In this document: positions 1 to 64,000 of the stretch, piece by piece | How the letters are laid out: the number at the start of each line of letters is the position of its first letter | Numbering within the stretch: position 1 is the first letter of the stretch | Assembly (NCBI RefSeq): GCF_000219875.1 | Contig: NC_017167.1 | Coordinates: forward strand, 724,765-788,764 | Origin: Alicyclobacillus acidocaldarius subsp. acidocaldarius Tc-4-1 | Lineage (GTDB): Bacteria; Bacillota; Bacilli; Alicyclobacillales; Alicyclobacillaceae | Length of the DNA: 64,000 bases | Reading direction: 5' to 3' | Position numbers and translations under genes: made by a program | Notes under the pieces: model-generated | What the model was told of the DNA's origin: nothing | What the model saw: only the letters and a program-made list of their open reading frames with translations | The model's database searches: none

Positions 1-81
1 GTCTCCACGGGCGGCGGCGCGTCGCTGGAGTTTTTGGAGGGCAGGACCCTGCCCTGCGTGGCCGTGATTGAGGACAAGTGA
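1..81 (+). CDS. pgk: Phosphoglycerate kinase, C-terminal end only (partial)
   Basis: The window opens inside this gene; only the last 26 codons and the TGA stop are present. The visible peptide starts VSTGGGASLEFLEG, which matches the conserved C-terminal glycine-rich stretch of phosphoglycerate kinase, the enzyme that makes ATP and 3-phosphoglycerate from 1,3-bisphosphoglycerate. It sits 13 bases before tpiA in the gene order typical of Bacillales glycolytic operons (gapA-pgk-tpiA-gpmI-eno). The order supports the call as much as the short peptide does. Confidence 0.9.
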   Translation, partial: VSTGGGASLEFLEGRTLPCVAVIEDK

Positions 82-94
82 GGAGGTCTTTTGG

Positions 95-861
95 ATGGCG
101 AGGACGCCCCTTCTCATGGGCAACTGGAAGATGTACAAGACGGTGGCGGAGGCCCGGGCTTTCGCGGAGGCCCTCGGGCAGCAGTCGCAGAAGCTTGACC
201 GCCGGGTCGAGTACGCCATTTGTGCGCCGTACACCTGTTTGCACGTCCTGCGCGTGATGTTGCCGGCCCAGGTGCGCTTGGGAGCTCAGAATGTTTTCCC
301 AGAAAAGGAAGGTGCGTATACAGGCGAGATTGCCCCGGGTATGCTTGCCGAGTTCGGGACGAAATACGTCCTGGCTGGACACTCAGAGCGCCGGATGCTG
401 TTCGGCGAGTCGGATCAGTTCATCAATCAAAAGGTGAAGGCCATCGTGGCGAACGGCATGACACCGGTTCTGTGTGTTGGCGAGAACTCGTCGCAGAAGG
501 AGGACGGCGTGACCAAGGAAGTGGTCACGGGTCAGGTGCTGCAGGGGCTCGACGGTCTCAGCGCAGACGAGGTGGCGAGCGCGGTCGTCGCGTACGAGCC
601 GGTCTGGGCCATTGGGTCCGGCAAGACGGCCACGCCCGAGGACGCGCAGGAAGTCGCGCGGGCGATTCGCGCGGCCGTGGCGGAGACCTGGTCGGACCAA
701 GCTGCCGAGGGGCTTCGCATCCTGTACGGCGGCAGCGTGAAGCCTGAAAATGTGGCGTCGTTCGTCCGTGAGCCCGATCTCGACGGGGCGCTGGTGGGCG
801 GCGCCAGCCTGGATCCCGTGTCGTTCGCGGCGATGGCGGAAGCCATTAAGGAGGTGCTCGC

Positions 862-865
<4 letters not shown>
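95..865 (+). CDS. tpiA: Triosephosphate isomerase
   Basis: Interconverts dihydroxyacetone phosphate and glyceraldehyde 3-phosphate in the cytoplasm. The 256-residue product has the usual family length and all hallmark sites: the N-terminal GNWKMYK motif with the substrate-binding Asn and Lys, the electrophilic His in AGHSERR, the catalytic Glu in AYEPVWAIG, and the phosphate-binding YGGSVKPEN loop. The ATG at 95 is chosen because GAGGAGG lies just upstream (80-86). The frame is open further upstream to 68, but that extension lacks a ribosome-binding site. The stop overlaps the gpmI start (ATGA), implying translational coupling. Confidence 0.97.
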
Positions 866-3737
<2,872 letters not shown>

Positions 3738-3787
3738 CAGCCGTGCTAGACTAAGTTTGGGATTTGGGGAGCGGAGGTGACAAGACC

Positions 3788-4030
3788 ATGATGCTGGCGG
3801 CCAAGATTGCCCTCGTGGCGCTCTGTGCCTTGCTCGTGCTTGTCATCCTGCTCCAGTCGGGAAGAAGCGCGGGCCTGTCGGGCGTCATCACGGGCGGCGC
3901 CAACCAGTTTTCCAACCGCCGCCCAAAAGGGATGGATTCCCTGCTGGCCCGCGTGACCGTGGTGCTCGCCATACTCTTGTTCCTGGTGACGGGGCTCATC
4001 GCGGTGATGTACCACTACAACGTGCACTAG
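3788..4030 (+). CDS. secG: Preprotein translocase subunit SecG
   Basis: Small auxiliary subunit of the SecYEG protein-export channel in the cytoplasmic membrane. The 80-residue product shows the family layout: a first hydrophobic helix (about residues 4-21), a polar loop with the conserved RSAGLSG and GGANQFS stretch, then a second helix (about 52-74). The ATG at 3788 follows GCGGAGGTGA at 3771-3780; an in-frame TTG at 3764 lacks such a site. Its position right after eno is common in Bacillales. Confidence 0.93.
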   Translation: MMLAAKIALVALCALLVLVILLQSGRSAGLSGVITGGANQFSNRRPKGMDSLLARVTVVLAILLFLVTGLIAVMYHYNVH

Positions 4031-4079
4031 TCGTGCGACCCATCAAAAACAGATGAAGCATCAGATGAAGCGGGGCTCA

Positions 4080-4115
4080 GGTGCTCTTCTGCGGTGCAGA
4101 AGGGCTCCTTTTTTG
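4080..4115 (+). terminator. Rho-independent terminator after secG
   Basis: An inverted repeat with arms CTTCTGC and GCAGAAG around a GGT loop, extended by partly matched outer bases, is followed directly by six T. It closes the glycolysis-secG transcription unit. Confidence 0.75.
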
Positions 4116-4141
4116 CGCTCCGAGGAATGGAGGACATGGGG

Positions 4142-5341
4142 ATGGGAAAGGCGCTCTCGCTCTTGGTGATGGCGGTGTTCGTGGTGTCACTGGACCTTAG
4201 GCCGCCTATCACGTCCATCGGTCCGCTGGTGCTCACCATTCAGCGCTCGCTCCACATGAACGCCGCGGAGGTCAGCCTGCTCACGTCCATTCCCGTGTTT
4301 TGCATGGGCGCCTTCGCGCCGCTCACGGGTGCGGTGGCGGCGAGGTTAGGCATGAATCGCGCCATCTTCGCGTGTGTCGGGCTGGTGGGCATCGCGACGC
4401 TGGTGCGATTCTTTGCGCATGCGGCATGGCTGCTCTTGGCATCCGCGTTTGCGGCAGGCCTCGGCATCGCCATCTGTGGGCCGCTGCTCTCCGGCTTCAT
4501 CAAGCATCATTTTGGCCGCCGCGCCCCTGCCGTGATCGGCCTGTACTCGGTGGGCATCGGCCTCGGCGCGTTGGCGAGCGCCGCGCTGTCCATTCCTCTG
4601 GCGCAAGCGCTTGGATCGTGGCAGGCGTCGCTCGGCATGTGGACGGGACTCGCCGCGCTGGGGCTTGTCGCCTGGTGGCCGGTGCTCCGAACAGCGCCAG
4701 GGGGCGGCGAACGCAACGCAGGCGGATTGAACGCCGGTGGGCGGGATGCGCTGGCGTCGCCATCGCCTTGGCGCACGGGCAGGGCGTGGCTGTTACTCGC
4801 CGCGTTCGGCCTGCAATCGGGTATCTATTATTCGACGACGACGTGGCTCGCGCCGCGGGCGGAAGAGACGGGGTATTCGGCCAGTGGCGCGGGCGTGGTG
4901 CTCACCGTGTTTGCGCTTATTCAGATGTTCGCCAGCCTTGTCGTGCCGATGGCCCTGGGCCGCACGAGGAACCGGGCACCCTGGCTCGTCGCCTCGGCGT
5001 CCTTGACGCTCGTGGGGCTCGTCGCCTGCGCTCTCCCACTCCCTGCCTGGAGTTCTTGGTTGGCGGATGCGCTACTCGGCGTAGGGCTCGGGGGACTGTT
5101 TCCCATCTTGCTCATTCTGCCGCTGGATGAGACCAAAAGCGGAGACGATGCGAGTCGCTGGACAGCCATGATGCAGTGTGGCGGCTATCTCATCTCGGGC
5201 GTGGTGCCTATCCTGGCGGGGGCCATCAAGGACGCGACCGGAAACTTTTTGGACTCGTTCTGGCTGCTCGTCGCGCTCGCCGCCGGGCTCGTCGTCTGTT
5301 CGCTCTTCCTTCACAAGCGTCCGAGCCGGAAGGCCGTCTGA
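4142..5341 (+). CDS. MFS transporter, CynX/NimT-type
   Basis: About 12 hydrophobic segments spread over 399 residues make this a polytopic membrane carrier. The N-terminal SLDLRPPITSIGPL stretch is characteristic of the CynX/NimT (cyanate / nitroimidazole) branch of the major facilitator superfamily, which also holds drug and 2-nitroimidazole exporters. Substrate is not predictable from sequence. The ATG at 4142 is preferred because GGAGG at 4129-4133 is 8 bases upstream; earlier ATGs at 4127 and 4136 are too close to or upstream of that site. It is monocistronic, isolated by the secG terminator and the rnr leader. Confidence 0.8.
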   Translation: MGKALSLLVMAVFVVSLDLRPPITSIGPLVLTIQRSLHMNAAEVSLLTSIPVFCMGAFAPLTGAVAARLGMNRAIFACVGLVGIATLVRFFAHAAWLLLASAFAAGLGIAICGPLLSGFIKHHFGRRAPAVIGLYSVGIGLGALASAALSIPLAQALGSWQASLGMWTGLAALGLVAWWPVLRTAPGGGERNAGGLNAGGRDALASPSPWRTGRAWLLLAAFGLQSGIYYSTTTWLAPRAEETGYSASGAGVVLTVFALIQMFASLVVPMALGRTRNRAPWLVASASLTLVGLVACALPLPAWSSWLADALLGVGLGGLFPILLILPLDETKSGDDASRWTAMMQCGGYLISGVVPILAGAIKDATGNFLDSFWLLVALAAGLVVCSLFLHKRPSRKAV

Positions 5342-5442
5342 CCCCACCTCCCGTTGGCCGCACCGCGCAATTTTCTTCTTCCTTTTGTGGCGATCTCGCC
5401 CGTTTGGGTTCATACTAGTAGCAACGCACGCGACAGAATCCG

Positions 5443-8192
5443 GTGCACTCGGCGGATGGACGATGGAGTGAAGCCTTCTTGTGGAAAGAGCGATTGCTTG
5501 AATACATGCGTTCGGAGGAATACAGGCCGAGCACGGTCCAGGAATTGTGCGAGCGGCTCGGCGTAGAGAGTGCGGCGGACTTTCGCGCATTCGTCCGCCT
5601 TTTGAACGAAATGGAGGACGCGGGGGATCTCGTTCGCACGAAGAACAACCGATACGCGTTGCCGGAGCAGATGAACTTCATCGCCGGCAGGCTTCAGCTC
5701 AAAGCGCGGGGTACGGGTTTGTCATCCCCGAAAACGAGGCGGAGGCGGACATCTATATTCCTCAGTCCGCGCTGAACGGTGCCATGAGCGGAGACCGGGT
5801 GCTTGTGCGGCTGCGCGAGGAGCGCGGCAAGGGCGCGCAGGCCCACCGCGAGGGCGAGATCGTCAAAATCCTGGAGCGCGGGAACGACCGCATCGTGGGC
5901 CAAATTTCCATTTACGCGCATCACGCCTTCGTCACTCCCCTCGACAAGCGGTTTCCGGAGGACGTCTTTGTCCCGAAGGACGCGGTGGCGAGTGCACACG
6001 ACGGGCAGGTGGTGGTGGTCGAGCTGACGTCGTATCCCACGGCCACGCATGGGCCGGTGGGGCGGGTGGTGGAAGTCCTCGGCTATCCGGACGAGCCCGG
6101 CGTCGACATCCTGGCCATTGTGCGCAAGTATAACCTTCCGGAGGCGTTTCCCGAGGATGTGCTGGCCGACGCCGAGCGGATCCCATTGGAGATTGATCCG
6201 GCCGAGATCGCGCGGCGGAAGGATTTTCGCAGCGAGACCATCGTGACCATCGACGGGGAGGACGCCAAAGACCTGGACGACGCCGTACACGTGAAACGCC
6301 TGCCCAACGGCCATTACGAGCTCGGTGTGCACATCGCCGACGTGGGCTACTACGTCAAGGAACACAGCCCGCTCGACAAGGAGGCCTTTCGGCGCGGGAC
6401 AAGCGTGTACCTGGTGGATCGCGTCATCCCGATGCTGCCGCCGCGCCTGTCGAACAACATCTGCTCGCTGAATCCGAAGGTGGATCGCCTCACGATGTCG
6501 TGCGTGATGGAGATCGATGGACAGGGGCGCGTCGTCTCCCATGAGATTGTGCCGAGCGTGATTCGGACGGCGGAGCGCATGACCTACAACGACGTGCGCA
6601 AGATCCTCGAGGAGGGCGACGAGGAACTGCGGGCGCGCTACGCGCCACTCGTGCCGATGTTCGAGCTGATGCGGGAGCTCGCGCTCATCCTGCGGGAGAA
6701 GCGGATGCGGCGTGGAGCCATCGACTTCGACTTTGACGAGATCAAGGTGCGCGTGAACGATCTCGGCGAGCCCACGTCCATTGAGCCGCGCCCGCGATCC
6801 ATCGCGGAGCGGATCATCGAGGAGTTCATGCTCGCCGCCAACGAAACCGTGGCCGAGCACTTTCACTGGCTAGGCGTGCCGTTCATCTACCGCGTGCACG
6901 ACGAGCCTGACCCGGATAAGATCATCCACCTCAATTTGTTCCTTCACAACTTCGGTTACCATGTGAAGGGTTCAGCCGGGGGCAAGGTTCATCCGCGCGC
7001 GCTGCAGGAAGTGTTGAATGAGGTCGAGGGAAAGCGCGAGGCGCGGATGATTGCGATGGTCATGCTGCGTTCCATGCAGCAGGCGAAGTATCGCCCCGAG
7101 TGCACGGGGCACTTCGGCCTCGCGGCGGAATACTACACGCACTTCACCTCGCCCATCCGCCGGTATCCGGACCTGGCCATCCATCGCATTATCCGCGAGG
7201 TGCTGACGCACGGATCGCTGTCTCCCAAGCGTGAGGAGCAGCTTCGCGAGTTTGTCGCCGAGGCGAGCCGGCAGTCGAGCGAGCGCGAGCGGATTGCCCA
7301 GGAGGCGGAGCGCGAAGTCGATCAGTTGAAGATGGTCGAGTACATGCAGGCGCACATCGACGAGGAATTTGACGGCATCATCTCAGGCGTCGTCCCCTTC
7401 GGCCTGTTTGTGCAGCTCGACAACGGCGTCGAGGGCCTGATCCACATCAGCGAGTTGTCGGACGATTACTACGTCCTGCACGAGCGCCAGATGGCGCTCA
7501 TCGGCGAGCGCACGCGGCGCGTCTTTCGGATTGGCGATCCGGTCCGGGTGGTGGTGATACGGGCGGTCAAGGAGGATCTGCGCATCGACTTTGGGCTCGT
7601 GGAACATCTGCGCGAAGCGACGTACGTCGGTGGTGAAGGCCCGGGCGCGATTGTGTATGATGAGGATCTGACGCCGAAGGAACGGCGGGAAACCGAGCGA
7701 CGAAGGCGCGAGGCGGCTTCCCGGGCCAGTGGCGGCCGCCGGGAGCGGGACGACAAGCGCCATCGCGCGCGGCGGGATCGAAGTGGGAAGGCGCGCGCGG
7801 GCGTCCGCTTGTCGGACTGGGATGACGGCGAAGAAGAGCGCTCAGCGGCTTTGGCCGACATGTTGCCGTCCGAACTTCCGTACGATGCCTGGGACGAGGA
7901 GTATCCGGATCCCCGTACTCGGCGAGGGCGGAAGCGGGGAGGTCGGAGCAAGGCGCTTGACGTGCAGCCGTCGGCAGATGGCCGGACAGCGGGCGGCCGC
8001 TTTGAGGCGGCTTCCACTCGGCGCGGTGGCTACCGGACTTGGCCGACTTGGGAGGCGGACGGCGGCAACGGCCGACGCGCGAGAACCCGTCGAACTGGGC
8101 CATCGCGGCCAGGCGAGAAAGCGGCCAAGAAGCGAAAGTCGGAAGCAGGGAAATCGGGCAAGCGCGGTTCGCACAAAAAGCGAAAACGGTGA
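5443..8192 (+). pseudogene. rnr: Ribonuclease R, interrupted by one apparent -1 frameshift
   Basis: 3'-5' exoribonuclease that degrades structured RNA and takes part in tmRNA-linked mRNA decay. The first frame (5443 to about 5710) carries the winged-helix N-terminus (YRPSTVQELCERLG). The second (to 8192) carries the cold-shock domains from GFVIPENEAEADIYIP, the RNB catalytic centre DAKDLDDAVHV with RYPDLAIHRII, and an S1 domain (GIISGVVPFGLFVQL). The frames join at GGGG 5708-5711: a fifth G gives KARGYGFVIPE, the family sequence. The repaired protein is about 904-916 residues; the last roughly 165 form an unusual Arg/Lys/Gly-rich tail. Start is unsettled: GTG 5443, or TTG 5479 with GGAG at 5465. 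smpB and ssrA follow, the usual neighbourhood. The lesion may be a sequencing error. Confidence 0.85.
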
Positions 8193-8287
8193 GCCGGAAG
8201 TGCAGCGCCGTGCGCGTGGGCGGTGACAGGGTGCCCGGACGCACGGCCGCCAACCGCGCGCCCGTCGGAGCATCGGAGTGACGTGAG

Positions 8288-8761
8288 ATGGCGAGATCGC
8301 AGGGGATTCGGTTGATTGCGCAAAATCGGAAGGCGTATCATGACTACTTCATCGAGGAGACGTACGAGGCGGGCCTTGTGCTGACGGGAACCGAGATCAA
8401 GTCCATCCGCAAAGGGTCGGTCAGCCTGCGGGACGCGTACGCGCGCGTGGACGACGGCGAAGTGTACATCTACAACATGCACATCGCGCCGTACGAGCAG
8501 GGGAATCGGTTCAATCATGATCCCCTGCGGCCTCGCAAGTGCCTGTTGCACAAGAAGGAGATCAACCACCTGTACGGCGCGGTCCGGCAGCGCGGGGTCA
8601 CCTTGGTGCCTACCAAGATTTACATTAAAGATGGCTGGGCCAAGGTGGAATTGGCGCTCGCGAAGGGCAAGAAGCTGTATGACAAGCGCGAAGCCGCCAA
8701 GGAGCGGGACGCAAATCGGGAGATTCAACGCGCCCTCCGAGCGCGCATGCGCGGCGAATGA
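8288..8761 (+). CDS. smpB: SsrA-binding protein SmpB
   Basis: Binds the tRNA-like end of tmRNA and delivers it to stalled ribosomes in trans-translation. The 157-residue protein has the family features: [36 protein letters not shown] at the start of the OB fold, [24 protein letters not shown]-like core (here with [10 protein letters not shown]), and the basic C-terminal tail [16 protein letters not shown] that enters the decoding site. It lies between rnr and the tmRNA gene, its functional partners. Confidence 0.97.
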
Positions 8762-8824
8762 CAACCGTTGCAACGCGCGGAGAGTTCATGGGCCGCTCAT
8801 CGACAGGGACATGATGGAATTGGG

Positions 8825-8852
8825 TTGATCTGTCTTCAGAATGGTGTATAAT
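8825..8852 (+). promoter_or_regulatory. Promoter of the tmRNA gene
   Basis: TTGATC (8825-8830) and a perfect TATAAT (8847-8852) are 16 bases apart, a strong sigma-A type promoter. Transcription would begin near 8859, leaving a leader of about 60 bases to be removed from the mature tmRNA 5' end by RNase P. Confidence 0.75.
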
Positions 8853-8917
8853 AAGACGTGGTCTTGAACGATAGGCGATTCGCTTGAGGACATGCCGAAC
8901 GGCTGTCGCCAAAACGC

Positions 8918-9288
8918 GGGGGCGTTTTGGATTCGACGGGGACTGTTCGAGCATGTACGGCGGGCCGTGGGGCTGCGACCACGTGATGCACGCAGGTCTA
9001 AATTTAACTGGCAAAGCGAATCGCTTTACCACTCAAAACAAGCTCGCTCTCGCTGCTTAATCCAGCGGGACCGTTACGTGATGCGTCGCCTGCGCGCGTC
9101 GCGTAACGTCATCTGAGCAGGCTGGCGGCTTCCCTCGTTCGCGGGGATGCCGCGAGACATGAGCGAACTTGCCTGTGCACCAGCGTGATCGTCCGCGGGT
9201 CACAGGGACTTCAGTAGACGGTCTACGCCCGTAGATGTACATGCGGCGAGGTCTTCGGACGCGGGTTCGATTCCCGTCGCCTCCACCA
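8918..9288 (+). ncRNA. ssrA: Transfer-messenger RNA (tmRNA)
   Basis: Rescues stalled ribosomes by acting first as alanyl-tRNA and then as a short mRNA that adds a degradation tag. The 5' end GGGGGCG pairs with CGCCTCC before the encoded ACCA at the 3' end, with a G-U at the third pair as in other tmRNAs. The TTTTGGATTCGACGGGG D-loop region and the T-arm GCGGGTTCGATTCCCGTC are clear. The tag reading frame lies at 9010-9060. About 371 nucleotides is a normal length for a Firmicute tmRNA. The gene directly follows smpB. Confidence 0.96.
9010..9060 (+). other. tmRNA tag-peptide reading frame
   Basis: The resume codon GGC at 9010 starts a frame ending in TAA at 9058-9060. Added to the alanine carried by tmRNA, the predicted tag is AGKANRFTTQNKLALAA. 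The terminal LALAA matches the proteolysis signal recognised by ClpXP-type proteases. The middle segment is more basic than the Bacillus tag. Confidence 0.88.
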
Positions 9289-9319
9289 TGCATGGATCAC
9301 ACGAAACATGAGGAAGCGG

Positions 9320-9366
9320 TTCGCCGGTTCCGTCCGCCGAAGGACGGGGCCGGCGAATTTGGTTTT
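9320..9366 (+). terminator. Rho-independent terminator after tmRNA
   Basis: A 16-base-pair stem (9320-9335 with 9342-9357, two G-U pairs) around a six-base loop is followed by TTTGGTTTT. It begins about 30 bases after the mature tmRNA 3' end and should terminate the precursor. Confidence 0.85.
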
Positions 9367-9426
9367 GGGCGTTTCGATCAAGGGCATCTTGCGCACGCTG
9401 GTGTTCCGTATGGCGGGAAAGGGCTC

Positions 9427-9455
9427 TTGTCTGATGATGAAAGCGCTTCTACGAT
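9427..9455 (+). promoter_or_regulatory. Probable promoter of the aldehyde dehydrogenase gene
   Basis: TTGTCT (9427-9432) and TACGAT (9450-9455) are separated by 17 bases. A start near 9462 would give a short leader before the ATG at 9509. Confidence 0.6.
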
Positions 9456-9508
9456 AGCCTTCGAAACCATCGCCGAGCGAGTCGCGTCGGCGAGAAATGG
9501 AGGCCACC

Positions 9509-10966
9509 ATGCTGGATGTCAGGCAACTCTCACGACAATACATCGCCGGTGAGTGGCGCGACGGACGCAGTTCTCGCGTGCATCTCGATCAGAATCCGTT
9601 CGATGGCTCGACGGTCGCCGAGATTCGGCTTGCCACGGTGGAAGACATCGACCAGGCGTATCGCGCCGCCTCGGAGGCGCAGAAGACCTGGGCTCAGGTG
9701 AGTCCGTTCGAACGGCAGGCGGTCATGGAGCGAGCGCTGCAGATCTGGGAGGGCTATCGAGATGAGGTGATCTCGCTCGTCGCGGACGAGATCGGAGGCA
9801 CGTTCATCAAGGCGGCGATTGAGTTCGAATTGGTGAAGAACTTCCTCCGCGAGGCGGCGACGTACCCGCTGCGCATGGAAGGGCGGCTCTTGCCGGCCAC
9901 GATTCCCGGAAAAGAAAATCGCCTGTTGCGCCTGCCTGCCGGGGTGGTGGGCATTCTGAGTCCGTTCAATTTCCCGATGTGTTTGTCCATGCGCGCCTTG
10001 GCGCCTGCCGTCGCGTGCGGCAACGGTGTCGTCCTGAAGCCGCACGAAGAGGCTGCCATCACGGGCGGCACGCTGCTAGCGAAGGTGTTTGAGGAGGCGG
10101 GCGTACCGAAGGGGCTGGTCAACGTCGTCGTGGCTGACGTCGCGGAGATCGGTGATGCGTTTCTCGAGCATCCGATTCCGAGAATCATCTCGTTCACCGG
10201 CTCCACAGCGGTCGGGCGGCATATCGCGGAGGTGGCGGGTCGGCACCTGAAGCGGGTGACCCTCGAACTGGGCGGCAACAGTGCGCTTATCGTGCTCGAC
10301 GATGCCGATCTCGACCTCGCCGTCGACGCCGCGATATTCAGCCGGTTCACGCATCAGGGCCAGATCTGCATGTGCGCCAATCGCCTGATCGTCGTCAAGG
10401 ATGTGTACGAGCAATTTCTCGGGAAATTTGTCGAACGCGTCTCGAAACTGAAGATGGGCAATCCTCGGGACCCCGAGACGGTCATCGGGCCGCTCATCAA
10501 CCGCCGTCAGGTCGAGCGGCTGCTCGCCGTCGTCGATACGAGCCTTGAACAGGGCGCTCGAGTTGCCTATCGGGGACCCGTGGAGGGGAACGTCGTGGGG
10601 CCAGTGGTGCTCGTGGATGTGCGCCCGGAGATGGCGTGTGCCCGAGAGGAGATGTTCGGCCCCGTGGTGGCGGTCATACCCGTCGAGAACGAGGAAGACG
10701 CGGTGCGCGTGGCCAACGACAGCGACTACGGCCTGACGGGGGCTGTCATCACTCGCGACGTGGAACGCGGTGTGCGGATCGCCATGCAGGTGGAAACAGG
10801 TATGTTTCACGTGAACGACGGTACGGTGAACGACGAGCCTCTCGTGGCGTTTGGCGGCGAAAGGGCTTCGGGCGTCGGGGGGTACAACGGACAGTGGGGG
10901 ATCGAGGAGTTTACCACGCTCAAATGGATTTCCATTCAGCGCGAACGGCGCCAGTATCCCATTTGA
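9509..10966 (+). CDS. NAD(P)-dependent aldehyde dehydrogenase
   Basis: Oxidises an aldehyde to the acid. The 485-residue protein has the standard family length and sites: the substrate-channel and cofactor region ILSPFNFPM, the NAD-binding FTGSTAVGRHIAE, the general-base Glu in LELGGNSALIVLDDADLD, the catalytic Cys in HQGQICMCANR, and the C-terminal FGPVV and NDSDYGL motifs. The overall pattern resembles benzaldehyde/vanillin-type dehydrogenases, but the substrate cannot be fixed. ATG 9509 is preferred to 9497 because GGAGG is at 9499-9503. The gene seems monocistronic. Confidence 0.88.
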   Translation: MLDVRQLSRQYIAGEWRDGRSSRVHLDQNPFDGSTVAEIRLATVEDIDQAYRAASEAQKTWAQVSPFERQAVMERALQIWEGYRDEVISLVADEIGGTFIKAAIEFELVKNFLREAATYPLRMEGRLLPATIPGKENRLLRLPAGVVGILSPFNFPMCLSMRALAPAVACGNGVVLKPHEEAAITGGTLLAKVFEEAGVPKGLVNVVVADVAEIGDAFLEHPIPRIISFTGSTAVGRHIAEVAGRHLKRVTLELGGNSALIVLDDADLDLAVDAAIFSRFTHQGQICMCANRLIVVKDVYEQFLGKFVERVSKLKMGNPRDPETVIGPLINRRQVERLLAVVDTSLEQGARVAYRGPVEGNVVGPVVLVDVRPEMACAREEMFGPVVAVIPVENEEDAVRVANDSDYGLTGAVITRDVERGVRIAMQVETGMFHVNDGTVNDEPLVAFGGERASGVGGYNGQWGIEEFTTLKWISIQRERRQYPI

Positions 10967-11036
10967 TCACGCGGTCACGAGCGTCATGAGTACAGCGGGC
11001 CCGAGGATATCTCCGGGCCCCTCGGCCATGTTCCCC

Positions 11037-11066
11037 TTGTCGCCACGCACATCCCCTTGTTACAAT
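11037..11066 (+). promoter_or_regulatory. Promoter upstream of mpsC
   Basis: TTGTCG (11037-11042) and TACAAT (11061-11066) are 18 bases apart, giving transcription from about 11073 and a 50-base leader to the mpsC ATG. Confidence 0.65.
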
Positions 11067-11122
11067 ATTCACTGATGTCCAGCACGAGGCCGTGCAGCGA
11101 CGGTGGATAGAGGGAGAGACAC

Positions 11123-11545
11123 ATGGCGGCATCCAAGCTGAAAGGCTGCATCGAGGCTGACATCTCGAACGCCTTGACGAAGTGGGAAAAGGACTATCTA
11201 GGGCGCGGCTCGGTCTCGGTCAAGACGGATATCCTGCGGGATATGATCATCGTTTCGCTGCATGGCATTCTTTCGTCCGCGGAGTATGCGCTCTGCGAGA
11301 CATACGAGGGAATGTTGTCCGTTAAGCGGACGCGCACCAGCTTGGTGGAATCCGGTGTCGAGGATCTGAAAGAGATCATCCGCCGGATCACGGGCGAGGA
11401 AGTGAAGAGTTTCTTTACGGATTTGAGCACGCGGACGGGCGAGCGGATCATGGTGTTCCGATTGCATTCGGATCTCGAGCGGAAACTGGAGTCCGGCGAG
11501 TTCGAAGGCGGCCGCGAAGTCGTGGACGCGGGGCGGGACGCGTGA
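11123..11545 (+). CDS. mpsC: MpsC/DUF2294 family protein
   Basis: A 140-residue cytoplasmic protein of the DUF2294 family, now named MpsC after the staphylococcal membrane-potential-generating system. It shows the family pattern of alternating helices and strands with GRGSVSVKTDILRDMIIVSLHGILSSAE and the C-terminal FTDLSTRTGERIMVFRL. The molecular role is not known. Its place just ahead of dabB-dabA (mpsA-mpsB) fits the known mpsABC association. It has its own promoter. A strong terminator lies between it and dabB. Confidence 0.8.
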   Translation: MAASKLKGCIEADISNALTKWEKDYLGRGSVSVKTDILRDMIIVSLHGILSSAEYALCETYEGMLSVKRTRTSLVESGVEDLKEIIRRITGEEVKSFFTDLSTRTGERIMVFRLHSDLERKLESGEFEGGREVVDAGRDA

Positions 11546-11720
11546 CCGTCGCTTACGTGGGGTCATGTCCAGGCGAATGGCGGCGTAAAATCAATCGAGG
11601 AATGTCACCTATCTGTATCGGTGCGGCGAGCGCAGCGCACAGCCTCTGGAGAAGGGGTTGACGAGGCGGTCCCGTATCGCGAACGTGACCGGGTGTTTGT
11701 TCAACTGGCGTGAGTTGACG

Positions 11721-11785
11721 AAAAACCGGCGTGACTCGAGGGACGGAGGTTTGAAACCTCTCTTCCGTCGAGCGCGCCGGTTTTT
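11721..11785 (+). terminator. Long terminator/attenuator hairpin before dabB
   Basis: AAAAACCGGCG (11721-11731) pairs with CGCCGGTTTTT (11775-11785). Inside, CTCGA and TCGAG plus the AGG-TTTGAAA-CCT helix extend the stem. The T-run lies in the 3' arm, as in intrinsic terminators. It ends only 40 bases before the dabB ATG, so either it ends the mpsC transcript or it is an attenuator for dabB. The 11546-11720 stretch before it has no gene but has a further hairpin, TCAACT/AGTTGA at 11701-11718. Confidence 0.7.
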
Positions 11786-11824
11786 GTCTGTCAATGCCGA
11801 TTGGCGCGGCGTAGGAGGGGACAC

Positions 11825-13338
11825 ATGGATTTCGTGAATGTTCGAGAAGTTGTAGCGGCCTGGGTGTTGGCCTGGATTGCCGCCGGTATGACGGGAGCCT
11901 TGGTTCAGCCTCTGCGTGAACCTTCGCGGCGCATTGGGATTCACCTCGCGAGCCTTGGCCTCGTGAGCCTCGTGTCGGTGGTCGGTCTTGTGACGGGGGC
12001 GACGGGTGTGCCATTGGGCCCGCTTCATCCGACCGGCCTCGGCTGGGCGATTTCGTTGTACATCAGTGCGCTTGGCCTCGTCGTTCTGACCTTTTCCGCA
12101 CGTCACCTGGCCGGAGACGAGCGGTACGGCTCCTATTTGGCTTGGATGACCTGGATTTTGTTTTTGCGAGTGCCGCTTGGATGGCAGACAATGTGTGGTT
12201 TTTCGCCGCGTGTTGGGTGGCGATGGACGCGGGGCTCATTCGGCTCATCGCGATGCAGCGTCGAAGCCGAGCCGCTCGGGCAGTGGCGCGGATGACCTGG
12301 GCGAGGCTCGCACCGAGCATGGCGGGCGTCATTCTTCTTTGCAGCATGGCGGCATGGGCTGGGCAAACGTCGTCGCTCGGTGCGGGGATCCGCGCGCTCG
12401 CCGCGCACCCTGGCGCTAGCCTGGTCGCGGGCCTTCTTCTTGACATCGTTGCGCTCGCTCAGGCGGGCAACTGGCCATCCGGGCGCTGGCTGCTCGACTC
12501 CGCCGTAACGCCGACGCCCGTATCCGCTTTGATGCACGCCGGGTTCGTGAACGCGGGAGGGCTGCTTCTCGCCAAATTTTCTCCCGTTCTCGCGGCAGGG
12601 GGAATCCTCCCTCGCGCGCTGCTTGTGGCCGTGGCATGGATTAGCATCGCCATCGGCACGGGGATCCTTATGATCCATGCGGACTACAAGCGCCAGCTCG
12701 TCGCGTCCACGATGGCCCAAATGGGGCTCATGTTGACGGAGTGCGCTGTGGGTGCGTACGCCGTCGCGATGGTCCACCTGTTGCTGCATGGGCTGTTCAA
12801 AGCGACGCTCTTTCTGCGATCCGGCTCGGCCGTGCCTCGCCCAGACGAGGTATTGGTGAAGGCGGAGGAGCCCTCCCTTCGCTTTCCGTGGTCGCTGCTC
12901 GCTGGCTCAGCGTTGTTCCTGCTGTATGCCCTGCCCCATCCGGCAGATGGGCTTCGCCTTCTGTCCGGTTTGCTGCTTGGCGCGGGATGTGCAGTTGCGC
13001 TCACTTCCGCGATGACCCTACGGGTTGGGCGATGGGCGGGTGCCGCCGCTGTAGTTTTGGCAGGCGCGCTTGCGTTGGCGCTTCGCGACGAATTGATCCG
13101 TGCGTGGGAGGTCCTTCTGGGAACTCCACGACCGGTGGACGAGCAGCTCGCAGTTGCGGCGGCGGGCCTGATGGCGCTTCAGGCCGCGCTCTACGCTTGG
13201 CTTCGCAGTCGTTCTCGCGGTCCATGTTCCGTGCGCGTCTATGCGTGGCTCGCGTATCTCGGCGATGCGAGCCCGCATGCCATCGAAGCGCACCCCGTGG
13301 CGCTTGAAACGCTGGGAGAGGAGGCGATACTTTCGTGA
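11825..13338 (+). pseudogene. dabB: DabB/MpsA: NuoL-like membrane subunit, one apparent frameshift
   Basis: Integral-membrane cation-translocating subunit related to NuoL/NdhF. It works with DabA to take up inorganic carbon or build membrane potential. The first frame from ATG 11825 (GTAGGAGGGG site) gives the N-terminal helices up to YLAWMTWILF. The second frame carries on from FASAAWMADNVWFFAACW to the stop at 13338, including the transporter core PVSALMHAGFVNAGGLLLAKFSPVL with the functional His and HADYKRQLVASTMAQMGLM. The break is at TTTTT 12161-12165; a sixth T restores one 504-residue frame, the normal size for the family. The stop overlaps the dabA GTG start. Either a pseudogene or a homopolymer error. 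Confidence 0.82.
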
Positions 13339-15873
13339 CCTCGTCACTCACGTTGCGTCCTGATCCCTGGACTCCGACATCCGCCGCAGCTGCGGCCGAG
13401 ATAGCGCTCGACGTGAGCGCCGTTCAATGGCCCCTCCCGGTGTGGATTGCGCGGCATCCCTGTCCGGAAATGGAACACACACCCTTTCTTGGGGCGATGC
13501 GGAGACTTCAGGCGCTCGGCGGGGTGCGGCTGTACCCCTCCTGGCGCCTGCTGCAGGACGCGTATTCCCGCGGAGAGATTGATCCAAACGCGCTCAAGGA
13601 TCGTATGAATCGATACCTGGACCACCACGTCCCAGTGCCGCTGCGCGCGGCGTTTGCCCGTATTCAGCCCCGTCTTACGCAAGAGGAGGCCGAGCTTCCC
13701 ATCACTGACGAAGCGGCGGCGCTCGCCGCGCGAACAGCTGCTCGCGTGGATCTGCCGCCCGAGGCGCTTCGCTTTGCGCTCCCGTCCGACGAGTCGCGAT
13801 GGCGCGTCGATGCGCTCACCGCGCGTTACCTTCGCCTGTACCTGGACCGGGGGCAGGCGGCGTGGCCGATGCCAGGGCGAGGTCAGGGACTTTTCTCGGC
13901 TGCCCGCGCGCTCCTCATGCGCGATCCGTCGCTCGGCAAGGTGGAGAGGCGCCGAATGGAGGAGCTGCCGGAAGACCCGGACGCGGCGCTCGCGTTTGGG
14001 CTCGACCGGTTCCGCGTAGCGCCGCGTTTTGCGGCAGATTACTTTCGCGTGCATTATCTGCGCATGCCGGGCTTTGTGGGGGCGCTTCGGTATCGGGATA
14101 GGGAAGACAGAGGCCAAGGCCGCCTGCTGCGGGAGTATCTGGCGTTGCGAGTGCTCCTGGAGTGGGCTTTTGCAGGGCCGGATGGCGTCTTTGCGCCGCA
14201 TCCCGATCTCACCGGCCTGGCTCAGGCGGCTGCGCATGTCGCCGAGGCGGAGCACGACATGGCCGATGATCTCGTCCTGGTCGTGCACCGATACTTGACC
14301 GCGGATCGGTACGCTGTGTGGCTCGAGGCCTGGGAGCAGACGCTCGATGCGCATCTTGTACAGTCTGGCGAGGCTCGCGTTCGCGAGCACGCAGTCGACG
14401 CCCAGTTGCTGTTCTGCATCGACGTCCGATCGGAGCCCTTGCGCCGTCACCTCGAGGCGCTTGGTCCATACGCGACGTACGGATGTGCCGGATTTTTAAC
14501 CTGGCGGTGCAGACACAGATCTTGGAGAGCGCGTATGCGCACCCGAGCTGTCCGGCTATCGTGACACCTGTGGCCCACATGCGGGAGCGAGCGATGGAGC
14601 CGAGCGCTTATCATCGCCGCCTCCGCGTCACAGGTGCTCTGCGGGCGATGTCGCTTTCGTTCAAGAAGTTGAAACAGGCAAGCGCGGCATCCCTCGCTTT
14701 GCCCGAACTGTCGGGCGGATATCTCGCGCTGAACGCGCTTCTCCAGTCGTTTCCGCGCGCATCGGCCCGGCTTCGCGGCTTCTTGCGCAATGGCCTGCCG
14801 CCCGTGGCCACGCAGTGGGAGCCTGCGGGCGAAGCGGATGACTCTGCGGCTTCAAGGCATTCAGCGGTTGGCGAAACTGCGCAGTTGTTCGCGTCGGCAG
14901 CCGCGGACTTGTTTCGCTCGATTGGGCTGACCGCGTTCGCGCCCATTGTCGTTCTCTGCGGCCACGAGGCGCGGGTCGAGAATCATCCACACCGGGCGGC
15001 GCTGGAATGCGGAGCCTGTGGCGGACAATCGGGACGGCACAACGCGCGACTGCTCGCGATGGCGCTTAATCAGGCGGACGTGAGACGCTTGCTTCGTCAT
15101 CATCACGGTCTCCATATTCCGGACGAGACGGTGTTTCTCGCAGCGGTGCACATCACGACGACGGACGAGATCGAGTGGATTGAGCTGCCGGGAATGTCTC
15201 CGGAAATGGAGCGCATGTGGCAGCAGCTCGACAGGGATGTGCGGCGAGCCGGAGCGCACGCGGCCGCCGAGCGCCTCGAGCAACTGCCCGGCGCAAAGGG
15301 GCGGATGGCTCGGCGTGAGGCCGTGCGCCGCGCGAGCGATTGGAGCGAAGCTCGGCCCGAGTGGGGTTGGCGCGCAACCGCGCCTTTTGGATCGGCCGTC
15401 TGCCCCATCTCGATGCAGAGCTGCGCGGCCAGGTGTTCGCGCACGACTACGACTGGCGGTGCGATCCCGACGGGGCCTACCTCCGCGCGATTGTGTCGGG
15501 TCCTGTGACCGTGGCGCAGTGGATCAATCTGCAGTATTACGCATCGACGGTGGCGCCGCACGTTCACGGAGGAGGCAACAAGGTCCTGCAGACGGTCACT
15601 GCCGGCGTGGGTGTGATGCACGGAAACGCGAGCGATCTGCTGCCGGGGCTTCCGTGGCAGTCGATTGCGGCCGACGATGGCCACCTGTACCACCGTCCGC
15701 TGCGGCTCACGGTGGTGATGGAAGTGCCTGTGGCGCAGGCGGCCACCCTGCTCAGAGAGCATGCGGACTTTCGACGAAAGGTGCAGAACGGATGGCTGCG
15801 GCTTTGGGTGCGGGATCCGCAATCGAAGAAATGGTGGCATGCAGCCGAAGTCCTCGGAGAAACCCAGCGGTGA
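13335..15873 (+). pseudogene. dabA: DabA/MpsB (DUF2309): zinc subunit, two apparent frameshifts
   Basis: Peripheral beta-carbonic-anhydrase-like subunit of the DAB inorganic-carbon / Mps system. Three frames together make one DUF2309 protein. Frame 1 (GTG 13335 to about 14500) has LLFCIDVRSEP with zinc ligand Cys and the Asp. Frame 2 (to about 15360) has VVLCGHEARVENHPHRAALECGACGG-type sequence with the His and second Cys ligands. Frame 3 ends at 15873 after QWINLQYYASTV and GNASDLLPGLPWQS. The joints are TTTTT (14496-14500) and GGGG (15362-15365); one added T and one added G give about 846 residues, the usual size. All four zinc-site residues survive, which argues for a recent lesion or a sequencing error. 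Confidence 0.82.
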
Positions 15874-15927
15874 CATGGACGCGTGGTGGTTTGTCACCAG
15901 GCTGTCACGCTTGGTGGTAAGAACCCA

Positions 15928-15956
15928 TTGCGTTACCCCTTGGTGTACCGTATGAT
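15928..15956 (+). promoter_or_regulatory. Promoter of the Pel-like operon
   Basis: TTGCGT (15928-15933) and TATGAT (15951-15956) have an ideal 17-base spacer. The leader that follows contains a nested hairpin: GCAC/GTGC (15981/16016) around ATCGCG/CGCGAT (15991/16004), ending just before the first ATG. Confidence 0.7.
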
Positions 15957-16026
15957 CATGGCGCTAAGGGGTTCGTTCGTGCACAAAGGAATCGCGAAGT
16001 AACCGCGATACCACGGTGCGTTCACG

Positions 16027-16968
16027 ATGGTGAAACTTCATCTTGAAGCGCGGGGTGAGTGTGTGGTCGAACAATCCGCACTGAGCTTCCATCAAGGCAT
16101 GGAGCTCTATGCGATGGGAGAATACAGCGAAGCGCTGAACGCGTTTTTGGAAGAGGCGAGATCGCTCGAGGGGAAGGTGCCGCAGCGGGCCGGGGTCGCA
16201 TACCGCCAGGCGGCGCTCTGCGCGCGACGCCTCGGACGGATGGACGACTTCGACCACTACATGCGGTTGGCTGGGCGGGAATTCTTGCGCGCGAGCGAGC
16301 TGCCGGATCAGCCCGCCCAGCATATCCGCGAGTACTCGCTTCTGGCGGCTCAATGTTTTCTCGCAGTTGAAAACCTGGACCTTTCCTCCAAAAGCGTGAC
16401 GCGAGCCAAGACGGTCGAGGTAGCCTTGGAGGAGCCTATGTCGGAGGCGGTCGCCACGGCTGTGGAAGAAGGGCAAGAGGGACCGTCCGATGCTCGCGCC
16501 GGTTTCGGGATGGGCGCGGTCGAGCCCTTGGACGCAGCGCCGCAACAGGGAGCCATCGGGGCGCACGATGCGAGGCTTGGCGCGGATATCGGTTCCCTCC
16601 GCGAGGTGCCGACAGGAACGGAAGAGAATGAACTGCCGCGAGGTGAAGCGCGAGATCATCTCGCGCACGGCCTACGGGAAGTGGAAACGCGCTTGACAGG
16701 CGCAGTCGCCTTCGAGAGATCGGATGGCGCCCATGTTGGCTCTGCCGCGACCGGATGGCACGGACGGGATCTGGGGACGGGCCAAGATGCCTCGTGGAAC
16801 GAGCCTGCTCAGGTGCCGCGCCGCATGGAGGCGAGTTGGGCGACTGAGGTGCTGGACGAAATTGGCGAGATCCACGCGCAGATGGTGGAGGCGGAGCGCC
16901 GCATGTTGGAACTGGAGCGGCGGCTGCACCGGATGCTGCGTGAACTGACCGCGGAGGGACGCCAGTGA
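16027..16968 (+). CDS. TPR-like / coiled-coil protein preceding PelF
   Basis: No named family recognised. The N-terminal 110 residues look like two or more tetratricopeptide-type helical repeats (FHQGMELYAMGEYSEALNAFLEEARSLEGK). A low-complexity, acidic middle follows, then a C-terminal amphipathic helix likely to form a coiled coil (EIGEIHAQMVEAERRMLELERRL region). There is no membrane segment. It overlaps pelF by 4 bases, so the two are co-translated. In proteobacterial Pel systems a TPR protein, PelE, contacts PelF; this may be a soluble counterpart, which is inference. Start is ATG 16027 or, with the better GGGGTGA site at 16052-16058, GTG 16063. Confidence 0.6.
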   Translation: MVKLHLEARGECVVEQSALSFHQGMELYAMGEYSEALNAFLEEARSLEGKVPQRAGVAYRQAALCARRLGRMDDFDHYMRLAGREFLRASELPDQPAQHIREYSLLAAQCFLAVENLDLSSKSVTRAKTVEVALEEPMSEAVATAVEEGQEGPSDARAGFGMGAVEPLDAAPQQGAIGAHDARLGADIGSLREVPTGTEENELPRGEARDHLAHGLREVETRLTGAVAFERSDGAHVGSAATGWHGRDLGTGQDASWNEPAQVPRRMEASWATEVLDEIGEIHAQMVEAERRMLELERRLHRMLRELTAEGRQ

Positions 16969-18488
16969 GGTCGCGCAAGGCGCCTGTGTCGGACGTGTTG
17001 CTGGCCACCGAAGGCACGTATCCCTACACGCTTGGCGGTGTGAGCGCGTGGGCGGATCGGCTGATCCGCGGGCTTGCCGATCAGCGCTTCACCGTCTACG
17101 CAGTGGTCGCAAATCCTGGCGGGACGCCGCGCTACGCGCTGCCGGAAAACGTGGATCGCCTTCTCATGGTGCCGCTATGGGGGACGGATTGCCACGAAGA
17201 ATTTTCGTGGAATCCGCAGATGTCGTGGAACCTCGGAGTGCGCAAATCGTTTCAGCGCGACTTTCTTCCAGCCTACGAGGCGTTTCTGACGGCCTGCCTT
17301 CGTGCAGCCGAGGCTCGGCTGGACGAAGCGCTGGAGGCGCTTCGGGTGATGGCGGCGTTCGCGGAGCGCGGAAACATGAAATACGCGCTTCGACACGCGA
17401 AGACCTGGGATATCCTGCGATCCCGCCTCTCGGAGCATCCTCTGTTTCGCCACCTCAACTTGTTCGAGGCGGTCGATATCGGCAAGCTCCTGTACCGATA
17501 CTTGGCGCCGCTCGCCTTCCCGGTTCCAGAAGCTCGCATCTACCACGCGTCCGCGGCCGCCTTCTGTGCGCTGCCGCTCATGATGGCCAAAGAGCGGTAT
17601 CACAGGCCACTGCTCGTCACTGAGCATGGGGTGTATTACCGCGAGCGGCTGTTGTCCATCGGGAGGATGGAGAGGGCTGCGCCCTACCGCTATTTCCTCT
17701 CGAGTCTCTACGGCCTAGTGGTGCGCTTAGTGTATCAAGCCGCGGACAGCGTCGCGCCGGTGGCGAAATTCAACGCGCTGTGGGAACAAAAGCTCGGCGT
17801 TCCCCCTGAGCGGATTCATCCCATTCCGAATGGCGTCGATCCGCGTGCGTTTCATATCACGCGCAATCCCGGATCAGGGAACCAGCCGCTTCGCCTCGTG
17901 ATGATCGCGCGCATCGATCCGCTGAAAGACATTCACACCGCCATCCGCGCCATGCGTAGTCTTTATGAGATCCAGGGGAACCATCCTGAGCTCGCAGGCA
18001 TCACACTCACCATCTACGGGCCCGCGCCGGACCAGGCTTATGAGGCCTCTTGCCGCGATCTCGTCCGAGCGTACCGGCTGGAGAACGTCGTTCGCTTCGC
18101 CGGGCCGACGGACGACGTGAACGGCGCCCTCAACAGCGGAGATATCGCGGTCATGTCGAGCTCGTCCGAGGGTTTTCCTTATGCCGCTGTGGAGGCGGTC
18201 ATGGCGGGACGGCCCATCGTGGCGACCAACGTCGGCGGGATGAGCGAGATTGTCCAGCCGCCGTACGGAATCCTCGTGCCGCCGCGTCGACCTCGGGAGC
18301 TGGCAGATGCCATCACGCGGCTGGCGGCAAACCGCGGCCAACTGGCGGCGCTCGGGCGCCTAGGGCGAGAACGCATGCTGGCGGAATTTACACTTGATCG
18401 GTTTCTGGAACGGTATCGGGCGTGGTACAACGCTTGGGCGAGCGAAGGGGAGCGTGGGCATGAGCGCCGAGATCGAGAGACCGTTTGA
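16965..18488 (+). CDS. pelF: PelF-type GT4 glycosyltransferase
   Basis: Cytoplasmic polymerising glycosyltransferase of Pel-like exopolysaccharide synthesis, using UDP-activated (N-acetyl)hexosamines in characterised systems. The 507-residue protein opens with the PelF signature LLATEGTYPYTLGGVSAWADRLI. It contains the paired acceptor-side region around YHASAAAFCALPLMMAKER and LLVTEHGVYYRER, and a GT-B C-terminal donor domain with IPNGVD, ARIDPLKDI and the SSSSEGFPYAAVEAVMAGRPIVATNVGG stretch holding the EX7E pair. It overlaps both neighbours (4 and 29 bases), a tightly coupled operon. Confidence 0.9.
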   Translation: MRSRKAPVSDVLLATEGTYPYTLGGVSAWADRLIRGLADQRFTVYAVVANPGGTPRYALPENVDRLLMVPLWGTDCHEEFSWNPQMSWNLGVRKSFQRDFLPAYEAFLTACLRAAEARLDEALEALRVMAAFAERGNMKYALRHAKTWDILRSRLSEHPLFRHLNLFEAVDIGKLLYRYLAPLAFPVPEARIYHASAAAFCALPLMMAKERYHRPLLVTEHGVYYRERLLSIGRMERAAPYRYFLSSLYGLVVRLVYQAADSVAPVAKFNALWEQKLGVPPERIHPIPNGVDPRAFHITRNPGSGNQPLRLVMIARIDPLKDIHTAIRAMRSLYEIQGNHPELAGITLTIYGPAPDQAYEASCRDLVRAYRLENVVRFAGPTDDVNGALNSGDIAVMSSSSEGFPYAAVEAVMAGRPIVATNVGGMSEIVQPPYGILVPPRRPRELADAITRLAANRGQLAALGRLGRERMLAEFTLDRFLERYRAWYNAWASEGERGHERRDRETV

Positions 18489-20136
18489 AGGGTCGGGCGA
18501 GGACGAGATCCAGCAGCTGCACTCGCTCGCGTACCTCGTGGTGAGTCGACAACCCCATCCGCGCAACGTCCTCGAGGTGGCGGTTCACCTCGAGGACAGC
18601 GGCTATGGGAACGAGGCGGCCCAGGCCCTCGGCTTTCGCGATGTGTTCGACCTCGCCGAAGCGGTTTGGGAACGGATTCCGTTGTACCAGACGCCCGAGG
18701 AGATTGAGAAACCGAGTCCCATCGGCTGGTTTCGGAAGGCGGCGGAACAGTACTTCCGCGGGGTCGGCTACACGGCGCCGTGGATGATGAGCGTGTTGAT
18801 GCTCTTCATCACGCGCGTGGCGCTTTGGTCGTCGCTCTCCGCCTCACAGGAGGTCGCGACGGCGGTCAGCCTCGCGTTTTTCACGGCGACGGTGTGCGCC
18901 GGCGCCGTCTCGCAGGTGTTCGCTCAACGCGCGCTGTTTTACCTGGGCCAGAACAACTGGATCCTCTTCCGCTGGATTTCGACGCGCGCCATTGTGCACG
19001 GTTCAGCCGTGTCCGCGCTCGTCATTGCGCTCGTCTTCCGGTTCGCCATTGCGCCGGCATACGGCCCAGCGTACGGAAACCTCTTTCTCGAATATGCGCT
19101 CGCCATCTACGTCTTTCAGATTGCGCTGGCGCCGCTCTATCTCCTGCGGCGCATCCTCGGGCTCGCCGTGACCACGGCCGTCGCGCTCGTCATCACCTGG
19201 TTCGCCATATGGAACATCGAGCGCGTGAACAGCGGCGCGTATTTCGGCCAGGCCGTTCAACAGGCGCAGATCCTTGGACTGGTGATTGCCGGCGCAGGCG
19301 CGCTCATCGGCGTGTACTCATACGCCGTGTTGCGATCGCGGCGCCAGCTTCGCAGGCTCCTTCCCGAGGAAATCGGCGACGGCCCGCACGATCGCGACGT
19401 GCGCCGTGCCCCTGTACGCGTGCAGATTCCAAGGTTTCTGCCAGTGTGGCGTCAACTCTGGCCGTATGCGCTGTACGGGACGGGCTATTTCTCTATGCTG
19501 TTTGTGGACCGCATCGTGGCAGGTGTGCACTTCGGCGCGCTGCAGGGCGTGCACCATTACGTCTATCCGCCGACGTACGAACTGACGACGGATCTTGCCA
19601 CGCTCGAGCTGTTTCCTATGATGGGGTTCGTTTTCTACTTCATGACCGAGCTCTCGGATCGATTCCTTGGGTGGATGAGGCGCTATCGCGTCACTGAGGC
19701 TGAAGGGTTTCATCGCACGCTGCTTCGCTTCTTTATCACGCGCGTCGTACTGCTTTCCATCATCGGCATCGCGGTGGGGTTCGCGGCTCCCCCCGTCCTT
19801 TTGCACCTGCCGGCTACGCTCATCGCGCCCATTCTGGTGGCCGGTCCGCCGTATCAATGGGCGCTGCACCTCGCGGCCCTCACGTATGGCATTCTGCCCG
19901 TTGGGCTGTTCGCGAGCCAGTTCCTGTTCTTCTGGGGCGTGCGTTTCGCGTCTGCCCTCGCGGTGTGGGCCGGCACGCTCTTCGGCGGCCTGGTGGCGGC
20001 CGTGGCGGTGAATGGCAGCGATGCCTACGCCGTCTACGGCATGGTGACCGCCATCTTCGTGTTTTCGGCGGTCACGGTCATCGTAGGGATCCGAACCGCG
20101 CGAAGGGGAGATGTGCAACTGTATGCCAGCTATTGA
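18460..20136 (+). CDS. pelG: PelG-type exopolysaccharide exporter membrane protein
   Basis: Polytopic membrane partner of PelF, of the MOP/polysaccharide flippase-like group, thought to move the growing polymer across the membrane. The product has 558 residues. It has a soluble N-terminal segment of about 100 residues, then around 12 hydrophobic segments beginning with YTAPWMMSVLMLFITRVALW, and a conserved YALYGTGYFSMLFVDRIVAGV motif in the second half. ATG 18460 is used because it follows AAGGGGAG; the frame is open further upstream inside pelF without a better site. It is coupled to pelF and the next gene by overlaps. Confidence 0.87.
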   Translation: MSAEIERPFEGSGEDEIQQLHSLAYLVVSRQPHPRNVLEVAVHLEDSGYGNEAAQALGFRDVFDLAEAVWERIPLYQTPEEIEKPSPIGWFRKAAEQYFRGVGYTAPWMMSVLMLFITRVALWSSLSASQEVATAVSLAFFTATVCAGAVSQVFAQRALFYLGQNNWILFRWISTRAIVHGSAVSALVIALVFRFAIAPAYGPAYGNLFLEYALAIYVFQIALAPLYLLRRILGLAVTTAVALVITWFAIWNIERVNSGAYFGQAVQQAQILGLVIAGAGALIGVYSYAVLRSRRQLRRLLPEEIGDGPHDRDVRRAPVRVQIPRFLPVWRQLWPYALYGTGYFSMLFVDRIVAGVHFGALQGVHHYVYPPTYELTTDLATLELFPMMGFVFYFMTELSDRFLGWMRRYRVTEAEGFHRTLLRFFITRVVLLSIIGIAVGFAAPPVLLHLPATLIAPILVAGPPYQWALHLAALTYGILPVGLFASQFLFFWGVRFASALAVWAGTLFGGLVAAVAVNGSDAYAVYGMVTAIFVFSAVTVIVGIRTARRGDVQLYASY

Positions 20137-21181
20137 AACTTCGCGCAGCGGGCGATTGCACTATCGCCCCTTGGAGCGCGTCTTTTTGGCAATCACGCTG
20201 GTCATCTCGCTCGCGGTCGCCGCATGGGGCGTTTGGGTTGAGCGGCGCCCGCAGACCATGACGCCGCTTGTGCGCGGCCCGGCCGGCTCGCTCGTTCCGG
20301 TCGTTTCGTCGGTAGTCACCGAATTTGATCAAGACTCGCAGGCGCCACACCAGATCCAGGGCTCGACCTCCTGGCTCGTACCTCCCTATTATCAGTGGGA
20401 GGCGAACGGCAGCGCGGGCGCGAAACTCGGTTTCGTCCGCGTGCGCGGAGGGTTGCTGACGGTGGGCGTGCGAGCTGCTACGCCGGACTTCCGCGGCTAT
20501 TTCCTCACGACGAGGGATCCGTTCCCGGCAGGATGGTATGCGCACACCTGGGCTGTTTCTCCGCCCGCGGTTACGTCGGGCGTGGGAGAGTTGGTGTTTG
20601 CCGTGCAGACGGCGACGACGGACCAGACGGGGCTCATCAACTACGTGTTTGTGTCCCTCGTGACGACGCGCGTCCGCGGTCATCTTCGTTCAACGTGGGA
20701 GATTGGCTACGCCTACGGATACGAGAAAAACGCGCACAGCGTGATTCTGAAAAAGATTCCCGAGAGCGCAGTTCAACCTCAAGGCGGAATGTATCACCTG
20801 GTGATTTGGACGAATGGCTCCACGGCGTATCGCGCCTGGATCAACGGCGTGGAGGTGTACGCATCCGACACACTCCACATGCAGATTGCGCCGCCATTTG
20901 ACGCGTACCTGGAGGTTCAGGAAAAGAACACGCCGTACGCGGTGCAGTACCGGCGTTTCGCCGCCGTGCAAGCAGGCGGTGTCCTTCTGCGCGGCCTCCC
21001 CGCCCGCGCGGAAGTCTTGTGGCAGGGACACGCGTATCGCCCGAAGAGAGGTATCGTGGTGTTGCCCGTGTCCGCGCAGGCGGGAGAGGCAACCGGGCGC
21101 CTGTCTATCGCCATGGATGGCAAGGAGACAGGTGGCGAAGTGACGCTCTGGTCCGGGCAGGAGCTCACGTACGAGTCGTGA
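20123..21181 (+). CDS. Membrane-anchored beta-sandwich-like protein of the Pel-like operon
   Basis: Function unknown. The 352-residue product has one N-terminal membrane segment (about residues 20-38, VFLAITLVISLAVAAWGVW) and then an exported part rich in alternating hydrophobic/polar stretches, Trp and Tyr. This looks like a concanavalin/LamG-like jelly-roll carbohydrate-binding fold (VRVRGGLLTVGVRAA, MYHLVIWTNGSTAYRAWINGVEVY). It overlaps pelG by 14 bases and ends the operon. A role in holding or processing the exported glycan is an inference from position. ATG 20123 fits AAGGGGAG at 20103-20110 better than ATG 20111. Confidence 0.65.
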   Translation: MPAIETSRSGRLHYRPLERVFLAITLVISLAVAAWGVWVERRPQTMTPLVRGPAGSLVPVVSSVVTEFDQDSQAPHQIQGSTSWLVPPYYQWEANGSAGAKLGFVRVRGGLLTVGVRAATPDFRGYFLTTRDPFPAGWYAHTWAVSPPAVTSGVGELVFAVQTATTDQTGLINYVFVSLVTTRVRGHLRSTWEIGYAYGYEKNAHSVILKKIPESAVQPQGGMYHLVIWTNGSTAYRAWINGVEVYASDTLHMQIAPPFDAYLEVQEKNTPYAVQYRRFAAVQAGGVLLRGLPARAEVLWQGHAYRPKRGIVVLPVSAQAGEATGRLSIAMDGKETGGEVTLWSGQELTYES

Positions 21182-21207
21182 GACCTTGGGGCAGTCTTGC
21201 GTCCGCT

Positions 21208-21540
21208 CTACAGGTGAGGCGGTTCCGGTTCCCTCGATGTGCCGCTCTGTTCGGCGCCCCCGTGCCCAGTCGCCGAGTTGCCTTGGCGTGCAACGCTCGA
21301 CTCGAGTTCGGCGATTCTTCGCTCTCGTGACCGGATTTCACCGCGCAGGCGCCAGGCGTGGATGGACCAGAGGATGGCCATCAGGATCATGCCGAGCAGC
21401 ACCGACAGGAGGATGACGAGCACCAGGTTGACGCGCGCCTGAGTGAAGACGAAGTTGACCGAGACGTCCGTCGAATTGGCGAGCGTGAAGACGACGATGA
21501 GAACCGCGAAGACGACTGCTCCAAGCACCTTCCACCGCAT
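21208..21540 (-). CDS. LapA-domain (DUF1049) membrane protein
   Basis: A 110-residue protein with two hydrophobic helices (about residues 5-23 and 40-60) joined by the typical NSTDVSVNFVFTQARVNLVLVILLSVLLGM stretch, then a basic RLRGEIRSRERRIAELESSV coiled segment. This is the LapA/YciS layout. In E. coli the relative helps lipopolysaccharide assembly control; the role in this monoderm-type organism is unknown. A strong GAGGAGGTG site precedes the ATG. It converges on the Pel-like operon. Confidence 0.82.
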   Translation of the reverse strand: MRWKVLGAVVFAVLIVVFTLANSTDVSVNFVFTQARVNLVLVILLSVLLGMILMAILWSIHAWRLRGEIRSRERRIAELESSVARQGNSATGHGGAEQSGTSREPEPPHL

Positions 21541-21688
21541 GAAAGCGCACCTCCTCGCGAGTTATTGCCAGTATACCATCCGGGGCATCGGGGCATGTAG
21601 AACTTGACAAACGGCGCGGTGTGCGCGACGCTCGGGGTACAAAGCAAGCTACCCTGGTGTCGCGGATGCCCGGGAGGGAGGAAATCAC

Positions 21689-22276
21689 ATGCCTCACGTG
21701 TTTCGACCTGAGCACGCTGCGCGCCTCGTGGGTGAAGAGCGCGAGCGGCTGCTGCCGCCGGATCGGATCATCGATGCGATGAAGATGGACGGACAAGAGG
21801 ATGTCGTCGACATCGGCGCGGGGCCCGGCTTTTTTGCCCTGCCGCTGGCGCGCCGCACGCAGGGGACGGTGTACGCTGTCGATTTGTCGCCGGAGATGCT
21901 CGCCATGCTGAGCGAGCGTGCGCGACAGGCGGGACTTGACCATGTGCAGGTCCTTGAAGCGACGGCCGATCAGCTTCCGTTGCCCGACGAGTCCGTCCAT
22001 CGCGCCCTCATGGCCTTCGTCCTCCACGAAGTGCCGGACCAAGCGGCGGCGCTCCGCGAGGTGTATCGCGTGCTTCGCCCAGGCGGGAGATTCCTGCTGC
22101 TCGAATGGGACAAGCGTCCCATGGAGATGGGGCCACCCGTCGAGGAGCGTTTGTCGATCCACGCGTGTGAGGAGGCGCTTCGCACGGCCGGTTTTGAGAT
22201 CCTTCATCGCATTTTTCCGAACGACGTCCACTACGGAATTGTGGCCGAGCGCCCAGGCCGCCCGTCCACGCCGTGA
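21689..22276 (+). CDS. Class I SAM-dependent methyltransferase
   Basis: The 195-residue cytoplasmic enzyme has the Rossmann methyltransferase motifs in order: motif I VVDIGAGPGFFALPLA, acidic loop YAVDLSPEMLAML, motif II region LPLPDESVHRALMAFVLHEV, and motif III LRPGGRFLLLEWDK. It resembles UbiE/MenG-like small-molecule methyltransferases, but no substrate-specific feature is visible. GGGAGGAAATC gives a clear ribosome-binding site. It appears to be a single-gene unit. Confidence 0.85.
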   Translation: MPHVFRPEHAARLVGEERERLLPPDRIIDAMKMDGQEDVVDIGAGPGFFALPLARRTQGTVYAVDLSPEMLAMLSERARQAGLDHVQVLEATADQLPLPDESVHRALMAFVLHEVPDQAAALREVYRVLRPGGRFLLLEWDKRPMEMGPPVEERLSIHACEEALRTAGFEILHRIFPNDVHYGIVAERPGRPSTP

Positions 22277-22447
22277 GCACCCGGCTGCATGTAGGACAGC
22301 AGGGGAGACGCAGGCTCCGCGCAGCCGACCGCAGATGCCTAAATCTTGCGTAAAATCCACAACTTTTCCTCCAGCCGTGCTATACTGAGAAGAGCGAAGC
22401 CTGAAGCCCTGCATGCCCATCCGACTAGGAGAATGGAGTGGAAGGCG

Positions 22448-24106
22448 ATGAGCGACATGGAGAAGCCTTGGAAGGAAGAGGAGAAGCGCGAGGTCCTCGC
22501 GGGACACGCTCGCAGGCAGGCGCCGCAGGCTGTCGATAAGGGACCGGTGACCGGGGACCAGCGGATTTTCGTTACGGTCGTGCTGCGCCGCCAACGAGGC
22601 GATGAACTCGAGGCGCATGTGGAACGCCAGGCCGCGCTCGCACCTCACGCGCGAGTGCATCTGGAGCGAGAAGCGTTTGCCGCTTCGCACGGCGCTTCGC
22701 TCGACGACTTTGCGGAGATTCGAAAGTTCGCGGAAGCGCACGGGCTCACGCTCGATCGCGCCCACGTGGCTGCGGGCACCGCGGTGCTGAGCGGCCCGGT
22801 GGACGCCGTTAACCAAGCGTTTGGGGTCGAGTTGCGCCATTTCGATCATCCAGACGGATCCTATCGAAGCTACGTCGGCGACGTGCGTGTGCCGGCTTCC
22901 ATCGCGCCTCTGATTGAAGCCGTGCTTGGCCTCGACACGCGCCCGGTGGCGCGGCCCCACTTTCGGCTGCGACGGCGCGACGAGGGCGCGTTTGAGGCGA
23001 GGTCGCAGGCCGCGGCGCCGACCGCGTACACGCCGCTCGACGTCGCGCAGGCGTACCAATTTCCCGAGGGGCTCGACGGACAGGGACAGTGCATCGCCAT
23101 CATCGAATTGGGCGGCGGCTACGACGAGACATCTCTCGCGCAGTACTTCGCATCGCTTGGTGTGTCCGCGCCGCAGGTGGTGAGCGTGTCGGTGGACGGC
23201 GCCACCAATCAGCCCACGGGCGATCCGAATGGCCCGGACGGCGAGGTCGAGCTCGATATCGAAGTGGCGGGAGCGCTCGCCCCGGGCGCGAAGATTGCCG
23301 TGTATTTCGCGCCGAACACGGACGCCGGCTTCCTCGACGCCATTACGACCGCCGTTCACGATCCGACGCACAAGCCGTCCATCGTGTCCATCAGCTGGGG
23401 CGGCCCTGAGGACAGTTGGGCGCCGGCTTCCATCGCGGCGATGAACCGCGCGTTTCTGGACGCGGCCGCGCTGGGGGTGACCGTCCTCGCTGCGGCAGGC
23501 GACAGCGGATCGACGGACGGCGAGCAGGACGGCCTGTACCACGTCGACTTTCCCGCGGCGTCGCCGTACGTGCTGGCCTGCGGCGGAACGCGGCTCGTGG
23601 CGAGCGGGGGCCGCATCGAGCACGAGACCGTCTGGAACGACGGCCCGGATGGCGGATCGACGGGCGGCGGCGTGAGCCGCATCTTTCCGCTGCCCTCGTG
23701 GCAGGAGCGCGCGAACGTGCCTCCTTCGGCGAATCCGGGCGCTGGCAGCGGCCGCGGCGTGCCGGATGTGGCTGGCAATGCCGATCCGGCCACGGGGTAC
23801 GAGGTCGTGATCGACGGCGAGACTACGGTCATCGGCGGGACGAGCGCCGTGGCGCCGCTTTTCGCCGCGCTGGTGGCCCGCATCAACCAGAAGCTCGGCA
23901 AGCCAGTCGGCTATTTGAACCCGACGCTCTACCAGTTGCCTCCGGAGGTGTTTCACGACATCACCGAGGGCAACAACGACATCGCCAACCGGGCGAGGAT
24001 CTATCATGCGGGGCCGGGATGGGATCCGTGCACGGGGCTCGGGAGCCCCATTGGGATCCGATTGCTTCAGGCGTTGCTGCCGAGCGCCTCACAGGCCCAG
24101 CCGTAA
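22448..24106 (+). CDS. Kumamolisin-type serine-carboxyl proteinase precursor (sedolisin, S53)
   Basis: Acid-active, thermostable endopeptidase; close relatives degrade collagen at low pH. The 552-residue precursor has a pro-domain of about 190 residues ([14 protein letters not shown] to [15 protein letters not shown]) and a catalytic domain starting near [18 protein letters not shown]. The catalytic Glu and Asp lie in [12 protein letters not shown], the oxyanion Asp in [11 protein letters not shown], and the nucleophilic Ser in [13 protein letters not shown]. The C-terminal Ca site spans FHDITEGNN and [11 protein letters not shown]. No signal peptide is visible at the N-terminus ([13 protein letters not shown]), as in known kumamolisins. 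ATG 22448 follows GGAGTGGAAGG. Confidence 0.93.
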
Positions 24107-24137
24107 CGCGCGACCTCGCTTCAGGCAAGGAATACAA

Positions 24138-24166
24138 TTGCGAAAGTTTGCAAGCGATGCTATAGT
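24138..24166 (+). promoter_or_regulatory. Promoter of metE
   Basis: TTGCGA (24138-24143) and TATAGT (24161-24166) have a 17-base spacer. Transcription would begin near 24173, leaving a 120-base leader before metE. Confidence 0.75.
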
Positions 24167-24182
24167 AGCGCCACGTAGAGAT

Positions 24183-24220
24183 GGCGTCGGCACATGGCGA
24201 CGCCCGGACGAGCATCCGGG
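24183..24220 (+). promoter_or_regulatory. Paired hairpins in the metE leader
   Basis: GGCGTCG/CGACGCC (24183-24189, 24198-24204) and CCCGGA/TCCGGG (24203-24208, 24215-24220) share two C residues, so the two stems compete at their junction. No T-run follows, so neither is an ordinary terminator. No conserved S-box core was recognised. A leader control element is possible but unproven. Confidence 0.35.
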
Positions 24221-24293
24221 CGCCGCTTGTGTGTATCAGGGCCTGTTGCCAACCACGTCGCCACTTTGATTCTGCGAAGGAGGAGAGGGCAAC

Positions 24294-26582
24294 TTGACCA
24301 TCACCGCCTCAATCGGATTTCCCCGCATGGGGCCTCGCCGCGAGCTCAAGCGGATGGTGGAACAGTTTTGGCAGGGTAAAATTGCGGAGGACGAGCTCAC
24401 GTCCCGTGCCGCGGAACTGCGAAAACTGCGCTGGCAGGTGCAGAAGGACCGCGGCGTCGAGTGGATCGTCGCGAACGATTTTTCCTTCTACGATCACGTC
24501 CTGGACGCAGCTTGTCTGTTTCAGGCCGTTCCAGAGCGGTTCCGCGCATTGCCGTCGGGATCGCTTCAACAATATTTTGCTATGGCGCGCGGCACGCAGG
24601 ACGCCACCGCGCTCGAGATGACGAAGTGGTTCGATACCAACTATCACTACCTGGTGCCGGAGCTCGAGCCTAAGCAGGTGTTCACGCTCGGCGTGAACAA
24701 GCCGCTCAACGAATATCTGGAGGCGAAGGCGCTGGGGATGGAGACGGTGCCTCAGCTCGTGGGCCCCATCACTTTCCTCAGGCTCTCGAAGGTGGTGGGC
24801 GGGGAGGCCAATCCGCTGTCGCTTCTCCCCAACCTCATCCCGGCGTACGAGGCGTGGCTTGCGTCTCTGCACGAGGCGGGGGCCGCGTGGGTGCAGCTGG
24901 ACGAGCCCGCGCTCGTGCTGGATCTCAGCGACGCCGAGCGCCAGGCGTTCGTGGACGCATACGCCGCGCTGGCGAAGGTAGCTCGTCCGAATATCCTCTT
25001 GGCGACGTATTTCGGCTCGCTGGGGGACAACCTGTCCATAGCGCTCGAGCTCCCCGTCGAGGGCTTGCATCTGGATCTCGTCCGTGGTCCAGACGCGCTT
25101 CAACAGGTTCATGCGCTCGGGTGGCCAAAGGGGCGGAGCCTGTCGCTCGGCGTCATTGATGGGCGCAACGTCTGGCGGGCCGATCTCGACACCGCCTACG
25201 CGCACCTGGAGCAGGGCGTGCACCTGGCTGGCGCGGAGCACGTGATGATCGCGCCCTCGTGTTCGCTCCTGCACGTGCCGTGGGACGTGGAACTCGAGAC
25301 GGACATGGATCCGGAGATCAAGTCGTGGCTCGCGTTTGCGCTGCAGAAGTTGGACGAGATCGCGCTATTGAAGCGGGCGCTTGACGAAGGGCGGTCGGCC
25401 GTCGAGGCGCAACTGGAGGCCAATCGCGCGCTTCTCGCGTCCAGGCGGGCGTCGGCGAGGTTGAACCGCGAGGACGTGCGCGCTCGGCTCGACGAGGTCA
25501 AGACCTGGAAGCTCGAGCGCCAGTCCCCGCACGCGGTGAGAAAGGAAAAGCAGGCGGCGCGGTTCAAGCTTCCGATGCTGCCCACCACGACCATCGGCTC
25601 GTTTCCGCAGACGCAAGCGGTGCGAGACGCTCGCGCGAAGTGGCGCAAGGGCGAGTGGACGACGGACGAGTACGAGGCGTACCTTCGGAGCGAAATCCGG
25701 CGGTGGATCGACATTCAGGAAGAGATCGGGCTCGACGTGCTCGTGCACGGGGAGTTCGAGCGAACGGACATGGTCGAGTACTTCGGCGAGATGCTCGACG
25801 GCTTCGTGTTCACGAAGCACGGGTGGGTGCAGAGCTACGGTTCCCGCTGCGTGAAGCCGCCCATCATCTACGGCGACGTGGCGCGGCCCGCGCCCATGAC
25901 GGTCCGCTGGAGCACGTATGCGCAGTCGCTCACCGAAAAGCCCGTGAAGGGCATGCTGACGGGGCCAGTGACCATCCTGCAGTGGTCGTTCGTGCGCGAC
26001 GACATTCCGCGCGCGGAGACGTGCCGGCAAATTGCGCTCGCCATCCGCGACGAAGTGCTGGATCTGGAAGCGGCGGGCATCGGCATGATCCAGATTGACG
26101 AGCCCGCGCTGCGCGAGGGATTGCCGCTCCGGCGCGCGGACTGGGAGGCGTATCTCGACTGGGCCGTGGAGTGCTTCCGCATCGCATCCTCCGGAGTGTG
26201 CGACGAGACGCAGATTCACACGCACATGTGCTACGCGGAGTTCAACGACATCATGCCGGCCATTCAGGCCATGGATGCGGACGTCATCTCGATTGAGACG
26301 TCGAGATCGCACATGGAGCTCCTGAAGGCGTTTGAGCACTTCCGCTACGAGAACGACATCGGCCCGGGCGTGTACGACATCCACAGCCCGCGCGTCCCAT
26401 CGGTCGACGAGATGGTGGAATTGTTGCGCAAGGCGGCGAGCGTGATTCGCCCCGAGCAGCTGTGGGTAAATCCGGACTGCGGTCTGAAGACGCGCGGTGA
26501 GCCCGAGACCGTGGCTGCGCTGCGGAACATGGTGGACGCGGCACAGCGCATGCGCGCAAGCCTGTCTCAGCCTGTCAGCTGA
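24294..26582 (+). CDS. metE: Cobalamin-independent methionine synthase
   Basis: Transfers a methyl group from 5-methyltetrahydropteroyl-triglutamate to homocysteine, the last step of methionine synthesis. The 762-residue protein has the duplicated barrel architecture: N-terminal [15 protein letters not shown], the second-domain start [19 protein letters not shown], and the zinc site with His and Cys in [13 protein letters not shown], the Glu in [10 protein letters not shown], and the Cys in NPDCGLKTR. The start is TTG 24294, directly after AAGGAGGAGAGG; no ATG is near. It has its own promoter and leader. Confidence 0.96.
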
Positions 26583-26612
26583 CGCCGTTTCGGCACGGTC
26601 TGCCTCCGGGGG

Positions 26613-26618
26613 TATAAT
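26613..26618 (+). promoter_or_regulatory. Possible -10 box before the luciferase-like gene
   Basis: A perfect TATAAT lies 49 bases before the next ATG. No good -35 hexamer is seen at the right distance, so this is tentative. Confidence 0.35.
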
Positions 26619-26666
26619 GGCGTTGGGCCGATTGCGCCCGCTTGGAACCGGGAGGAGGCCTGCTCA

Positions 26667-27680
26667 ATGGACTGGGGTTTGACCAAGGGCGAGACGGCGC
26701 TGTCTGTGCTCGATCTCGTCCCCATCACGGAAGGAAGTACGCCTGAGGAGGCGTTTCGAAGGAGCGCGGAACTGGCGCAGCACGCGGAGCGGCTCGGCTA
26801 CCGGCGATTCTGGGTGGCGGAGCACCATAGCATGCCGGGCATCGCGAGCTCCGCCACGGCCGTCGTGATTGCCTATCTGGCGCAGCACACGCGGACGATT
26901 CGCGTCGGCTCGGGCGGGGTCATGCTCCCGAACCACGCGCCGCTCGTGGTGGCGGAGCAGTTCGGGACGCTCGCGTCGATGTTTCCCGGCCGGATCGACC
27001 TCGGCCTCGGCCGGGCGCCCGGCACCGACGCCCCAACCATCCGGGCGCTCGGCGGCGATCCGGACCGCCACGGGCACGATTTTCCCGAGCGCCTCGCGGA
27101 GCTTATGCGGTATTTCCATCCGCCGGAGGACGAGGCGCGCCGGGTGCACGCCGTGCCCGGCGAAGGGATGGATATTCCCATCTGGCTCTTGGGCTCAAGC
27201 GACTTCAGCGCGCGGCTCGCGGCGGAACTTGGCCTGCCGTTCGCGTACGCGAGCCACTTCGCGCCAGATTACCTGATGATTGCCCTCGAGACGTACCGGG
27301 CGAACTTCCGTCCCTCGCAGTGGCTGAAGGAGCCGTACGTGATGGTCGGCGCGGCGGTGGTGGCGGCGCCGACGGACGAGGAAGCGCGCTTTCTCGCGAC
27401 TTCCTCGCAGCTTCAGCAGCTTTCGCTCATCCGCGGCAAGCCGTCGCGCCTCAAGCCGCCTGTGGAGCGCGTGCAGGATCTGTGCTCGCCGTACGAGTGG
27501 CAGGTCCTCCAGACGCGCGGGCGCCTCGCCATCGTCGGCGGGCCGGACACGGTGCGGAACCGCCTCCGCGCGTTCGTCGAGGCGACGAAGGCGGACGAGG
27601 TCATTGTCACGTCTCAGATTTACGATCACGCCGCTCGCCTGCGATCCTTCGAAATCGTCGCGGACGTCATGCGGACGTGA
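26667..27680 (+). CDS. LLM-class flavin-dependent oxidoreductase
   Basis: Bacterial-luciferase-like monooxygenase of 337 residues, probably using FMNH2 supplied by a reductase. Visible features are [19 protein letters not shown], the [22 protein letters not shown] flavin-site region and [13 protein letters not shown]. These match the MsnO8/YvbT-like branch with no assigned substrate. A flavin reductase gene is convergent 58 bases downstream, which may be a functional pairing. The gene ends in the first arm of a bidirectional terminator. GGGAGGAGG precedes the ATG. Confidence 0.85.
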
Positions 27681-27719
27681 AAAGGCCCGGGTTCCTGTCT
27701 TCAGGAGCCCGGGCCTTTT
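27680..27719. terminator. Bidirectional terminator
   Basis: AAAAGGCCCGGG and CCCGGGCCTTTT form a 12-base-pair stem, with a further CCTG/CAGG pair inside. T-runs are available on both strands, so it can end both the luciferase-like gene and the convergent flavin reductase gene. Confidence 0.93.
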
Positions 27720-27737
27720 CGTATCTGGGCGAACCGC

Positions 27738-28355
27738 TCACTTGGGCCGCTCGAGCGTGAACACCCGGCCGAGCAGACCGTAATCGTTGCCGGCGAGCCG
27801 GGCGACGGGGGCCAGTTGATGCGGATCAATCCGCCCTTCGTGATACAGCGATTCGTCGACGTGGAAGCGGACGACGCGGCCGATGAGCAGGTCGCAGGCT
27901 GGAACGCTGCCGCGGCCTCCCAGGGGAAGTGCCTGCTCGAGGACGCATTCCATTCGCACGCGCGCCTCGCGCACCCCAGGGACTTCGACGGCGTCGCTTG
28001 CGATGGGCGTGAGCCCGGCCAGTTCCACTTCGCTCTGATCCGGCGGCAGCGTCGCCGCCGTTTGATTGACGGGCTCGACGTAGGGTTCGCTTACGATGTG
28101 GACGACGAACGCGCCTCGGTCCATGGCGTTGCGCGCCGTGTCTTTCGGCTTCCCGCCTTGGCGCTGCACGGATACCGAGACCATCGGCGGATCGGACGTG
28201 ACGACGTTGAAAAAGCTGAACGGGGCCGCGTTCAGCACGCCTTCCTTCGAGAGCGTCGTCACAAACGCGATGGGCCGCGGAATCACGGTGCCGATGAGGA
28301 ACTTGTAGCACTCGAGCGGTGTCATCGCTTCCGGATTGAGTGACAGCACACACAT
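27738..28355 (-). CDS. Flavin reductase family protein
   Basis: FMN-binding split-barrel protein of 205 residues. The N-terminal part has the family core ECYKFLIGTVIPRPIAFVTTLSKEGVLNAAPFSFFNVVTSDPPMVSVSV, with the AP-S/T-F-F flavin contact, followed by KDTARNAMDRGAFVVHIVSEP. It probably reduces flavin with NAD(P)H or binds FMN for another oxidoreductase. ATG 28355 lies 7 bases after GGAG of GGAGAGAGG; the frame is open upstream to 28466 without signal. It is divergent from the guanidine operon. Confidence 0.83.
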   Translation of the reverse strand: MCVLSLNPEAMTPLECYKFLIGTVIPRPIAFVTTLSKEGVLNAAPFSFFNVVTSDPPMVSVSVQRQGGKPKDTARNAMDRGAFVVHIVSEPYVEPVNQTAATLPPDQSEVELAGLTPIASDAVEVPGVREARVRMECVLEQALPLGGRGSVPACDLLIGRVVRFHVDESLYHEGRIDPHQLAPVARLAGNDYGLLGRVFTLERPK

Positions 28356-28492
28356 CACCTCTCTCCAAGCTTGCCCTCCTGCGCGGCGAAAGTCAAATAC
28401 CCATACAGGTACATGTACATAGAAAGAAAGCGGTTGCAGCTTTGTGTGTGTAATATTACTTAACAATTTTTCTGAAAATCACGCCGAGTCTG

Positions 28493-28521
28493 TTGAAGTT
28501 TCCGAGAGATCGTGATATAGA
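28493..28521 (+). promoter_or_regulatory. Promoter of the guanidine operon
   Basis: TTGAAG (28493-28498) and TATAGA (28516-28521) are 17 bases apart, placing the start near 28528, exactly where the riboswitch aptamer begins. Confidence 0.72.
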
Positions 28522-28527
28522 TAGTGA

Positions 28528-28635
28528 CACAAGGTCTCTAGGGTTCCGCCGGCAAGGCCGGGTCTGGTCCGAGAGAGGCCAGCTCTCGAGCGCTCGAGAG
28601 CCGCACGGAGGGATAAAAGCCCGGGAGGTCCTGCT
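28528..28635 (+). promoter_or_regulatory. Guanidine-I (ykkC class) riboswitch
   Basis: The aptamer carries the strongly conserved blocks of the ykkC/guanidine-I class in order: CTAGGGTTCCG (28538-28548), CTGGTCCGAGAGAGG (28564-28578), and ACGGAGGGATAAAAGCCCGG (28605-28624). A variable helix (CTCTCGAG-C-GCTCGAGAG-type) lies between the last two. This class binds guanidinium and turns expression on. Its 3' side overlaps the terminator below. The operon it precedes encodes the guanidine carboxylase pathway, consistent with the known regulon. Confidence 0.94.
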
Positions 28636-28648
28636 TTCTTGGGTTTTT
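28620..28648 (+). terminator. Riboswitch expression-platform terminator
   Basis: CCCGGGA (28620-28626), part of the aptamer's conserved 3' block, can instead pair with TCTTGGG (28637-28643, two G-U pairs), followed by TTTTT. Ligand-bound aptamer would hold the CCCGGG and prevent termination, the expected ON-switch arrangement. Confidence 0.78.
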
Positions 28649-28714
28649 GTCCCTTTTTCGTACCCTGATTCGACGATACGGAAGAAAAACTCACATATGC
28701 GAGGAGGGCTATCT

Positions 28715-30142
28715 GTGGAGGATTCCGTGGCTTTTGTCGAGGCCGCGCGCCTGGAACATCTGGGCTATCGACAGCAGTTGAGCCGGAAACTCAGTCTGCG
28801 TGACGTGGTGGGGCTCGCCATCGCCAACGTGTCGCTGACGATGGCGGTCTTGCTCCTGACGTCCGGCGTGTTTTCCATCGGCGGCACCTTTGCCATCGGG
28901 GCCGACGTCATTCTGGGCGTCGTCGTCATTCTCATCTCCATGTGCCTGGCGGAATTGGGGTCCATGTTTCCGGTGGCGGGCGGCATGTACTCGCTGGTTC
29001 GTTTCGTGCTGCCAGCGCCCCTCGCCTTCGTGACCCTGTTCAATTACCTGATTCAGGGCGTCATCCTGCCGGCGAGCATCGCGCTCGGGATCGGCCAGTT
29101 CGTCAAGGACCTCTTTCCTCATGTGCCGCTGTCGGAGCCGATGATTGCGCTCGTCTCCGTGGCCGTCGCCGTGGCGATTGGCGTCGTCCGCGTGGAACTC
29201 GGCGCGTACGTGACCATGGCCATGGTGTTCGTGGAACTGCTCGTGCTGTCGACGGTCACGGTGGCTGCCTGGATCCACCCGCATCAGTCGCTCTGGGCGG
29301 TGACGTTTCACCCTGTGTATCTGGATGGCAGCGCACTGCGGCCCGTGACCATCGCGATGATGGCGGCGAGTCTCGCGCCGGCCTTTAACATCATCAACGG
29401 TTACGACGCGACGCTCGGGTTTGCTGAGGAACTGGTGGGTGGGCCGAAAAAGCTCGCACGCGCTGTCATCACCGCTGCCACGACGGCCGCCGTTGCCATT
29501 GTCGTCCCGCTCACCTCGGCCGTGGTCACCGCGCCCAACTTGAAGGCGTTCTTCGGCGCCGCGAGTCCCGTCATCTATGCGGTCAAATCGTCCCTCGGCC
29601 CGAATTTCCGGATTGTTCTGGATATCGGGGTGTGCGTCGCGCTGTTCAACTCCATGCTGGTCTACTTCATGTACTTCGGCCGCGTGTTTTACACCACCGG
29701 GCGCGACGGCCTGTGGTGGCGATGGGCGAATCGACGCGTGGGACAGGTGAACCGCTTCAAGGCGCCAGGGCTCTGTGTGCTCCTGCTTGGGCTGCCGACC
29801 GCCGTGCTGCTATTCATGAGCCAATTGAACTGGCTCATCATCTTCTCCGGCACGGTCACGACCGTCGTGTACTTCTTCATCGGCCTGGCCGCCATCTGGA
29901 GCCGGGTGAAGTTCCGGCATGACCCCCGTCCCTATCGAATGCCTGCATGGCCCATCGCGCCCGCGGTGGTGACCTTGTTCACCGCCTTCGCCATCGTCAC
30001 GCAGGAGGCGCAATACCTGCTCGGCGAGGCCGTGCTCGCGGCGGCTTCCCTCGCGTGCTACGCGCTGTCGCGCTGGGTTTGGCGATCGCGCCAGGCTGCG
30101 GACGGCGAGGCCGAATGGCAGGAGGACGCCGTCAGCGGCTGA
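28715..30142 (+). CDS. APC-family permease, probable guanidine or related cation transporter
   Basis: Polytopic amino acid-polyamine-organocation permease of 475 residues with about 12 hydrophobic segments. It has the family N-terminal motif LSLRDVVGLAIANVS and the helix 6-region sequence APAFNIINGYDATLGFAEE. As first gene behind a guanidine-I riboswitch and in front of the carboxylase pathway, it most likely imports guanidine or a guanidino compound; this is contextual. GTG 28715 is chosen because GAGGAGGG at 28701-28708 is 6 bases away; ATG 28697 lies before that site. Confidence 0.84.
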   Translation: MEDSVAFVEAARLEHLGYRQQLSRKLSLRDVVGLAIANVSLTMAVLLLTSGVFSIGGTFAIGADVILGVVVILISMCLAELGSMFPVAGGMYSLVRFVLPAPLAFVTLFNYLIQGVILPASIALGIGQFVKDLFPHVPLSEPMIALVSVAVAVAIGVVRVELGAYVTMAMVFVELLVLSTVTVAAWIHPHQSLWAVTFHPVYLDGSALRPVTIAMMAASLAPAFNIINGYDATLGFAEELVGGPKKLARAVITAATTAAVAIVVPLTSAVVTAPNLKAFFGAASPVIYAVKSSLGPNFRIVLDIGVCVALFNSMLVYFMYFGRVFYTTGRDGLWWRWANRRVGQVNRFKAPGLCVLLLGLPTAVLLFMSQLNWLIIFSGTVTTVVYFFIGLAAIWSRVKFRHDPRPYRMPAWPIAPAVVTLFTAFAIVTQEAQYLLGEAVLAAASLACYALSRWVWRSRQAADGEAEWQEDAVSG

Positions 30143-30194
30143 CGCCAGTCCGAGTCCACCGTCCATGCCCATTCACGAAGGAGGTCATCTGCAC

Positions 30195-30929
30195 ATGTCC
30201 ATGGCTCTTTCGTCGTTCACCCCGCTCTACACGCTCTCCATCCCGGCGGGCGGCCGCTTTTCCATGCGCATCGGCCGAGGCAAGCGACTCGTGGTGCGCG
30301 CCGAAGGCCCGGGCGCAAATGCGGCACTGTGGCTCTACCGGGCGGATCACCCCGCGGAGCGCCTGAACGTGCCAGACACACTCAAGGCCCAGCACACCGC
30401 GAAGATCTCGCTGTTCGACGTGCTGATGAGCGACGAGGGGCGCGCGATGGCGACCGTCGTGCACGACACGGTCGGCTGGCACGATCCGCTCTCCGGCGTG
30501 CAGACGAGGGCGGACGTGGATAAGCGCTATGGCGAGACCAACTTCCAGCGCCACCGGAACGCCATGCTTCGCTCCGGCTACGAGAACGCCGTGAAGGAGC
30601 TCGTGCGAAACGGCTTGGACGCGGGCGATCTCGTCCCTCCCGTGAACCTGTTCTCCAAGGTGTGGTGCGACGAATCCGGCCGCATGCACTTCGTCTCGGA
30701 GTTTGCCCCGAAGGGGAGCGAAATCGGGCTGCGCATGGAGATGGACGTGATCGCCATCGTGAGCAACACGCCGCACCCGCTCGACCCGCGCAGGCCGTAT
30801 CCGTCCGTGCCGCTCACCCTCTCGGTCTACCAGGACGAACCGACGGATCCGCGGGATCCGCGCCTCAAGACGGACGAGGCGCGCAGAGCGATGGAAAACA
30901 CCGTGTGGCAATACGCGCTCTTGCGCTGA
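30195..30929 (+). CDS. DUF1989 protein, carboxyguanidine deiminase subunit (longer)
   Basis: Formerly called urea carboxylase-associated protein. Pairs of these DUF1989 proteins form the carboxyguanidine deiminase (CgdAB), which removes ammonia from carboxyguanidine to give allophanate. The 244-residue product has conserved ISLFDVLMSDEGRAMATVV, HDTVGWHDPLSG, the YENAVKELVRNGL segment and KVWCDESGRMHF. Start ATG 30195 lies behind AAGGAGG. It sits 52 bases after the permease and 15 bases before its partner. Confidence 0.87.
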   Translation: MSMALSSFTPLYTLSIPAGGRFSMRIGRGKRLVVRAEGPGANAALWLYRADHPAERLNVPDTLKAQHTAKISLFDVLMSDEGRAMATVVHDTVGWHDPLSGVQTRADVDKRYGETNFQRHRNAMLRSGYENAVKELVRNGLDAGDLVPPVNLFSKVWCDESGRMHFVSEFAPKGSEIGLRMEMDVIAIVSNTPHPLDPRRPYPSVPLTLSVYQDEPTDPRDPRLKTDEARRAMENTVWQYALLR

Positions 30930-30944
30930 ACAAGGAGGATGTGT

Positions 30945-31598
30945 ATGCCATCTCTTGCGTTTGATCGCGATCGCGACCTGGTCGCAGCCGACACCCGGCT
31001 GGTCCTGCCGAGTGGAGAAGGGTTTATGTGCACGCTCCAGCTGGGCGATGTGCTGCGCATTGTGGATCTCGAGGGCAACCAGGCCGTCGACACGCTGTTT
31101 TTCGACGCGGATCGCCCCTACGACCACTACAGCGCTGCGAAGACCATCGCGGCGCAGGGCAACATCTACCTCACCACTGGGGCTGTGCTCCTCACCGAGT
31201 CCGGACGGCCGCTCGTGCGGATTGTCGAAGACACCTGCGGCCGGCACGACACGCTGGGCGGCGCGTGTTCGGCCCAGAGCAACACCGTGCGCTACGGCCA
31301 CGACAAGGTGCACATGCACAACTGCCGCGACACCTTCATGCTGCAGATTGCCATGCACGAGCCGCGCCTCGCGAAGCGCGATCTCGCCCCGAACGTGAAC
31401 TTCTTCATGAACGTCCCAGTGAGGCCCGACGGCGGGCTGGAGTTCGCGGACGGCATCTCGGGCCCGGGCCGCTACGTGGAGCTGGAGGCGATGAGCCGGG
31501 TCATTGTGCTCATGAGCAACTGCCCGCAACTCAACAACCCGTGCAACGCATACAACCCCACGCCGGTCGAGATTGTCATCTGGCGGCGCGGGGTCTAA
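30945..31598 (+). CDS. DUF1989 protein, carboxyguanidine deiminase subunit (shorter)
   Basis: Second member of the DUF1989 pair, 217 residues. It contains LGDVLRIVDLEGNQAVDTLFFDADRPYDHYSAAKT, the Cys/His-rich DTCGRHDTLGGACSAQSN, and MHNCRDTFM with NVNFFMNVPV, probable metal or active-site residues. It acts with its neighbour on carboxyguanidine in known systems. Start ATG 30945 is 6 bases after AAGGAGG; ATG 30939 is too close. Operon position between its partner and the carboxylase supports the pathway call. Confidence 0.87.
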   Translation: MPSLAFDRDRDLVAADTRLVLPSGEGFMCTLQLGDVLRIVDLEGNQAVDTLFFDADRPYDHYSAAKTIAAQGNIYLTTGAVLLTESGRPLVRIVEDTCGRHDTLGGACSAQSNTVRYGHDKVHMHNCRDTFMLQIAMHEPRLAKRDLAPNVNFFMNVPVRPDGGLEFADGISGPGRYVELEAMSRVIVLMSNCPQLNNPCNAYNPTPVEIVIWRRGV

Positions 31599-31631
31599 GA
31601 GGAGTCCATTCGGTCAGCGAGGGGGATGCCG

Positions 31632-34600
31632 ATGTTTCGCAAAGTGTTGATCGCCAACCGCGGCGCCATCGCGGTCCGCATCATACGCACACTCAAGAAG
31701 ATGGGCATTGCATCGGTGGCCGTGTACACCACGGCGGACGAGGACAGCCTGCACGTCGATCTCGCCGACGAGGCCCTCTGGATTGGCGAGGGACCGGTCC
31801 ACGACTCGTACGTCAACGCGGAGAAGATCCTCGACGCGGCACTTCGGTCGGGCGCGGACGCCATTCATCCCGGCTACGGCTTTCTGAGCGAAAACGCGGC
31901 GTTTGCCCGGCAGTGCGCCGAGCGCGGGCTGGTGTTTATCGGTCCGGATCCCGAGCAGATTGAGAAGTTCGGCTACAAGCACGTCGCGCGCGACGTGGCG
32001 CGGCGGGCGGGCGTTCCGCTCTTGCCGGGGACCGATCTCGTCCGCGACCTTGAAGAACTCCGCCGCGTGTGTGCCGACATTGGCTATCCGGTCATCCTGA
32101 AGAGCACGGCGGGCGGCGGAGGCATCGGCATGCGCGTGGTGGAGCGCGAAGACGCGCTCGCGGACGCCTTCGAGAGCGTTCGGCGACTGGCGGGTCAGCA
32201 CTTCCGCGACGACGGCGTGTTTGTGGAGAAGTACGTGCCGCGCGCCCGCCACATCGAGGTGCAGATCTTCGGCAATCGCCAGGGCGAGCTCGTGGCCATC
32301 GGCGAGCGCGACTGCACGCTGCAGCGGCGCAACCAGAAGGTGGTGGAGGAGTGCCCGGCGCACGTGCTCTCCGATGAGACGCGCCGGCGCCTGCACGAGG
32401 CCGCGCTGTCCGTGGCGCGCGCCGTGGGCTATCGGAGCGCCGGAACCGTGGAGTTTTTGTACGATCCGTCGTCCGACTCGTTCTACTTTCTCGAGGTCAA
32501 CACCCGCCTGCAGGTCGAACACGGCGTCACGGAAGAGGTGTACGGGCTCGATCTCGTCGAGTGGATGATCCGGGAGGCGGCGGGGAAGCTCACAGACCTG
32601 GAGGCGCGACTGCCTGCGCCCTCGGGCCACAGCATTCAGGTGCGCGTGTACGCGGAGGATCCGGGCCGCGAGTTTCGCCCATGCGCCGGCAGGGTGGACG
32701 GCGTGGTGTGGCCCAGTGGCGCGCGCGTGGAGACGTGGATCGACAAGGGGGTGGCCGTCAGCCCCTATTACGATCCGCTGCTCGCGAAGATCATCGTGCG
32801 CAAAGCTTCGCGCGATGCGGCGGTGCAGGCGCTGCGCGACGCGCTCGCCGAGGCGCGGGTGTACGGCCTGCAGAACAACCTCCGCTACCTGCGCGCCATC
32901 GCGAACTCGGACGTGTTCGCGTCGGGCGACGTGTATACCAAGTGGCTGGAGGGATTTGAGGCGCCGGAGCGCGCGATTGAGGTACTGGACGGCGGCCTGC
33001 AGACGACGATTCAAGACCTTCCAGGGCGGCTCGGCCTGTGGGACGTGGGTGTGCCTCCGTCGGGGCCGATGGACGCACTGTCCATGCGCATCGGCAACCG
33101 CCTGCTCGGCAACCCGGAAGGCGCGCCTGCGCTGGAGCTGACGCTCCGGGGCGGATCGTACGCGTTTCGCGATGACGTCTGGATCTGCCTGACCGGCGCG
33201 GACATGGGGGCCACGCTCGACGGCCAACCGGTGCCGCGCTATCGACCGGTGCTCGCGCGCCGGCGGCAGGTCCTCCGCTTCGGAGAGTCGGCAGCTGGTC
33301 TGCGCGCGTATCTGTGCGTGCAGGGTGGTTTCGACGTCGCTCCTGTCCTCGGCAGCGCCTCGACGTTTGCGCTCGGCGGGTTTGGCGGGCACGGCGGGAG
33401 AGCGCTCGCCGCCGGAGACGTGGTGGGCATCTCGCCCGCGGCGGGCGAGGTCGCGGACGAAGGCGTGGAGCCTCCGTCCTTCGGGCGCATCTGGGAGCTG
33501 GGCGTGGTGCCCGGGCCGCACTGCACGCCCGAGTTTTTGCCTCCGTCGTATCTGGAGATGCTCACGTCCACCGACTGGACCGTCCACTTCAACAGCTCGC
33601 GCACGGGCATCCGGCTGAGCGGACCGGCGCCCGTGTGGGCGCGCGAGGACGGCGGCGACGCCGGACTTCACCCGTCCAACCTGCACGACAACCCGTACGC
33701 CATCGGGTCGCTCAATCTCACGGGCGATCTCGCCGTCCTGCTGGGCCAGGACGGCCCGAGCCTCGGGGGCTTTGTCTGTCCCGTTACCGCGCCCGCGGCG
33801 GAGATGTGGAAAATTGGACAGCTTCGCCCTGGCGACACGGTGCGGTTCCGCCTCGTGAGCCTGGCGCAGGCGCGCGAACTCGACGCCATGCAGGCGCGAT
33901 GCCTCCAAGAACCCGCTCAATTCGGCAAGGCGTATCAACTTCCGCTTCCTGAGATGCCGTTTTCGTCCTTCGCGGAGGCGGCCGAAGCCGCGTACCTCGC
34001 GCGCGAATCCGAGGGGCACGCATTTCCCGTCTGTGTTCGCGCCGCAGGGGATGAGTACGTCCTCGTCGAATTCGGCGACATGGAACTCGACTTGCGTTAT
34101 CGGTTCCAGGTGCACCTGCTCATGGACGCCATCCGCAACGCCGGCGACATCCCGTGGATTGACCTGACGCCAGGCATCCGATCCCTGCAGATCCACTTCG
34201 ACCGCTCCCGGATGACGAGCGAAGAGGTGGCGCGCCGCGTCCTCCGCCTCGACGCCAGCGTGCCGGATCTGTCGACCGCCAGGGTGCCGTCGCGCATCGT
34301 GCGCATGCCCCTTTCCTTCGACGATCCGTCCGTGCAGCTCGCGATTGAGCGGTACCAGAAGAACGTCCGCCCCGACGCGCCTTGGTGCCCGAGCAACATC
34401 GAGTTCATGCGGCGGGTGAACGGGCTCGAGCGGATCGAAGATGTGCAGCGGATCGTCTTTGAGGCCAAATACCTGGTGCTGGGGCTCGGCGACGTGTACC
34501 TGGGCGCGCCTGCCGCCACGCCGGTCGATCCCAGGCACCGCCTGGTCACGACGAAGTACAACCCGGCGCGCACGTGGACGCCGGAGAACGCGGTCGGCAT

Positions 34601-35237
34601 CGGCGGATCGTACATGTGCATCTACGGCATGGAGAGCCCCGGCGGGTATCAGCTGTTTGGCCGCACGCTGCAGATTTGGAACACGTTCCGGCAGACCGGA
34701 TCGTTCCGGGACGGGAAGCCGTGGCTGTTGCGCTTCTTCGATCAGGTCGAGTTCTACCCGGTCACGCCGGAAGAGCTCGAGGAGATGCGCAAGAAGTTCA
34801 TGCGCGGCCGCTACGACATCGAGATTCGAGAGACGGAGTTCGATCTCGGCGCATATCTGAAGTTCCTGGAAGAGATTCGAGACGACGCGGCGGCTTTCAA
34901 GGCGCGGCAAAAGCAGGCGTTTCACGAGGAGTTGGAGCGGTGGAAGGCCATGGGGCTTGCCGCGTACACGAGCGAAGCCGTGGTCGAGGAAGAGGAGCCC
35001 GAGGAGGACGGCCTCACGGTGCTCCGGGCGCAGATGCCGGGAAGTGTGTGGAAGGTGCACGTCAAGCCCGGGCAAATCATCCGGCCGGGCGATACCATCG
35101 CCGTGATCGAGAGCATGAAGATGGAGTTTCCAGTGGAGGCCACCTGCGCCGGCGTCGTCCGCACGGTGCACGTGCGCCCGGGGCAGGAGCTCCGGCCCGG
35201 CGGGCCGATTGTGGGCATTGAGGAGGTGTCGGCTTGA
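31632..35237 (+). CDS. Biotin-dependent guanidine/urea carboxylase
   Basis: Large single-chain carboxylase of 1201 residues that uses ATP and bicarbonate. Domains in order: biotin carboxylase (1-450; IANRGAIAVRIIRTLKKMG, GGGGIGMRVV, EVNTRLQVEHGVTEE), a carboxyltransferase made of the AHS2/KipA-like half (about 455-770) and the AHS1/KipI-like half (about 795-1010), and a C-terminal biotinyl domain with the biotin Lys in ESMKMEFPV. Enzymes of this build were named urea carboxylase. Those in guanidine-riboswitch operons with DUF1989 pairs prefer guanidine, so guanidine carboxylase is the likelier function. Start ATG 31632 (or 31626) follows GAGGGGG. Confidence 0.9.
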   Translation: MFRKVLIANRGAIAVRIIRTLKKMGIASVAVYTTADEDSLHVDLADEALWIGEGPVHDSYVNAEKILDAALRSGADAIHPGYGFLSENAAFARQCAERGLVFIGPDPEQIEKFGYKHVARDVARRAGVPLLPGTDLVRDLEELRRVCADIGYPVILKSTAGGGGIGMRVVEREDALADAFESVRRLAGQHFRDDGVFVEKYVPRARHIEVQIFGNRQGELVAIGERDCTLQRRNQKVVEECPAHVLSDETRRRLHEAALSVARAVGYRSAGTVEFLYDPSSDSFYFLEVNTRLQVEHGVTEEVYGLDLVEWMIREAAGKLTDLEARLPAPSGHSIQVRVYAEDPGREFRPCAGRVDGVVWPSGARVETWIDKGVAVSPYYDPLLAKIIVRKASRDAAVQALRDALAEARVYGLQNNLRYLRAIANSDVFASGDVYTKWLEGFEAPERAIEVLDGGLQTTIQDLPGRLGLWDVGVPPSGPMDALSMRIGNRLLGNPEGAPALELTLRGGSYAFRDDVWICLTGADMGATLDGQPVPRYRPVLARRRQVLRFGESAAGLRAYLCVQGGFDVAPVLGSASTFALGGFGGHGGRALAAGDVVGISPAAGEVADEGVEPPSFGRIWELGVVPGPHCTPEFLPPSYLEMLTSTDWTVHFNSSRTGIRLSGPAPVWAREDGGDAGLHPSNLHDNPYAIGSLNLTGDLAVLLGQDGPSLGGFVCPVTAPAAEMWKIGQLRPGDTVRFRLVSLAQARELDAMQARCLQEPAQFGKAYQLPLPEMPFSSFAEAAEAAYLARESEGHAFPVCVRAAGDEYVLVEFGDMELDLRYRFQVHLLMDAIRNAGDIPWIDLTPGIRSLQIHFDRSRMTSEEVARRVLRLDASVPDLSTARVPSRIVRMPLSFDDPSVQLAIERYQKNVRPDAPWCPSNIEFMRRVNGLERIEDVQRIVFEAKYLVLGLGDVYLGAPAATPVDPRHRLVTTKYNPARTWTPENAVGIGGSYMCIYGMESPGGYQLFGRTLQIWNTFRQTGSFRDGKPWLLRFFDQVEFYPVTPEELEEMRKKFMRGRYDIEIRETEFDLGAYLKFLEEIRDDAAAFKARQKQAFHEELERWKAMGLAAYTSEAVVEEEEPEEDGLTVLRAQMPGSVWKVHVKPGQIIRPGDTIAVIESMKMEFPVEATCAGVVRTVHVRPGQELRPGGPIVGIEEVSA

Positions 35238-36942
35238 GCATGACGACCGTGGAGGCGCTTCGGCGCGCATACCGGACCGGGCGGCGCACGCCGGCGGACG
35301 TGATCGACGAACTCATTCGTGCAGCGGAGTCGCACGCCGCGTGGAACGTGTGGATCACGCCGCCCTCGTGGGAGAGGATTGAGCCGTATCTCCAGGCGCT
35401 CCGCGCAGACGAGATGGATCAAAAGCCGCTCTGGGGCATTCCGTTTGCGGTCAAGGACAACATCGACGTCGCCGGCATGCCGACCACGGCCGCCTGCCCA
35501 GCGTTTGCGTACGAGGCGCTGGCGCACGCGGCGGTGGTGGAGCGGCTGATCCGCGCGGGGGCCATTCCGGTGGGGAAGACGAACCTAGATCAATTTGCGA
35601 CGGGGCTCATCGGCACGCGCAGCCCGTATGGCGAGGTGGCGAATGCGCGCCATCCGGAGTGGGTGAGCGGCGGATCGTCGAGTGGATCGGCGGTCGCCGT
35701 GGCGCTCGGCATGGTGCCGTTTGCGCTCGGGACCGACACGGCGGGTTCCGGGCGCGTGCCGGCGGCCTTGAACGGCGTCATCGGCTACAAGCCCCGCGTC
35801 GGCGGCTGGCCGAATGACGGCGTGGTGCCGGCGTGTCGCACGATCGACTGCGTGAGCGTGTTCACGCGATCCGTCGCGGACGCGGCGTGGGTGCAGGCGG
35901 TCATCGCGCCGGCGCCTGCCGCGCAGGGCGCGCCGGATCGCGCGGTGGTGCCGAAATCGCTCGGCGCCTGGTTCGGCACCAAGGGGGACGCGTATCGCAA
36001 CGCGTGGGCCAGGGCGCTGTCCAAGCTTGAGGACGCCGGCGTCGCGGTGGTGGAGATGGATCTGCCTGAACTGGACGAGGCGAGCGCGATGCTGTACGAG
36101 GGCCCCTGGATCGCGGAGCGGTGGGCGAGCCTCGGGGCCTTCGTTGAGGCCCATCCCGACGACGTGCTGCCCGTGACCCGAGCCATCCTCGAGTCCGGCC
36201 GGGATCGTCTCGCGAGCGATCTCTTCCGGGCCCAGCACCGCCTTTTGGACCTGCGCCGCTCCGTGGAGGAGAAACTGCGCGGCGCTGTGCTTTTCATGCC
36301 GACCGTCGGCGGCACCTGGACGCGGGACGAGGCGCGCTCGGAACCCTTTGCCACCAATCGGGCGCTCGGCGCGTACACGCATCACGCGAACCTGCTTCAC
36401 TTGGCCGGCTTGTCGCTCCCGTGCGGCGAAGCGGATGAACAAATGCCGTTTGGCGTCACGTTGTACGTCCCTGGACAACGGGAGGCCGAGCTTCTGGCCG
36501 CGGCGCGCTGGTGGCTTGATCCCCACGAGGATGTGGCGACACGTGAGGACGAGATGGAACTCATCGCGGTCTGCGGCCTGCACATGCGAGGCATGCCGCT
36601 GAACGGCGAGTTGGTCGATCTCGGCGGAGAATTCGTCGGTGTTTCGCGCACCGCGCCTTTGTATCGCCTCTACCTGCTGGACACGGATCCGGTGAAGCCC
36701 GGGCTCGTGCGCGCGGACGGCGGCGCGGAGGTGGAACTGGAACTCTGGAAGCTGCCGCGGCGCGCGTGGCTAGCGTTCATGCAAAAGTCCGGCATCCCTT
36801 GGCACTTGGAAAGATCCTGCTTTCCGACGGGCGGGAGGTGACGGGCTTCGTCTGCGAGGCGGGTGCGGCGAAGCGCGAGGACATCACGGTCTACGGGGGT
36901 TTCCGGGCGTGGTGCGAGCGCGGCAGGGTGGTCATTTCGTGA
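35234..36942 (+). CDS. atzF: Allophanate hydrolase, with an apparent frameshift near the 3' end
   Basis: Hydrolyses allophanate to ammonia and CO2, the last pathway step. The amidase domain has FAVKDNIDVAGMPTTAACPAFAY with the catalytic Lys, the Ser-cisSer site in GGSSSGSAVAVALGMVPFALGTDTAGSGR, and a C-terminal domain from IAVCGLHMRGMPLNGEL. As written the frame stops at 36841 after a tail unlike the family. Adding one C to CCC (36796-36798) continues it as LGKILLSDGREVTGFVCEAG, EDITVYGGFRAW to TGA 36942, the normal family ending, for about 569 residues. Start is TTG 35234 (overlapping the carboxylase stop) or ATG 35240, behind GAGGAGGTG. Confidence 0.87.
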
Positions 36943-36949
36943 ACGGTCC

Positions 36950-36974
36950 GCGGGGGCGCCGTCTCGGCCCCCGC
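36950..36974. terminator. Hairpin between atzF and the convergent ABC transporter
   Basis: GCGGGGGC (36950-36957) and GCCCCCGC (36967-36974) form a perfect 8-base-pair stem between two convergent units. No T-run follows on either strand, so termination is only presumed from its location. Confidence 0.45.
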
Positions 36975-36978
36975 CCAT

Positions 36979-37803
36979 TCAACCGTTGATGCCGCTGGAT
37001 TTCGACAGGCCACGTAGGATGGGTTTGCGGAACAGCACGAAGAGGGCGATCATCGGCAGCGTCGCGAACATCGCGGCGGCGGACAGACCTTGCCAGTTGG
37101 ACGAATCCTGCGTCAAAAAGGTGGACAATAACACCTCGATGGGCTGAACCCGAGGACTCGAGGTGACCATGAGCGGCCAAATCAGGGAGTTCCAGCAGCC
37201 GATGAAGATGTAGAGCGCGATGGTGAACAGAATGGGTCTCGACAACGGCACGACGATGCGCCACAGGAACGCCAGATGGCCGCAGCCGTCGATCCTCGCC
37301 GCGTCGTGGTACTCCCGCGGCAGCGTCAGCAGGTGCTGGCGCAAGAGGAACACGCCGAAGATGCTCGCGCCATACGGGATGATCTGGGCGATGCGCGTGT
37401 CCACCAGGTGCAGCTTGGCCATGGTCACGAAGTTCGGGATGAGCAGCGCCTGTTCCGGGATCATGAGCACCGCCAGGAGCGCGGTCCACAGCACGGTTTT
37501 CCCTCGAAACGGGATGTAGACGAGCGTGTAGGCGCAAAGCACGGTTGTCGTCAGGGCGATAGCGATGGTCGCGAGGGCAATGACGACCGTGTTGAGGATG
37601 GCGAGCATCCACGTGTTCCCGCGCCACGTCTGCACCCATACGGAGAAGTTCCAATCCGGCACCAGGTGAGGCGGATAGACAAACACGTCCTGTGGTCGGT
37701 CCAACGACGTGACGAACGCAATGTAAATCGGCAAGAGGAACGCTAGCCCGAGGGCCAAGGCCAACGCGGCGCGCAACACGCGTCCGATGGTGCGCATGTC
37801 CAT
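36979..37803 (-). CDS. Carbohydrate ABC transporter permease, MalG/LacG-type
   Basis: 274-residue membrane subunit of a CUT1-family sugar importer with six predicted helices. The EAA cytoplasmic loop that docks the ATPase is visible as EYHDAARIDGCGHLAFLWRIVVPLSRP. It is the last gene of a three-gene minus-strand operon (binding protein, permease, permease), 12 bases after its partner. No ATPase gene is nearby, so a shared MsmX/UgpC-like ATPase encoded elsewhere is expected. Confidence 0.92.
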   Translation of the reverse strand: MDMRTIGRVLRAALALALGLAFLLPIYIAFVTSLDRPQDVFVYPPHLVPDWNFSVWVQTWRGNTWMLAILNTVVIALATIAIALTTTVLCAYTLVYIPFRGKTVLWTALLAVLMIPEQALLIPNFVTMAKLHLVDTRIAQIIPYGASIFGVFLLRQHLLTLPREYHDAARIDGCGHLAFLWRIVVPLSRPILFTIALYIFIGCWNSLIWPLMVTSSPRVQPIEVLLSTFLTQDSSNWQGLSAAAMFATLPMIALFVLFRKPILRGLSKSSGING

Positions 37804-37815
37804 CCTCCTCGTACA

Positions 37816-38763
37816 TCATTGGTAAAACGTGAATCGGTGACCGATCCAGCGCGTCAGAGCGGTGACTGCAAAGATGCAGACTACGAGCATCGCGGCCATG
37901 GCGGCGGCGTAAGAGAACTGTCCGTCCGTGAACGCCTGCTGGTAGATGTACAAAAGTGCCGTCAGCGTGGCGTTCTCCGGGCCGCCGCTCGAAAGACTCA
38001 GTGCGTACACCTGCGCAAAGGCCTGCAGAGAGCCGATGGTGGTCATGACGGCGATGAAAAAAAGCGTCGGCGAGATGAGCGGCAGCGTGATGCGGAACAG
38101 CCGGGTCCATGGCCCTGCGCCGTCCATTCGCGCCGATTCCAACACGCCTTCCGGCAACTGAGACATGGCGGAGAGCAGGATCAGCACGTCAAACCCAATG
38201 CCGTGCCAAAGTGAATACAGCACGACGGCCGGCATGGCCCAGTGGGGTGAATTCAACCATCCGATGGGCCTCAGGCCGACATCTCGCAAGAGTGCGTTCA
38301 AGATGCCGAAGTTTGGATTGTACATCCAGAGCCATCCGATAGCTGTGCCGACGGCCGGGGTGATGTACGGGAGCACCACCAAAGACTGCGCGAACCGGAA
38401 GAGCCGCCGATTCGATTGAAGCAGTGCGGCCAGTGCGACGGACAACACCAGGGTGGAGGGCACCATCATGAGGGCGTACAAGCCGGTGTTCGCCATCGAA
38501 CGCCAGAACAGCGGATCGGACAAGGCCGCATGGAAGTTGCTCAGGCCCGCGTAGGTCGCCGTGCCGCCGGGGTGAAAGTTGAAAAACGCGAGCGCGAAGG
38601 CGAGCACGGCCGGAGCGTAGACGAACGCCACGAGAAACACAAAGGCGGGCGCGAGCAGGCACGCCGCCAGAAGACCCTCCCGCAGGCGGGATGGGCGGGG
38701 GGAAGGCTCGGCGACGGACTGCGCCGGCGAGCGAAGAAACGCGTCGGTCACGGACATGGACAT
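37816..38763 (-). CDS. Carbohydrate ABC transporter permease, MalF/UgpA-type
   Basis: 315-residue inner-membrane subunit with an N-terminal Pro-rich stretch and six helices. The EAA loop reads LPEGVLESARMDGAGPWTRLFRITLPLISP. It overlaps the stop of the binding-protein gene (ATGA) and precedes the second permease. Together they form a CUT1 importer for an oligosaccharide or glycerol-phosphate-type substrate; the substrate is not evident, though the nearby galactomannan genes make a plant-polysaccharide oligosaccharide plausible. Confidence 0.92.
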   Translation of the reverse strand: MSMSVTDAFLRSPAQSVAEPSPRPSRLREGLLAACLLAPAFVFLVAFVYAPAVLAFALAFFNFHPGGTATYAGLSNFHAALSDPLFWRSMANTGLYALMMVPSTLVLSVALAALLQSNRRLFRFAQSLVVLPYITPAVGTAIGWLWMYNPNFGILNALLRDVGLRPIGWLNSPHWAMPAVVLYSLWHGIGFDVLILLSAMSQLPEGVLESARMDGAGPWTRLFRITLPLISPTLFFIAVMTTIGSLQAFAQVYALSLSSGGPENATLTALLYIYQQAFTDGQFSYAAAMAAMLVVCIFAVTALTRWIGHRFTFYQ

Positions 38764-40091
38764 CAGCTCCTGCGCTCGCCGCTCAGGTATTGATTGCCGA
38801 TGTTGTTCATATTCGCGATGGCCTGTTGCGGCGATTCCTGCCCGTTGAGTGCCTTCAGCAGTTCAGTCTGCATGGCGGTCAGCGCGGCGTAATATTGTGT
38901 GGCGTTCGCGGCCGGGTCCGTGAGCCAGGTGGACGGATTCGTGAAAGCGGCCGCCTGGTCGGGGTGGGACGCATAGTACGGTTTCAGCTGGGCCGCCGCG
39001 GCTGGGCCAATGGGAAGGTAATTCGCCGCTTGATCCCATTGCGCGTTTTCCGCCGGGCTCACGAGCCAGCGGATGAACGTCCACGCCGCATCCTGCTGGG
39101 CTTTGGTTCCCGTGTTCAGGATGGCGAGGCTGTCGCCATCGACGTAGTTGTACGCGCGGCCCGAGGTGCCAGCGGGCGCCGGCGAAGCTTTAACGGGGAA
39201 CTTGCCGCCCACCGACTGCACGTCATAGCTCCACCCTGCGGACGATTCGATGAGAAGTCCAATGTTGCCCGTCCCGAAATCCAATTGGTAGTCGTAGTTT
39301 TGCGTGAGGATCATGTCTCCATGCGCGACGAGATCGCGCAAAAAGGAGAGGGTGGCGACGGCCTGCGGGTTGTTGAGGGCGAACCGCGTCTCGCTGCTGG
39401 ACGCCCATATCTTTCCGCCGTTGTCTGCGACCATCGTCAGAAACTGCTCCATGGAGGGGGTCCAAGCAATGCCGTGGATGCTTCCGCCGAGCGCTGTGAT
39501 CTTCCTCGCATCCGCCCCGACCTGCTGCCACGTCTTAGGAGGCGACGAGATGCCGGCCTTCTTGAACAACTCCGCATTGTAGAAGATCACCATATGCCCG
39601 TTTTCCTCGAACGGGAGAATCATTGTTTGCCCGGCTCGATGGCTGTTCCAAACAGAGGGATAGAAGAACGAGGCGAGTTGAGCCTTCGTGAAACCGCTCG
39701 GCCCGTCGATGTACGGTGTCAGGTTCACGAGGTACCCGTCCGACACGAACTGCTGCGCGGCGTCGAGGTGCGGCATAATCACGTTCGGCGCATCGCCCGC
39801 GGTCATCGCTGCGGTGACGGGCTGAATCTGCGCGTACTTGTCGACTACGGTGACGTGGATGTGGGGATGGGTGGCGTTAAACTCGTCGACGAGGGCGTGC
39901 ATTTCCTTCTTCAGTGCACCTGAAGGATGCCCGTTCCAAAATGTGATCTGAACCACGCCGTCTGTGCTGGCTGCTTCCGCAGGTGCCACGCGAACCGCGG
40001 TCTGCGCGTGCGCGCGCTCCAGCGCGATACCGGTTCCCGCGCCTGCCAAAATCGCGGCGAATGCGGTGCCGAAAACCCAGCTTCGTCTCAC
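38763..40091 (-). CDS. Extracellular sugar-binding lipoprotein-like protein, CUT1
   Basis: 442-residue solute-binding protein of family 1. The start GTG 40091 follows AAGGGGGAG and gives an export signal (RRSWVFGTAFAAILAGAGTGIAL) ending near AHAQT; no lipobox Cys is seen, so anchoring is unclear. The mature part shows ITFWNGHPSGALKKEMHALVDEFNATHPHI, the family's first lobe, and ENGHMVIFYNAELFKKAGI with PKTWQQV. The fold resembles UgpB/MalE-type proteins. First gene of the three-gene importer operon. Confidence 0.87.
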   Translation of the reverse strand: MRRSWVFGTAFAAILAGAGTGIALERAHAQTAVRVAPAEAASTDGVVQITFWNGHPSGALKKEMHALVDEFNATHPHIHVTVVDKYAQIQPVTAAMTAGDAPNVIMPHLDAAQQFVSDGYLVNLTPYIDGPSGFTKAQLASFFYPSVWNSHRAGQTMILPFEENGHMVIFYNAELFKKAGISSPPKTWQQVGADARKITALGGSIHGIAWTPSMEQFLTMVADNGGKIWASSSETRFALNNPQAVATLSFLRDLVAHGDMILTQNYDYQLDFGTGNIGLLIESSAGWSYDVQSVGGKFPVKASPAPAGTSGRAYNYVDGDSLAILNTGTKAQQDAAWTFIRWLVSPAENAQWDQAANYLPIGPAAAAQLKPYYASHPDQAAAFTNPSTWLTDPAANATQYYAALTAMQTELLKALNGQESPQQAIANMNNIGNQYLSGERRS

Positions 40092-40295
40092 GTGAATTCT
40101 CCCCCTTGAATGCCCGAATATTGGGTCAAGACCATCTTGAGATGCGGGTTTGAAGGAAGGCTTGTGTTTTTGTGAAGCGCATGTAAGAAGTCTGTATCTT
40201 TTGTTTATGGTCCGCTGGCCGTCGAGATGGACCTCAGGGGGTGACGTGTGTGTATCCGTTCTGGGCATGCTAAGCGAGCGAGGGGGGAGCAGGCG

Positions 40296-40562
40296 GTGAA
40301 GAAGGACATCCAGTCCACGAAAAAGCAGACACCCATCACGGAAGCCCAGAACGCTATTGCGCAGGCGGAGCGCGCGGCGAAGCAGGCGCTTTCGCACACC
40401 AACCGCACAAGCCTCATGTCCGCCGAGGAGGCGCTGAGGCAAGCAGAAAACGCCGTGGAGAGCGCGGGCGGATCGTCCAATTTCCAGGCTGTGGCCGGAC
40501 TCCATGACCACCTGAATCGCGTCCGCGCAGCGCTTGACGACGCGGAAGCACAGCAACCGTGA
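40296..40562 (+). CDS. Small helical protein of unknown function
   Basis: 88-residue cytoplasmic protein, not recognised. Nearly all of it is predicted helical and rich in Ala, Glu, Gln and Lys (ITEAQNAIAQAERAAKQALSHTNRTS; MSAEEALRQAENAVESAGG), suggesting a helical hairpin or coiled coil. GTG 40296 follows GAGGGGGGAGC; an in-frame GTG at 40248 is less well placed. Its own terminator overlaps its stop codon. It diverges from the ABC transporter operon. Confidence 0.6.
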   Translation: MKKDIQSTKKQTPITEAQNAIAQAERAAKQALSHTNRTSLMSAEEALRQAENAVESAGGSSNFQAVAGLHDHLNRVRAALDDAEAQQP

Positions 40563-40590
40563 GGCGTTCGCTTCACGGTTGCTTCATTTT
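40554..40590 (+). terminator. Terminator overlapping the end of the small helical protein gene
   Basis: CAACCGTGA (40554-40562) pairs with TCACGGTTG (40573-40581), a 9-base-pair perfect stem, followed by CTTCATTTTT. The TGA stop codon is inside the first arm. The second arm also covers the last codons of the convergent MFS gene. Confidence 0.82.
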
Positions 40591-41868
40591 TCCTGTCTTT
40601 CGCATACCTGAAAGCGCTTGTTTGGTCAAAAGCGGGTGGGATTCGATGTGCCGATAGTCGGACGTCGCATAAAGCGCGGCGAACGCGCCAGCCACGCCCA
40701 CACCGCACGCCAAGAGGAGGAACTCCGGCGCGACGCCCTGCTGGAGAATCCACGAGGACATGGCGTAGCTTATCGGCGTGAATCCAACGCTGACGAGCAT
40801 GAGGACCGACATGACGCGGCCGAGCTTTTCTTCGGGGATGCTGCTTTGCAAAAAGGCGAGAAACGGGATGTTGACGATGCTCATGAGGATGCCAACCAGG
40901 CCGAGCGCCGCCATCCCTTTGATGGGCACCTGCCAGTACCCGACCGTCGCCATGGCCAGACCCATGAGCGCGCCGCACATGCCAATCCAAATGAGCTTGC
41001 CCTGAAAGCCCTTGAGCAGCGCGACAATCACGCCTCCGACAATGGACCCAATGCCGAGCGCAGACTGGTATTCGCCGAGCACCGCGCCCGTCCAGCCTCG
41101 ACCGCGGATCATCACCGGCACCCCGATGCTGAGCGGACCGATGCAAAACAGATTCACCACCAAACTCAGGCACATGACGATGAGCAGGAGGCGGATCTGC
41201 ACCACAAATCGGAGGCCATCCGCGATGTCGCGCAAAACGGCTGAGACCCCTTGGACGGGCTCCGCGAGGCCGCTGTGCGCGCGAAGGCGAAGCCAGAACA
41301 CCGTCACGGCCGCGACAGCAAATACGAAGGCCACCACGACGAACATCAACCCGTAGTCTCGCTGCGCCAGCAGGACGGCCGCGAGGATGGGCCCCATTAC
41401 CGTGCTCGCCTGCTGCACGGTCTGAACGATGCTCGACGCCTGAGCCACGTGCTCTTCTTCGACGGCGGTCTGCACAATGGACGAGGTAGCCGGGTAGTAG
41501 AACGAGTCGATCACGCCGAACAATACGGCCATCAGGTCGATGGCCCAGAGTGGCGCTCGCGGGCCGAAAAGCGCGATGCGAAGCGCGAAGGCGGTCAGGA
41601 CGGCTGCACGGGCAGCGAGGGAAATGCCCATGATCCACTTGCGGCTGACCCGGTCTGCGATGGCACCGCCGACCAGCATGAAGATGACGCGCGGCACCGA
41701 GGCGAGCGTCATGGTGGCGCCGAGCGCGAGCTGCGAACCGGTAACGGTCAACGTGTACCAGCTCAAGATGGTGAAGTACGCGTTGTCGCCGCCCACCGAA
41801 AACAGCGAGCCCAACACCAGAATCCACAGATTGCGCTCGCGCACAAGCCGCCTGTCGAGATTCAGCAA
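40573..41868 (-). CDS. MFS transporter, enterobactin/macrolide exporter-like
   Basis: 431-residue membrane carrier with about 12 helices. The RNLWILVLGSLFSVGGDNAYFTILSWYTLTVTGSQ start and the loop GGAIADRVSRKWIMGISL (MFS motif A) match the MFS_3/EntS-like group often annotated as macrolide or siderophore exporters. Start is TTG 41868 behind AAGGTGGT. Substrate unknown. It converges on the small helical protein gene and shares its terminator region. Confidence 0.82.
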   Translation of the reverse strand: MLNLDRRLVRERNLWILVLGSLFSVGGDNAYFTILSWYTLTVTGSQLALGATMTLASVPRVIFMLVGGAIADRVSRKWIMGISLAARAAVLTAFALRIALFGPRAPLWAIDLMAVLFGVIDSFYYPATSSIVQTAVEEEHVAQASSIVQTVQQASTVMGPILAAVLLAQRDYGLMFVVVAFVFAVAAVTVFWLRLRAHSGLAEPVQGVSAVLRDIADGLRFVVQIRLLLIVMCLSLVVNLFCIGPLSIGVPVMIRGRGWTGAVLGEYQSALGIGSIVGGVIVALLKGFQGKLIWIGMCGALMGLAMATVGYWQVPIKGMAALGLVGILMSIVNIPFLAFLQSSIPEEKLGRVMSVLMLVSVGFTPISYAMSSWILQQGVAPEFLLLACGVGVAGAFAALYATSDYRHIESHPLLTKQALSGMRKTGKMKQP

Positions 41869-41907
41869 CGCGTTCGCACCACCTTGCTCGCTGGATCGCT
41901 CTCCCTT

Positions 41908-43314
41908 CTAAATATACACATCTGCTCCGATGCAGCCAACCACTTTTTGGTCATGGACAATCGGTACGCTCACCGTGATGCATCGCCTGCGGCTTTGCGC
42001 CGAAAGGTAGGGCGCGGATATGTACGACTCCCCAGCCAGGGCGGCCTGGAACCACGCCCTTTGCGAGGCGTTCAGGAGACCCGCGGGAGGATCGGAGAAT
42101 ACGAACGATCCGTCCGCGCGATTCAACCAGATGGATCCCAGGTTGTGCTTGGTCTTGAGCTCCAGAAGGATCCACTGGACCGATTCTCGTTCGAGGTCCG
42201 CGGCGCGGAGACGGGAAGACGCGAGCGCGAGCTCGCGTTTCAGCGCTTCCAAGTCCTCCGCGTCGACGGCAGGCGCCGATGTGGGCACAAACGACTCAAA
42301 TTCCGCAACCTCGCCAGACAGCTCGTCGGCCGTCTCTCGCAAATGGGAGGCGACTTGCGTCAGCTTGTCCACTTGCTGGCGGGTGGCCGCGTTTTCCGCC
42401 ATGAGCGAGACGAGATCGTCAGCGGCGTCTCGCATCGACGCCTGCGCCCGTCTTACGCCTCGTTCTGCGTCGGCCAAATGATGGAACGCTCGATCCGCCT
42501 CTCCGCGCGTGTGTTTCGCGTCAGAGGCCATGTGCGCTACCTCGTCGCGCGTCGCGGCGAAGAAGCTCTCGAACTCGCGCAGGGCCGTGGTGGCGACATG
42601 GGACGCCGATTGGGCTTCGGCGCCGATGGCCGCTAGGGCGTCGACTTGAGCTCGGATGTTCGCGAAATTGTTTGCGCTGTGCCGGAGTGCGTCCTTCGCT
42701 TGTTCCGCCAGGCGGCGCACCTCGTCCGCAATCACGGCGAAACCGCGGCCGTGATGGCCAGCATGCGCGGCCTCGATGGTTGCATTCAGCGCGATGAGCG
42801 AGGTCTGCTCGCTGATGCTGCGGATGGCTTCGTGCACGGTGCGGATGCGATCCAGGCCCGTGAGCATCTCTGACACGCGCGAATGATTCTCCTCGATGGC
42901 GGCGGAAAGCTTTCGCAGGGTGCGCATGGCTTCCTGGACGTGCTCCAAGAGGGCGGGGACGCGTTCTTCGAGATCCTCTGCACGGCGCGCGATGCGCTCC
43001 ATGGAGGCTTGCGAGTCCGAAAACGTTTCGAGCGCGGCCATCACGTGCGCGGCCGATGCGTCGAGTTCTTCGACAGCGACGGTGGCTCGCTCGCACGTGC
43101 GGACTTCGGTCGATTCGGCGCGATCTGCGAGGGAGACGAGCTCCCGGACGGATTGGCCGACGGCGGCCGTGGTGGCGTCCAACCTGTCTGCCGTCACGCG
43201 AATCGCGGCCAGGAGTTCCGCGATGAGGGGAAGATGAGGCGGCGTCCCGCCTTCCACGTCCCGATTGCGCCGAAGAAGCGTCCACAAGGCGACCCACTCC
43301 TGTCTAAATGTCAT
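41908..43314 (-). CDS. Soluble methyl-accepting chemotaxis-type transducer with C-terminal sensor
   Basis: No membrane segment is present. The N-terminal 330 residues form a long coiled coil with the conserved MCP hairpin tip [38 protein letters not shown], which contacts CheA/CheW. After a second coiled coil, the last 80 residues ([65 protein letters not shown]) look like the membrane-distal half of a Cache (PDC) sensor domain. Sensor-after-signalling order is the reverse of ordinary MCPs and suggests cytoplasmic sensing. The start is uncertain: ATG 43314 or 43326; neither has a strong ribosome-binding site. Confidence 0.82.
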
Positions 43315-43411
43315 AGATGATTCCATTATGGGGGTCAAGGTTGGGGTTATCAAGAAGATATGATAGATAACATGACAAAACGGCGAGCGCGGGCGCGTTC
43401 GCCGTCTGGTT

Positions 43412-44326
43412 TCAGACGGGGAGAGGCACCCCGAGTTGTTCTAGCAACCTGCGGTCGATCTCCATCCTCGCCGTCTTGAGCGGATCGACGATTTGGCAGA
43501 TGCGGAGTCGCCCGGCCGCGCTCAGCAGCATGGCGGCGTCGGCGAGATGGAGGCGAGCGGCGGCCGAGAGCCAGGTGGCGGCCCGCTTCGTCGCCAACTC
43601 GGCCGCCTCATCTAAGGTGGCTGCAGAGGCGATGACGCTCACATCGTCCGGAGACACCACCATGGGCGCCGGGCAGCTCGCGCCGCGCACCACGTTCAGC
43701 CGCACCGTCACACGGCCTGCGATTTCGACGCCCGACACGCCAACTTCGCCGTCGCCCATGGCCGCGTGGAGATCGCCGAGTGCAAACAGGGCGCCCGGGG
43801 CGGAGACGGGGAGCAGCAGCACCGCACCTGCCGTGATGCGCGTGCAATCCATGTTTCCGCCGTGATCGCCAGGTGTGCCACACGGGACCTCGCCGCAAGC
43901 GGGAGCCACGCCGATGACGCCAATCATCGGCCTCAGCGGCGCACGCACCCCTCCGGGCAGGACGACCTGGTCTTGATCGATCTCGGCGAAGCGAATGGCA
44001 TTTTCGGACAGTTGGTCGCCCATCACGCCGAGGCCGGGGCCGGTGGTCATGATGCCGCGCTTGGCGAGTTGGATGTCCAGGATGTGGACCGCGAGAAGGT
44101 CTCCCGGCGCCGCTCCCTCTACGTAGACGGGGCCGGTCGCGGGATTGATGCGACTCCAATCCAGCGTGCCAAAGTCCTGGTCTTCTCGCTCGATCTGGTT
44201 TTCGAAACAGTCGCACGTCTCGATGTGCACCACCGCGCCCTCGGGAACGGACAGGGCGGGGGGATGGTATGGCGCGAGCGAATAGACGATGTGCGTGGAA
44301 TCCAGAGTGTACGCTGCGGTGGACAT
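43412..44326 (-). CDS. Acetamidase/formamidase family protein
   Basis: Hydrolyses short-chain amides such as formamide or acetamide to ammonia and the acid. 304 residues with [33 protein letters not shown], the conserved [26 protein letters not shown] core containing probable metal and active-site residues, and [28 protein letters not shown] 44326 is behind AGGAGGC. Thematically it adds to the nitrogen-scavenging genes in the window, though it is a separate unit from the guanidine operon. Confidence 0.91.
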
Positions 44327-44445
44327 GACATGCCTCCTCTCGAATGCTATCTCTTCGCGCCCATGCATGTCTTTGACACCTGCCTTGAATTCACCTGCGG
44401 GCATTTCAAAGGCTGCGGCATACTAACGCCGAAGGGGGGATGAAG

Positions 44446-44571
44446 GTGTCTAATAGTCGACACGAGTCCAAACCGCTGCACAACGACGCCAACAAGACGC
44501 TGCCGACGGAAGAGCGAGAAGAACGCATTCCGGGCGAAAAGCTACGGGTGAAACTCGGCAAGAAGAAGTAA
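44446..44571 (+). CDS. Small basic protein, 41 residues
   Basis: Not recognised. GTG 44446 is 7 bases after GAAGGGGG (44431-44438); ATG 44440 in the same frame is nearly touching that site. The product is highly charged (SNSRHESKPLHNDANKTLP, then TEERE and GEKLRVKLGKKK at the C-terminus). A good terminator lies 4 bases after the stop, which supports a real short gene. Confidence 0.55.
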   Translation: MSNSRHESKPLHNDANKTLPTEEREERIPGEKLRVKLGKKK

Positions 44572-44574
44572 GAT

Positions 44575-44617
44575 CGGGCGCGTGGATGGACGGCTGTCCT
44601 GCCACGCGCCCGGTTTT
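44575..44617 (+). terminator. Rho-independent terminator after the 41-residue gene
   Basis: CGGGCGCGTGG (44575-44585) and CCACGCGCCCG (44602-44612) form an 11-base-pair perfect stem with a 16-base loop, followed by GTTTT. Confidence 0.82.
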
Positions 44618-44728
44618 ACGGAGGAGCGCGGCGACCACAGTTGGGCAGGGATTCGACCTCGTCCTGGCGAAATGAAGCATGGTGCAATCGCGCCCACAAG
44701 GCCGTGGGCGTGACGAAGGTGAGCGGGC

Positions 44729-45619
44729 GTGATCGCAAAGAAGCGCGCGGCGGCATTGGCCGCGGTCATGTATTTGGCGCTTGTCGGTTGTGTAGCTTCG
44801 TTTGTGTACCGGTGGAATGTGCCCAAGCCAGTCGAGCGGGACCGCGTGGTTCGCGTGGCGAGTCCGTCGCGTCCGCTGCCGAGGCTTGATGCTCCGGTCT
44901 TCGGCGCTCCCCTGTACAGACCGCCCAAACCTCCCTCCGGGACGCGGCTGTCCGTGATCCACGAGCCGACCTTCACGGCGTACGTGTTGTGGGTGCGGGA
45001 TCCGCGGCGCGTCGAAATTGTAGAGACGCGCTATCCCGGCGACGTGGGCGAAACGGTCGAACAATTCGTGAATGACTGGCATGCGGTCGCGGGCATCAAC
45101 GGCGGATCGTTCACGGACATCAACTGGCGCGGGACGGGAGGACTTGTGCAAGGCATCGTGATCAGCAACGGGCGGATTCTCAAGCGCGCGAGCGGTTCCG
45201 AAAGCATCGTCGGTTTCACGGCGGATGGGCGCCTCATCTCAGGCACCTACACGCTCGCCGAATTGCAGGCGATGGGCGTGACGCAGGCGCTCATGTTTGG
45301 GCCGACGCTCGTGGAACATGGCGTGGACCAGATCCAGGGTGCCGGCGACTGGGGCTATGCGCCGCGCACGGCGATAGGGCAAACGGCGGACGGGACGGTC
45401 ATCCTCATGGTGACGGACGGACGCGAGCTCCACGGGCCTGCGGATATCGGCGCGAGCCTCGGGGACATCGCGCGCCTCATGATTGCGCTCGGGGCCGTCA
45501 CGGCGGCCAACCTGGACGGCGGCTCGTCCGCCACGCTGATCTACGATGGACACCTGATCAACCAGCCTACGGACATCCTGGGCGAGCGATACGTCGGCAC
45601 GGCCGTGATCGTCAAATAG
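44729..45619 (+). CDS. Phosphodiester glycosidase (NAGPA-domain) family exported protein
   Basis: 296-residue protein with an N-terminal membrane/signal segment (AALAAVMYLALVGCVASFVY) and an exported domain of the NAGPA family, named for the uncovering enzyme that cleaves GlcNAc-phosphodiesters. Typical features are HAVAGINGGSFTD, SIVGFTADGRL, APRTAIGQTADGTVILMVTDGR and the active-site-like NLDGGSSATLIYDG near the C-terminus. In Firmicutes such domains act on cell-wall glycopolymers or exopolysaccharide. Start GTG 44729 is weakly supported. Followed 18 bases later by another exported protein. Confidence 0.82.
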   Translation: MIAKKRAAALAAVMYLALVGCVASFVYRWNVPKPVERDRVVRVASPSRPLPRLDAPVFGAPLYRPPKPPSGTRLSVIHEPTFTAYVLWVRDPRRVEIVETRYPGDVGETVEQFVNDWHAVAGINGGSFTDINWRGTGGLVQGIVISNGRILKRASGSESIVGFTADGRLISGTYTLAELQAMGVTQALMFGPTLVEHGVDQIQGAGDWGYAPRTAIGQTADGTVILMVTDGRELHGPADIGASLGDIARLMIALGAVTAANLDGGSSATLIYDGHLINQPTDILGERYVGTAVIVK

Positions 45620-45637
45620 CGCGAAAGAGGTAGGCGT

Positions 45638-46627
45638 GTGAAGCTGAAGCGGCTGGGTATGTACCTAACCATTCTGGCGGGGACCGCAGCCGTGCTGTGG
45701 GGAGCGCAGGAAGCCGCGCGCAGTCGCCCCGCGCCTGTCCGTTGGCACACCGTAGTGGTCCACGAGCCACCGCAGGAGCCCATCCTGCAGATTCCCCTTC
45801 GCGCGCAGACTGCCGCGTTGCAGCGCGCGCTGGCATGGGAACCGAGCCCTTCCCGCCTGGCGGCGTTCGCCATCGAACCGAAGGGCGAGCTTTGGGTGTT
45901 CGAGCTGCGGACGGGCAACAGCGTGGCGCGGCTTCGCTTCTCGTCTGGCTTGGCAAGCGCGGCGTGGGTGAGCGACAGGCTCATCCTCCTTCTCACGGGC
46001 GCCGGGCAGCTTGAGACGTACGACGTGTGGAACCACGTGCTGAGGTTTATCGCTTCCCTTCATCCGCCCGCGGGCATGGTGTGCCACGCTATGGCCTGGA
46101 GCGGCTACACGAACGACCTGTACGTCATCTTCGCCGGCCCGTGGGGCAATCAGGTCTACTACTTTGACACAAATGAGCACATGTACGTGGAATCCATCGG
46201 CGACCTCTCGATCCGCCAGGCTTACTACAGTGCCACGGATCTCACGTTGTACGTCGTGGACGCGCATCATCGGCTGTGGGCGGATCGCGAAGGACTCCTT
46301 CGCCCGTTGGCTTCTCAGGTGGCGCTGATTCGCGGCGCTGGGAATTCCGTTGATTGCGCGGCGCTTAACGCCCGAGGGGAGGCCGTGGCCGTCCGTGCGT
46401 TTGACGGCCGCGCGTGGACGACGCTGTGCCGGTTGCCCTCACCTGTGCCCGCCTCGAGCTTGGTGATGGATCACGCCGGCCACACGTACATCGTGAGTCG
46501 GCAATACATCGAGGATCCTTCCGGCCGCGTGGCGCGGGCGCCCCAGGGCGCATTTTTCTTCGCTGCGCAGAGCGCGGACGCGGTGGTGGTTGTCCGCGGA
46601 AGCGCGTACGGAATTGCGGTAGATTGA
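45638..46627 (+). CDS. Exported protein of unknown function, beta-propeller-like
   Basis: 329 residues with a single N-terminal hydrophobic segment (MYLTILAGTAAVLWGAQ) and an otherwise extracytoplasmic body. Repeating short strand pairs with Trp and Gly (LWVFELRTGNSVARLRF; QLETYDVWNHVLRFI; TLYVVDAHHRLWAD) resemble WD40/NHL-type propeller blades, though no family signature is certain. It begins at GTG 45638 after GAAAGAGGTAGG and likely shares a transcript with the preceding NAGPA-domain gene. Confidence 0.6.
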   Translation: MKLKRLGMYLTILAGTAAVLWGAQEAARSRPAPVRWHTVVVHEPPQEPILQIPLRAQTAALQRALAWEPSPSRLAAFAIEPKGELWVFELRTGNSVARLRFSSGLASAAWVSDRLILLLTGAGQLETYDVWNHVLRFIASLHPPAGMVCHAMAWSGYTNDLYVIFAGPWGNQVYYFDTNEHMYVESIGDLSIRQAYYSATDLTLYVVDAHHRLWADREGLLRPLASQVALIRGAGNSVDCAALNARGEAVAVRAFDGRAWTTLCRLPSPVPASSLVMDHAGHTYIVSRQYIEDPSGRVARAPQGAFFFAAQSADAVVVVRGSAYGIAVD

Positions 46628-46675
46628 GATCCCGGTCCGGGCGAAGTTCTCGATGTGAAGGCCATGTGGATGTCG

Positions 46676-46681
46676 TATAAT
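46676..46681 (+). promoter_or_regulatory. Possible -10 box before lepB
   Basis: Perfect TATAAT 41 bases before the lepB ATG; the -35 position is poorly matched, so the assignment is tentative. Confidence 0.4.
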
Positions 46682-46722
46682 GTTGGTCGACTGCCGAGGC
46701 GGCCTTTCGCGTAGCTTCGGAC

Positions 46723-47322
46723 ATGACAGAGCAGGGAAGTGGCAACGTGGAACAGCGACAACCGATGGAAGAGAGGCCGAAGCGCAGCTGGTTCTCTGGG
46801 TTGTTTTTGCCCATTCTGATTGGCGTGGCCATCGCCATGGCGCTTCGGATGTGGGTGGTGAGCCCCGCTCGGGTGCCCTCCGCTTCAATGTACCCCACCA
46901 TCCCTGCGACGAGCTCCCGGAACTTCGCATACGTGATTGTCAACAAGCTGGCGACGGAGCTTTGGCCCATCCACCGCGGGGAGGTCGTCGTGTTTCACTG
47001 GCCGGACGATCCGAGCGAGCTCTTCGTCAAGCGCGTGATCGGCCTGCCTGGGGACACGGTGACGGTGACGTCCAATGCCGTGTATATCAATGGCAAGAAG
47101 CTCGTCGAGAACAATCCGGATATTTCGAAGTACAACGGCACGGTCGTCGGGACGTGGAAAGTTCCTCCAGGATGCTACTTTATGCTCGGCGACAACCGAC
47201 CCATTTCCGACGACAGCAGGCTCTGGGTGCACAAGTTCGTGCCGCGCTCCATGATTGTGGGCGAGGCGGAATTTGTCGTCTATCCGTTCAACAAAATGAG
47301 CGTCATCTCCCAACACGTCTGA
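46723..47322 (+). CDS. lepB: Signal peptidase I
   Basis: Membrane-bound serine protease that removes signal peptides from exported proteins. The 199-residue protein has a short cytoplasmic start, one membrane helix (LFLPILIGVAIAMALRMWVV) and an extracytoplasmic domain. The catalytic Ser is in RVPSASMYPTI, the catalytic Lys in DELFVKRVIGLPGD-like sequence (here SELFVKRVIG), and the conserved GDNRPISDDSR box is present. Single-helix architecture is typical of Gram-positive SipS-type enzymes. Alternative in-frame starts are GTG 46747 and ATG 46765. Confidence 0.94.
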   Translation: MTEQGSGNVEQRQPMEERPKRSWFSGLFLPILIGVAIAMALRMWVVSPARVPSASMYPTIPATSSRNFAYVIVNKLATELWPIHRGEVVVFHWPDDPSELFVKRVIGLPGDTVTVTSNAVYINGKKLVENNPDISKYNGTVVGTWKVPPGCYFMLGDNRPISDDSRLWVHKFVPRSMIVGEAEFVVYPFNKMSVISQHV

Positions 47323-47337
47323 GAGGAGTGACCACAG

Positions 47338-48318
<981 letters not shown>

Positions 48319-48359
48319 TACGCACCGGATCACGTCGGATGAAAGGGGCGCGGTGAAGA

Positions 48360-49994
48360 ATGTCCGTGGAATTAGAACCCAAGCAGGCGCTCCTCGACGC
48401 GGGCTCGCGCTATGCGAACCGTCGAACGTTCGCCATCATCTCGCACCCAGACGCAGGAAAGACGACGTTGACCGAGAAGCTGCTGTTGTTCGGCGGCGCC
48501 ATCCGCGAGGCGGGCGCGGTGAAGGGGCGGAAGGCGCGGAGGCACGCGACGAGCGACTGGATGGAGATTGAGAAGCAGCGCGGCATCTCGGTCACGTCGA
48601 CCGTGCTGCAGTTCGATTACATGGGGTGTCGCCTGAATCTGCTCGACACGCCGGGCCACGAAGATTTCAGCGAGGACACGTACCGGACGCTCGCGGCGGC
48701 GGACAGCGCAGTGATGCTCATCGACGCGGCGAAGGGCGTGGAGCCGCAGACCATCAAGCTGTTCGAAGTCTGTCGGATGCGCGGCATCCCCATTTTCACC
48801 TTCGTCAACAAGCTGGACCGCCACGGCAAGGATCCCTTCGAGCTGATGGAGGAAATTGAGCGCGTGCTCGGCATCCGCTCCTGTCCAGTGACTTGGCCCA
48901 TCGGCATGGGACCTGATTTTCAGGGCATCTACCATCGCATGGAAGGGCGGTTCGAGCGCTTCACGAGCCGAGCAGACGAGACGCGCGTGCCAGTGCCGGA
49001 CCTGAACGATCCGGCTCTCGCTGAAGTGCTCGGCGAATCGCTCTGGCAAAAGCTCAAAGACGACATTGAACTGCTCGATGTCGCCGGCGACCCGTTTGAT
49101 GCGGATCTCGTCCGCCAGGGCAAGCTGACGCCGATGTACTTCGGCAGTGCGATTGCCAACTTCGGCGTCGCGTCGTTTCTCGAATCGTTCATTCAGCTCG
49201 CGCCCGCACCCGGCCCGCGCGAGAGCAGCGCCGGCTTGGTCTGCCCGGACGATCCCGTTTTCACGGGCTTCGTCTTCAAAATTCAGGCCAACATGAATCC
49301 CGCTCACCGGGATCGCGTCGCGTTTGTCCGAATCTGCTCGGGCAAGTTCGCGCGCGGCATGACCGTGACGCACGTCCGCACGGGAAAGCGCCTTGCGCTT
49401 ACGCAGCCCCAACAGTTCTTCGGCCAGGAGCGTGAGACCGTCGACGAGGCGTACGCGGGCGATATCATCGGCATTCACGATCCCGGGCTCTTCCGCATCG
49501 GCGACACGCTCGCCGAGCGAGGCAGTCTGGAATTCCCGCCGCTGCCCTCATTTTCGCCAGAACACTTTGCGCGGGTGTCCGTCCCGAACGCGATGAAATA
49601 CAAGCAGTTTCACAAGGGAATTGCTGAGTTGTCCGAGGAGGGCGCCGTGCAGGTGTTTCGCCAGGCCAACCGCACGGAGGACCTGATCCTCGGCGCCGTC
49701 GGCCAGCTTCAGTTTGACGTGTTTGTCTACCGCATGAAGCACGAGTACGGCGTCGACGTCGAGCTGATCCGATTGCCGTATCAGTTCGCACGGTGGCTGG
49801 AGTCCGACGAGCCCGTCGAACACCTCCAGTTTGACCGATACGCGACGCTCGTCGTGCGCGATCGCGATGGGCGCACGGTGCTCTTGTTCCAGACGGAATT
49901 CGCCATGCAGTGGCTGTTGGACAAAAACCCGAATGTGCGCCTGCACAAGACGTCGTTCGAGCTGGACGCGTCCCGAGGGCGCTCGAAGGAGTGA
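48360..49994 (+). CDS. prfC: Peptide chain release factor 3
   Basis: Ribosomal GTPase that recycles RF1/RF2 after termination. 544 residues with G1 SHPDAGKTTLTEKLL, G2 RGISVTSTVLQFDY, G3 LDTPGHEDFSEDTYRTL, and G4 VNKLDRHGKDPFELM, then domain II around FKIQANMNPAHRDRVAFVRICSGKF and the C-terminal domain with VGQLQFDVFVYRMKHEYGV. The RF3 C-terminal arrangement and size separate it from EF-G. A carboxypeptidase gene starts just 5 bases after its stop. Confidence 0.95.
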   Translation: MSVELEPKQALLDAGSRYANRRTFAIISHPDAGKTTLTEKLLLFGGAIREAGAVKGRKARRHATSDWMEIEKQRGISVTSTVLQFDYMGCRLNLLDTPGHEDFSEDTYRTLAAADSAVMLIDAAKGVEPQTIKLFEVCRMRGIPIFTFVNKLDRHGKDPFELMEEIERVLGIRSCPVTWPIGMGPDFQGIYHRMEGRFERFTSRADETRVPVPDLNDPALAEVLGESLWQKLKDDIELLDVAGDPFDADLVRQGKLTPMYFGSAIANFGVASFLESFIQLAPAPGPRESSAGLVCPDDPVFTGFVFKIQANMNPAHRDRVAFVRICSGKFARGMTVTHVRTGKRLALTQPQQFFGQERETVDEAYAGDIIGIHDPGLFRIGDTLAERGSLEFPPLPSFSPEHFARVSVPNAMKYKQFHKGIAELSEEGAVQVFRQANRTEDLILGAVGQLQFDVFVYRMKHEYGVDVELIRLPYQFARWLESDEPVEHLQFDRYATLVVRDRDGRTVLLFQTEFAMQWLLDKNPNVRLHKTSFELDASRGRSKE

Positions 49995-49999
49995 GGCGC

Positions 50000-51682
50000 G
50001 TGCCGACGGCGGCATACATGACCTACTCGCAACTCGTCCAACGGCTGCGCCGACTCGCCGACTTGGCGCCGGATCTGGTTCGTCTCGAGATCATCGGGAA
50101 GAGCCGGCTCGGCCGAGATCTCTTCGCCGTCGCGCTGACGGATGCGGCGACGGGATCGGCCCTCGACAAGCCGGGCGTCCTGGTCGACGGCAACATTCAC
50201 GCGGGCGAGGTGTGCGCATCGAGCGCCGTCGTGTATTGGATCGAGCGCCTGGTTGAAGAGCGGGATCGCGATCCGGCCGTGCGCGAGTTGCTTCGGACGC
50301 GCACCGTCTACGCCATCCCGCGCATTGCGGTCGACGGCGCGGAGGTGTATCTCACCACGCCCGCCAGGCTTCGTTCGAGTCCGCACCTGTACCCGCACAC
50401 GTTGCCACCCGACGGCTTTGTCGAGGACGATGTCAACGGCGACGGGCGCATTCTGTGGATGCGCGCGCCGGCGGAGGACGGGGCCTACGCTGTCGACGAG
50501 ATCGACCCGCGCGTGATGCGCCCACGGCAGCCCGGTGAGATAGGTGGTGTGTATTACCATCTGTTCCCCGAAGGCCGGATCGTGCGGACGTCGCAAGGCG
50601 GGGCGCGACCGGCTGCGTCCTCTGCGCGGGATGTGCGCCTGTACGGCATGGATTTCAACCGGAACTTCCCGATCCGCTGGGCCGGAGAGAGCGGCCAGCC
50701 GGGGGCGGGGCCGTTTCCGCTTTCGGAGCCAGAGTTGCGGGCGCTCGCGGATTTCATCCGGGCGCATCCGAACATCGCCGCGTACGCCGCGTTGCACACC
50801 TCGGGCGGCGTCATTCTGCGCCAGCCTTCGACCGGCGACGATACGGTCTTGTCTCCGTTCGATCGCGCGCTCTTTACGGAGGTCGCCCGGATGGGTGAGC
50901 GGGAGACGGGGTACTTCTCAGGCTCCAACTACGAGAAATTTGCGACGGGCCACGAGGCCGTCCTCATGCCCGGCGCGGCGGACGACTGGATGTATGATCA
51001 CCTGGGCGTGCTCAGTTTTACGGTGGAACTCTGGGATCTGCGCCGGCGCGCTGGGGCGCGAGGGTACGGCGAGATCGGCATGCGCAGGATGATGTCGTTG
51101 ACGGTGGAGGAGCGGCTCGAGGACGAGCGCAAGGTCGTCGACTACGTGGCTCGCGAGTTTCCCGATGCGTATACGCCTTGGACGCCGTTTGACCATCCCG
51201 ATTTCGGGCGCGTGGAGATTGGCGGCTTAGATCCCAAGTTCGTGATTCAGAATCCGCCGCCCGCGTTGCTAGAAGAAGAATGCGATCGCGTCGGCCGGTT
51301 TCTCACGCGGCTGGGCCTGACGACGGCTCGACTTATCGTGACGGGCCTGTCCGTGGAACCCGTTGCGGCGGGCGTGTACCGCGTGATGGCGGAAGTGGCG
51401 AACGCGGGCTTCTTGCCGACGACGAGCACGAAGAAAGGGAAGGATCTGGCACTCGAGGGCATCCGCGCGGAGTTGCATGGGGCGTCGGAGGTCCTTGCAG
51501 GTGCATCGCCGTGTGAGTTGGATCACCTCGATGGGTACGGGTTTTACGGTAACGGGCGCCTGCCGGCGCATCAGCGGGCGCATGTGGAATGGGTGGTGCG
51601 CGGCGCGCCGGGAAGTTTCCTCGAGGTTCGTTTTTCCGCGCCGCGCGCGGGGCGGGCGACGGCAAGCGTCGCGCTTCCTTGA
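50000..51682 (+). CDS. M14-family zinc carboxypeptidase
   Basis: 560-residue peptidase. Zinc and catalytic sites of the M14 fold are visible: His and Glu in DGNIHAGEVCASS, the MDFNRNFPIRW substrate/Arg region, the third zinc ligand His in YAALHTSGG, and the catalytic Glu in LSFTVELWDL. A C-terminal beta-rich domain of about 130 residues (from TTARLIVTGLSVEP) follows. No signal peptide is obvious, so it appears cytoplasmic. GTG 50000 is 8 bases after AAGGAG (49986-49991), which lies inside the prfC end. Confidence 0.85.
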   Translation: MPTAAYMTYSQLVQRLRRLADLAPDLVRLEIIGKSRLGRDLFAVALTDAATGSALDKPGVLVDGNIHAGEVCASSAVVYWIERLVEERDRDPAVRELLRTRTVYAIPRIAVDGAEVYLTTPARLRSSPHLYPHTLPPDGFVEDDVNGDGRILWMRAPAEDGAYAVDEIDPRVMRPRQPGEIGGVYYHLFPEGRIVRTSQGGARPAASSARDVRLYGMDFNRNFPIRWAGESGQPGAGPFPLSEPELRALADFIRAHPNIAAYAALHTSGGVILRQPSTGDDTVLSPFDRALFTEVARMGERETGYFSGSNYEKFATGHEAVLMPGAADDWMYDHLGVLSFTVELWDLRRRAGARGYGEIGMRRMMSLTVEERLEDERKVVDYVAREFPDAYTPWTPFDHPDFGRVEIGGLDPKFVIQNPPPALLEEECDRVGRFLTRLGLTTARLIVTGLSVEPVAAGVYRVMAEVANAGFLPTTSTKKGKDLALEGIRAELHGASEVLAGASPCELDHLDGYGFYGNGRLPAHQRAHVEWVVRGAPGSFLEVRFSAPRAGRATASVALP

Positions 51683-51803
51683 GGCGCGCCAGGCGTTGTG
51701 CTTGGAATCTATCGTTCAACACGGAGCGGTGTGCGACGGCACGCCGCTTCGCTTCGCTTTTCTAGTGGATATTTCCTATGGATTCTGATAAGATGAAGGA
51801 AGA

Positions 51804-51887
51804 GGTAGGGAGAGAACCGGTGCGCGGTTGGGCCCTACCGGTAGAGTGGAGTGGACATTGCGGGAAGCGCGGCCGTTTCAGCCGCGC
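51804..51887 (+). other. Structured intergenic region, possible small or leader RNA
   Basis: No convincing gene occupies 51683-52156. Within it, GGTAGGG/CCCTACC (51804-51810, 51833-51839) encloses a second stem AACCG/CGGTT (51815-51819, 51825-51829), and a perfect GCGCGGC/GCCGCGC hairpin follows (51867-51873, 51881-51887). A TGATAAGAT sequence at 51786-51794 could be a -10 region. No known RNA family was recognised and no terminator follows. Confidence 0.35.
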
Positions 51888-51933
51888 GCCATGGCTGGGT
51901 CAGAGATGAAAAGGTTTGGAGGTGGGAGTGGCG

Positions 51934-51962
51934 TTGCGAGAATTCGTCAACGGGATTACAAT
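51934..51962 (+). promoter_or_regulatory. Promoter of the GT4 glycosyltransferase unit
   Basis: TTGCGA (51934-51939) and TACAAT (51957-51962) are 17 bases apart, giving a start near 51969 and a leader of about 190 bases before the glycosyltransferase ATG. No conserved riboswitch core was recognised in that leader. Confidence 0.68.
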
Positions 51963-52156
51963 ATTAGCAGCCGACTTCAACGAGTGCTAACAGGGTGTTG
52001 CCTTCTCGCGCACCATGACGTTCCACCGCGGTGTGTCCGTCAACTGCTCTCCCCTGCGCTTCCTCGATGCATACTAGCCGCAGGTACTCGCGCACAGTCA
52101 TGTATTGGAAACCGTCGCGATTCGGAGCCAGACAGCACACAGGAGGTGGTGCGTGC

Positions 52157-53350
52157 ATGACGTTGGAAATCGGATATGTCAGCACTTATGTCCCCCGGAA
52201 ATGCGGACTTGCCACATACACTCACCATTTGCGCCAGAGCGTTCGCCGGGCGGCGGGACCGTCCGCGGCTGATCAGGTCATCGCCATGTTGGCCCCGGAT
52301 GAAGATGTGAAGAACTACAACCGGTCGTATTGGTTCCTTCGCCGGGATGAGCGCCGGGATTATGCGCGCATCGCGCGGCGAGTGAACGACAGCCGAATTG
52401 GCGTGGTCTCCCTGCAGCACGAATTTGGCATCTTTGGCGGCGAAGCAGGGTCGTACATCCTCGACTTCATCGACGCACTGGACAAACCGCTCGTGACGAC
52501 CTTTCACACCGTCTTTCAAAAGCCCATGTCGCCTTATCGCGAAGTGCAGAAGGAGATTGCCGAGCGAAGCGATCACATCGTCGTGATGAATCGCCAGGCC
52601 ATCGACTATCTTGTCGACGCCTTCGGCATCTCGCCGTCGAAAATCCACTATCTTCCGCACGGGACGCCGGTGCGATCCGTGACGCCAAGGGCCGAGTTGC
52701 GCAAGCAGTTCGGCTGGCAAGACCGTGCGGTCATCGTCACGTTTGGGCTGCTCGGTCCGAGCAAGGGCATTGAGTTCATGTTGGACGCGATGCCGGATAT
52801 CGTGCGCGAGGTCCCGAACGCGCTGTACGTGATCGCCGGGCAAACGCACCCGGAAATCGTCAAGCGCGAGGGCGAGGCGTATCGCGAGTCGCTCATGCGG
52901 CGGATTCACGACCTCGGCTTGGACCATCACGTCGTGATGCTCAACCGGTACATGTCGGAATCCGACATCGTGGACCTCATCACGGCGGCGGATCTCTACG
53001 TCACACCGTATCCGAATATGGAGCAGATCACGAGCGGGACGCTGGCCTACGCGGTCGGCATGGGGCAGGTCGTGCTGACGACGCCGTACGCGTACGCGCG
53101 CGACCTTCTGAAGGACGTGCCGGAACTGCTCGTGCCCTACGGGGACACGCGCGCGTGGGCGGATCGGGCTGTGGAAGTCCTGACCAACCGCGATGTGCGC
53201 GCGAAGTACGCCGAGCGGATTTCGGCGATTGGCGCAGACATGACGTGGCCGCGCGTGGGCGAGCGCCATTGGCAGTTGTTCCAGGACGTCGCCCTGCGGG
53301 CTCGCCATCGCGCGTCGGGGGTGAAGGGATTTGCGGTCATCGCACACTGA
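52157..53350 (+). CDS. GT4-family glycosyltransferase
   Basis: GT-B glycosyltransferase of 397 residues, probably transferring a hexose from a nucleotide sugar. N-terminal acceptor domain: IGYVSTYVPRKCGLATYTHHL, with VVSLQHEFGIFGGEAGSYIL and the THFTVF-like segment VTTFHTVFQKP. C-terminal donor domain: IVTFGLLGPSKGIEFMLDA, VIAGQTHPE and the DLYVTPYPNMEQITSGTLAYAVGMG stretch. ATG 52157 follows AGGAGGTGG. The downstream gene overlaps by 20 bases and encodes a glycosidase-like protein. Product and acceptor are unknown. Confidence 0.87.
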   Translation: MTLEIGYVSTYVPRKCGLATYTHHLRQSVRRAAGPSAADQVIAMLAPDEDVKNYNRSYWFLRRDERRDYARIARRVNDSRIGVVSLQHEFGIFGGEAGSYILDFIDALDKPLVTTFHTVFQKPMSPYREVQKEIAERSDHIVVMNRQAIDYLVDAFGISPSKIHYLPHGTPVRSVTPRAELRKQFGWQDRAVIVTFGLLGPSKGIEFMLDAMPDIVREVPNALYVIAGQTHPEIVKREGEAYRESLMRRIHDLGLDHHVVMLNRYMSESDIVDLITAADLYVTPYPNMEQITSGTLAYAVGMGQVVLTTPYAYARDLLKDVPELLVPYGDTRAWADRAVEVLTNRDVRAKYAERISAIGADMTWPRVGERHWQLFQDVALRARHRASGVKGFAVIAH

Positions 53351-54545
53351 TGGGCTGCCGGTTTCGCTGGATCACCTGCGCCGGATGACTGATGACACAG
53401 GGCTCATTGAGCACGCGATTGGCCGCATTCCTCGCCGTCAGGAAGGGTATTCCACCGACGACAACGCGCGTGCCTTCTGGCTCGCGTACGAGTGGCTCCA
53501 CTACGCCCGCGAGCGAGGCCTGGAGGCGGAGGCGGCCGATCTCGCGCGGCTCATCGACATCTATTTCGCGTTTTTGGCATGGGTCCAGAAGCCGGACGGC
53601 TGGTTTCACAACAACGTCTCGTACGATCGCCGCTTTGAGCTGGAAGTTCCGTCGGACGACTGCCAAGGGCGATCCGTGTACGCACTCGCAGTGGGCATGT
53701 GCGAAGAGCGCGATCCGGCCCGGCTGACGGCCTACGCGCAAGTGCTGCGCAGGGGATTCGAGGCGGCTTTCGGGCTCACGCACGCGCGCGGCGTCGCCCA
53801 CGTCGTGGCGGCCGCCGCGCGGCTGTTGCGCCATGCAGAGGGAGCCGATGCTCCCGAAGATGCGGTGCCCGAGTTCTGGGCCTTTGTCCGTCAGCGCCTG
53901 CCGGGCGTCGTAGAGCGCGGCGCGCGCGATCTCGTGTCGCGTTTCGAGGCACACGCGCGCAGCGACTGGCCCTGGTTCGAGGACCGCATGACGTACGACA
54001 ACGCGGTCATGCCCTGGGCGCTCTTCGAAGCCTATGCGCTCACCGGCGAGGCGAGATGGAAAGAAGTTGCAAAAGCTTCACTCGACGGGCTCCTCGCCCG
54101 CATGCGGGCGCCGGAGGGGTGGTTACGGCCCATTGGAAACCGCGGCTTCGCGGCGCCTGGCTTCACAGCCATCTGGGACCAGCAACCGCTGGAAATCGCT
54201 CAGCTCGCCATTGCGTGCGAATCGGCCTGGCGGGCGACGGGTGACGAGGCCTATCGGCGGCTTACGGCCGAGTGCCAGCGCTGGTTCTACGGTGAAAACG
54301 ACAAAGGGGTGCCCATGGCCGATCCGACCGACGGCAGTTGTTGCGACGGCCTGACGCCGCAGGGTCCCAACCTGAACCGCGGTGCAGAATCCACGTGGTC
54401 CTACCTGATCACCGAGATCCACGTCGAGCGGGCCTTTGCCCATGACCTTGAGGCCGCGCGGGCGCTTGGGGCATGGGTGGGCGTTCCGCGCCACACTCTT
54501 GCGTCCGCACGGTCGAGACGTGCGCTCGGCGGTTTTCACCGCTGA
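53331..54545 (+). CDS. Alpha/alpha-toroid glycosidase-like protein paired with the GT4
   Basis: 404 residues with repeated helical pairs, as in (alpha/alpha)6 glycosidases and glycosyltransferase-associated toroids. Conserved-looking segments are LDHLRRMTDDTGLIEHAIGRIPRRQEGYSTDDNARAF, PDGWFHNNVSYDRRFE, EDRMTYDNAVMPWALFEAY and IWDQQPLEIAQLAIACESAW. Acidic residues in these blocks could be catalytic, but the enzyme activity is unproven. TTG 53331 overlaps the preceding gene by 20 bases behind a GAAGGGA sequence, so the two are translationally coupled and probably act together. Confidence 0.7.
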   Translation: MRSSHTDGLPVSLDHLRRMTDDTGLIEHAIGRIPRRQEGYSTDDNARAFWLAYEWLHYARERGLEAEAADLARLIDIYFAFLAWVQKPDGWFHNNVSYDRRFELEVPSDDCQGRSVYALAVGMCEERDPARLTAYAQVLRRGFEAAFGLTHARGVAHVVAAAARLLRHAEGADAPEDAVPEFWAFVRQRLPGVVERGARDLVSRFEAHARSDWPWFEDRMTYDNAVMPWALFEAYALTGEARWKEVAKASLDGLLARMRAPEGWLRPIGNRGFAAPGFTAIWDQQPLEIAQLAIACESAWRATGDEAYRRLTAECQRWFYGENDKGVPMADPTDGSCCDGLTPQGPNLNRGAESTWSYLITEIHVERAFAHDLEAARALGAWVGVPRHTLASARSRRALGGFHR

Positions 54546-54552
54546 TATCACG

Positions 54553-54590
54553 CGCCGGCCAGCCTCACAGTGGGGCGAGGCCGGCGTTTC
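54553..54590 (+). terminator. Terminator after the GT4 / toroid unit
   Basis: CGCCGGCC (54553-54560) and GGCCGGCG (54579-54586) form an 8-base-pair stem followed by TTTCCGTTTTCC. The last codons of the convergent gene lie inside the loop. Confidence 0.65.
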
Positions 54591-55029
54591 CGTTTTCCTT
54601 CATTCGCTGATACCAGCCCAGAAAGGCGTTCTCGATGGCACTTCGCATCTTGGGCTCGGAAAACTCGCCGTGATAGAGTCGCTCTTCATCCCGCCAGTCG
54701 GCCCACAGGCCGTTTTCGCCCGGAGCCTGGGTCCAGAAGTCGTCCTTCGCCCGGATGTCGAACACCCCGTTCTTGTACTTCGCCATCACTTTGAAGCGAG
54801 GGCTGTAGAAGTGCGAGTTGAGAAAGGCCACCACGAGCTCGACGGACTCCGTAGTCACGACTTTCGCCTCCAAGGCTGAATCGCCTTCATGAATCGACTT
54901 GGCGATCTCGTTGAACAGCCGAACGGCCTCTTCTTTACACTCCGTGTCGCTCATGACGACGTGCGCGTTGACGTTCAGTTCGTCTCCGCGCTCGCGGATG
55001 CGCGTCATCTCTTGGTGAAACGCGTCCAT
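54565..55029 (-). CDS. Conserved-looking protein of unknown function, 154 residues
   Basis: Not recognised. Soluble; rich in charged residues, with a helical N-terminus (MDAFHQEMTRIRERGDELN), a central ECKEEAVRLFNEIAKSIHEGD, and a C-terminal strand-rich part (FKVMAKYKNGVFDIRAKDDFW; LYHGEFSEPKMRSAIENAFLGWYQRM). ATG 55029 follows AAAGGATG. It diverges from the epimerase gene and converges on the toroid gene. Confidence 0.65.
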   Translation of the reverse strand: MDAFHQEMTRIRERGDELNVNAHVVMSDTECKEEAVRLFNEIAKSIHEGDSALEAKVVTTESVELVVAFLNSHFYSPRFKVMAKYKNGVFDIRAKDDFWTQAPGENGLWADWRDEERLYHGEFSEPKMRSAIENAFLGWYQRMKENGNAGLAPL

Positions 55030-55184
55030 CCCATCGCATCCTTTCCGCACGCTCTTGAACACATCGTCTCCTTGATTTTGCGTTTCATGCGCACCCGCCC
55101 GTTCACACTTGGTGTACAATGAAGGCGTTGTCATGCGCTTCGCACCAAGGGTTGCACATCATCCAGGATGGGAGGCATGTCGCG

Positions 55185-56033
55185 ATGCGCGTCGTCATCA
55201 CCGGAGGAAGTGGCCTGTTGGGCCCGTGGGTCATTCGCGAGTTTTTGAGCGCGGGCTACGACGTGTTGAACGTCGACACGCGCCCGCCCGCTGAGGAACT
55301 GTGCCCCACTGTCCTCGCGGACCTCACGGATCTCGGAGACTGTTATCAGGTGCTTCAGGGCGCCGACGCTCTGGTCCATCTCGCCGCATTGCCTCGCGTC
55401 GGCATCCGCACGGACGCGGCCACCTTCGCGCTCAACACGGTGTCCACGTACAACGTGCTGGAGGCGGCGGGATCGCTCGGCATACGCAAGGCCGTCATCA
55501 CGTCGAGCGAATCTTCGTATGGACTCGTGTTCGCCAAACATCCGTTTGCGCCGAAGTACGTGCCTGTCGATGAGGATCACCCGCAACTGCCCCAGGACGC
55601 CTACGGCCTGTCGAAGGTGGTCAACGAGCTGACCGCGGAGACGCTCTATCGGCGCTACGGCATGCAGATTGTGTCGTTCCGGCTCGGCAACGTCATTGCG
55701 CCCCACATGTACAGAAACTTTCCTGACTTCATCAAAAAGCCAGAGGTGCGCAAGAATATCCTCTGGTCGTACATCGATGCGCGGGACGCCGCGGTGGCGT
55801 ACAGGCTGGCCGTCGAGAAGGACGGCCTAGGGTGCGTCAAACTGAATATCGCCGCGGATTGGACCAGCATGGATCTGACGAACGGTGAGCTTCTCGCGGC
55901 GTGCTACCCCGAGGTCACCGATATCCGCGTCGACCCGAACGGCTACGAGACGCTGCTCGCCAACCGGAAGGCCAAAGAGGTGCTCGGTTGGCAGCCGATT
56001 TACCACTGGCGAGACGAAGTCGCGAAGCTCTGA
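55185..56033 (+). CDS. NAD(P)-dependent epimerase/dehydratase
   Basis: Extended short-chain dehydrogenase of 282 residues, likely acting on a nucleotide sugar. It has the Rossmann motif TGGSGLLGPWVIREF, NVDTRPP as cofactor Asp region, LVHLAALPRVG, the Ser of the triad in ITSSESSYGL, and Tyr/Lys in DAYGLSKVVNE. The length is somewhat short, and the substrate is not evident. ATG 55185 follows GGGAGG. The alpha-galactosidase gene follows 88 bases later, so a link to galactose or mannose sugar metabolism is possible. Confidence 0.87.
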   Translation: MRVVITGGSGLLGPWVIREFLSAGYDVLNVDTRPPAEELCPTVLADLTDLGDCYQVLQGADALVHLAALPRVGIRTDAATFALNTVSTYNVLEAAGSLGIRKAVITSSESSYGLVFAKHPFAPKYVPVDEDHPQLPQDAYGLSKVVNELTAETLYRRYGMQIVSFRLGNVIAPHMYRNFPDFIKKPEVRKNILWSYIDARDAAVAYRLAVEKDGLGCVKLNIAADWTSMDLTNGELLAACYPEVTDIRVDPNGYETLLANRKAKEVLGWQPIYHWRDEVAKL

Positions 56034-56121
56034 GGCGTTGCGGCCTTCGCGCCCGCCGGGCACACCCCGAAGAGCGCGCCTACATGGCGAGCCTGTGGCG
56101 AATGGGAAGGGACGAACTTCG

Positions 56122-58326
56122 ATGCCCATCATCTTTCATTCGGATGAGCGCCTGTTTCACCTGCTGACGCCGAGATCGAGCTACGTGATTCGCGTCGGCG
56201 ACCAAGGCACATTGGAGCACGTCTACTGGGGCGCCAGGTTGGAAGACGCGTCGGATCTGGTCCGCATCGCGCGCGCCTGCCAGCGGCTTGACGCGCGGCC
56301 GGAGCACATGCGCGCCACCGACATCGGCTCGCTTCGCCTTGAGTATCCCTCGTTCGGGACGGGCGACCACCGCGATCCCGCCTACGAGGTCTTGCAGCCG
56401 TCCGGCAGCCACGCGTCCCAGCTCGTGTACGAGTCGCACCAGATCCGACCTGGCAAGCCGGCGCTTCCGGGCTTGCCCGCGTTTTACGTCGAATCCGATT
56501 TCGAAGCCGACACGCTCGAGATCTCGCTGGTCGATCCGGCCATCTCGCTGCGCGTGATCCTCTCCTACACCGTCTACCGCGACTTCGATCTTGTCTGCCG
56601 CCACGCGCGTTTCGAGAACGCGGGGACTGAACCGCTCGTCCTGCGCCGGGCACTCTCCGCATCTGTCGATCTCGACCTGCGGCAGGCGGACTTTGTCCAA
56701 CTGTCCGGCGCCTGGATCCGCGAGCGGTTTATCGAGCGGACGTCGCTTTCGCCTGGGCGGCATGAGATTATGAGCCGCTCCGGCGCGAGCGGCCACAAGC
56801 ACAACCCGTTCTTCGCCCTCGCGGCGCCGCATACGACGGAGGACTGCGGCGAGGTGCGCGCGTTCGCCCTCGTCTACAGCGGCAACTTCATCGGCGCCTG
56901 CGAAATGGAGCCCATGCGGCAAAACGTGCGCGCGCAGATCGGCATCCATCCCGCCGACTTCGCCTGGCGCCTCGAACCCGGCGAGCGGTTTGTCACGCCC
57001 GAGGCCGTGCTCGTGTACTCGGATGAGGGATGGGGTGGCATGTCGCGCACGTTCCACCGCGCCATTCGAATGAGGCTGTGCCGAGGCACTTATCGCGATG
57101 CCGTCCGCCCCGTGCTCATCAACAACTGGGAAGCGACGTATTTCCAGTTCGACGAGGACGATCTCGTCGAGATCGCCGAGCAGGCGCGCGATCTCGGCGT
57201 GGAGCTGTTCGTCCTCGACGACGGCTGGTTCGGCCAGCGCGACGACGATACCACGTCGCTCGGCGATTGGTGGCCGCACCCCCGCAAACTCCCGCACGGG
57301 CTGCGCCATCTCGCCGATCGCATCCACGCGCTCGGACTCCAGTTCGGCATCTGGATGGAGCCGGAGATGGTGTCGCCGAAGAGCGAGCTGTATCGCGAGC
57401 ATCCGGATTGGTGCCTGCACGTGGCGGATCGGCCGAGGTCGGAGCGAAGGCATCAGCTGATGCTCGATCTCACGCGCGAGGATGTGCGCGCCTTCGTGGT
57501 GGACGCGGTGTCGCGCGTGATCGAAGAAGGGGCTGTCGATTACATCAAATGGGACATGAATCGGCCGATGACCGAGGTCGGATCGGCCGCGCTCCCGCCG
57601 GAGCGCCAGCGCGAGGTCGCGCACCGCTACGTGCTCGGGCTGTACGAGATCCTGGAGACGCTCACCAGCCGGTTTCCGCACGTGCTGTTTGAGAATTGTG
57701 CCTCCGGCGGGGGCAGATTCGATCTCGGCATGCTCCACTACATGCCGCAGACGTGGACGAGCGACAACACGGACGCCGTCTCGCGGCTGAAGATTCAGCA
57801 CGGCACGAGCCTCGTCTATCCGCCGGTGGCGATGGGCGCGCACGTGTCGGCCGTGCCCAACCACCAGATGGGGCGCGTGACGCCGTTCGCCCTTCGCGCC
57901 GGCGTCGCGATGTGCGGCAACTTCGGCTTCGAGCTCGATCCGCGGCGCCTTTCGGACGCGGAGCGGCGCGAGGCGCGTCAAGCGGTGGAGCGGTACAAAG
58001 CGCTTCGCCAGCTCGTGCAGTTTGGGGACTTCTATCGGCTGCTGTCGCCGTTTGACGGGCCCGAGGCGGCCTGGATGTTCGCCGCCGAGGACGGTAGTGA
58101 GGCGCTCGTCGCCTATTTTTGCACGTACCCGGATCCCATGGATCCGCCGGCGCGCCTCGCCCTGCGCGGCCTGCGGCCCGAGGCGCGCTACGTCTGCGAG
58201 GCGCTCGGCGAGAGCTTTCGCGGCGACGCGCTCATGCGCCACGGCCTCATCATTCCGCGCCACATGGGCGACGGGCAGGCCGTGCTGATTCATCTCAAGC
58301 AAATCGGGGAAGGTGATGGCCCGTGA
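56122..58326 (+). CDS. Alpha-galactosidase, GH36
   Basis: Removes alpha-1,6-galactose from galactomannan, raffinose-type sugars and melibiose. 734 residues, the usual GH36 size: an N-terminal beta-supersandwich (to about 330), a catalytic barrel with VLDDGWFGQRDDD, FGIWMEPEMVSP, the nucleophile Asp in YIKWDMNRPM, ENCASGGGRFDLGML and the acid/base Asp in TWTSDNTDAV, and a C-terminal beta domain. No signal peptide, so it acts on imported oligosaccharides. ATG 56122 follows GGGAAGGGA. It overlaps the next gene by 4 bases, the head of a three-gene operon. Confidence 0.95.
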   Translation: MPIIFHSDERLFHLLTPRSSYVIRVGDQGTLEHVYWGARLEDASDLVRIARACQRLDARPEHMRATDIGSLRLEYPSFGTGDHRDPAYEVLQPSGSHASQLVYESHQIRPGKPALPGLPAFYVESDFEADTLEISLVDPAISLRVILSYTVYRDFDLVCRHARFENAGTEPLVLRRALSASVDLDLRQADFVQLSGAWIRERFIERTSLSPGRHEIMSRSGASGHKHNPFFALAAPHTTEDCGEVRAFALVYSGNFIGACEMEPMRQNVRAQIGIHPADFAWRLEPGERFVTPEAVLVYSDEGWGGMSRTFHRAIRMRLCRGTYRDAVRPVLINNWEATYFQFDEDDLVEIAEQARDLGVELFVLDDGWFGQRDDDTTSLGDWWPHPRKLPHGLRHLADRIHALGLQFGIWMEPEMVSPKSELYREHPDWCLHVADRPRSERRHQLMLDLTREDVRAFVVDAVSRVIEEGAVDYIKWDMNRPMTEVGSAALPPERQREVAHRYVLGLYEILETLTSRFPHVLFENCASGGGRFDLGMLHYMPQTWTSDNTDAVSRLKIQHGTSLVYPPVAMGAHVSAVPNHQMGRVTPFALRAGVAMCGNFGFELDPRRLSDAERREARQAVERYKALRQLVQFGDFYRLLSPFDGPEAAWMFAAEDGSEALVAYFCTYPDPMDPPARLALRGLRPEARYVCEALGESFRGDALMRHGLIIPRHMGDGQAVLIHLKQIGEGDGP

Positions 58327-59447
58327 TTCGAATTGGTGTGATGGGCTGTGGCGTGATCAGCGAGGTGTACCTGAAGAACCTTCGATCATTCGGCATTCCC
58401 GTGGCCGCGGTGGCGGATCTCGACGCGGACCGGGCCGCGGCGCGCGCCGAGCAGTTTCAGGTTCCGGCGCTCACGCCCGACGAACTCCTCGCGCATCCCG
58501 ACGTGGATCTCGTCCTCAATCTCACCGTGCCGAAGGCGCACGCCGACATTGCGCGCCAGGCGCTGGAGGCGGGCAAACACGTGCACACAGAGAAACCGCT
58601 CGCGCTTCAAGCGGACGATGCGAAAGCGCTCGTCCATCTCGCCCGCTCTCGCGGGCTTCGCATCGGGGCCGCGCCGGACACCTTCCTCGGCAGTCACCTC
58701 CAGACGGCGCGCAAGCTCCTGGACGACGGCTGGATTGGCGAGCCCATCGGCGCGACGGCGTTCATGATGAGCCATGGGCCGGAGCGCTGGCATCCGAATC
58801 CGGACTTCTTTTACCAGGCCGGGGGTGGCCCCATGTTCGACATGGGCCCCTACTATCTGACGGCGCTCGTTCACCTGATGGGCCCCGTGCGACGCGTCGC
58901 GGGCACGGCGCAGACCACGTTTTCGACGCGCGTGATCGGCTCACCAAATCGATTCGGTGAGCGCATCCCCGTGGAGATCCCGACGCACGTGCAGGCCCTG
59001 CTCGAGTTCGAGCGCGGGGCCACGGGCGTGCTCGTCACCACGTTCGACGTGTGGCACTCCGAACTGCCGCGCATCGAGATCTACGGCACCGAGGGGACTC
59101 TTGCTGTGCCGGATCCCAACAACTTTGACGGCACGGTGCGCGTGCGCCGCCGCGGTGCGGACGCGTGGTCGCCTGCGCCCGCGCTCTTTGGCTTTTCGGA
59201 GAACCGCCGAGGCCTCGCGGTGGCCGACATGGCGCTCGCCATCCGCGACGGCCGTCCGCACCGCGCGTCGGGCGATCTCGCCATGCACGTCGTCGAGATC
59301 ATGGAGGCCATCCACATCTCGGCGCGCGAGGCGCGGCATGTCGACATTGTCTCGCGCACCGCAAGGCCCGAGCCCTGGCCCATCGGCTACGACGAGGCCG
59401 CGCTGGCGCTCGACCTGCGGGGCGAGAGGCAGCGGGATCCGTCATGA
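58323..59447 (+). CDS. Gfo/Idh/MocA family oxidoreductase
   Basis: NAD(P)-dependent sugar or sugar-derivative dehydrogenase of 374 residues. The N-terminal Rossmann domain begins IGVMGCGVISEVYLKNL, and HTEKPLALQADDA carries the family EKP motif with the catalytic Lys. The C-terminal part shows the GGGPMFDMGPYYLTALVHLMG segment with conserved Asp and Tyr/His region. Start GTG 58323 overlaps the alpha-galactosidase stop, and its own stop overlaps the kinase start, so all three are coupled. The substrate is probably a product of the same pathway. Confidence 0.9.
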   Translation: MIRIGVMGCGVISEVYLKNLRSFGIPVAAVADLDADRAAARAEQFQVPALTPDELLAHPDVDLVLNLTVPKAHADIARQALEAGKHVHTEKPLALQADDAKALVHLARSRGLRIGAAPDTFLGSHLQTARKLLDDGWIGEPIGATAFMMSHGPERWHPNPDFFYQAGGGPMFDMGPYYLTALVHLMGPVRRVAGTAQTTFSTRVIGSPNRFGERIPVEIPTHVQALLEFERGATGVLVTTFDVWHSELPRIEIYGTEGTLAVPDPNNFDGTVRVRRRGADAWSPAPALFGFSENRRGLAVADMALAIRDGRPHRASGDLAMHVVEIMEAIHISAREARHVDIVSRTARPEPWPIGYDEAALALDLRGERQRDPS

Positions 59448-60766
59448 AGGCGCTCGGCGTCGATCTCGGCACGACCTCCATCGCCGCGGTGGTGTACGAC
59501 ACCGCGGCGAGTCGCGTCGTGTGGTGTGAGTCCCATCCGCACGGTGCCCAACTGCCGACGGACGATCCGCTCGCGTCGATGCAGGACGCCGAGCGCATGC
59601 TGGCCCTCGCCGAGCGCATGGTGGAGAAGGGGTTATCGGAGCATCCGGACGTGGCCGCCATCGGCGTCACCGGGCAGATGCACGGCGTGGTGTATCTGGA
59701 CGCGCATGTTGCGCCGGTGAGTCCGCTCTTCACATGGCAGGACCGGCGTGCGGGCCAAGAGGCGTCGCGAGGCGAGACGTTTGCCGAGTGGTTGTCTCGG
59801 CTGACGAGATGCCAGGTGCACACTGGCTACGGGCTTGCGACGCACGCCTATCTCGCGCATCACGGCCTCGTGCCCCAAGGCGCGCTGTGGATCGCCACGC
59901 TGCCGGACGCGTTTGCGGCCCGCCTCGCCGGCCTGTCGCGGCCGCGGGCACACGCGTCGCTGGCGCACAGCATGGGCGGGTTTGATTTGGAGCAGGAGAC
60001 GTTTGCCGCGGAGGGCTTGCAGGCGGCCGGAATGGACCTCTCGTTCCTGCCCGAGCTGGCGCTGGATCTTCACATCCTGGGCGAGCACCGCGGTATTCCC
60101 GTGGCAGTGGCGCTCGGCGATCACCAGGCGAGTTTCCTCGGCGCGGTGGGCGTGGAAGAGGGTGGCGTGCTGGTGAACATCGGCACGGGCGCGCAGGTGT
60201 CGGTCTGCGTGCGGGGAAGGCCCGAGCTGCCGCCTGGCGCGGAACTGCGGCCGTTTCTGGGGGAGCTCTGCCTCGCGGTCGCCGCGACGCTCGCGGGCGG
60301 AGCGGCGTACGCCCTGGTGGCCGCGTTTTTCGATCGCGTCGTCCGCTTGCACGGGCTCGTGCCGACGCGTTCCACCTACGACGTCCTGGACGAGGCCATT
60401 GCGGCCTGGCGCCAATCTGGCGGGCCGTTTCCGCGCGTGCGCCCGACGTTCTTCGGGTCGAGACTGAGCGACGAGGACGGCGCCCGGGTCGAGCGATGGA
60501 CCGCGGCGGCCATGGTGCCCGAGGCGTTCGCCTGGGGCGTAATCTCAGGTGTGGCGGAGGAACTGTACGAGGGATTTTGCCGCCTGCCGCCGTCCGGGCC
60601 GGACGGCCCTCGCGCCCTCGCAGGCGCGGGAAACGCGCTGCGCGTGAACCGGCACCTGCGAGACGCGGTGGAGGCGGTCTTCGGGTCTCCCTTGCGGCTC
60701 GCGCCTCATCCGGAGGAGGCCGCGCAGGGCGCCGCGCGCTGGGCGGCCATGGCCGTCACCGCGTGA
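59444..60766 (+). CDS. FGGY-family carbohydrate kinase
   Basis: ATP-dependent sugar or polyol kinase of 440 residues. It starts with the phosphate-1 motif VDLGTTSIAAVVYD; other features are AIGVTGQMHGVVYLD, FTWQDRRAG, the adenosine/catalytic-region GDHQASFLGAVG and LVNIGTGAQVSV, and the C-terminal LAGAGNALRVNRHLRDAVEAVFG. It is closest in layout to sedoheptulokinase/xylulokinase-like members, but the sugar is not predictable. ATG 59444 overlaps the preceding stop (ATGA). Last gene of the alpha-galactosidase operon. Confidence 0.87.
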   Translation: MKALGVDLGTTSIAAVVYDTAASRVVWCESHPHGAQLPTDDPLASMQDAERMLALAERMVEKGLSEHPDVAAIGVTGQMHGVVYLDAHVAPVSPLFTWQDRRAGQEASRGETFAEWLSRLTRCQVHTGYGLATHAYLAHHGLVPQGALWIATLPDAFAARLAGLSRPRAHASLAHSMGGFDLEQETFAAEGLQAAGMDLSFLPELALDLHILGEHRGIPVAVALGDHQASFLGAVGVEEGGVLVNIGTGAQVSVCVRGRPELPPGAELRPFLGELCLAVAATLAGGAAYALVAAFFDRVVRLHGLVPTRSTYDVLDEAIAAWRQSGGPFPRVRPTFFGSRLSDEDGARVERWTAAAMVPEAFAWGVISGVAEELYEGFCRLPPSGPDGPRALAGAGNALRVNRHLRDAVEAVFGSPLRLAPHPEEAAQGAARWAAMAVTA

Positions 60767-60810
60767 CGCGTAGCCTGTCGACCGGATGGCGCGGACGAAC
60801 CGCGTGCCCG

Positions 60811-61773
60811 TCATCGATTTGCGATGGCCGAGAACGCCCGCGCCACGACGTCCTCGGCCGGTTTGCCGTAGATGCAGTAGCTTCCGTCCTCGGACGCCGC
60901 TTCGCGCGGGTACAGCTTCCACGGCCATTCCCACAGCATGTAACCCTTGAACCACGGCTCGTCGGGCATGGCGGCGAACATGGCTTCGTAGAACCGCGCC
61001 TGCTCGTCAAGACAGACGGCGCCTGGGTGCCGGTAGTCCCACGGGCAGGCGCCGGAGCCGGAGCGGCTCGGGCACCCCACTTCCATGAAGAAGAGCGGCT
61101 TTTCATGCGCCTCTGCCACCTCGCGGAGCACAGGCACGCGATCTCGCCACCGGTCGATGGGATAGTAGGCGCTCGACGAGATGAGATCGACCGCGTCCCA
61201 GAAGCGCACGTGCTCCTCGCGCCCGTGGTTGCAGTTGTACGTCACGAGGCCGTCGTACTCGGTTCGCACGCGCGCGATGGTCTCGCGCCACATGGCTTCG
61301 TGTGGCTCGGCAGTCGTCATCTCGCAGCCCACGCAGAACATCTCGCAACCCGTGCGCTTCGCCACATGCGCGTAGTGGGCCATCATGTCGGAATAAGACC
61401 CAAACCACGCTTCCCAGGACTCGAGATCCGGGCCGTGTTCCTTCTCGAACCGGATCTCGCCTCGCCACGTCCCGTCTCGGCAGTTCACGGTCGGCTTCAG
61501 GCACACCTTGAGCCCGAGTGCGTGGGCAAGCTCCGCCATCGACGCAATCTCGTCGTCGCTCACGGTGACCGGAGGCCCATACGCGATGGCGGGATCGCCG
61601 GGGTGCTCCATGAGGCCCGCGAAGGCGAGCGTCACCCAGTTGAAGGGCTGTTCGGCAAGCGCACGCATCGATGCGCGCGCCTCGTCGGTTCCCCACGTCC
61701 CGTGCTGGCCGACGAAGCCAAAGGTCATGCCTCGGATGAAGCCGAGATCGAATGCGCTTTCGATCCGTCCCAT
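60811..61773 (-). CDS. Endo-1,4-beta-mannanase, GH113
   Basis: Hydrolyses beta-1,4-mannan and manno-oligosaccharides. 320 residues, TIM barrel. Counting from the ATG, the acid/base Glu is residue 151 (in FCVGCEM) and the nucleophile Glu is residue 231 (in LFFMEVG). These positions are identical to those of the characterised A. acidocaldarius enzyme AaManA, the founder of GH113. Other features are RGMTFGFVGQHGTWG and the C-terminal GYMLWEWPWKLYP. No signal peptide, so it works on imported oligomannosides, complementing the convergent alpha-galactosidase operon for galactomannan use. Confidence 0.95.
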   Translation of the reverse strand: MGRIESAFDLGFIRGMTFGFVGQHGTWGTDEARASMRALAEQPFNWVTLAFAGLMEHPGDPAIAYGPPVTVSDDEIASMAELAHALGLKVCLKPTVNCRDGTWRGEIRFEKEHGPDLESWEAWFGSYSDMMAHYAHVAKRTGCEMFCVGCEMTTAEPHEAMWRETIARVRTEYDGLVTYNCNHGREEHVRFWDAVDLISSSAYYPIDRWRDRVPVLREVAEAHEKPLFFMEVGCPSRSGSGACPWDYRHPGAVCLDEQARFYEAMFAAMPDEPWFKGYMLWEWPWKLYPREAASEDGSYCIYGKPAEDVVARAFSAIANR

Positions 61774-61795
61774 CCCAGTTCACCTCCAAGGCGCC

Positions 61796-62254
61796 TCAAC
61801 GGCGGTCGTTTTCCAGCAGTTCAATCACGGCTCGCGCAGACGACGCGCCGTCGAAGTACGCGTATCGGCCGCCTGTGTATTCGCCTCGCTGGAGAAGCGG
61901 AAGCCCCGCTTGGATCATGCTCTCGGTGTGGGCGACCATGCCGTCGACTTCAAAGGCGATATGATGCACACCCTCGCCGTGTTCATCGAGCCAGGCGCGC
62001 CAGGTGCTGGGATGTTCGTCGGGTTCGATGAGCTCGATGTCGAGGTTCTCGAGGCGGAAAAACGCGAGTTTGGCGCGCGCCTGGGTCGGTTGTCCCTGGT
62101 ATTCCGTCCGCGCCTGCTCGTACGCCTCGGTCCAGTGCCACTTCGGCACGTCGCAGCCGAGGAGCTTCGCCCAAGCGGCGCTCGCCGCTTCAATGTCCCG
62201 CACGATGATGCCAATCTGCGCAACGCGCCGCGTCCCCAATGGATACGCTTCCAT
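61796..62254 (-). CDS. VOC (glyoxalase/bleomycin-resistance fold) protein
   Basis: 152-residue metal-binding-fold protein: VAQIGIIVRDIEAASAAWAKLLG, LAFFRLENLDIELIEP, HGEGVHHIAFEVDGM and GGRYAYFDG, the paired beta-alpha-beta-beta-beta modules of vicinal-oxygen-chelate enzymes. Candidate metal ligands are His in VHHIAF and Glu in IELIEP and VIELLE. The resemblance is to methylmalonyl-CoA epimerase / sugar-lactone-type VOC proteins, but activity is unknown. ATG 62254 follows GGAGGAAGG. It precedes the mannanase gene by 22 bases on the same strand, so they form one operon. Confidence 0.84.
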   Translation of the reverse strand: MEAYPLGTRRVAQIGIIVRDIEAASAAWAKLLGCDVPKWHWTEAYEQARTEYQGQPTQARAKLAFFRLENLDIELIEPDEHPSTWRAWLDEHGEGVHHIAFEVDGMVAHTESMIQAGLPLLQRGEYTGGRYAYFDGASSARAVIELLENDRR

Positions 62255-62266
62255 ACGCCTTCCTCC

Positions 62267-62278
62267 CAAAACGTTTTG
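62267..62278 (-). promoter_or_regulatory. Palindromic operator at the VOC/mannanase promoter
   Basis: CAAAACGTTTTG is a perfect 12-base palindrome with the central CG typical of LacI/GalR-family (cre-like) sites. On the minus strand it sits directly after TGGTAAGAT (extended -10, 62284-62292) with TGACAC at 62308-62313 as -35 (18-base spacer). It therefore covers the start point of the VOC/mannanase operon and should repress it when bound. Confidence 0.6.
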
Positions 62279-62425
62279 ACACCATCTTACCACGTCCGTT
62301 GGCGCCCGTGTCAGCGCGAACCGATTTATAATCCAGACTTCAAACGGGAATGTTTACATATGCTGCCGTTTTATCTGTTCGTTCGGACGGGCGATCCGAG
62401 ACTCTCGGCGGCACAAGGAGGACCT

Positions 62426-64000
62426 ATGGCGTTCGACACAGAGCTCGAGAGACGCGCGCATGCATTGGCGCTGACGCAAGATATCAGTTCGACGCGCGGC
62501 GGGGGAGACGACCTGTGGCCCATCCTGCGCCGGTTAACGGCGCGTGTCCGGAATTTCGCCGCCAGACTCGAGCGGGAACCTGCGGCGTGTTCCGAGCCTG
62601 CGCACGAGTGGCTGATCGATCACGCCGCCTATCTCGAACTCCAGGCGATGCTGGCGGAGCGCCTGTGGCCGAACGCCGTCGTGCGGAAACTGCCGAGGAT
62701 GGTCGAGACCGGGGAGCCTCGCGTGGTGGCGCTCGCCACCACCTACCTCGATGCGGTGCGCGGACACATCGAGGCCGAGACGCTCACCCGCTTTGTCGAG
62801 GCGTACCAGGACGTCCAGGTGCTGACGACCCTCGAGTGCCATCAGCTTGCCAACGGGCTGCGCATCGCGATTCTCACGCGGATCGCTGAAGCGAGCGAGG
62901 AAATTCAGCGTCGGTACGAGGCGTGCCGCGCCATCCAACGCTTACTCAGCGAGATCGAGCAGGGAGGCGGGCCAGCGGCCGTGCGGCGCGCCATCGACCG
63001 CTTTTCCAAAGGGCGTGAGCTCGGTGCCGTGGAAGTGGTACACCTCGTGCATCACCTGTCCGAGTGGGAGCCGGATAGCCAGGAGTTGCGCGAGTGGCTG
63101 GCGGCGCACGTCGCCAACTCTTCCGAGAGCATCGAGCGGCTGACGACGTACGAGGCCGAGTGGCACGCCGAAATTCAGGTGCTCATCGGCAACTTGGTGC
63201 AGAGCCTGCACGCGCTGGAGCGCATGTCTTGGCAGCCCATGGCGTCGCGCATTTCCCGGGTGCAGGCCTGCCTGCGCGAGGAGCCGACGGGCGACTATAC
63301 GCGGCTCGATCCGACAAGCCAGAACGTGCTCACCCATCAGGTCAGCTGGCTCAGCGAGGCCTTCCGCCTGCCCGAGGCGATGATCGCGGAGACCGCCGTC
63401 TCACTCGCGCGGGACGCGTGGGAGAAGGCCGGATCGCCCACCGCCGCAAGCGACCTGCCGCGGGAGGCGTTTGTGGCGCATTATCTGTGCGATCCCGACG
63501 GCATGCACGCGCTTCATCGAACGCTCAAGGAGCGCGCGAAGCCGAGGGCGGTGCCGCAAATCGCGCTGCGCCGCCACCCGCTGCGCACGTACCTGCTCGG
63601 TGTTGCGCTCTTGTTCGCGGCCATCCTGTGGGCGGTGCTCGATGGATTCACGGGCGGATTTCGCGCATCCGTTGGCGTGACACTTGCACTTGCCGTCCTG
63701 CTCGCGCTTCCCGTGAGCGAGTGGGTCCTCGCCCTCGTGCACGAGGGGATCCGCCGCGCCGTTCGGCCCGTGCCCATCCTGCGCCTCGACTTCAGCGAGG
63801 GGATTCCAGAGGATGCTCGCACCATGGTGGTGCTCCCCGTCCTATGGGCAAACGAGGCCGACGTCGACGAGGCGTTCGACAAAATCGAACTTCACCATCT
63901 GACGCAGCGGGGAGACAACGTCTATTTTGCGGTGCTGTCGGACCTGCGCGACGCCGGTGCGCCGGATCTGCCGGAGGACGAGATCCTGCTCGCCCGGGCG
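62426..64000 (+). CDS. Cyclic beta-1,2-glucan synthase-like protein, N-terminal part (runs off the window)
   Basis: Open for 525 codons to the window end, so incomplete. The N-terminal about 390 residues are a helical cytoplasmic region. Two membrane helices follow (LRTYLLGVALLFAAILWAVL; ASVGVTLALAVLLALPVSEWVL), then LRLDFSEGIPEDARTMVVLPVLWANEADVDEAFDKIELHHL, the recognisable start of the GT84 glycosyltransferase domain of NdvB-like synthases. These enzymes are about 2,800 residues, with a C-terminal GH94-type phosphorylase domain expected beyond the window. ATG 62426 follows AAGGAGG. A TATAAT at 62327-62332 may be its -10 box. Confidence 0.85.
   Translation, partial: MAFDTELERRAHALALTQDISSTRGGGDDLWPILRRLTARVRNFAARLEREPAACSEPAHEWLIDHAAYLELQAMLAERLWPNAVVRKLPRMVETGEPRVVALATTYLDAVRGHIEAETLTRFVEAYQDVQVLTTLECHQLANGLRIAILTRIAEASEEIQRRYEACRAIQRLLSEIEQGGGPAAVRRAIDRFSKGRELGAVEVVHLVHHLSEWEPDSQELREWLAAHVANSSESIERLTTYEAEWHAEIQVLIGNLVQSLHALERMSWQPMASRISRVQACLREEPTGDYTRLDPTSQNVLTHQVSWLSEAFRLPEAMIAETAVSLARDAWEKAGSPTAASDLPREAFVAHYLCDPDGMHALHRTLKERAKPRAVPQIALRRHPLRTYLLGVALLFAAILWAVLDGFTGGFRASVGVTLALAVLLALPVSEWVLALVHEGIRRAVRPVPILRLDFSEGIPEDARTMVVLPVLWANEADVDEAFDKIELHHLTQRGDNVYFAVLSDLRDAGAPDLPEDEILLARA

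What the first reader, a model, noticed from the sequence alone, without database searches (positions are those of the whole stretch)
15928..21181. Reduced Pel-like exopolysaccharide locus
PelF and PelG are clear, but no PelD (c-di-GMP receptor), no membrane PelE and no PelA hydrolase/deacetylase accompany them. Instead the unit has a soluble TPR/coiled-coil protein ahead of pelF and a single-pass, beta-sandwich exported protein after pelG, all joined by overlaps. This could be a minimal synthase-exporter with different control and a different cell-surface partner.
Basis: partly seen in the sequence, partly recalled or inferred. Interest (0 to 1): 0.68.

Follow-up and report, generated by a model that had tools for sequence, protein, structure and literature searches.

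The report
Pel-like sugar-polymer exporter without Pel partners
A heat- and acid-loving bacterium carries a conserved four-gene unit that looks like the core of a known biofilm-sugar machine (a sugar-linking enzyme and its export channel) but with other helper proteins and no sign of the usual control and trimming parts, so it probably makes and exports an unknown surface sugar in its own way.

Summary
The four-gene unit is real: TPR-like/coiled-coil protein (start more likely 16063 than 16027), pelF (16965-18488), pelG-like (18460-20136), single-pass exported protein P4 (20123-21181). Order and overlaps (4, 23-29, 14 bp) are kept in relatives, under purifying selection. PelF passes the curated PelF model. 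PelG is not 'clear': no curated model hits it; it is a distant PelG by intermediates, profile comparison and a 12-helix MOP-type fold, with an extra N-terminal helical domain. PelD, PelE and PelA-deacetylase profiles find nothing in the genome, so it is not filed as a Pel system. It belongs to a second PelF/PelG lineage, seen in Bacillota and two Acidobacteria, marked by that N-domain and a WGT insertion in PelF. The 18 other Bacillota loci found carry a longer PelF, a small protein with a conserved tail, PelG and a ~660-aa membrane protein; the window's clade lacks the small protein and the membrane protein and has a separate TPR-like protein and P4. Most likely it makes and exports a surface glycan without PelD. 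Product, P4's fold and all protein contacts are untested. New variant of a known kind; interest 0.5.

The parts
15928..15956 (+). promoter-like TTGCGT-17-TATGAT
   Evidence: read from the sequence; TTG and TAT..T positions and spacing align without gaps in four genomes; below the threshold of the promoter scan
16063..16968 (+). TPR-like/coiled-coil soluble protein (301 aa from GTG 16063; the ATG at 16027 would give 313 aa)
   Evidence: GTG with a preceding GGTGA kept in four genomes; N-terminal ~130 residues strongly conserved, middle variable, coiled-coil-like end by eye; no TM segment; TPR hits under cut-off
16965..18488 (+). pelF-like GT4 glycosyltransferase (507 aa)
   Evidence: NF038011 171 bits, cut-off 100; R316, K321, E402, E410 identical in 16 of 16 PelFs compared
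18460..20136 (+). pelG-like MOP-type exporter (558 aa)
   Evidence: AF2 pLDDT 81, pTM 0.80, 12 long helices after an N-domain; Foldseek E 2e-5 to 9e-4 to MATE, MurJ and WzxE chains, TM-scores only about 0.4-0.5; profile match to canonical PelG P 1.1e-5
18496..18669 (+). N-terminal cytosolic helical domain of the PelG-like protein (residues 13-70), hallmark of this lineage
   Evidence: L44, E45 and G48 invariant in 10 rows; P34, E45, G48, G58 in at least 90% of 23 rows, one of them truncated before this domain; present in Bacillota and in the two Acidobacteria; four helices in the model
20123..21181 (+). single-pass exported protein P4 (352 aa; start at the second ATG)
   Evidence: start kept in five genomes; one TM segment, residues 20-38; beta-rich outer part, of which only about 286-352 is modelled with some confidence; no Pfam match up to E 0.1, no significant PDB match by sequence or fold, no plasmid match

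Best explanation
The unit encodes a PelF/PelG secretion machine of a second PelF/PelG lineage that has no PelD receptor. Inferred mechanism: PelF, a soluble GT4 enzyme with an intact donor site, extends a glycan from a nucleotide sugar in the cytosol; the TPR-like/coiled-coil protein holds PelF near the membrane, probably by docking on the extra N-terminal helical domain of PelG, doing the job that membrane PelE and PelD do in Pel systems; the 12-helix MOP-type PelG passes the chain through the membrane; the membrane-tethered beta-rich protein P4 meets the chain outside, in the place that PelA-deacetylase is modelled to take beside PelG in Bacillus cereus, and binds or retains it at the cell surface instead of deacetylating it. 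Shown here: gene set, conservation, PelF family, exporter fold, absence of PelD, PelE and PelA-deacetylase by profile search. Inferred: polymer chemistry, docking, and P4's role.
For: PelF equivalog model passed and donor-site residues invariant. Exporter fold and distant PelG homology. PelF and PelG occur together: PelF over cut-off in 10 of 61 relatives, PelG in 11 of 61, the odd one (G013) having its contig end inside pelG. In all 20 non-window-type loci a PelF lies within 3 kb upstream of PelG. Four genes kept as a block with like overlaps under purifying selection. In 18 of those 20 loci PelF has a C-terminal extension that by eye looks TPR-like (the one scanned had TPR hits under cut-off), so such modules go with PelF in this lineage. 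In B. cereus the single TM helix of PelADA is modelled against PelG (PMC13254593, passages), the topology that P4 has.
Against: No chemistry is known; the donor sugar may not be UDP-GalNAc. The relation between the first protein and the PelF extensions is weak (hhalign P 0.007 over 26 columns; 7 controls 0.1-0.72). P4 has no recognised fold. The window-clade PelG profile alone aligns to canonical PelG only over 80 columns at P 0.01. The nearest solved folds include lipid-linked-sugar flippases, which suits a rival. One relative (G009) has lost the unit and most of the genus lacks it, so it is dispensable.
Confidence: 0.55

Rival explanations
1. PelF makes a lipid-linked or short glycan and the PelG-like protein acts as a flippase (like Wzx or MurJ); P4 is the acceptor or a ligase-like factor outside.
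For: The structural matches of the PelG-like model are MATE, MurJ and WzxE; no PelA-deacetylase or PelD; sister loci carry a ~660-aa multi-pass membrane protein with conserved SD and HDGxYPQG motifs that by eye resembles GT-C enzymes, which use lipid-linked sugars (recalled, not tested; no PDB match by sequence; the one member scanned has no Pfam match worth naming).
Against: PelF passes the PelF model's cut-off and no other model's in the listed hits; the window clade has no copy of the 660-aa protein (0 of 5); all MOP proteins share this fold, so the fold match does not separate the two readings.
Confidence: 0.25
2. A true Pel locus: it makes Pel (partly deacetylated GalNAc polymer) under c-di-GMP with unrecognised PelD, PelE and PelA.
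For: PelF passes the equivalog model; the genome has 10 GGDEF matches, so c-di-GMP is probably made.
Against: PelD_GGDEF, PelA-deacetylase and PelE searches find nothing in the window's genome; in B. [quoted passage not shown] canonical PelFs split off at 100/100. Very divergent versions could escape these profiles.
Confidence: 0.08
3. A decaying remnant without function.
For: The genes just upstream are frameshifted in this strain; G009 keeps only a ~100-bp DNA scrap of the last gene at this place; 10 of 15 same-genus genomes lack the unit.
Against: All four genes are open with dN/dS 0.09-0.31 and like overlaps in relatives.
Confidence: 0.05

Closest known systems
Gram-positive Pel (pelDEADAFG, Bacillus cereus ATCC 10987; PMC7112168)
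   Same: PelF-family GT4 followed directly by a PelG-like 12-helix MOP exporter; a single-pass extracytoplasmic partner encoded in the same unit
   Different: no PelD, PelE or PelA-deacetylase found in locus or genome; extra PelG N-domain; separate soluble TPR-like protein; the PelA-deacetylase profile does not match P4
[quoted passage not shown] legend read in a passage, figure not held)
   Same: pelF and pelG without other recognised pel genes
   Different: in the passages seen neither this lineage nor Alicyclobacillus is described; whether its examples overlap with this lineage could not be checked
Unnamed Bacillota cassette: PelF with C-terminal extension, small protein with RYIVGK-type tail, PelG with N-domain, ~660-aa membrane protein
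   Same: same PelF subfamily (WGT insertion) and same PelG N-domain
   Different: the window clade has neither the small protein nor the 660-aa protein anywhere in 5 genomes; it has P4 and a separate TPR-like protein

Membership tests
Pel biosynthetic system | PelF-family glycosyltransferase | tested here: met
   NF038011 171 bits, cut-off 100
Pel biosynthetic system | PelG exporter (PF16933) | tested here: inconclusive
   window protein no hit at E<=1; three of five homologues hit under cut-off; family profile P 1.1e-5 against canonical PelG
Pel biosynthetic system | PelD receptor | tested here: not met
   PF16963 over cut-off in 0 of 11 genomes; one weak match in G014 (E 0.002, a stop inside)
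Pel biosynthetic system | PelE | tested here: not met
   profile A13: 0 of 5 window-clade genomes; a weak match in G055 (E 0.003); control G164 found, but it is in the profile
Pel biosynthetic system | PelA deacetylase | tested here: not met
   profile A12: 0 of 7 genomes of this lineage; control G164 found, but it is in the profile
Pel biosynthetic system | PelA glycoside hydrolase domain elsewhere in the genome | not tested
Pel biosynthetic system | product is a partly deacetylated GalNAc polymer | not testable with these tools
   needs glycan chemistry
MOP superfamily | 12-helix MOP fold | tested here: met
N-domain PelF/PelG lineage (named here) | PelG N-terminal helical domain and PelF WGT insertion | tested here: met
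   WGT in 10 of 10 lineage PelFs aligned and 0 of 6 canonical

The most novel reading that the evidence does not exclude
There are two evolutionarily separate PelF/PelG machines. The second, in Bacillota and some Acidobacteria, is wired to cytosolic TPR-like and coiled-coil proteins through a dedicated N-terminal domain on the exporter rather than to the c-di-GMP receptor PelD, makes a different polymer, and in the Alicyclobacillus acidocaldarius group hands it to a clade-specific surface protein.
Probability: 0.45. Interest if true: 0.65.

Novelty: new variant of a known kind. Interest (0 to 1): 0.5.

Why it matters
Pel is a model for how a second messenger switches on polymer synthesis. A PelF/PelG pair that works without PelD, PelE or PelA would show what the minimal synthase-exporter is and give a natural comparison of which parts control and which parts polymerise. 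It also points to an uncharacterised exopolysaccharide system in many Bacillota whose exporter, small protein and ~660-aa membrane protein got no NCBIfam name in the members scanned.

Tried and rejected
Riboswitch or other RNA control upstream: Rfam at E<=10 on 15600-16300 gave two low-scoring hits of unlikely kinds; rejected. Canonical pel genes elsewhere in the genome: not found. The 660-aa and small-protein genes elsewhere in the window clade: 0 of 5 for each; the two control genomes were found by both, but both are in the first profile and one (G055) is in the second, so only G018 is an independent control. First protein as a detached PelF tail: only weak support; kept as an idea. P4 as a lectin- or LamG-type domain: no support. 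Reduction from the Alicyclobacillaceae cassette: the trees place the window clade outside it, but on long branches, and the program warned that the canonical and window long branches may attract each other; the second tree has no canonical rows and is unrooted. Plasmid relatives of P4: none; P4 was searched in 61 genomes only, not across the phylum. Literature: the listings of searches showed no paper on this lineage; several listings were cut (20 of 23, 15 of 16,399, 8 of 173 and 8 of 26), and the library holds open-licence PMC papers only.
Full report
What is there. Window 15928-21181 holds four genes on the plus strand. A promoter-like TTGCGT-17-TATGAT starts at 15928; its TTG and TAT..T positions and their spacing align without gaps in four genomes, but the site is too weak for the promoter scan. 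Gene 1 (GTG 16063 to 16968; GGTGA and GTG kept in four genomes) is a soluble protein with a well-conserved N-terminal part that has weak TPR hits (under cut-off), a variable middle and an end that looks coiled-coil by eye. Gene 2 (16965-18488) is PelF by the NCBIfam equivalog model (171 bits, cut-off 100). Gene 3 (18460-20136) is an exporter. Gene 4 (P4, 20123-21181) has one TM segment and a beta-rich outer part. Overlaps are 4, 29 and 14 bp; in three relatives they are 4, 23-26 and 14 bp.

Where it occurs. The window lies in a 3,124,048-base chromosome. Five of 15 same-genus genomes, the window's own included, carry the PelG-like gene, and P4 is in the same five plus a scrap in a sixth, G009. 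In G009 the unit is missing and about 100 bp of P4 DNA remain between the upstream gene and the next gene, read in broken frames at the protein level: a loss, so the unit is dispensable. All pairs compared have dN/dS of 0.09-0.31.

PelF. The residues that correspond by motif and spacing to the proposed donor-site residues of P. aeruginosa PelF (E405, R325, K330; PMC10185581, one passage) are identical in 16 of 16 PelFs aligned. I did not align the P. aeruginosa sequence itself. A WGT-containing insertion is in 10 of 10 PelFs of this lineage and 0 of 6 canonical ones. In a 36-row tree the 6 canonical PelFs separate at 100/100.

PelG. The protein hits no curated model. Three of five homologues scanned hit PF16933 under its cut-off over nearly its full length; the other two do not. 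A 23-row family profile aligns end to end with an 8-row canonical PelG profile (P 1.1e-5, probability 82), a 10-row one at P 2.4e-4 (probability 44), and the 4-row window-clade profile only over 80 columns at P 0.01; a flippase-like single sequence (named by eye) as control gave 0.36, a weak control since it is not a profile. The AF2 model (pLDDT 81, pTM 0.80) shows a small N-terminal helical domain and 12 long helices; 31 PDB chains match at E<=0.001, all of MOP-superfamily kinds such as MATE, MurJ and WzxE, with moderate TM-scores of about 0.4-0.5. PelG of B. cereus is described as a 12-helix bundle of the same superfamily (PMC13254593, passages). Among phylum samples, 8 of 398 genomes had this PelG lineage and 9 of 299 had PF16933, both at E<=1e-10; no genome is among the positives of both, but the two samples are not the same and their negatives are listed only in part.

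The wider lineage. A pattern-based scan of named genomes gave 22 loci: two are window-type, 18 are other Bacillota and two Acidobacteria. In all 20 others a PelF lies within 3 kb upstream of PelG; 18 of 20 have the small protein; all 20 have at least a partial match to the ~660-aa membrane protein, weak and partial in the two Acidobacteria and split over three ORFs in L051; in L061 it lies upstream of pelF. PelF has a C-terminal extension of more than 60 residues in 18 of the 20; the two Acidobacteria and the window-type PelFs do not. In 9 of 14 loci examined a further coiled-coil-looking gene lies between pelF and the small gene. An exosortase lies next to the cassette in G016 and by eye in G043. 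The window clade has neither the small protein nor the membrane protein anywhere (0 of 5 each).

Absence of Pel parts. PelD_GGDEF is over its cut-off in 0 of 11 carriers, with one weak match in G014 that has a stop inside. PelA-deacetylase and PelE profiles match 0 of 5 window-clade genomes; PelE has one weak match (E 0.003) in G055; the control genome was found by both but its sequences are in the profiles. A PelA-type hydrolase was not searched for. GGDEF domains exist (10 matches in the genome). In B. [quoted passage not shown] section 6 read). So this is not filed as a Pel system; it works like its synthase-exporter core.

P4. The AF2 model from three sequences is poor (pLDDT 46) and its best PDB match has E 0.1. 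No sequence relatives outside the genus were found among 61 genomes, the PDB, Pfam or plasmids. Its place beside PelG is by analogy with PelADA, whose TM helix is modelled against PelG (PMC13254593, passages).

History. In a PelF+PelG tree of 24 rows the window clade (4 rows) is one side of a long branch (100/100), apart from the 18-row Bacillota group (98/100) that holds the other Alicyclobacillaceae. The tree is unrooted and the long branches limit what can be said of order and direction of change.

Noticed in passing
window 11747-15870: Two genes just upstream (dabB- and dabA-like; names recalled) are split over 2 and 3 frames in this strain, while both are open in three relatives (L022, L023, L025): likely frameshifted here.
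   Followed up: partly
window 28527-28629: Guanidine-I riboswitch (96 bits, gathering 63) ahead of a permease-like gene (named by eye) ending at 30142, not the usual downstream gene as I recall it.
   Followed up: no
window 8918-9288: tmRNA gene with tag GKANRFTTQNKLALAA.
   Followed up: no
L028:14041-15639 and L029:16525-17568: Exosortase-like genes near the PelF/PelG cassette in two relatives (L028 by Pfam and NCBIfam; L029 by eye), each with a small exported-looking protein next to it.
   Followed up: partly
L044-L062, C-terminus of the small protein: A ~55-residue conserved tail (RYIVGK..G..L....G..I...G..IT....A...GKL.ELI..M) with no Pfam match of note in the members scanned and a weak PDB match to an RNA polymerase beta fragment (E 0.075).
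   Followed up: partly
L026:6952-8910 and relatives (alignment A7): A ~660-aa multi-pass membrane protein family with invariant SD and HDGxYPQG motifs; no PDB match by profile, no NCBIfam match in two members, no Pfam match of note in one.
   Followed up: partly
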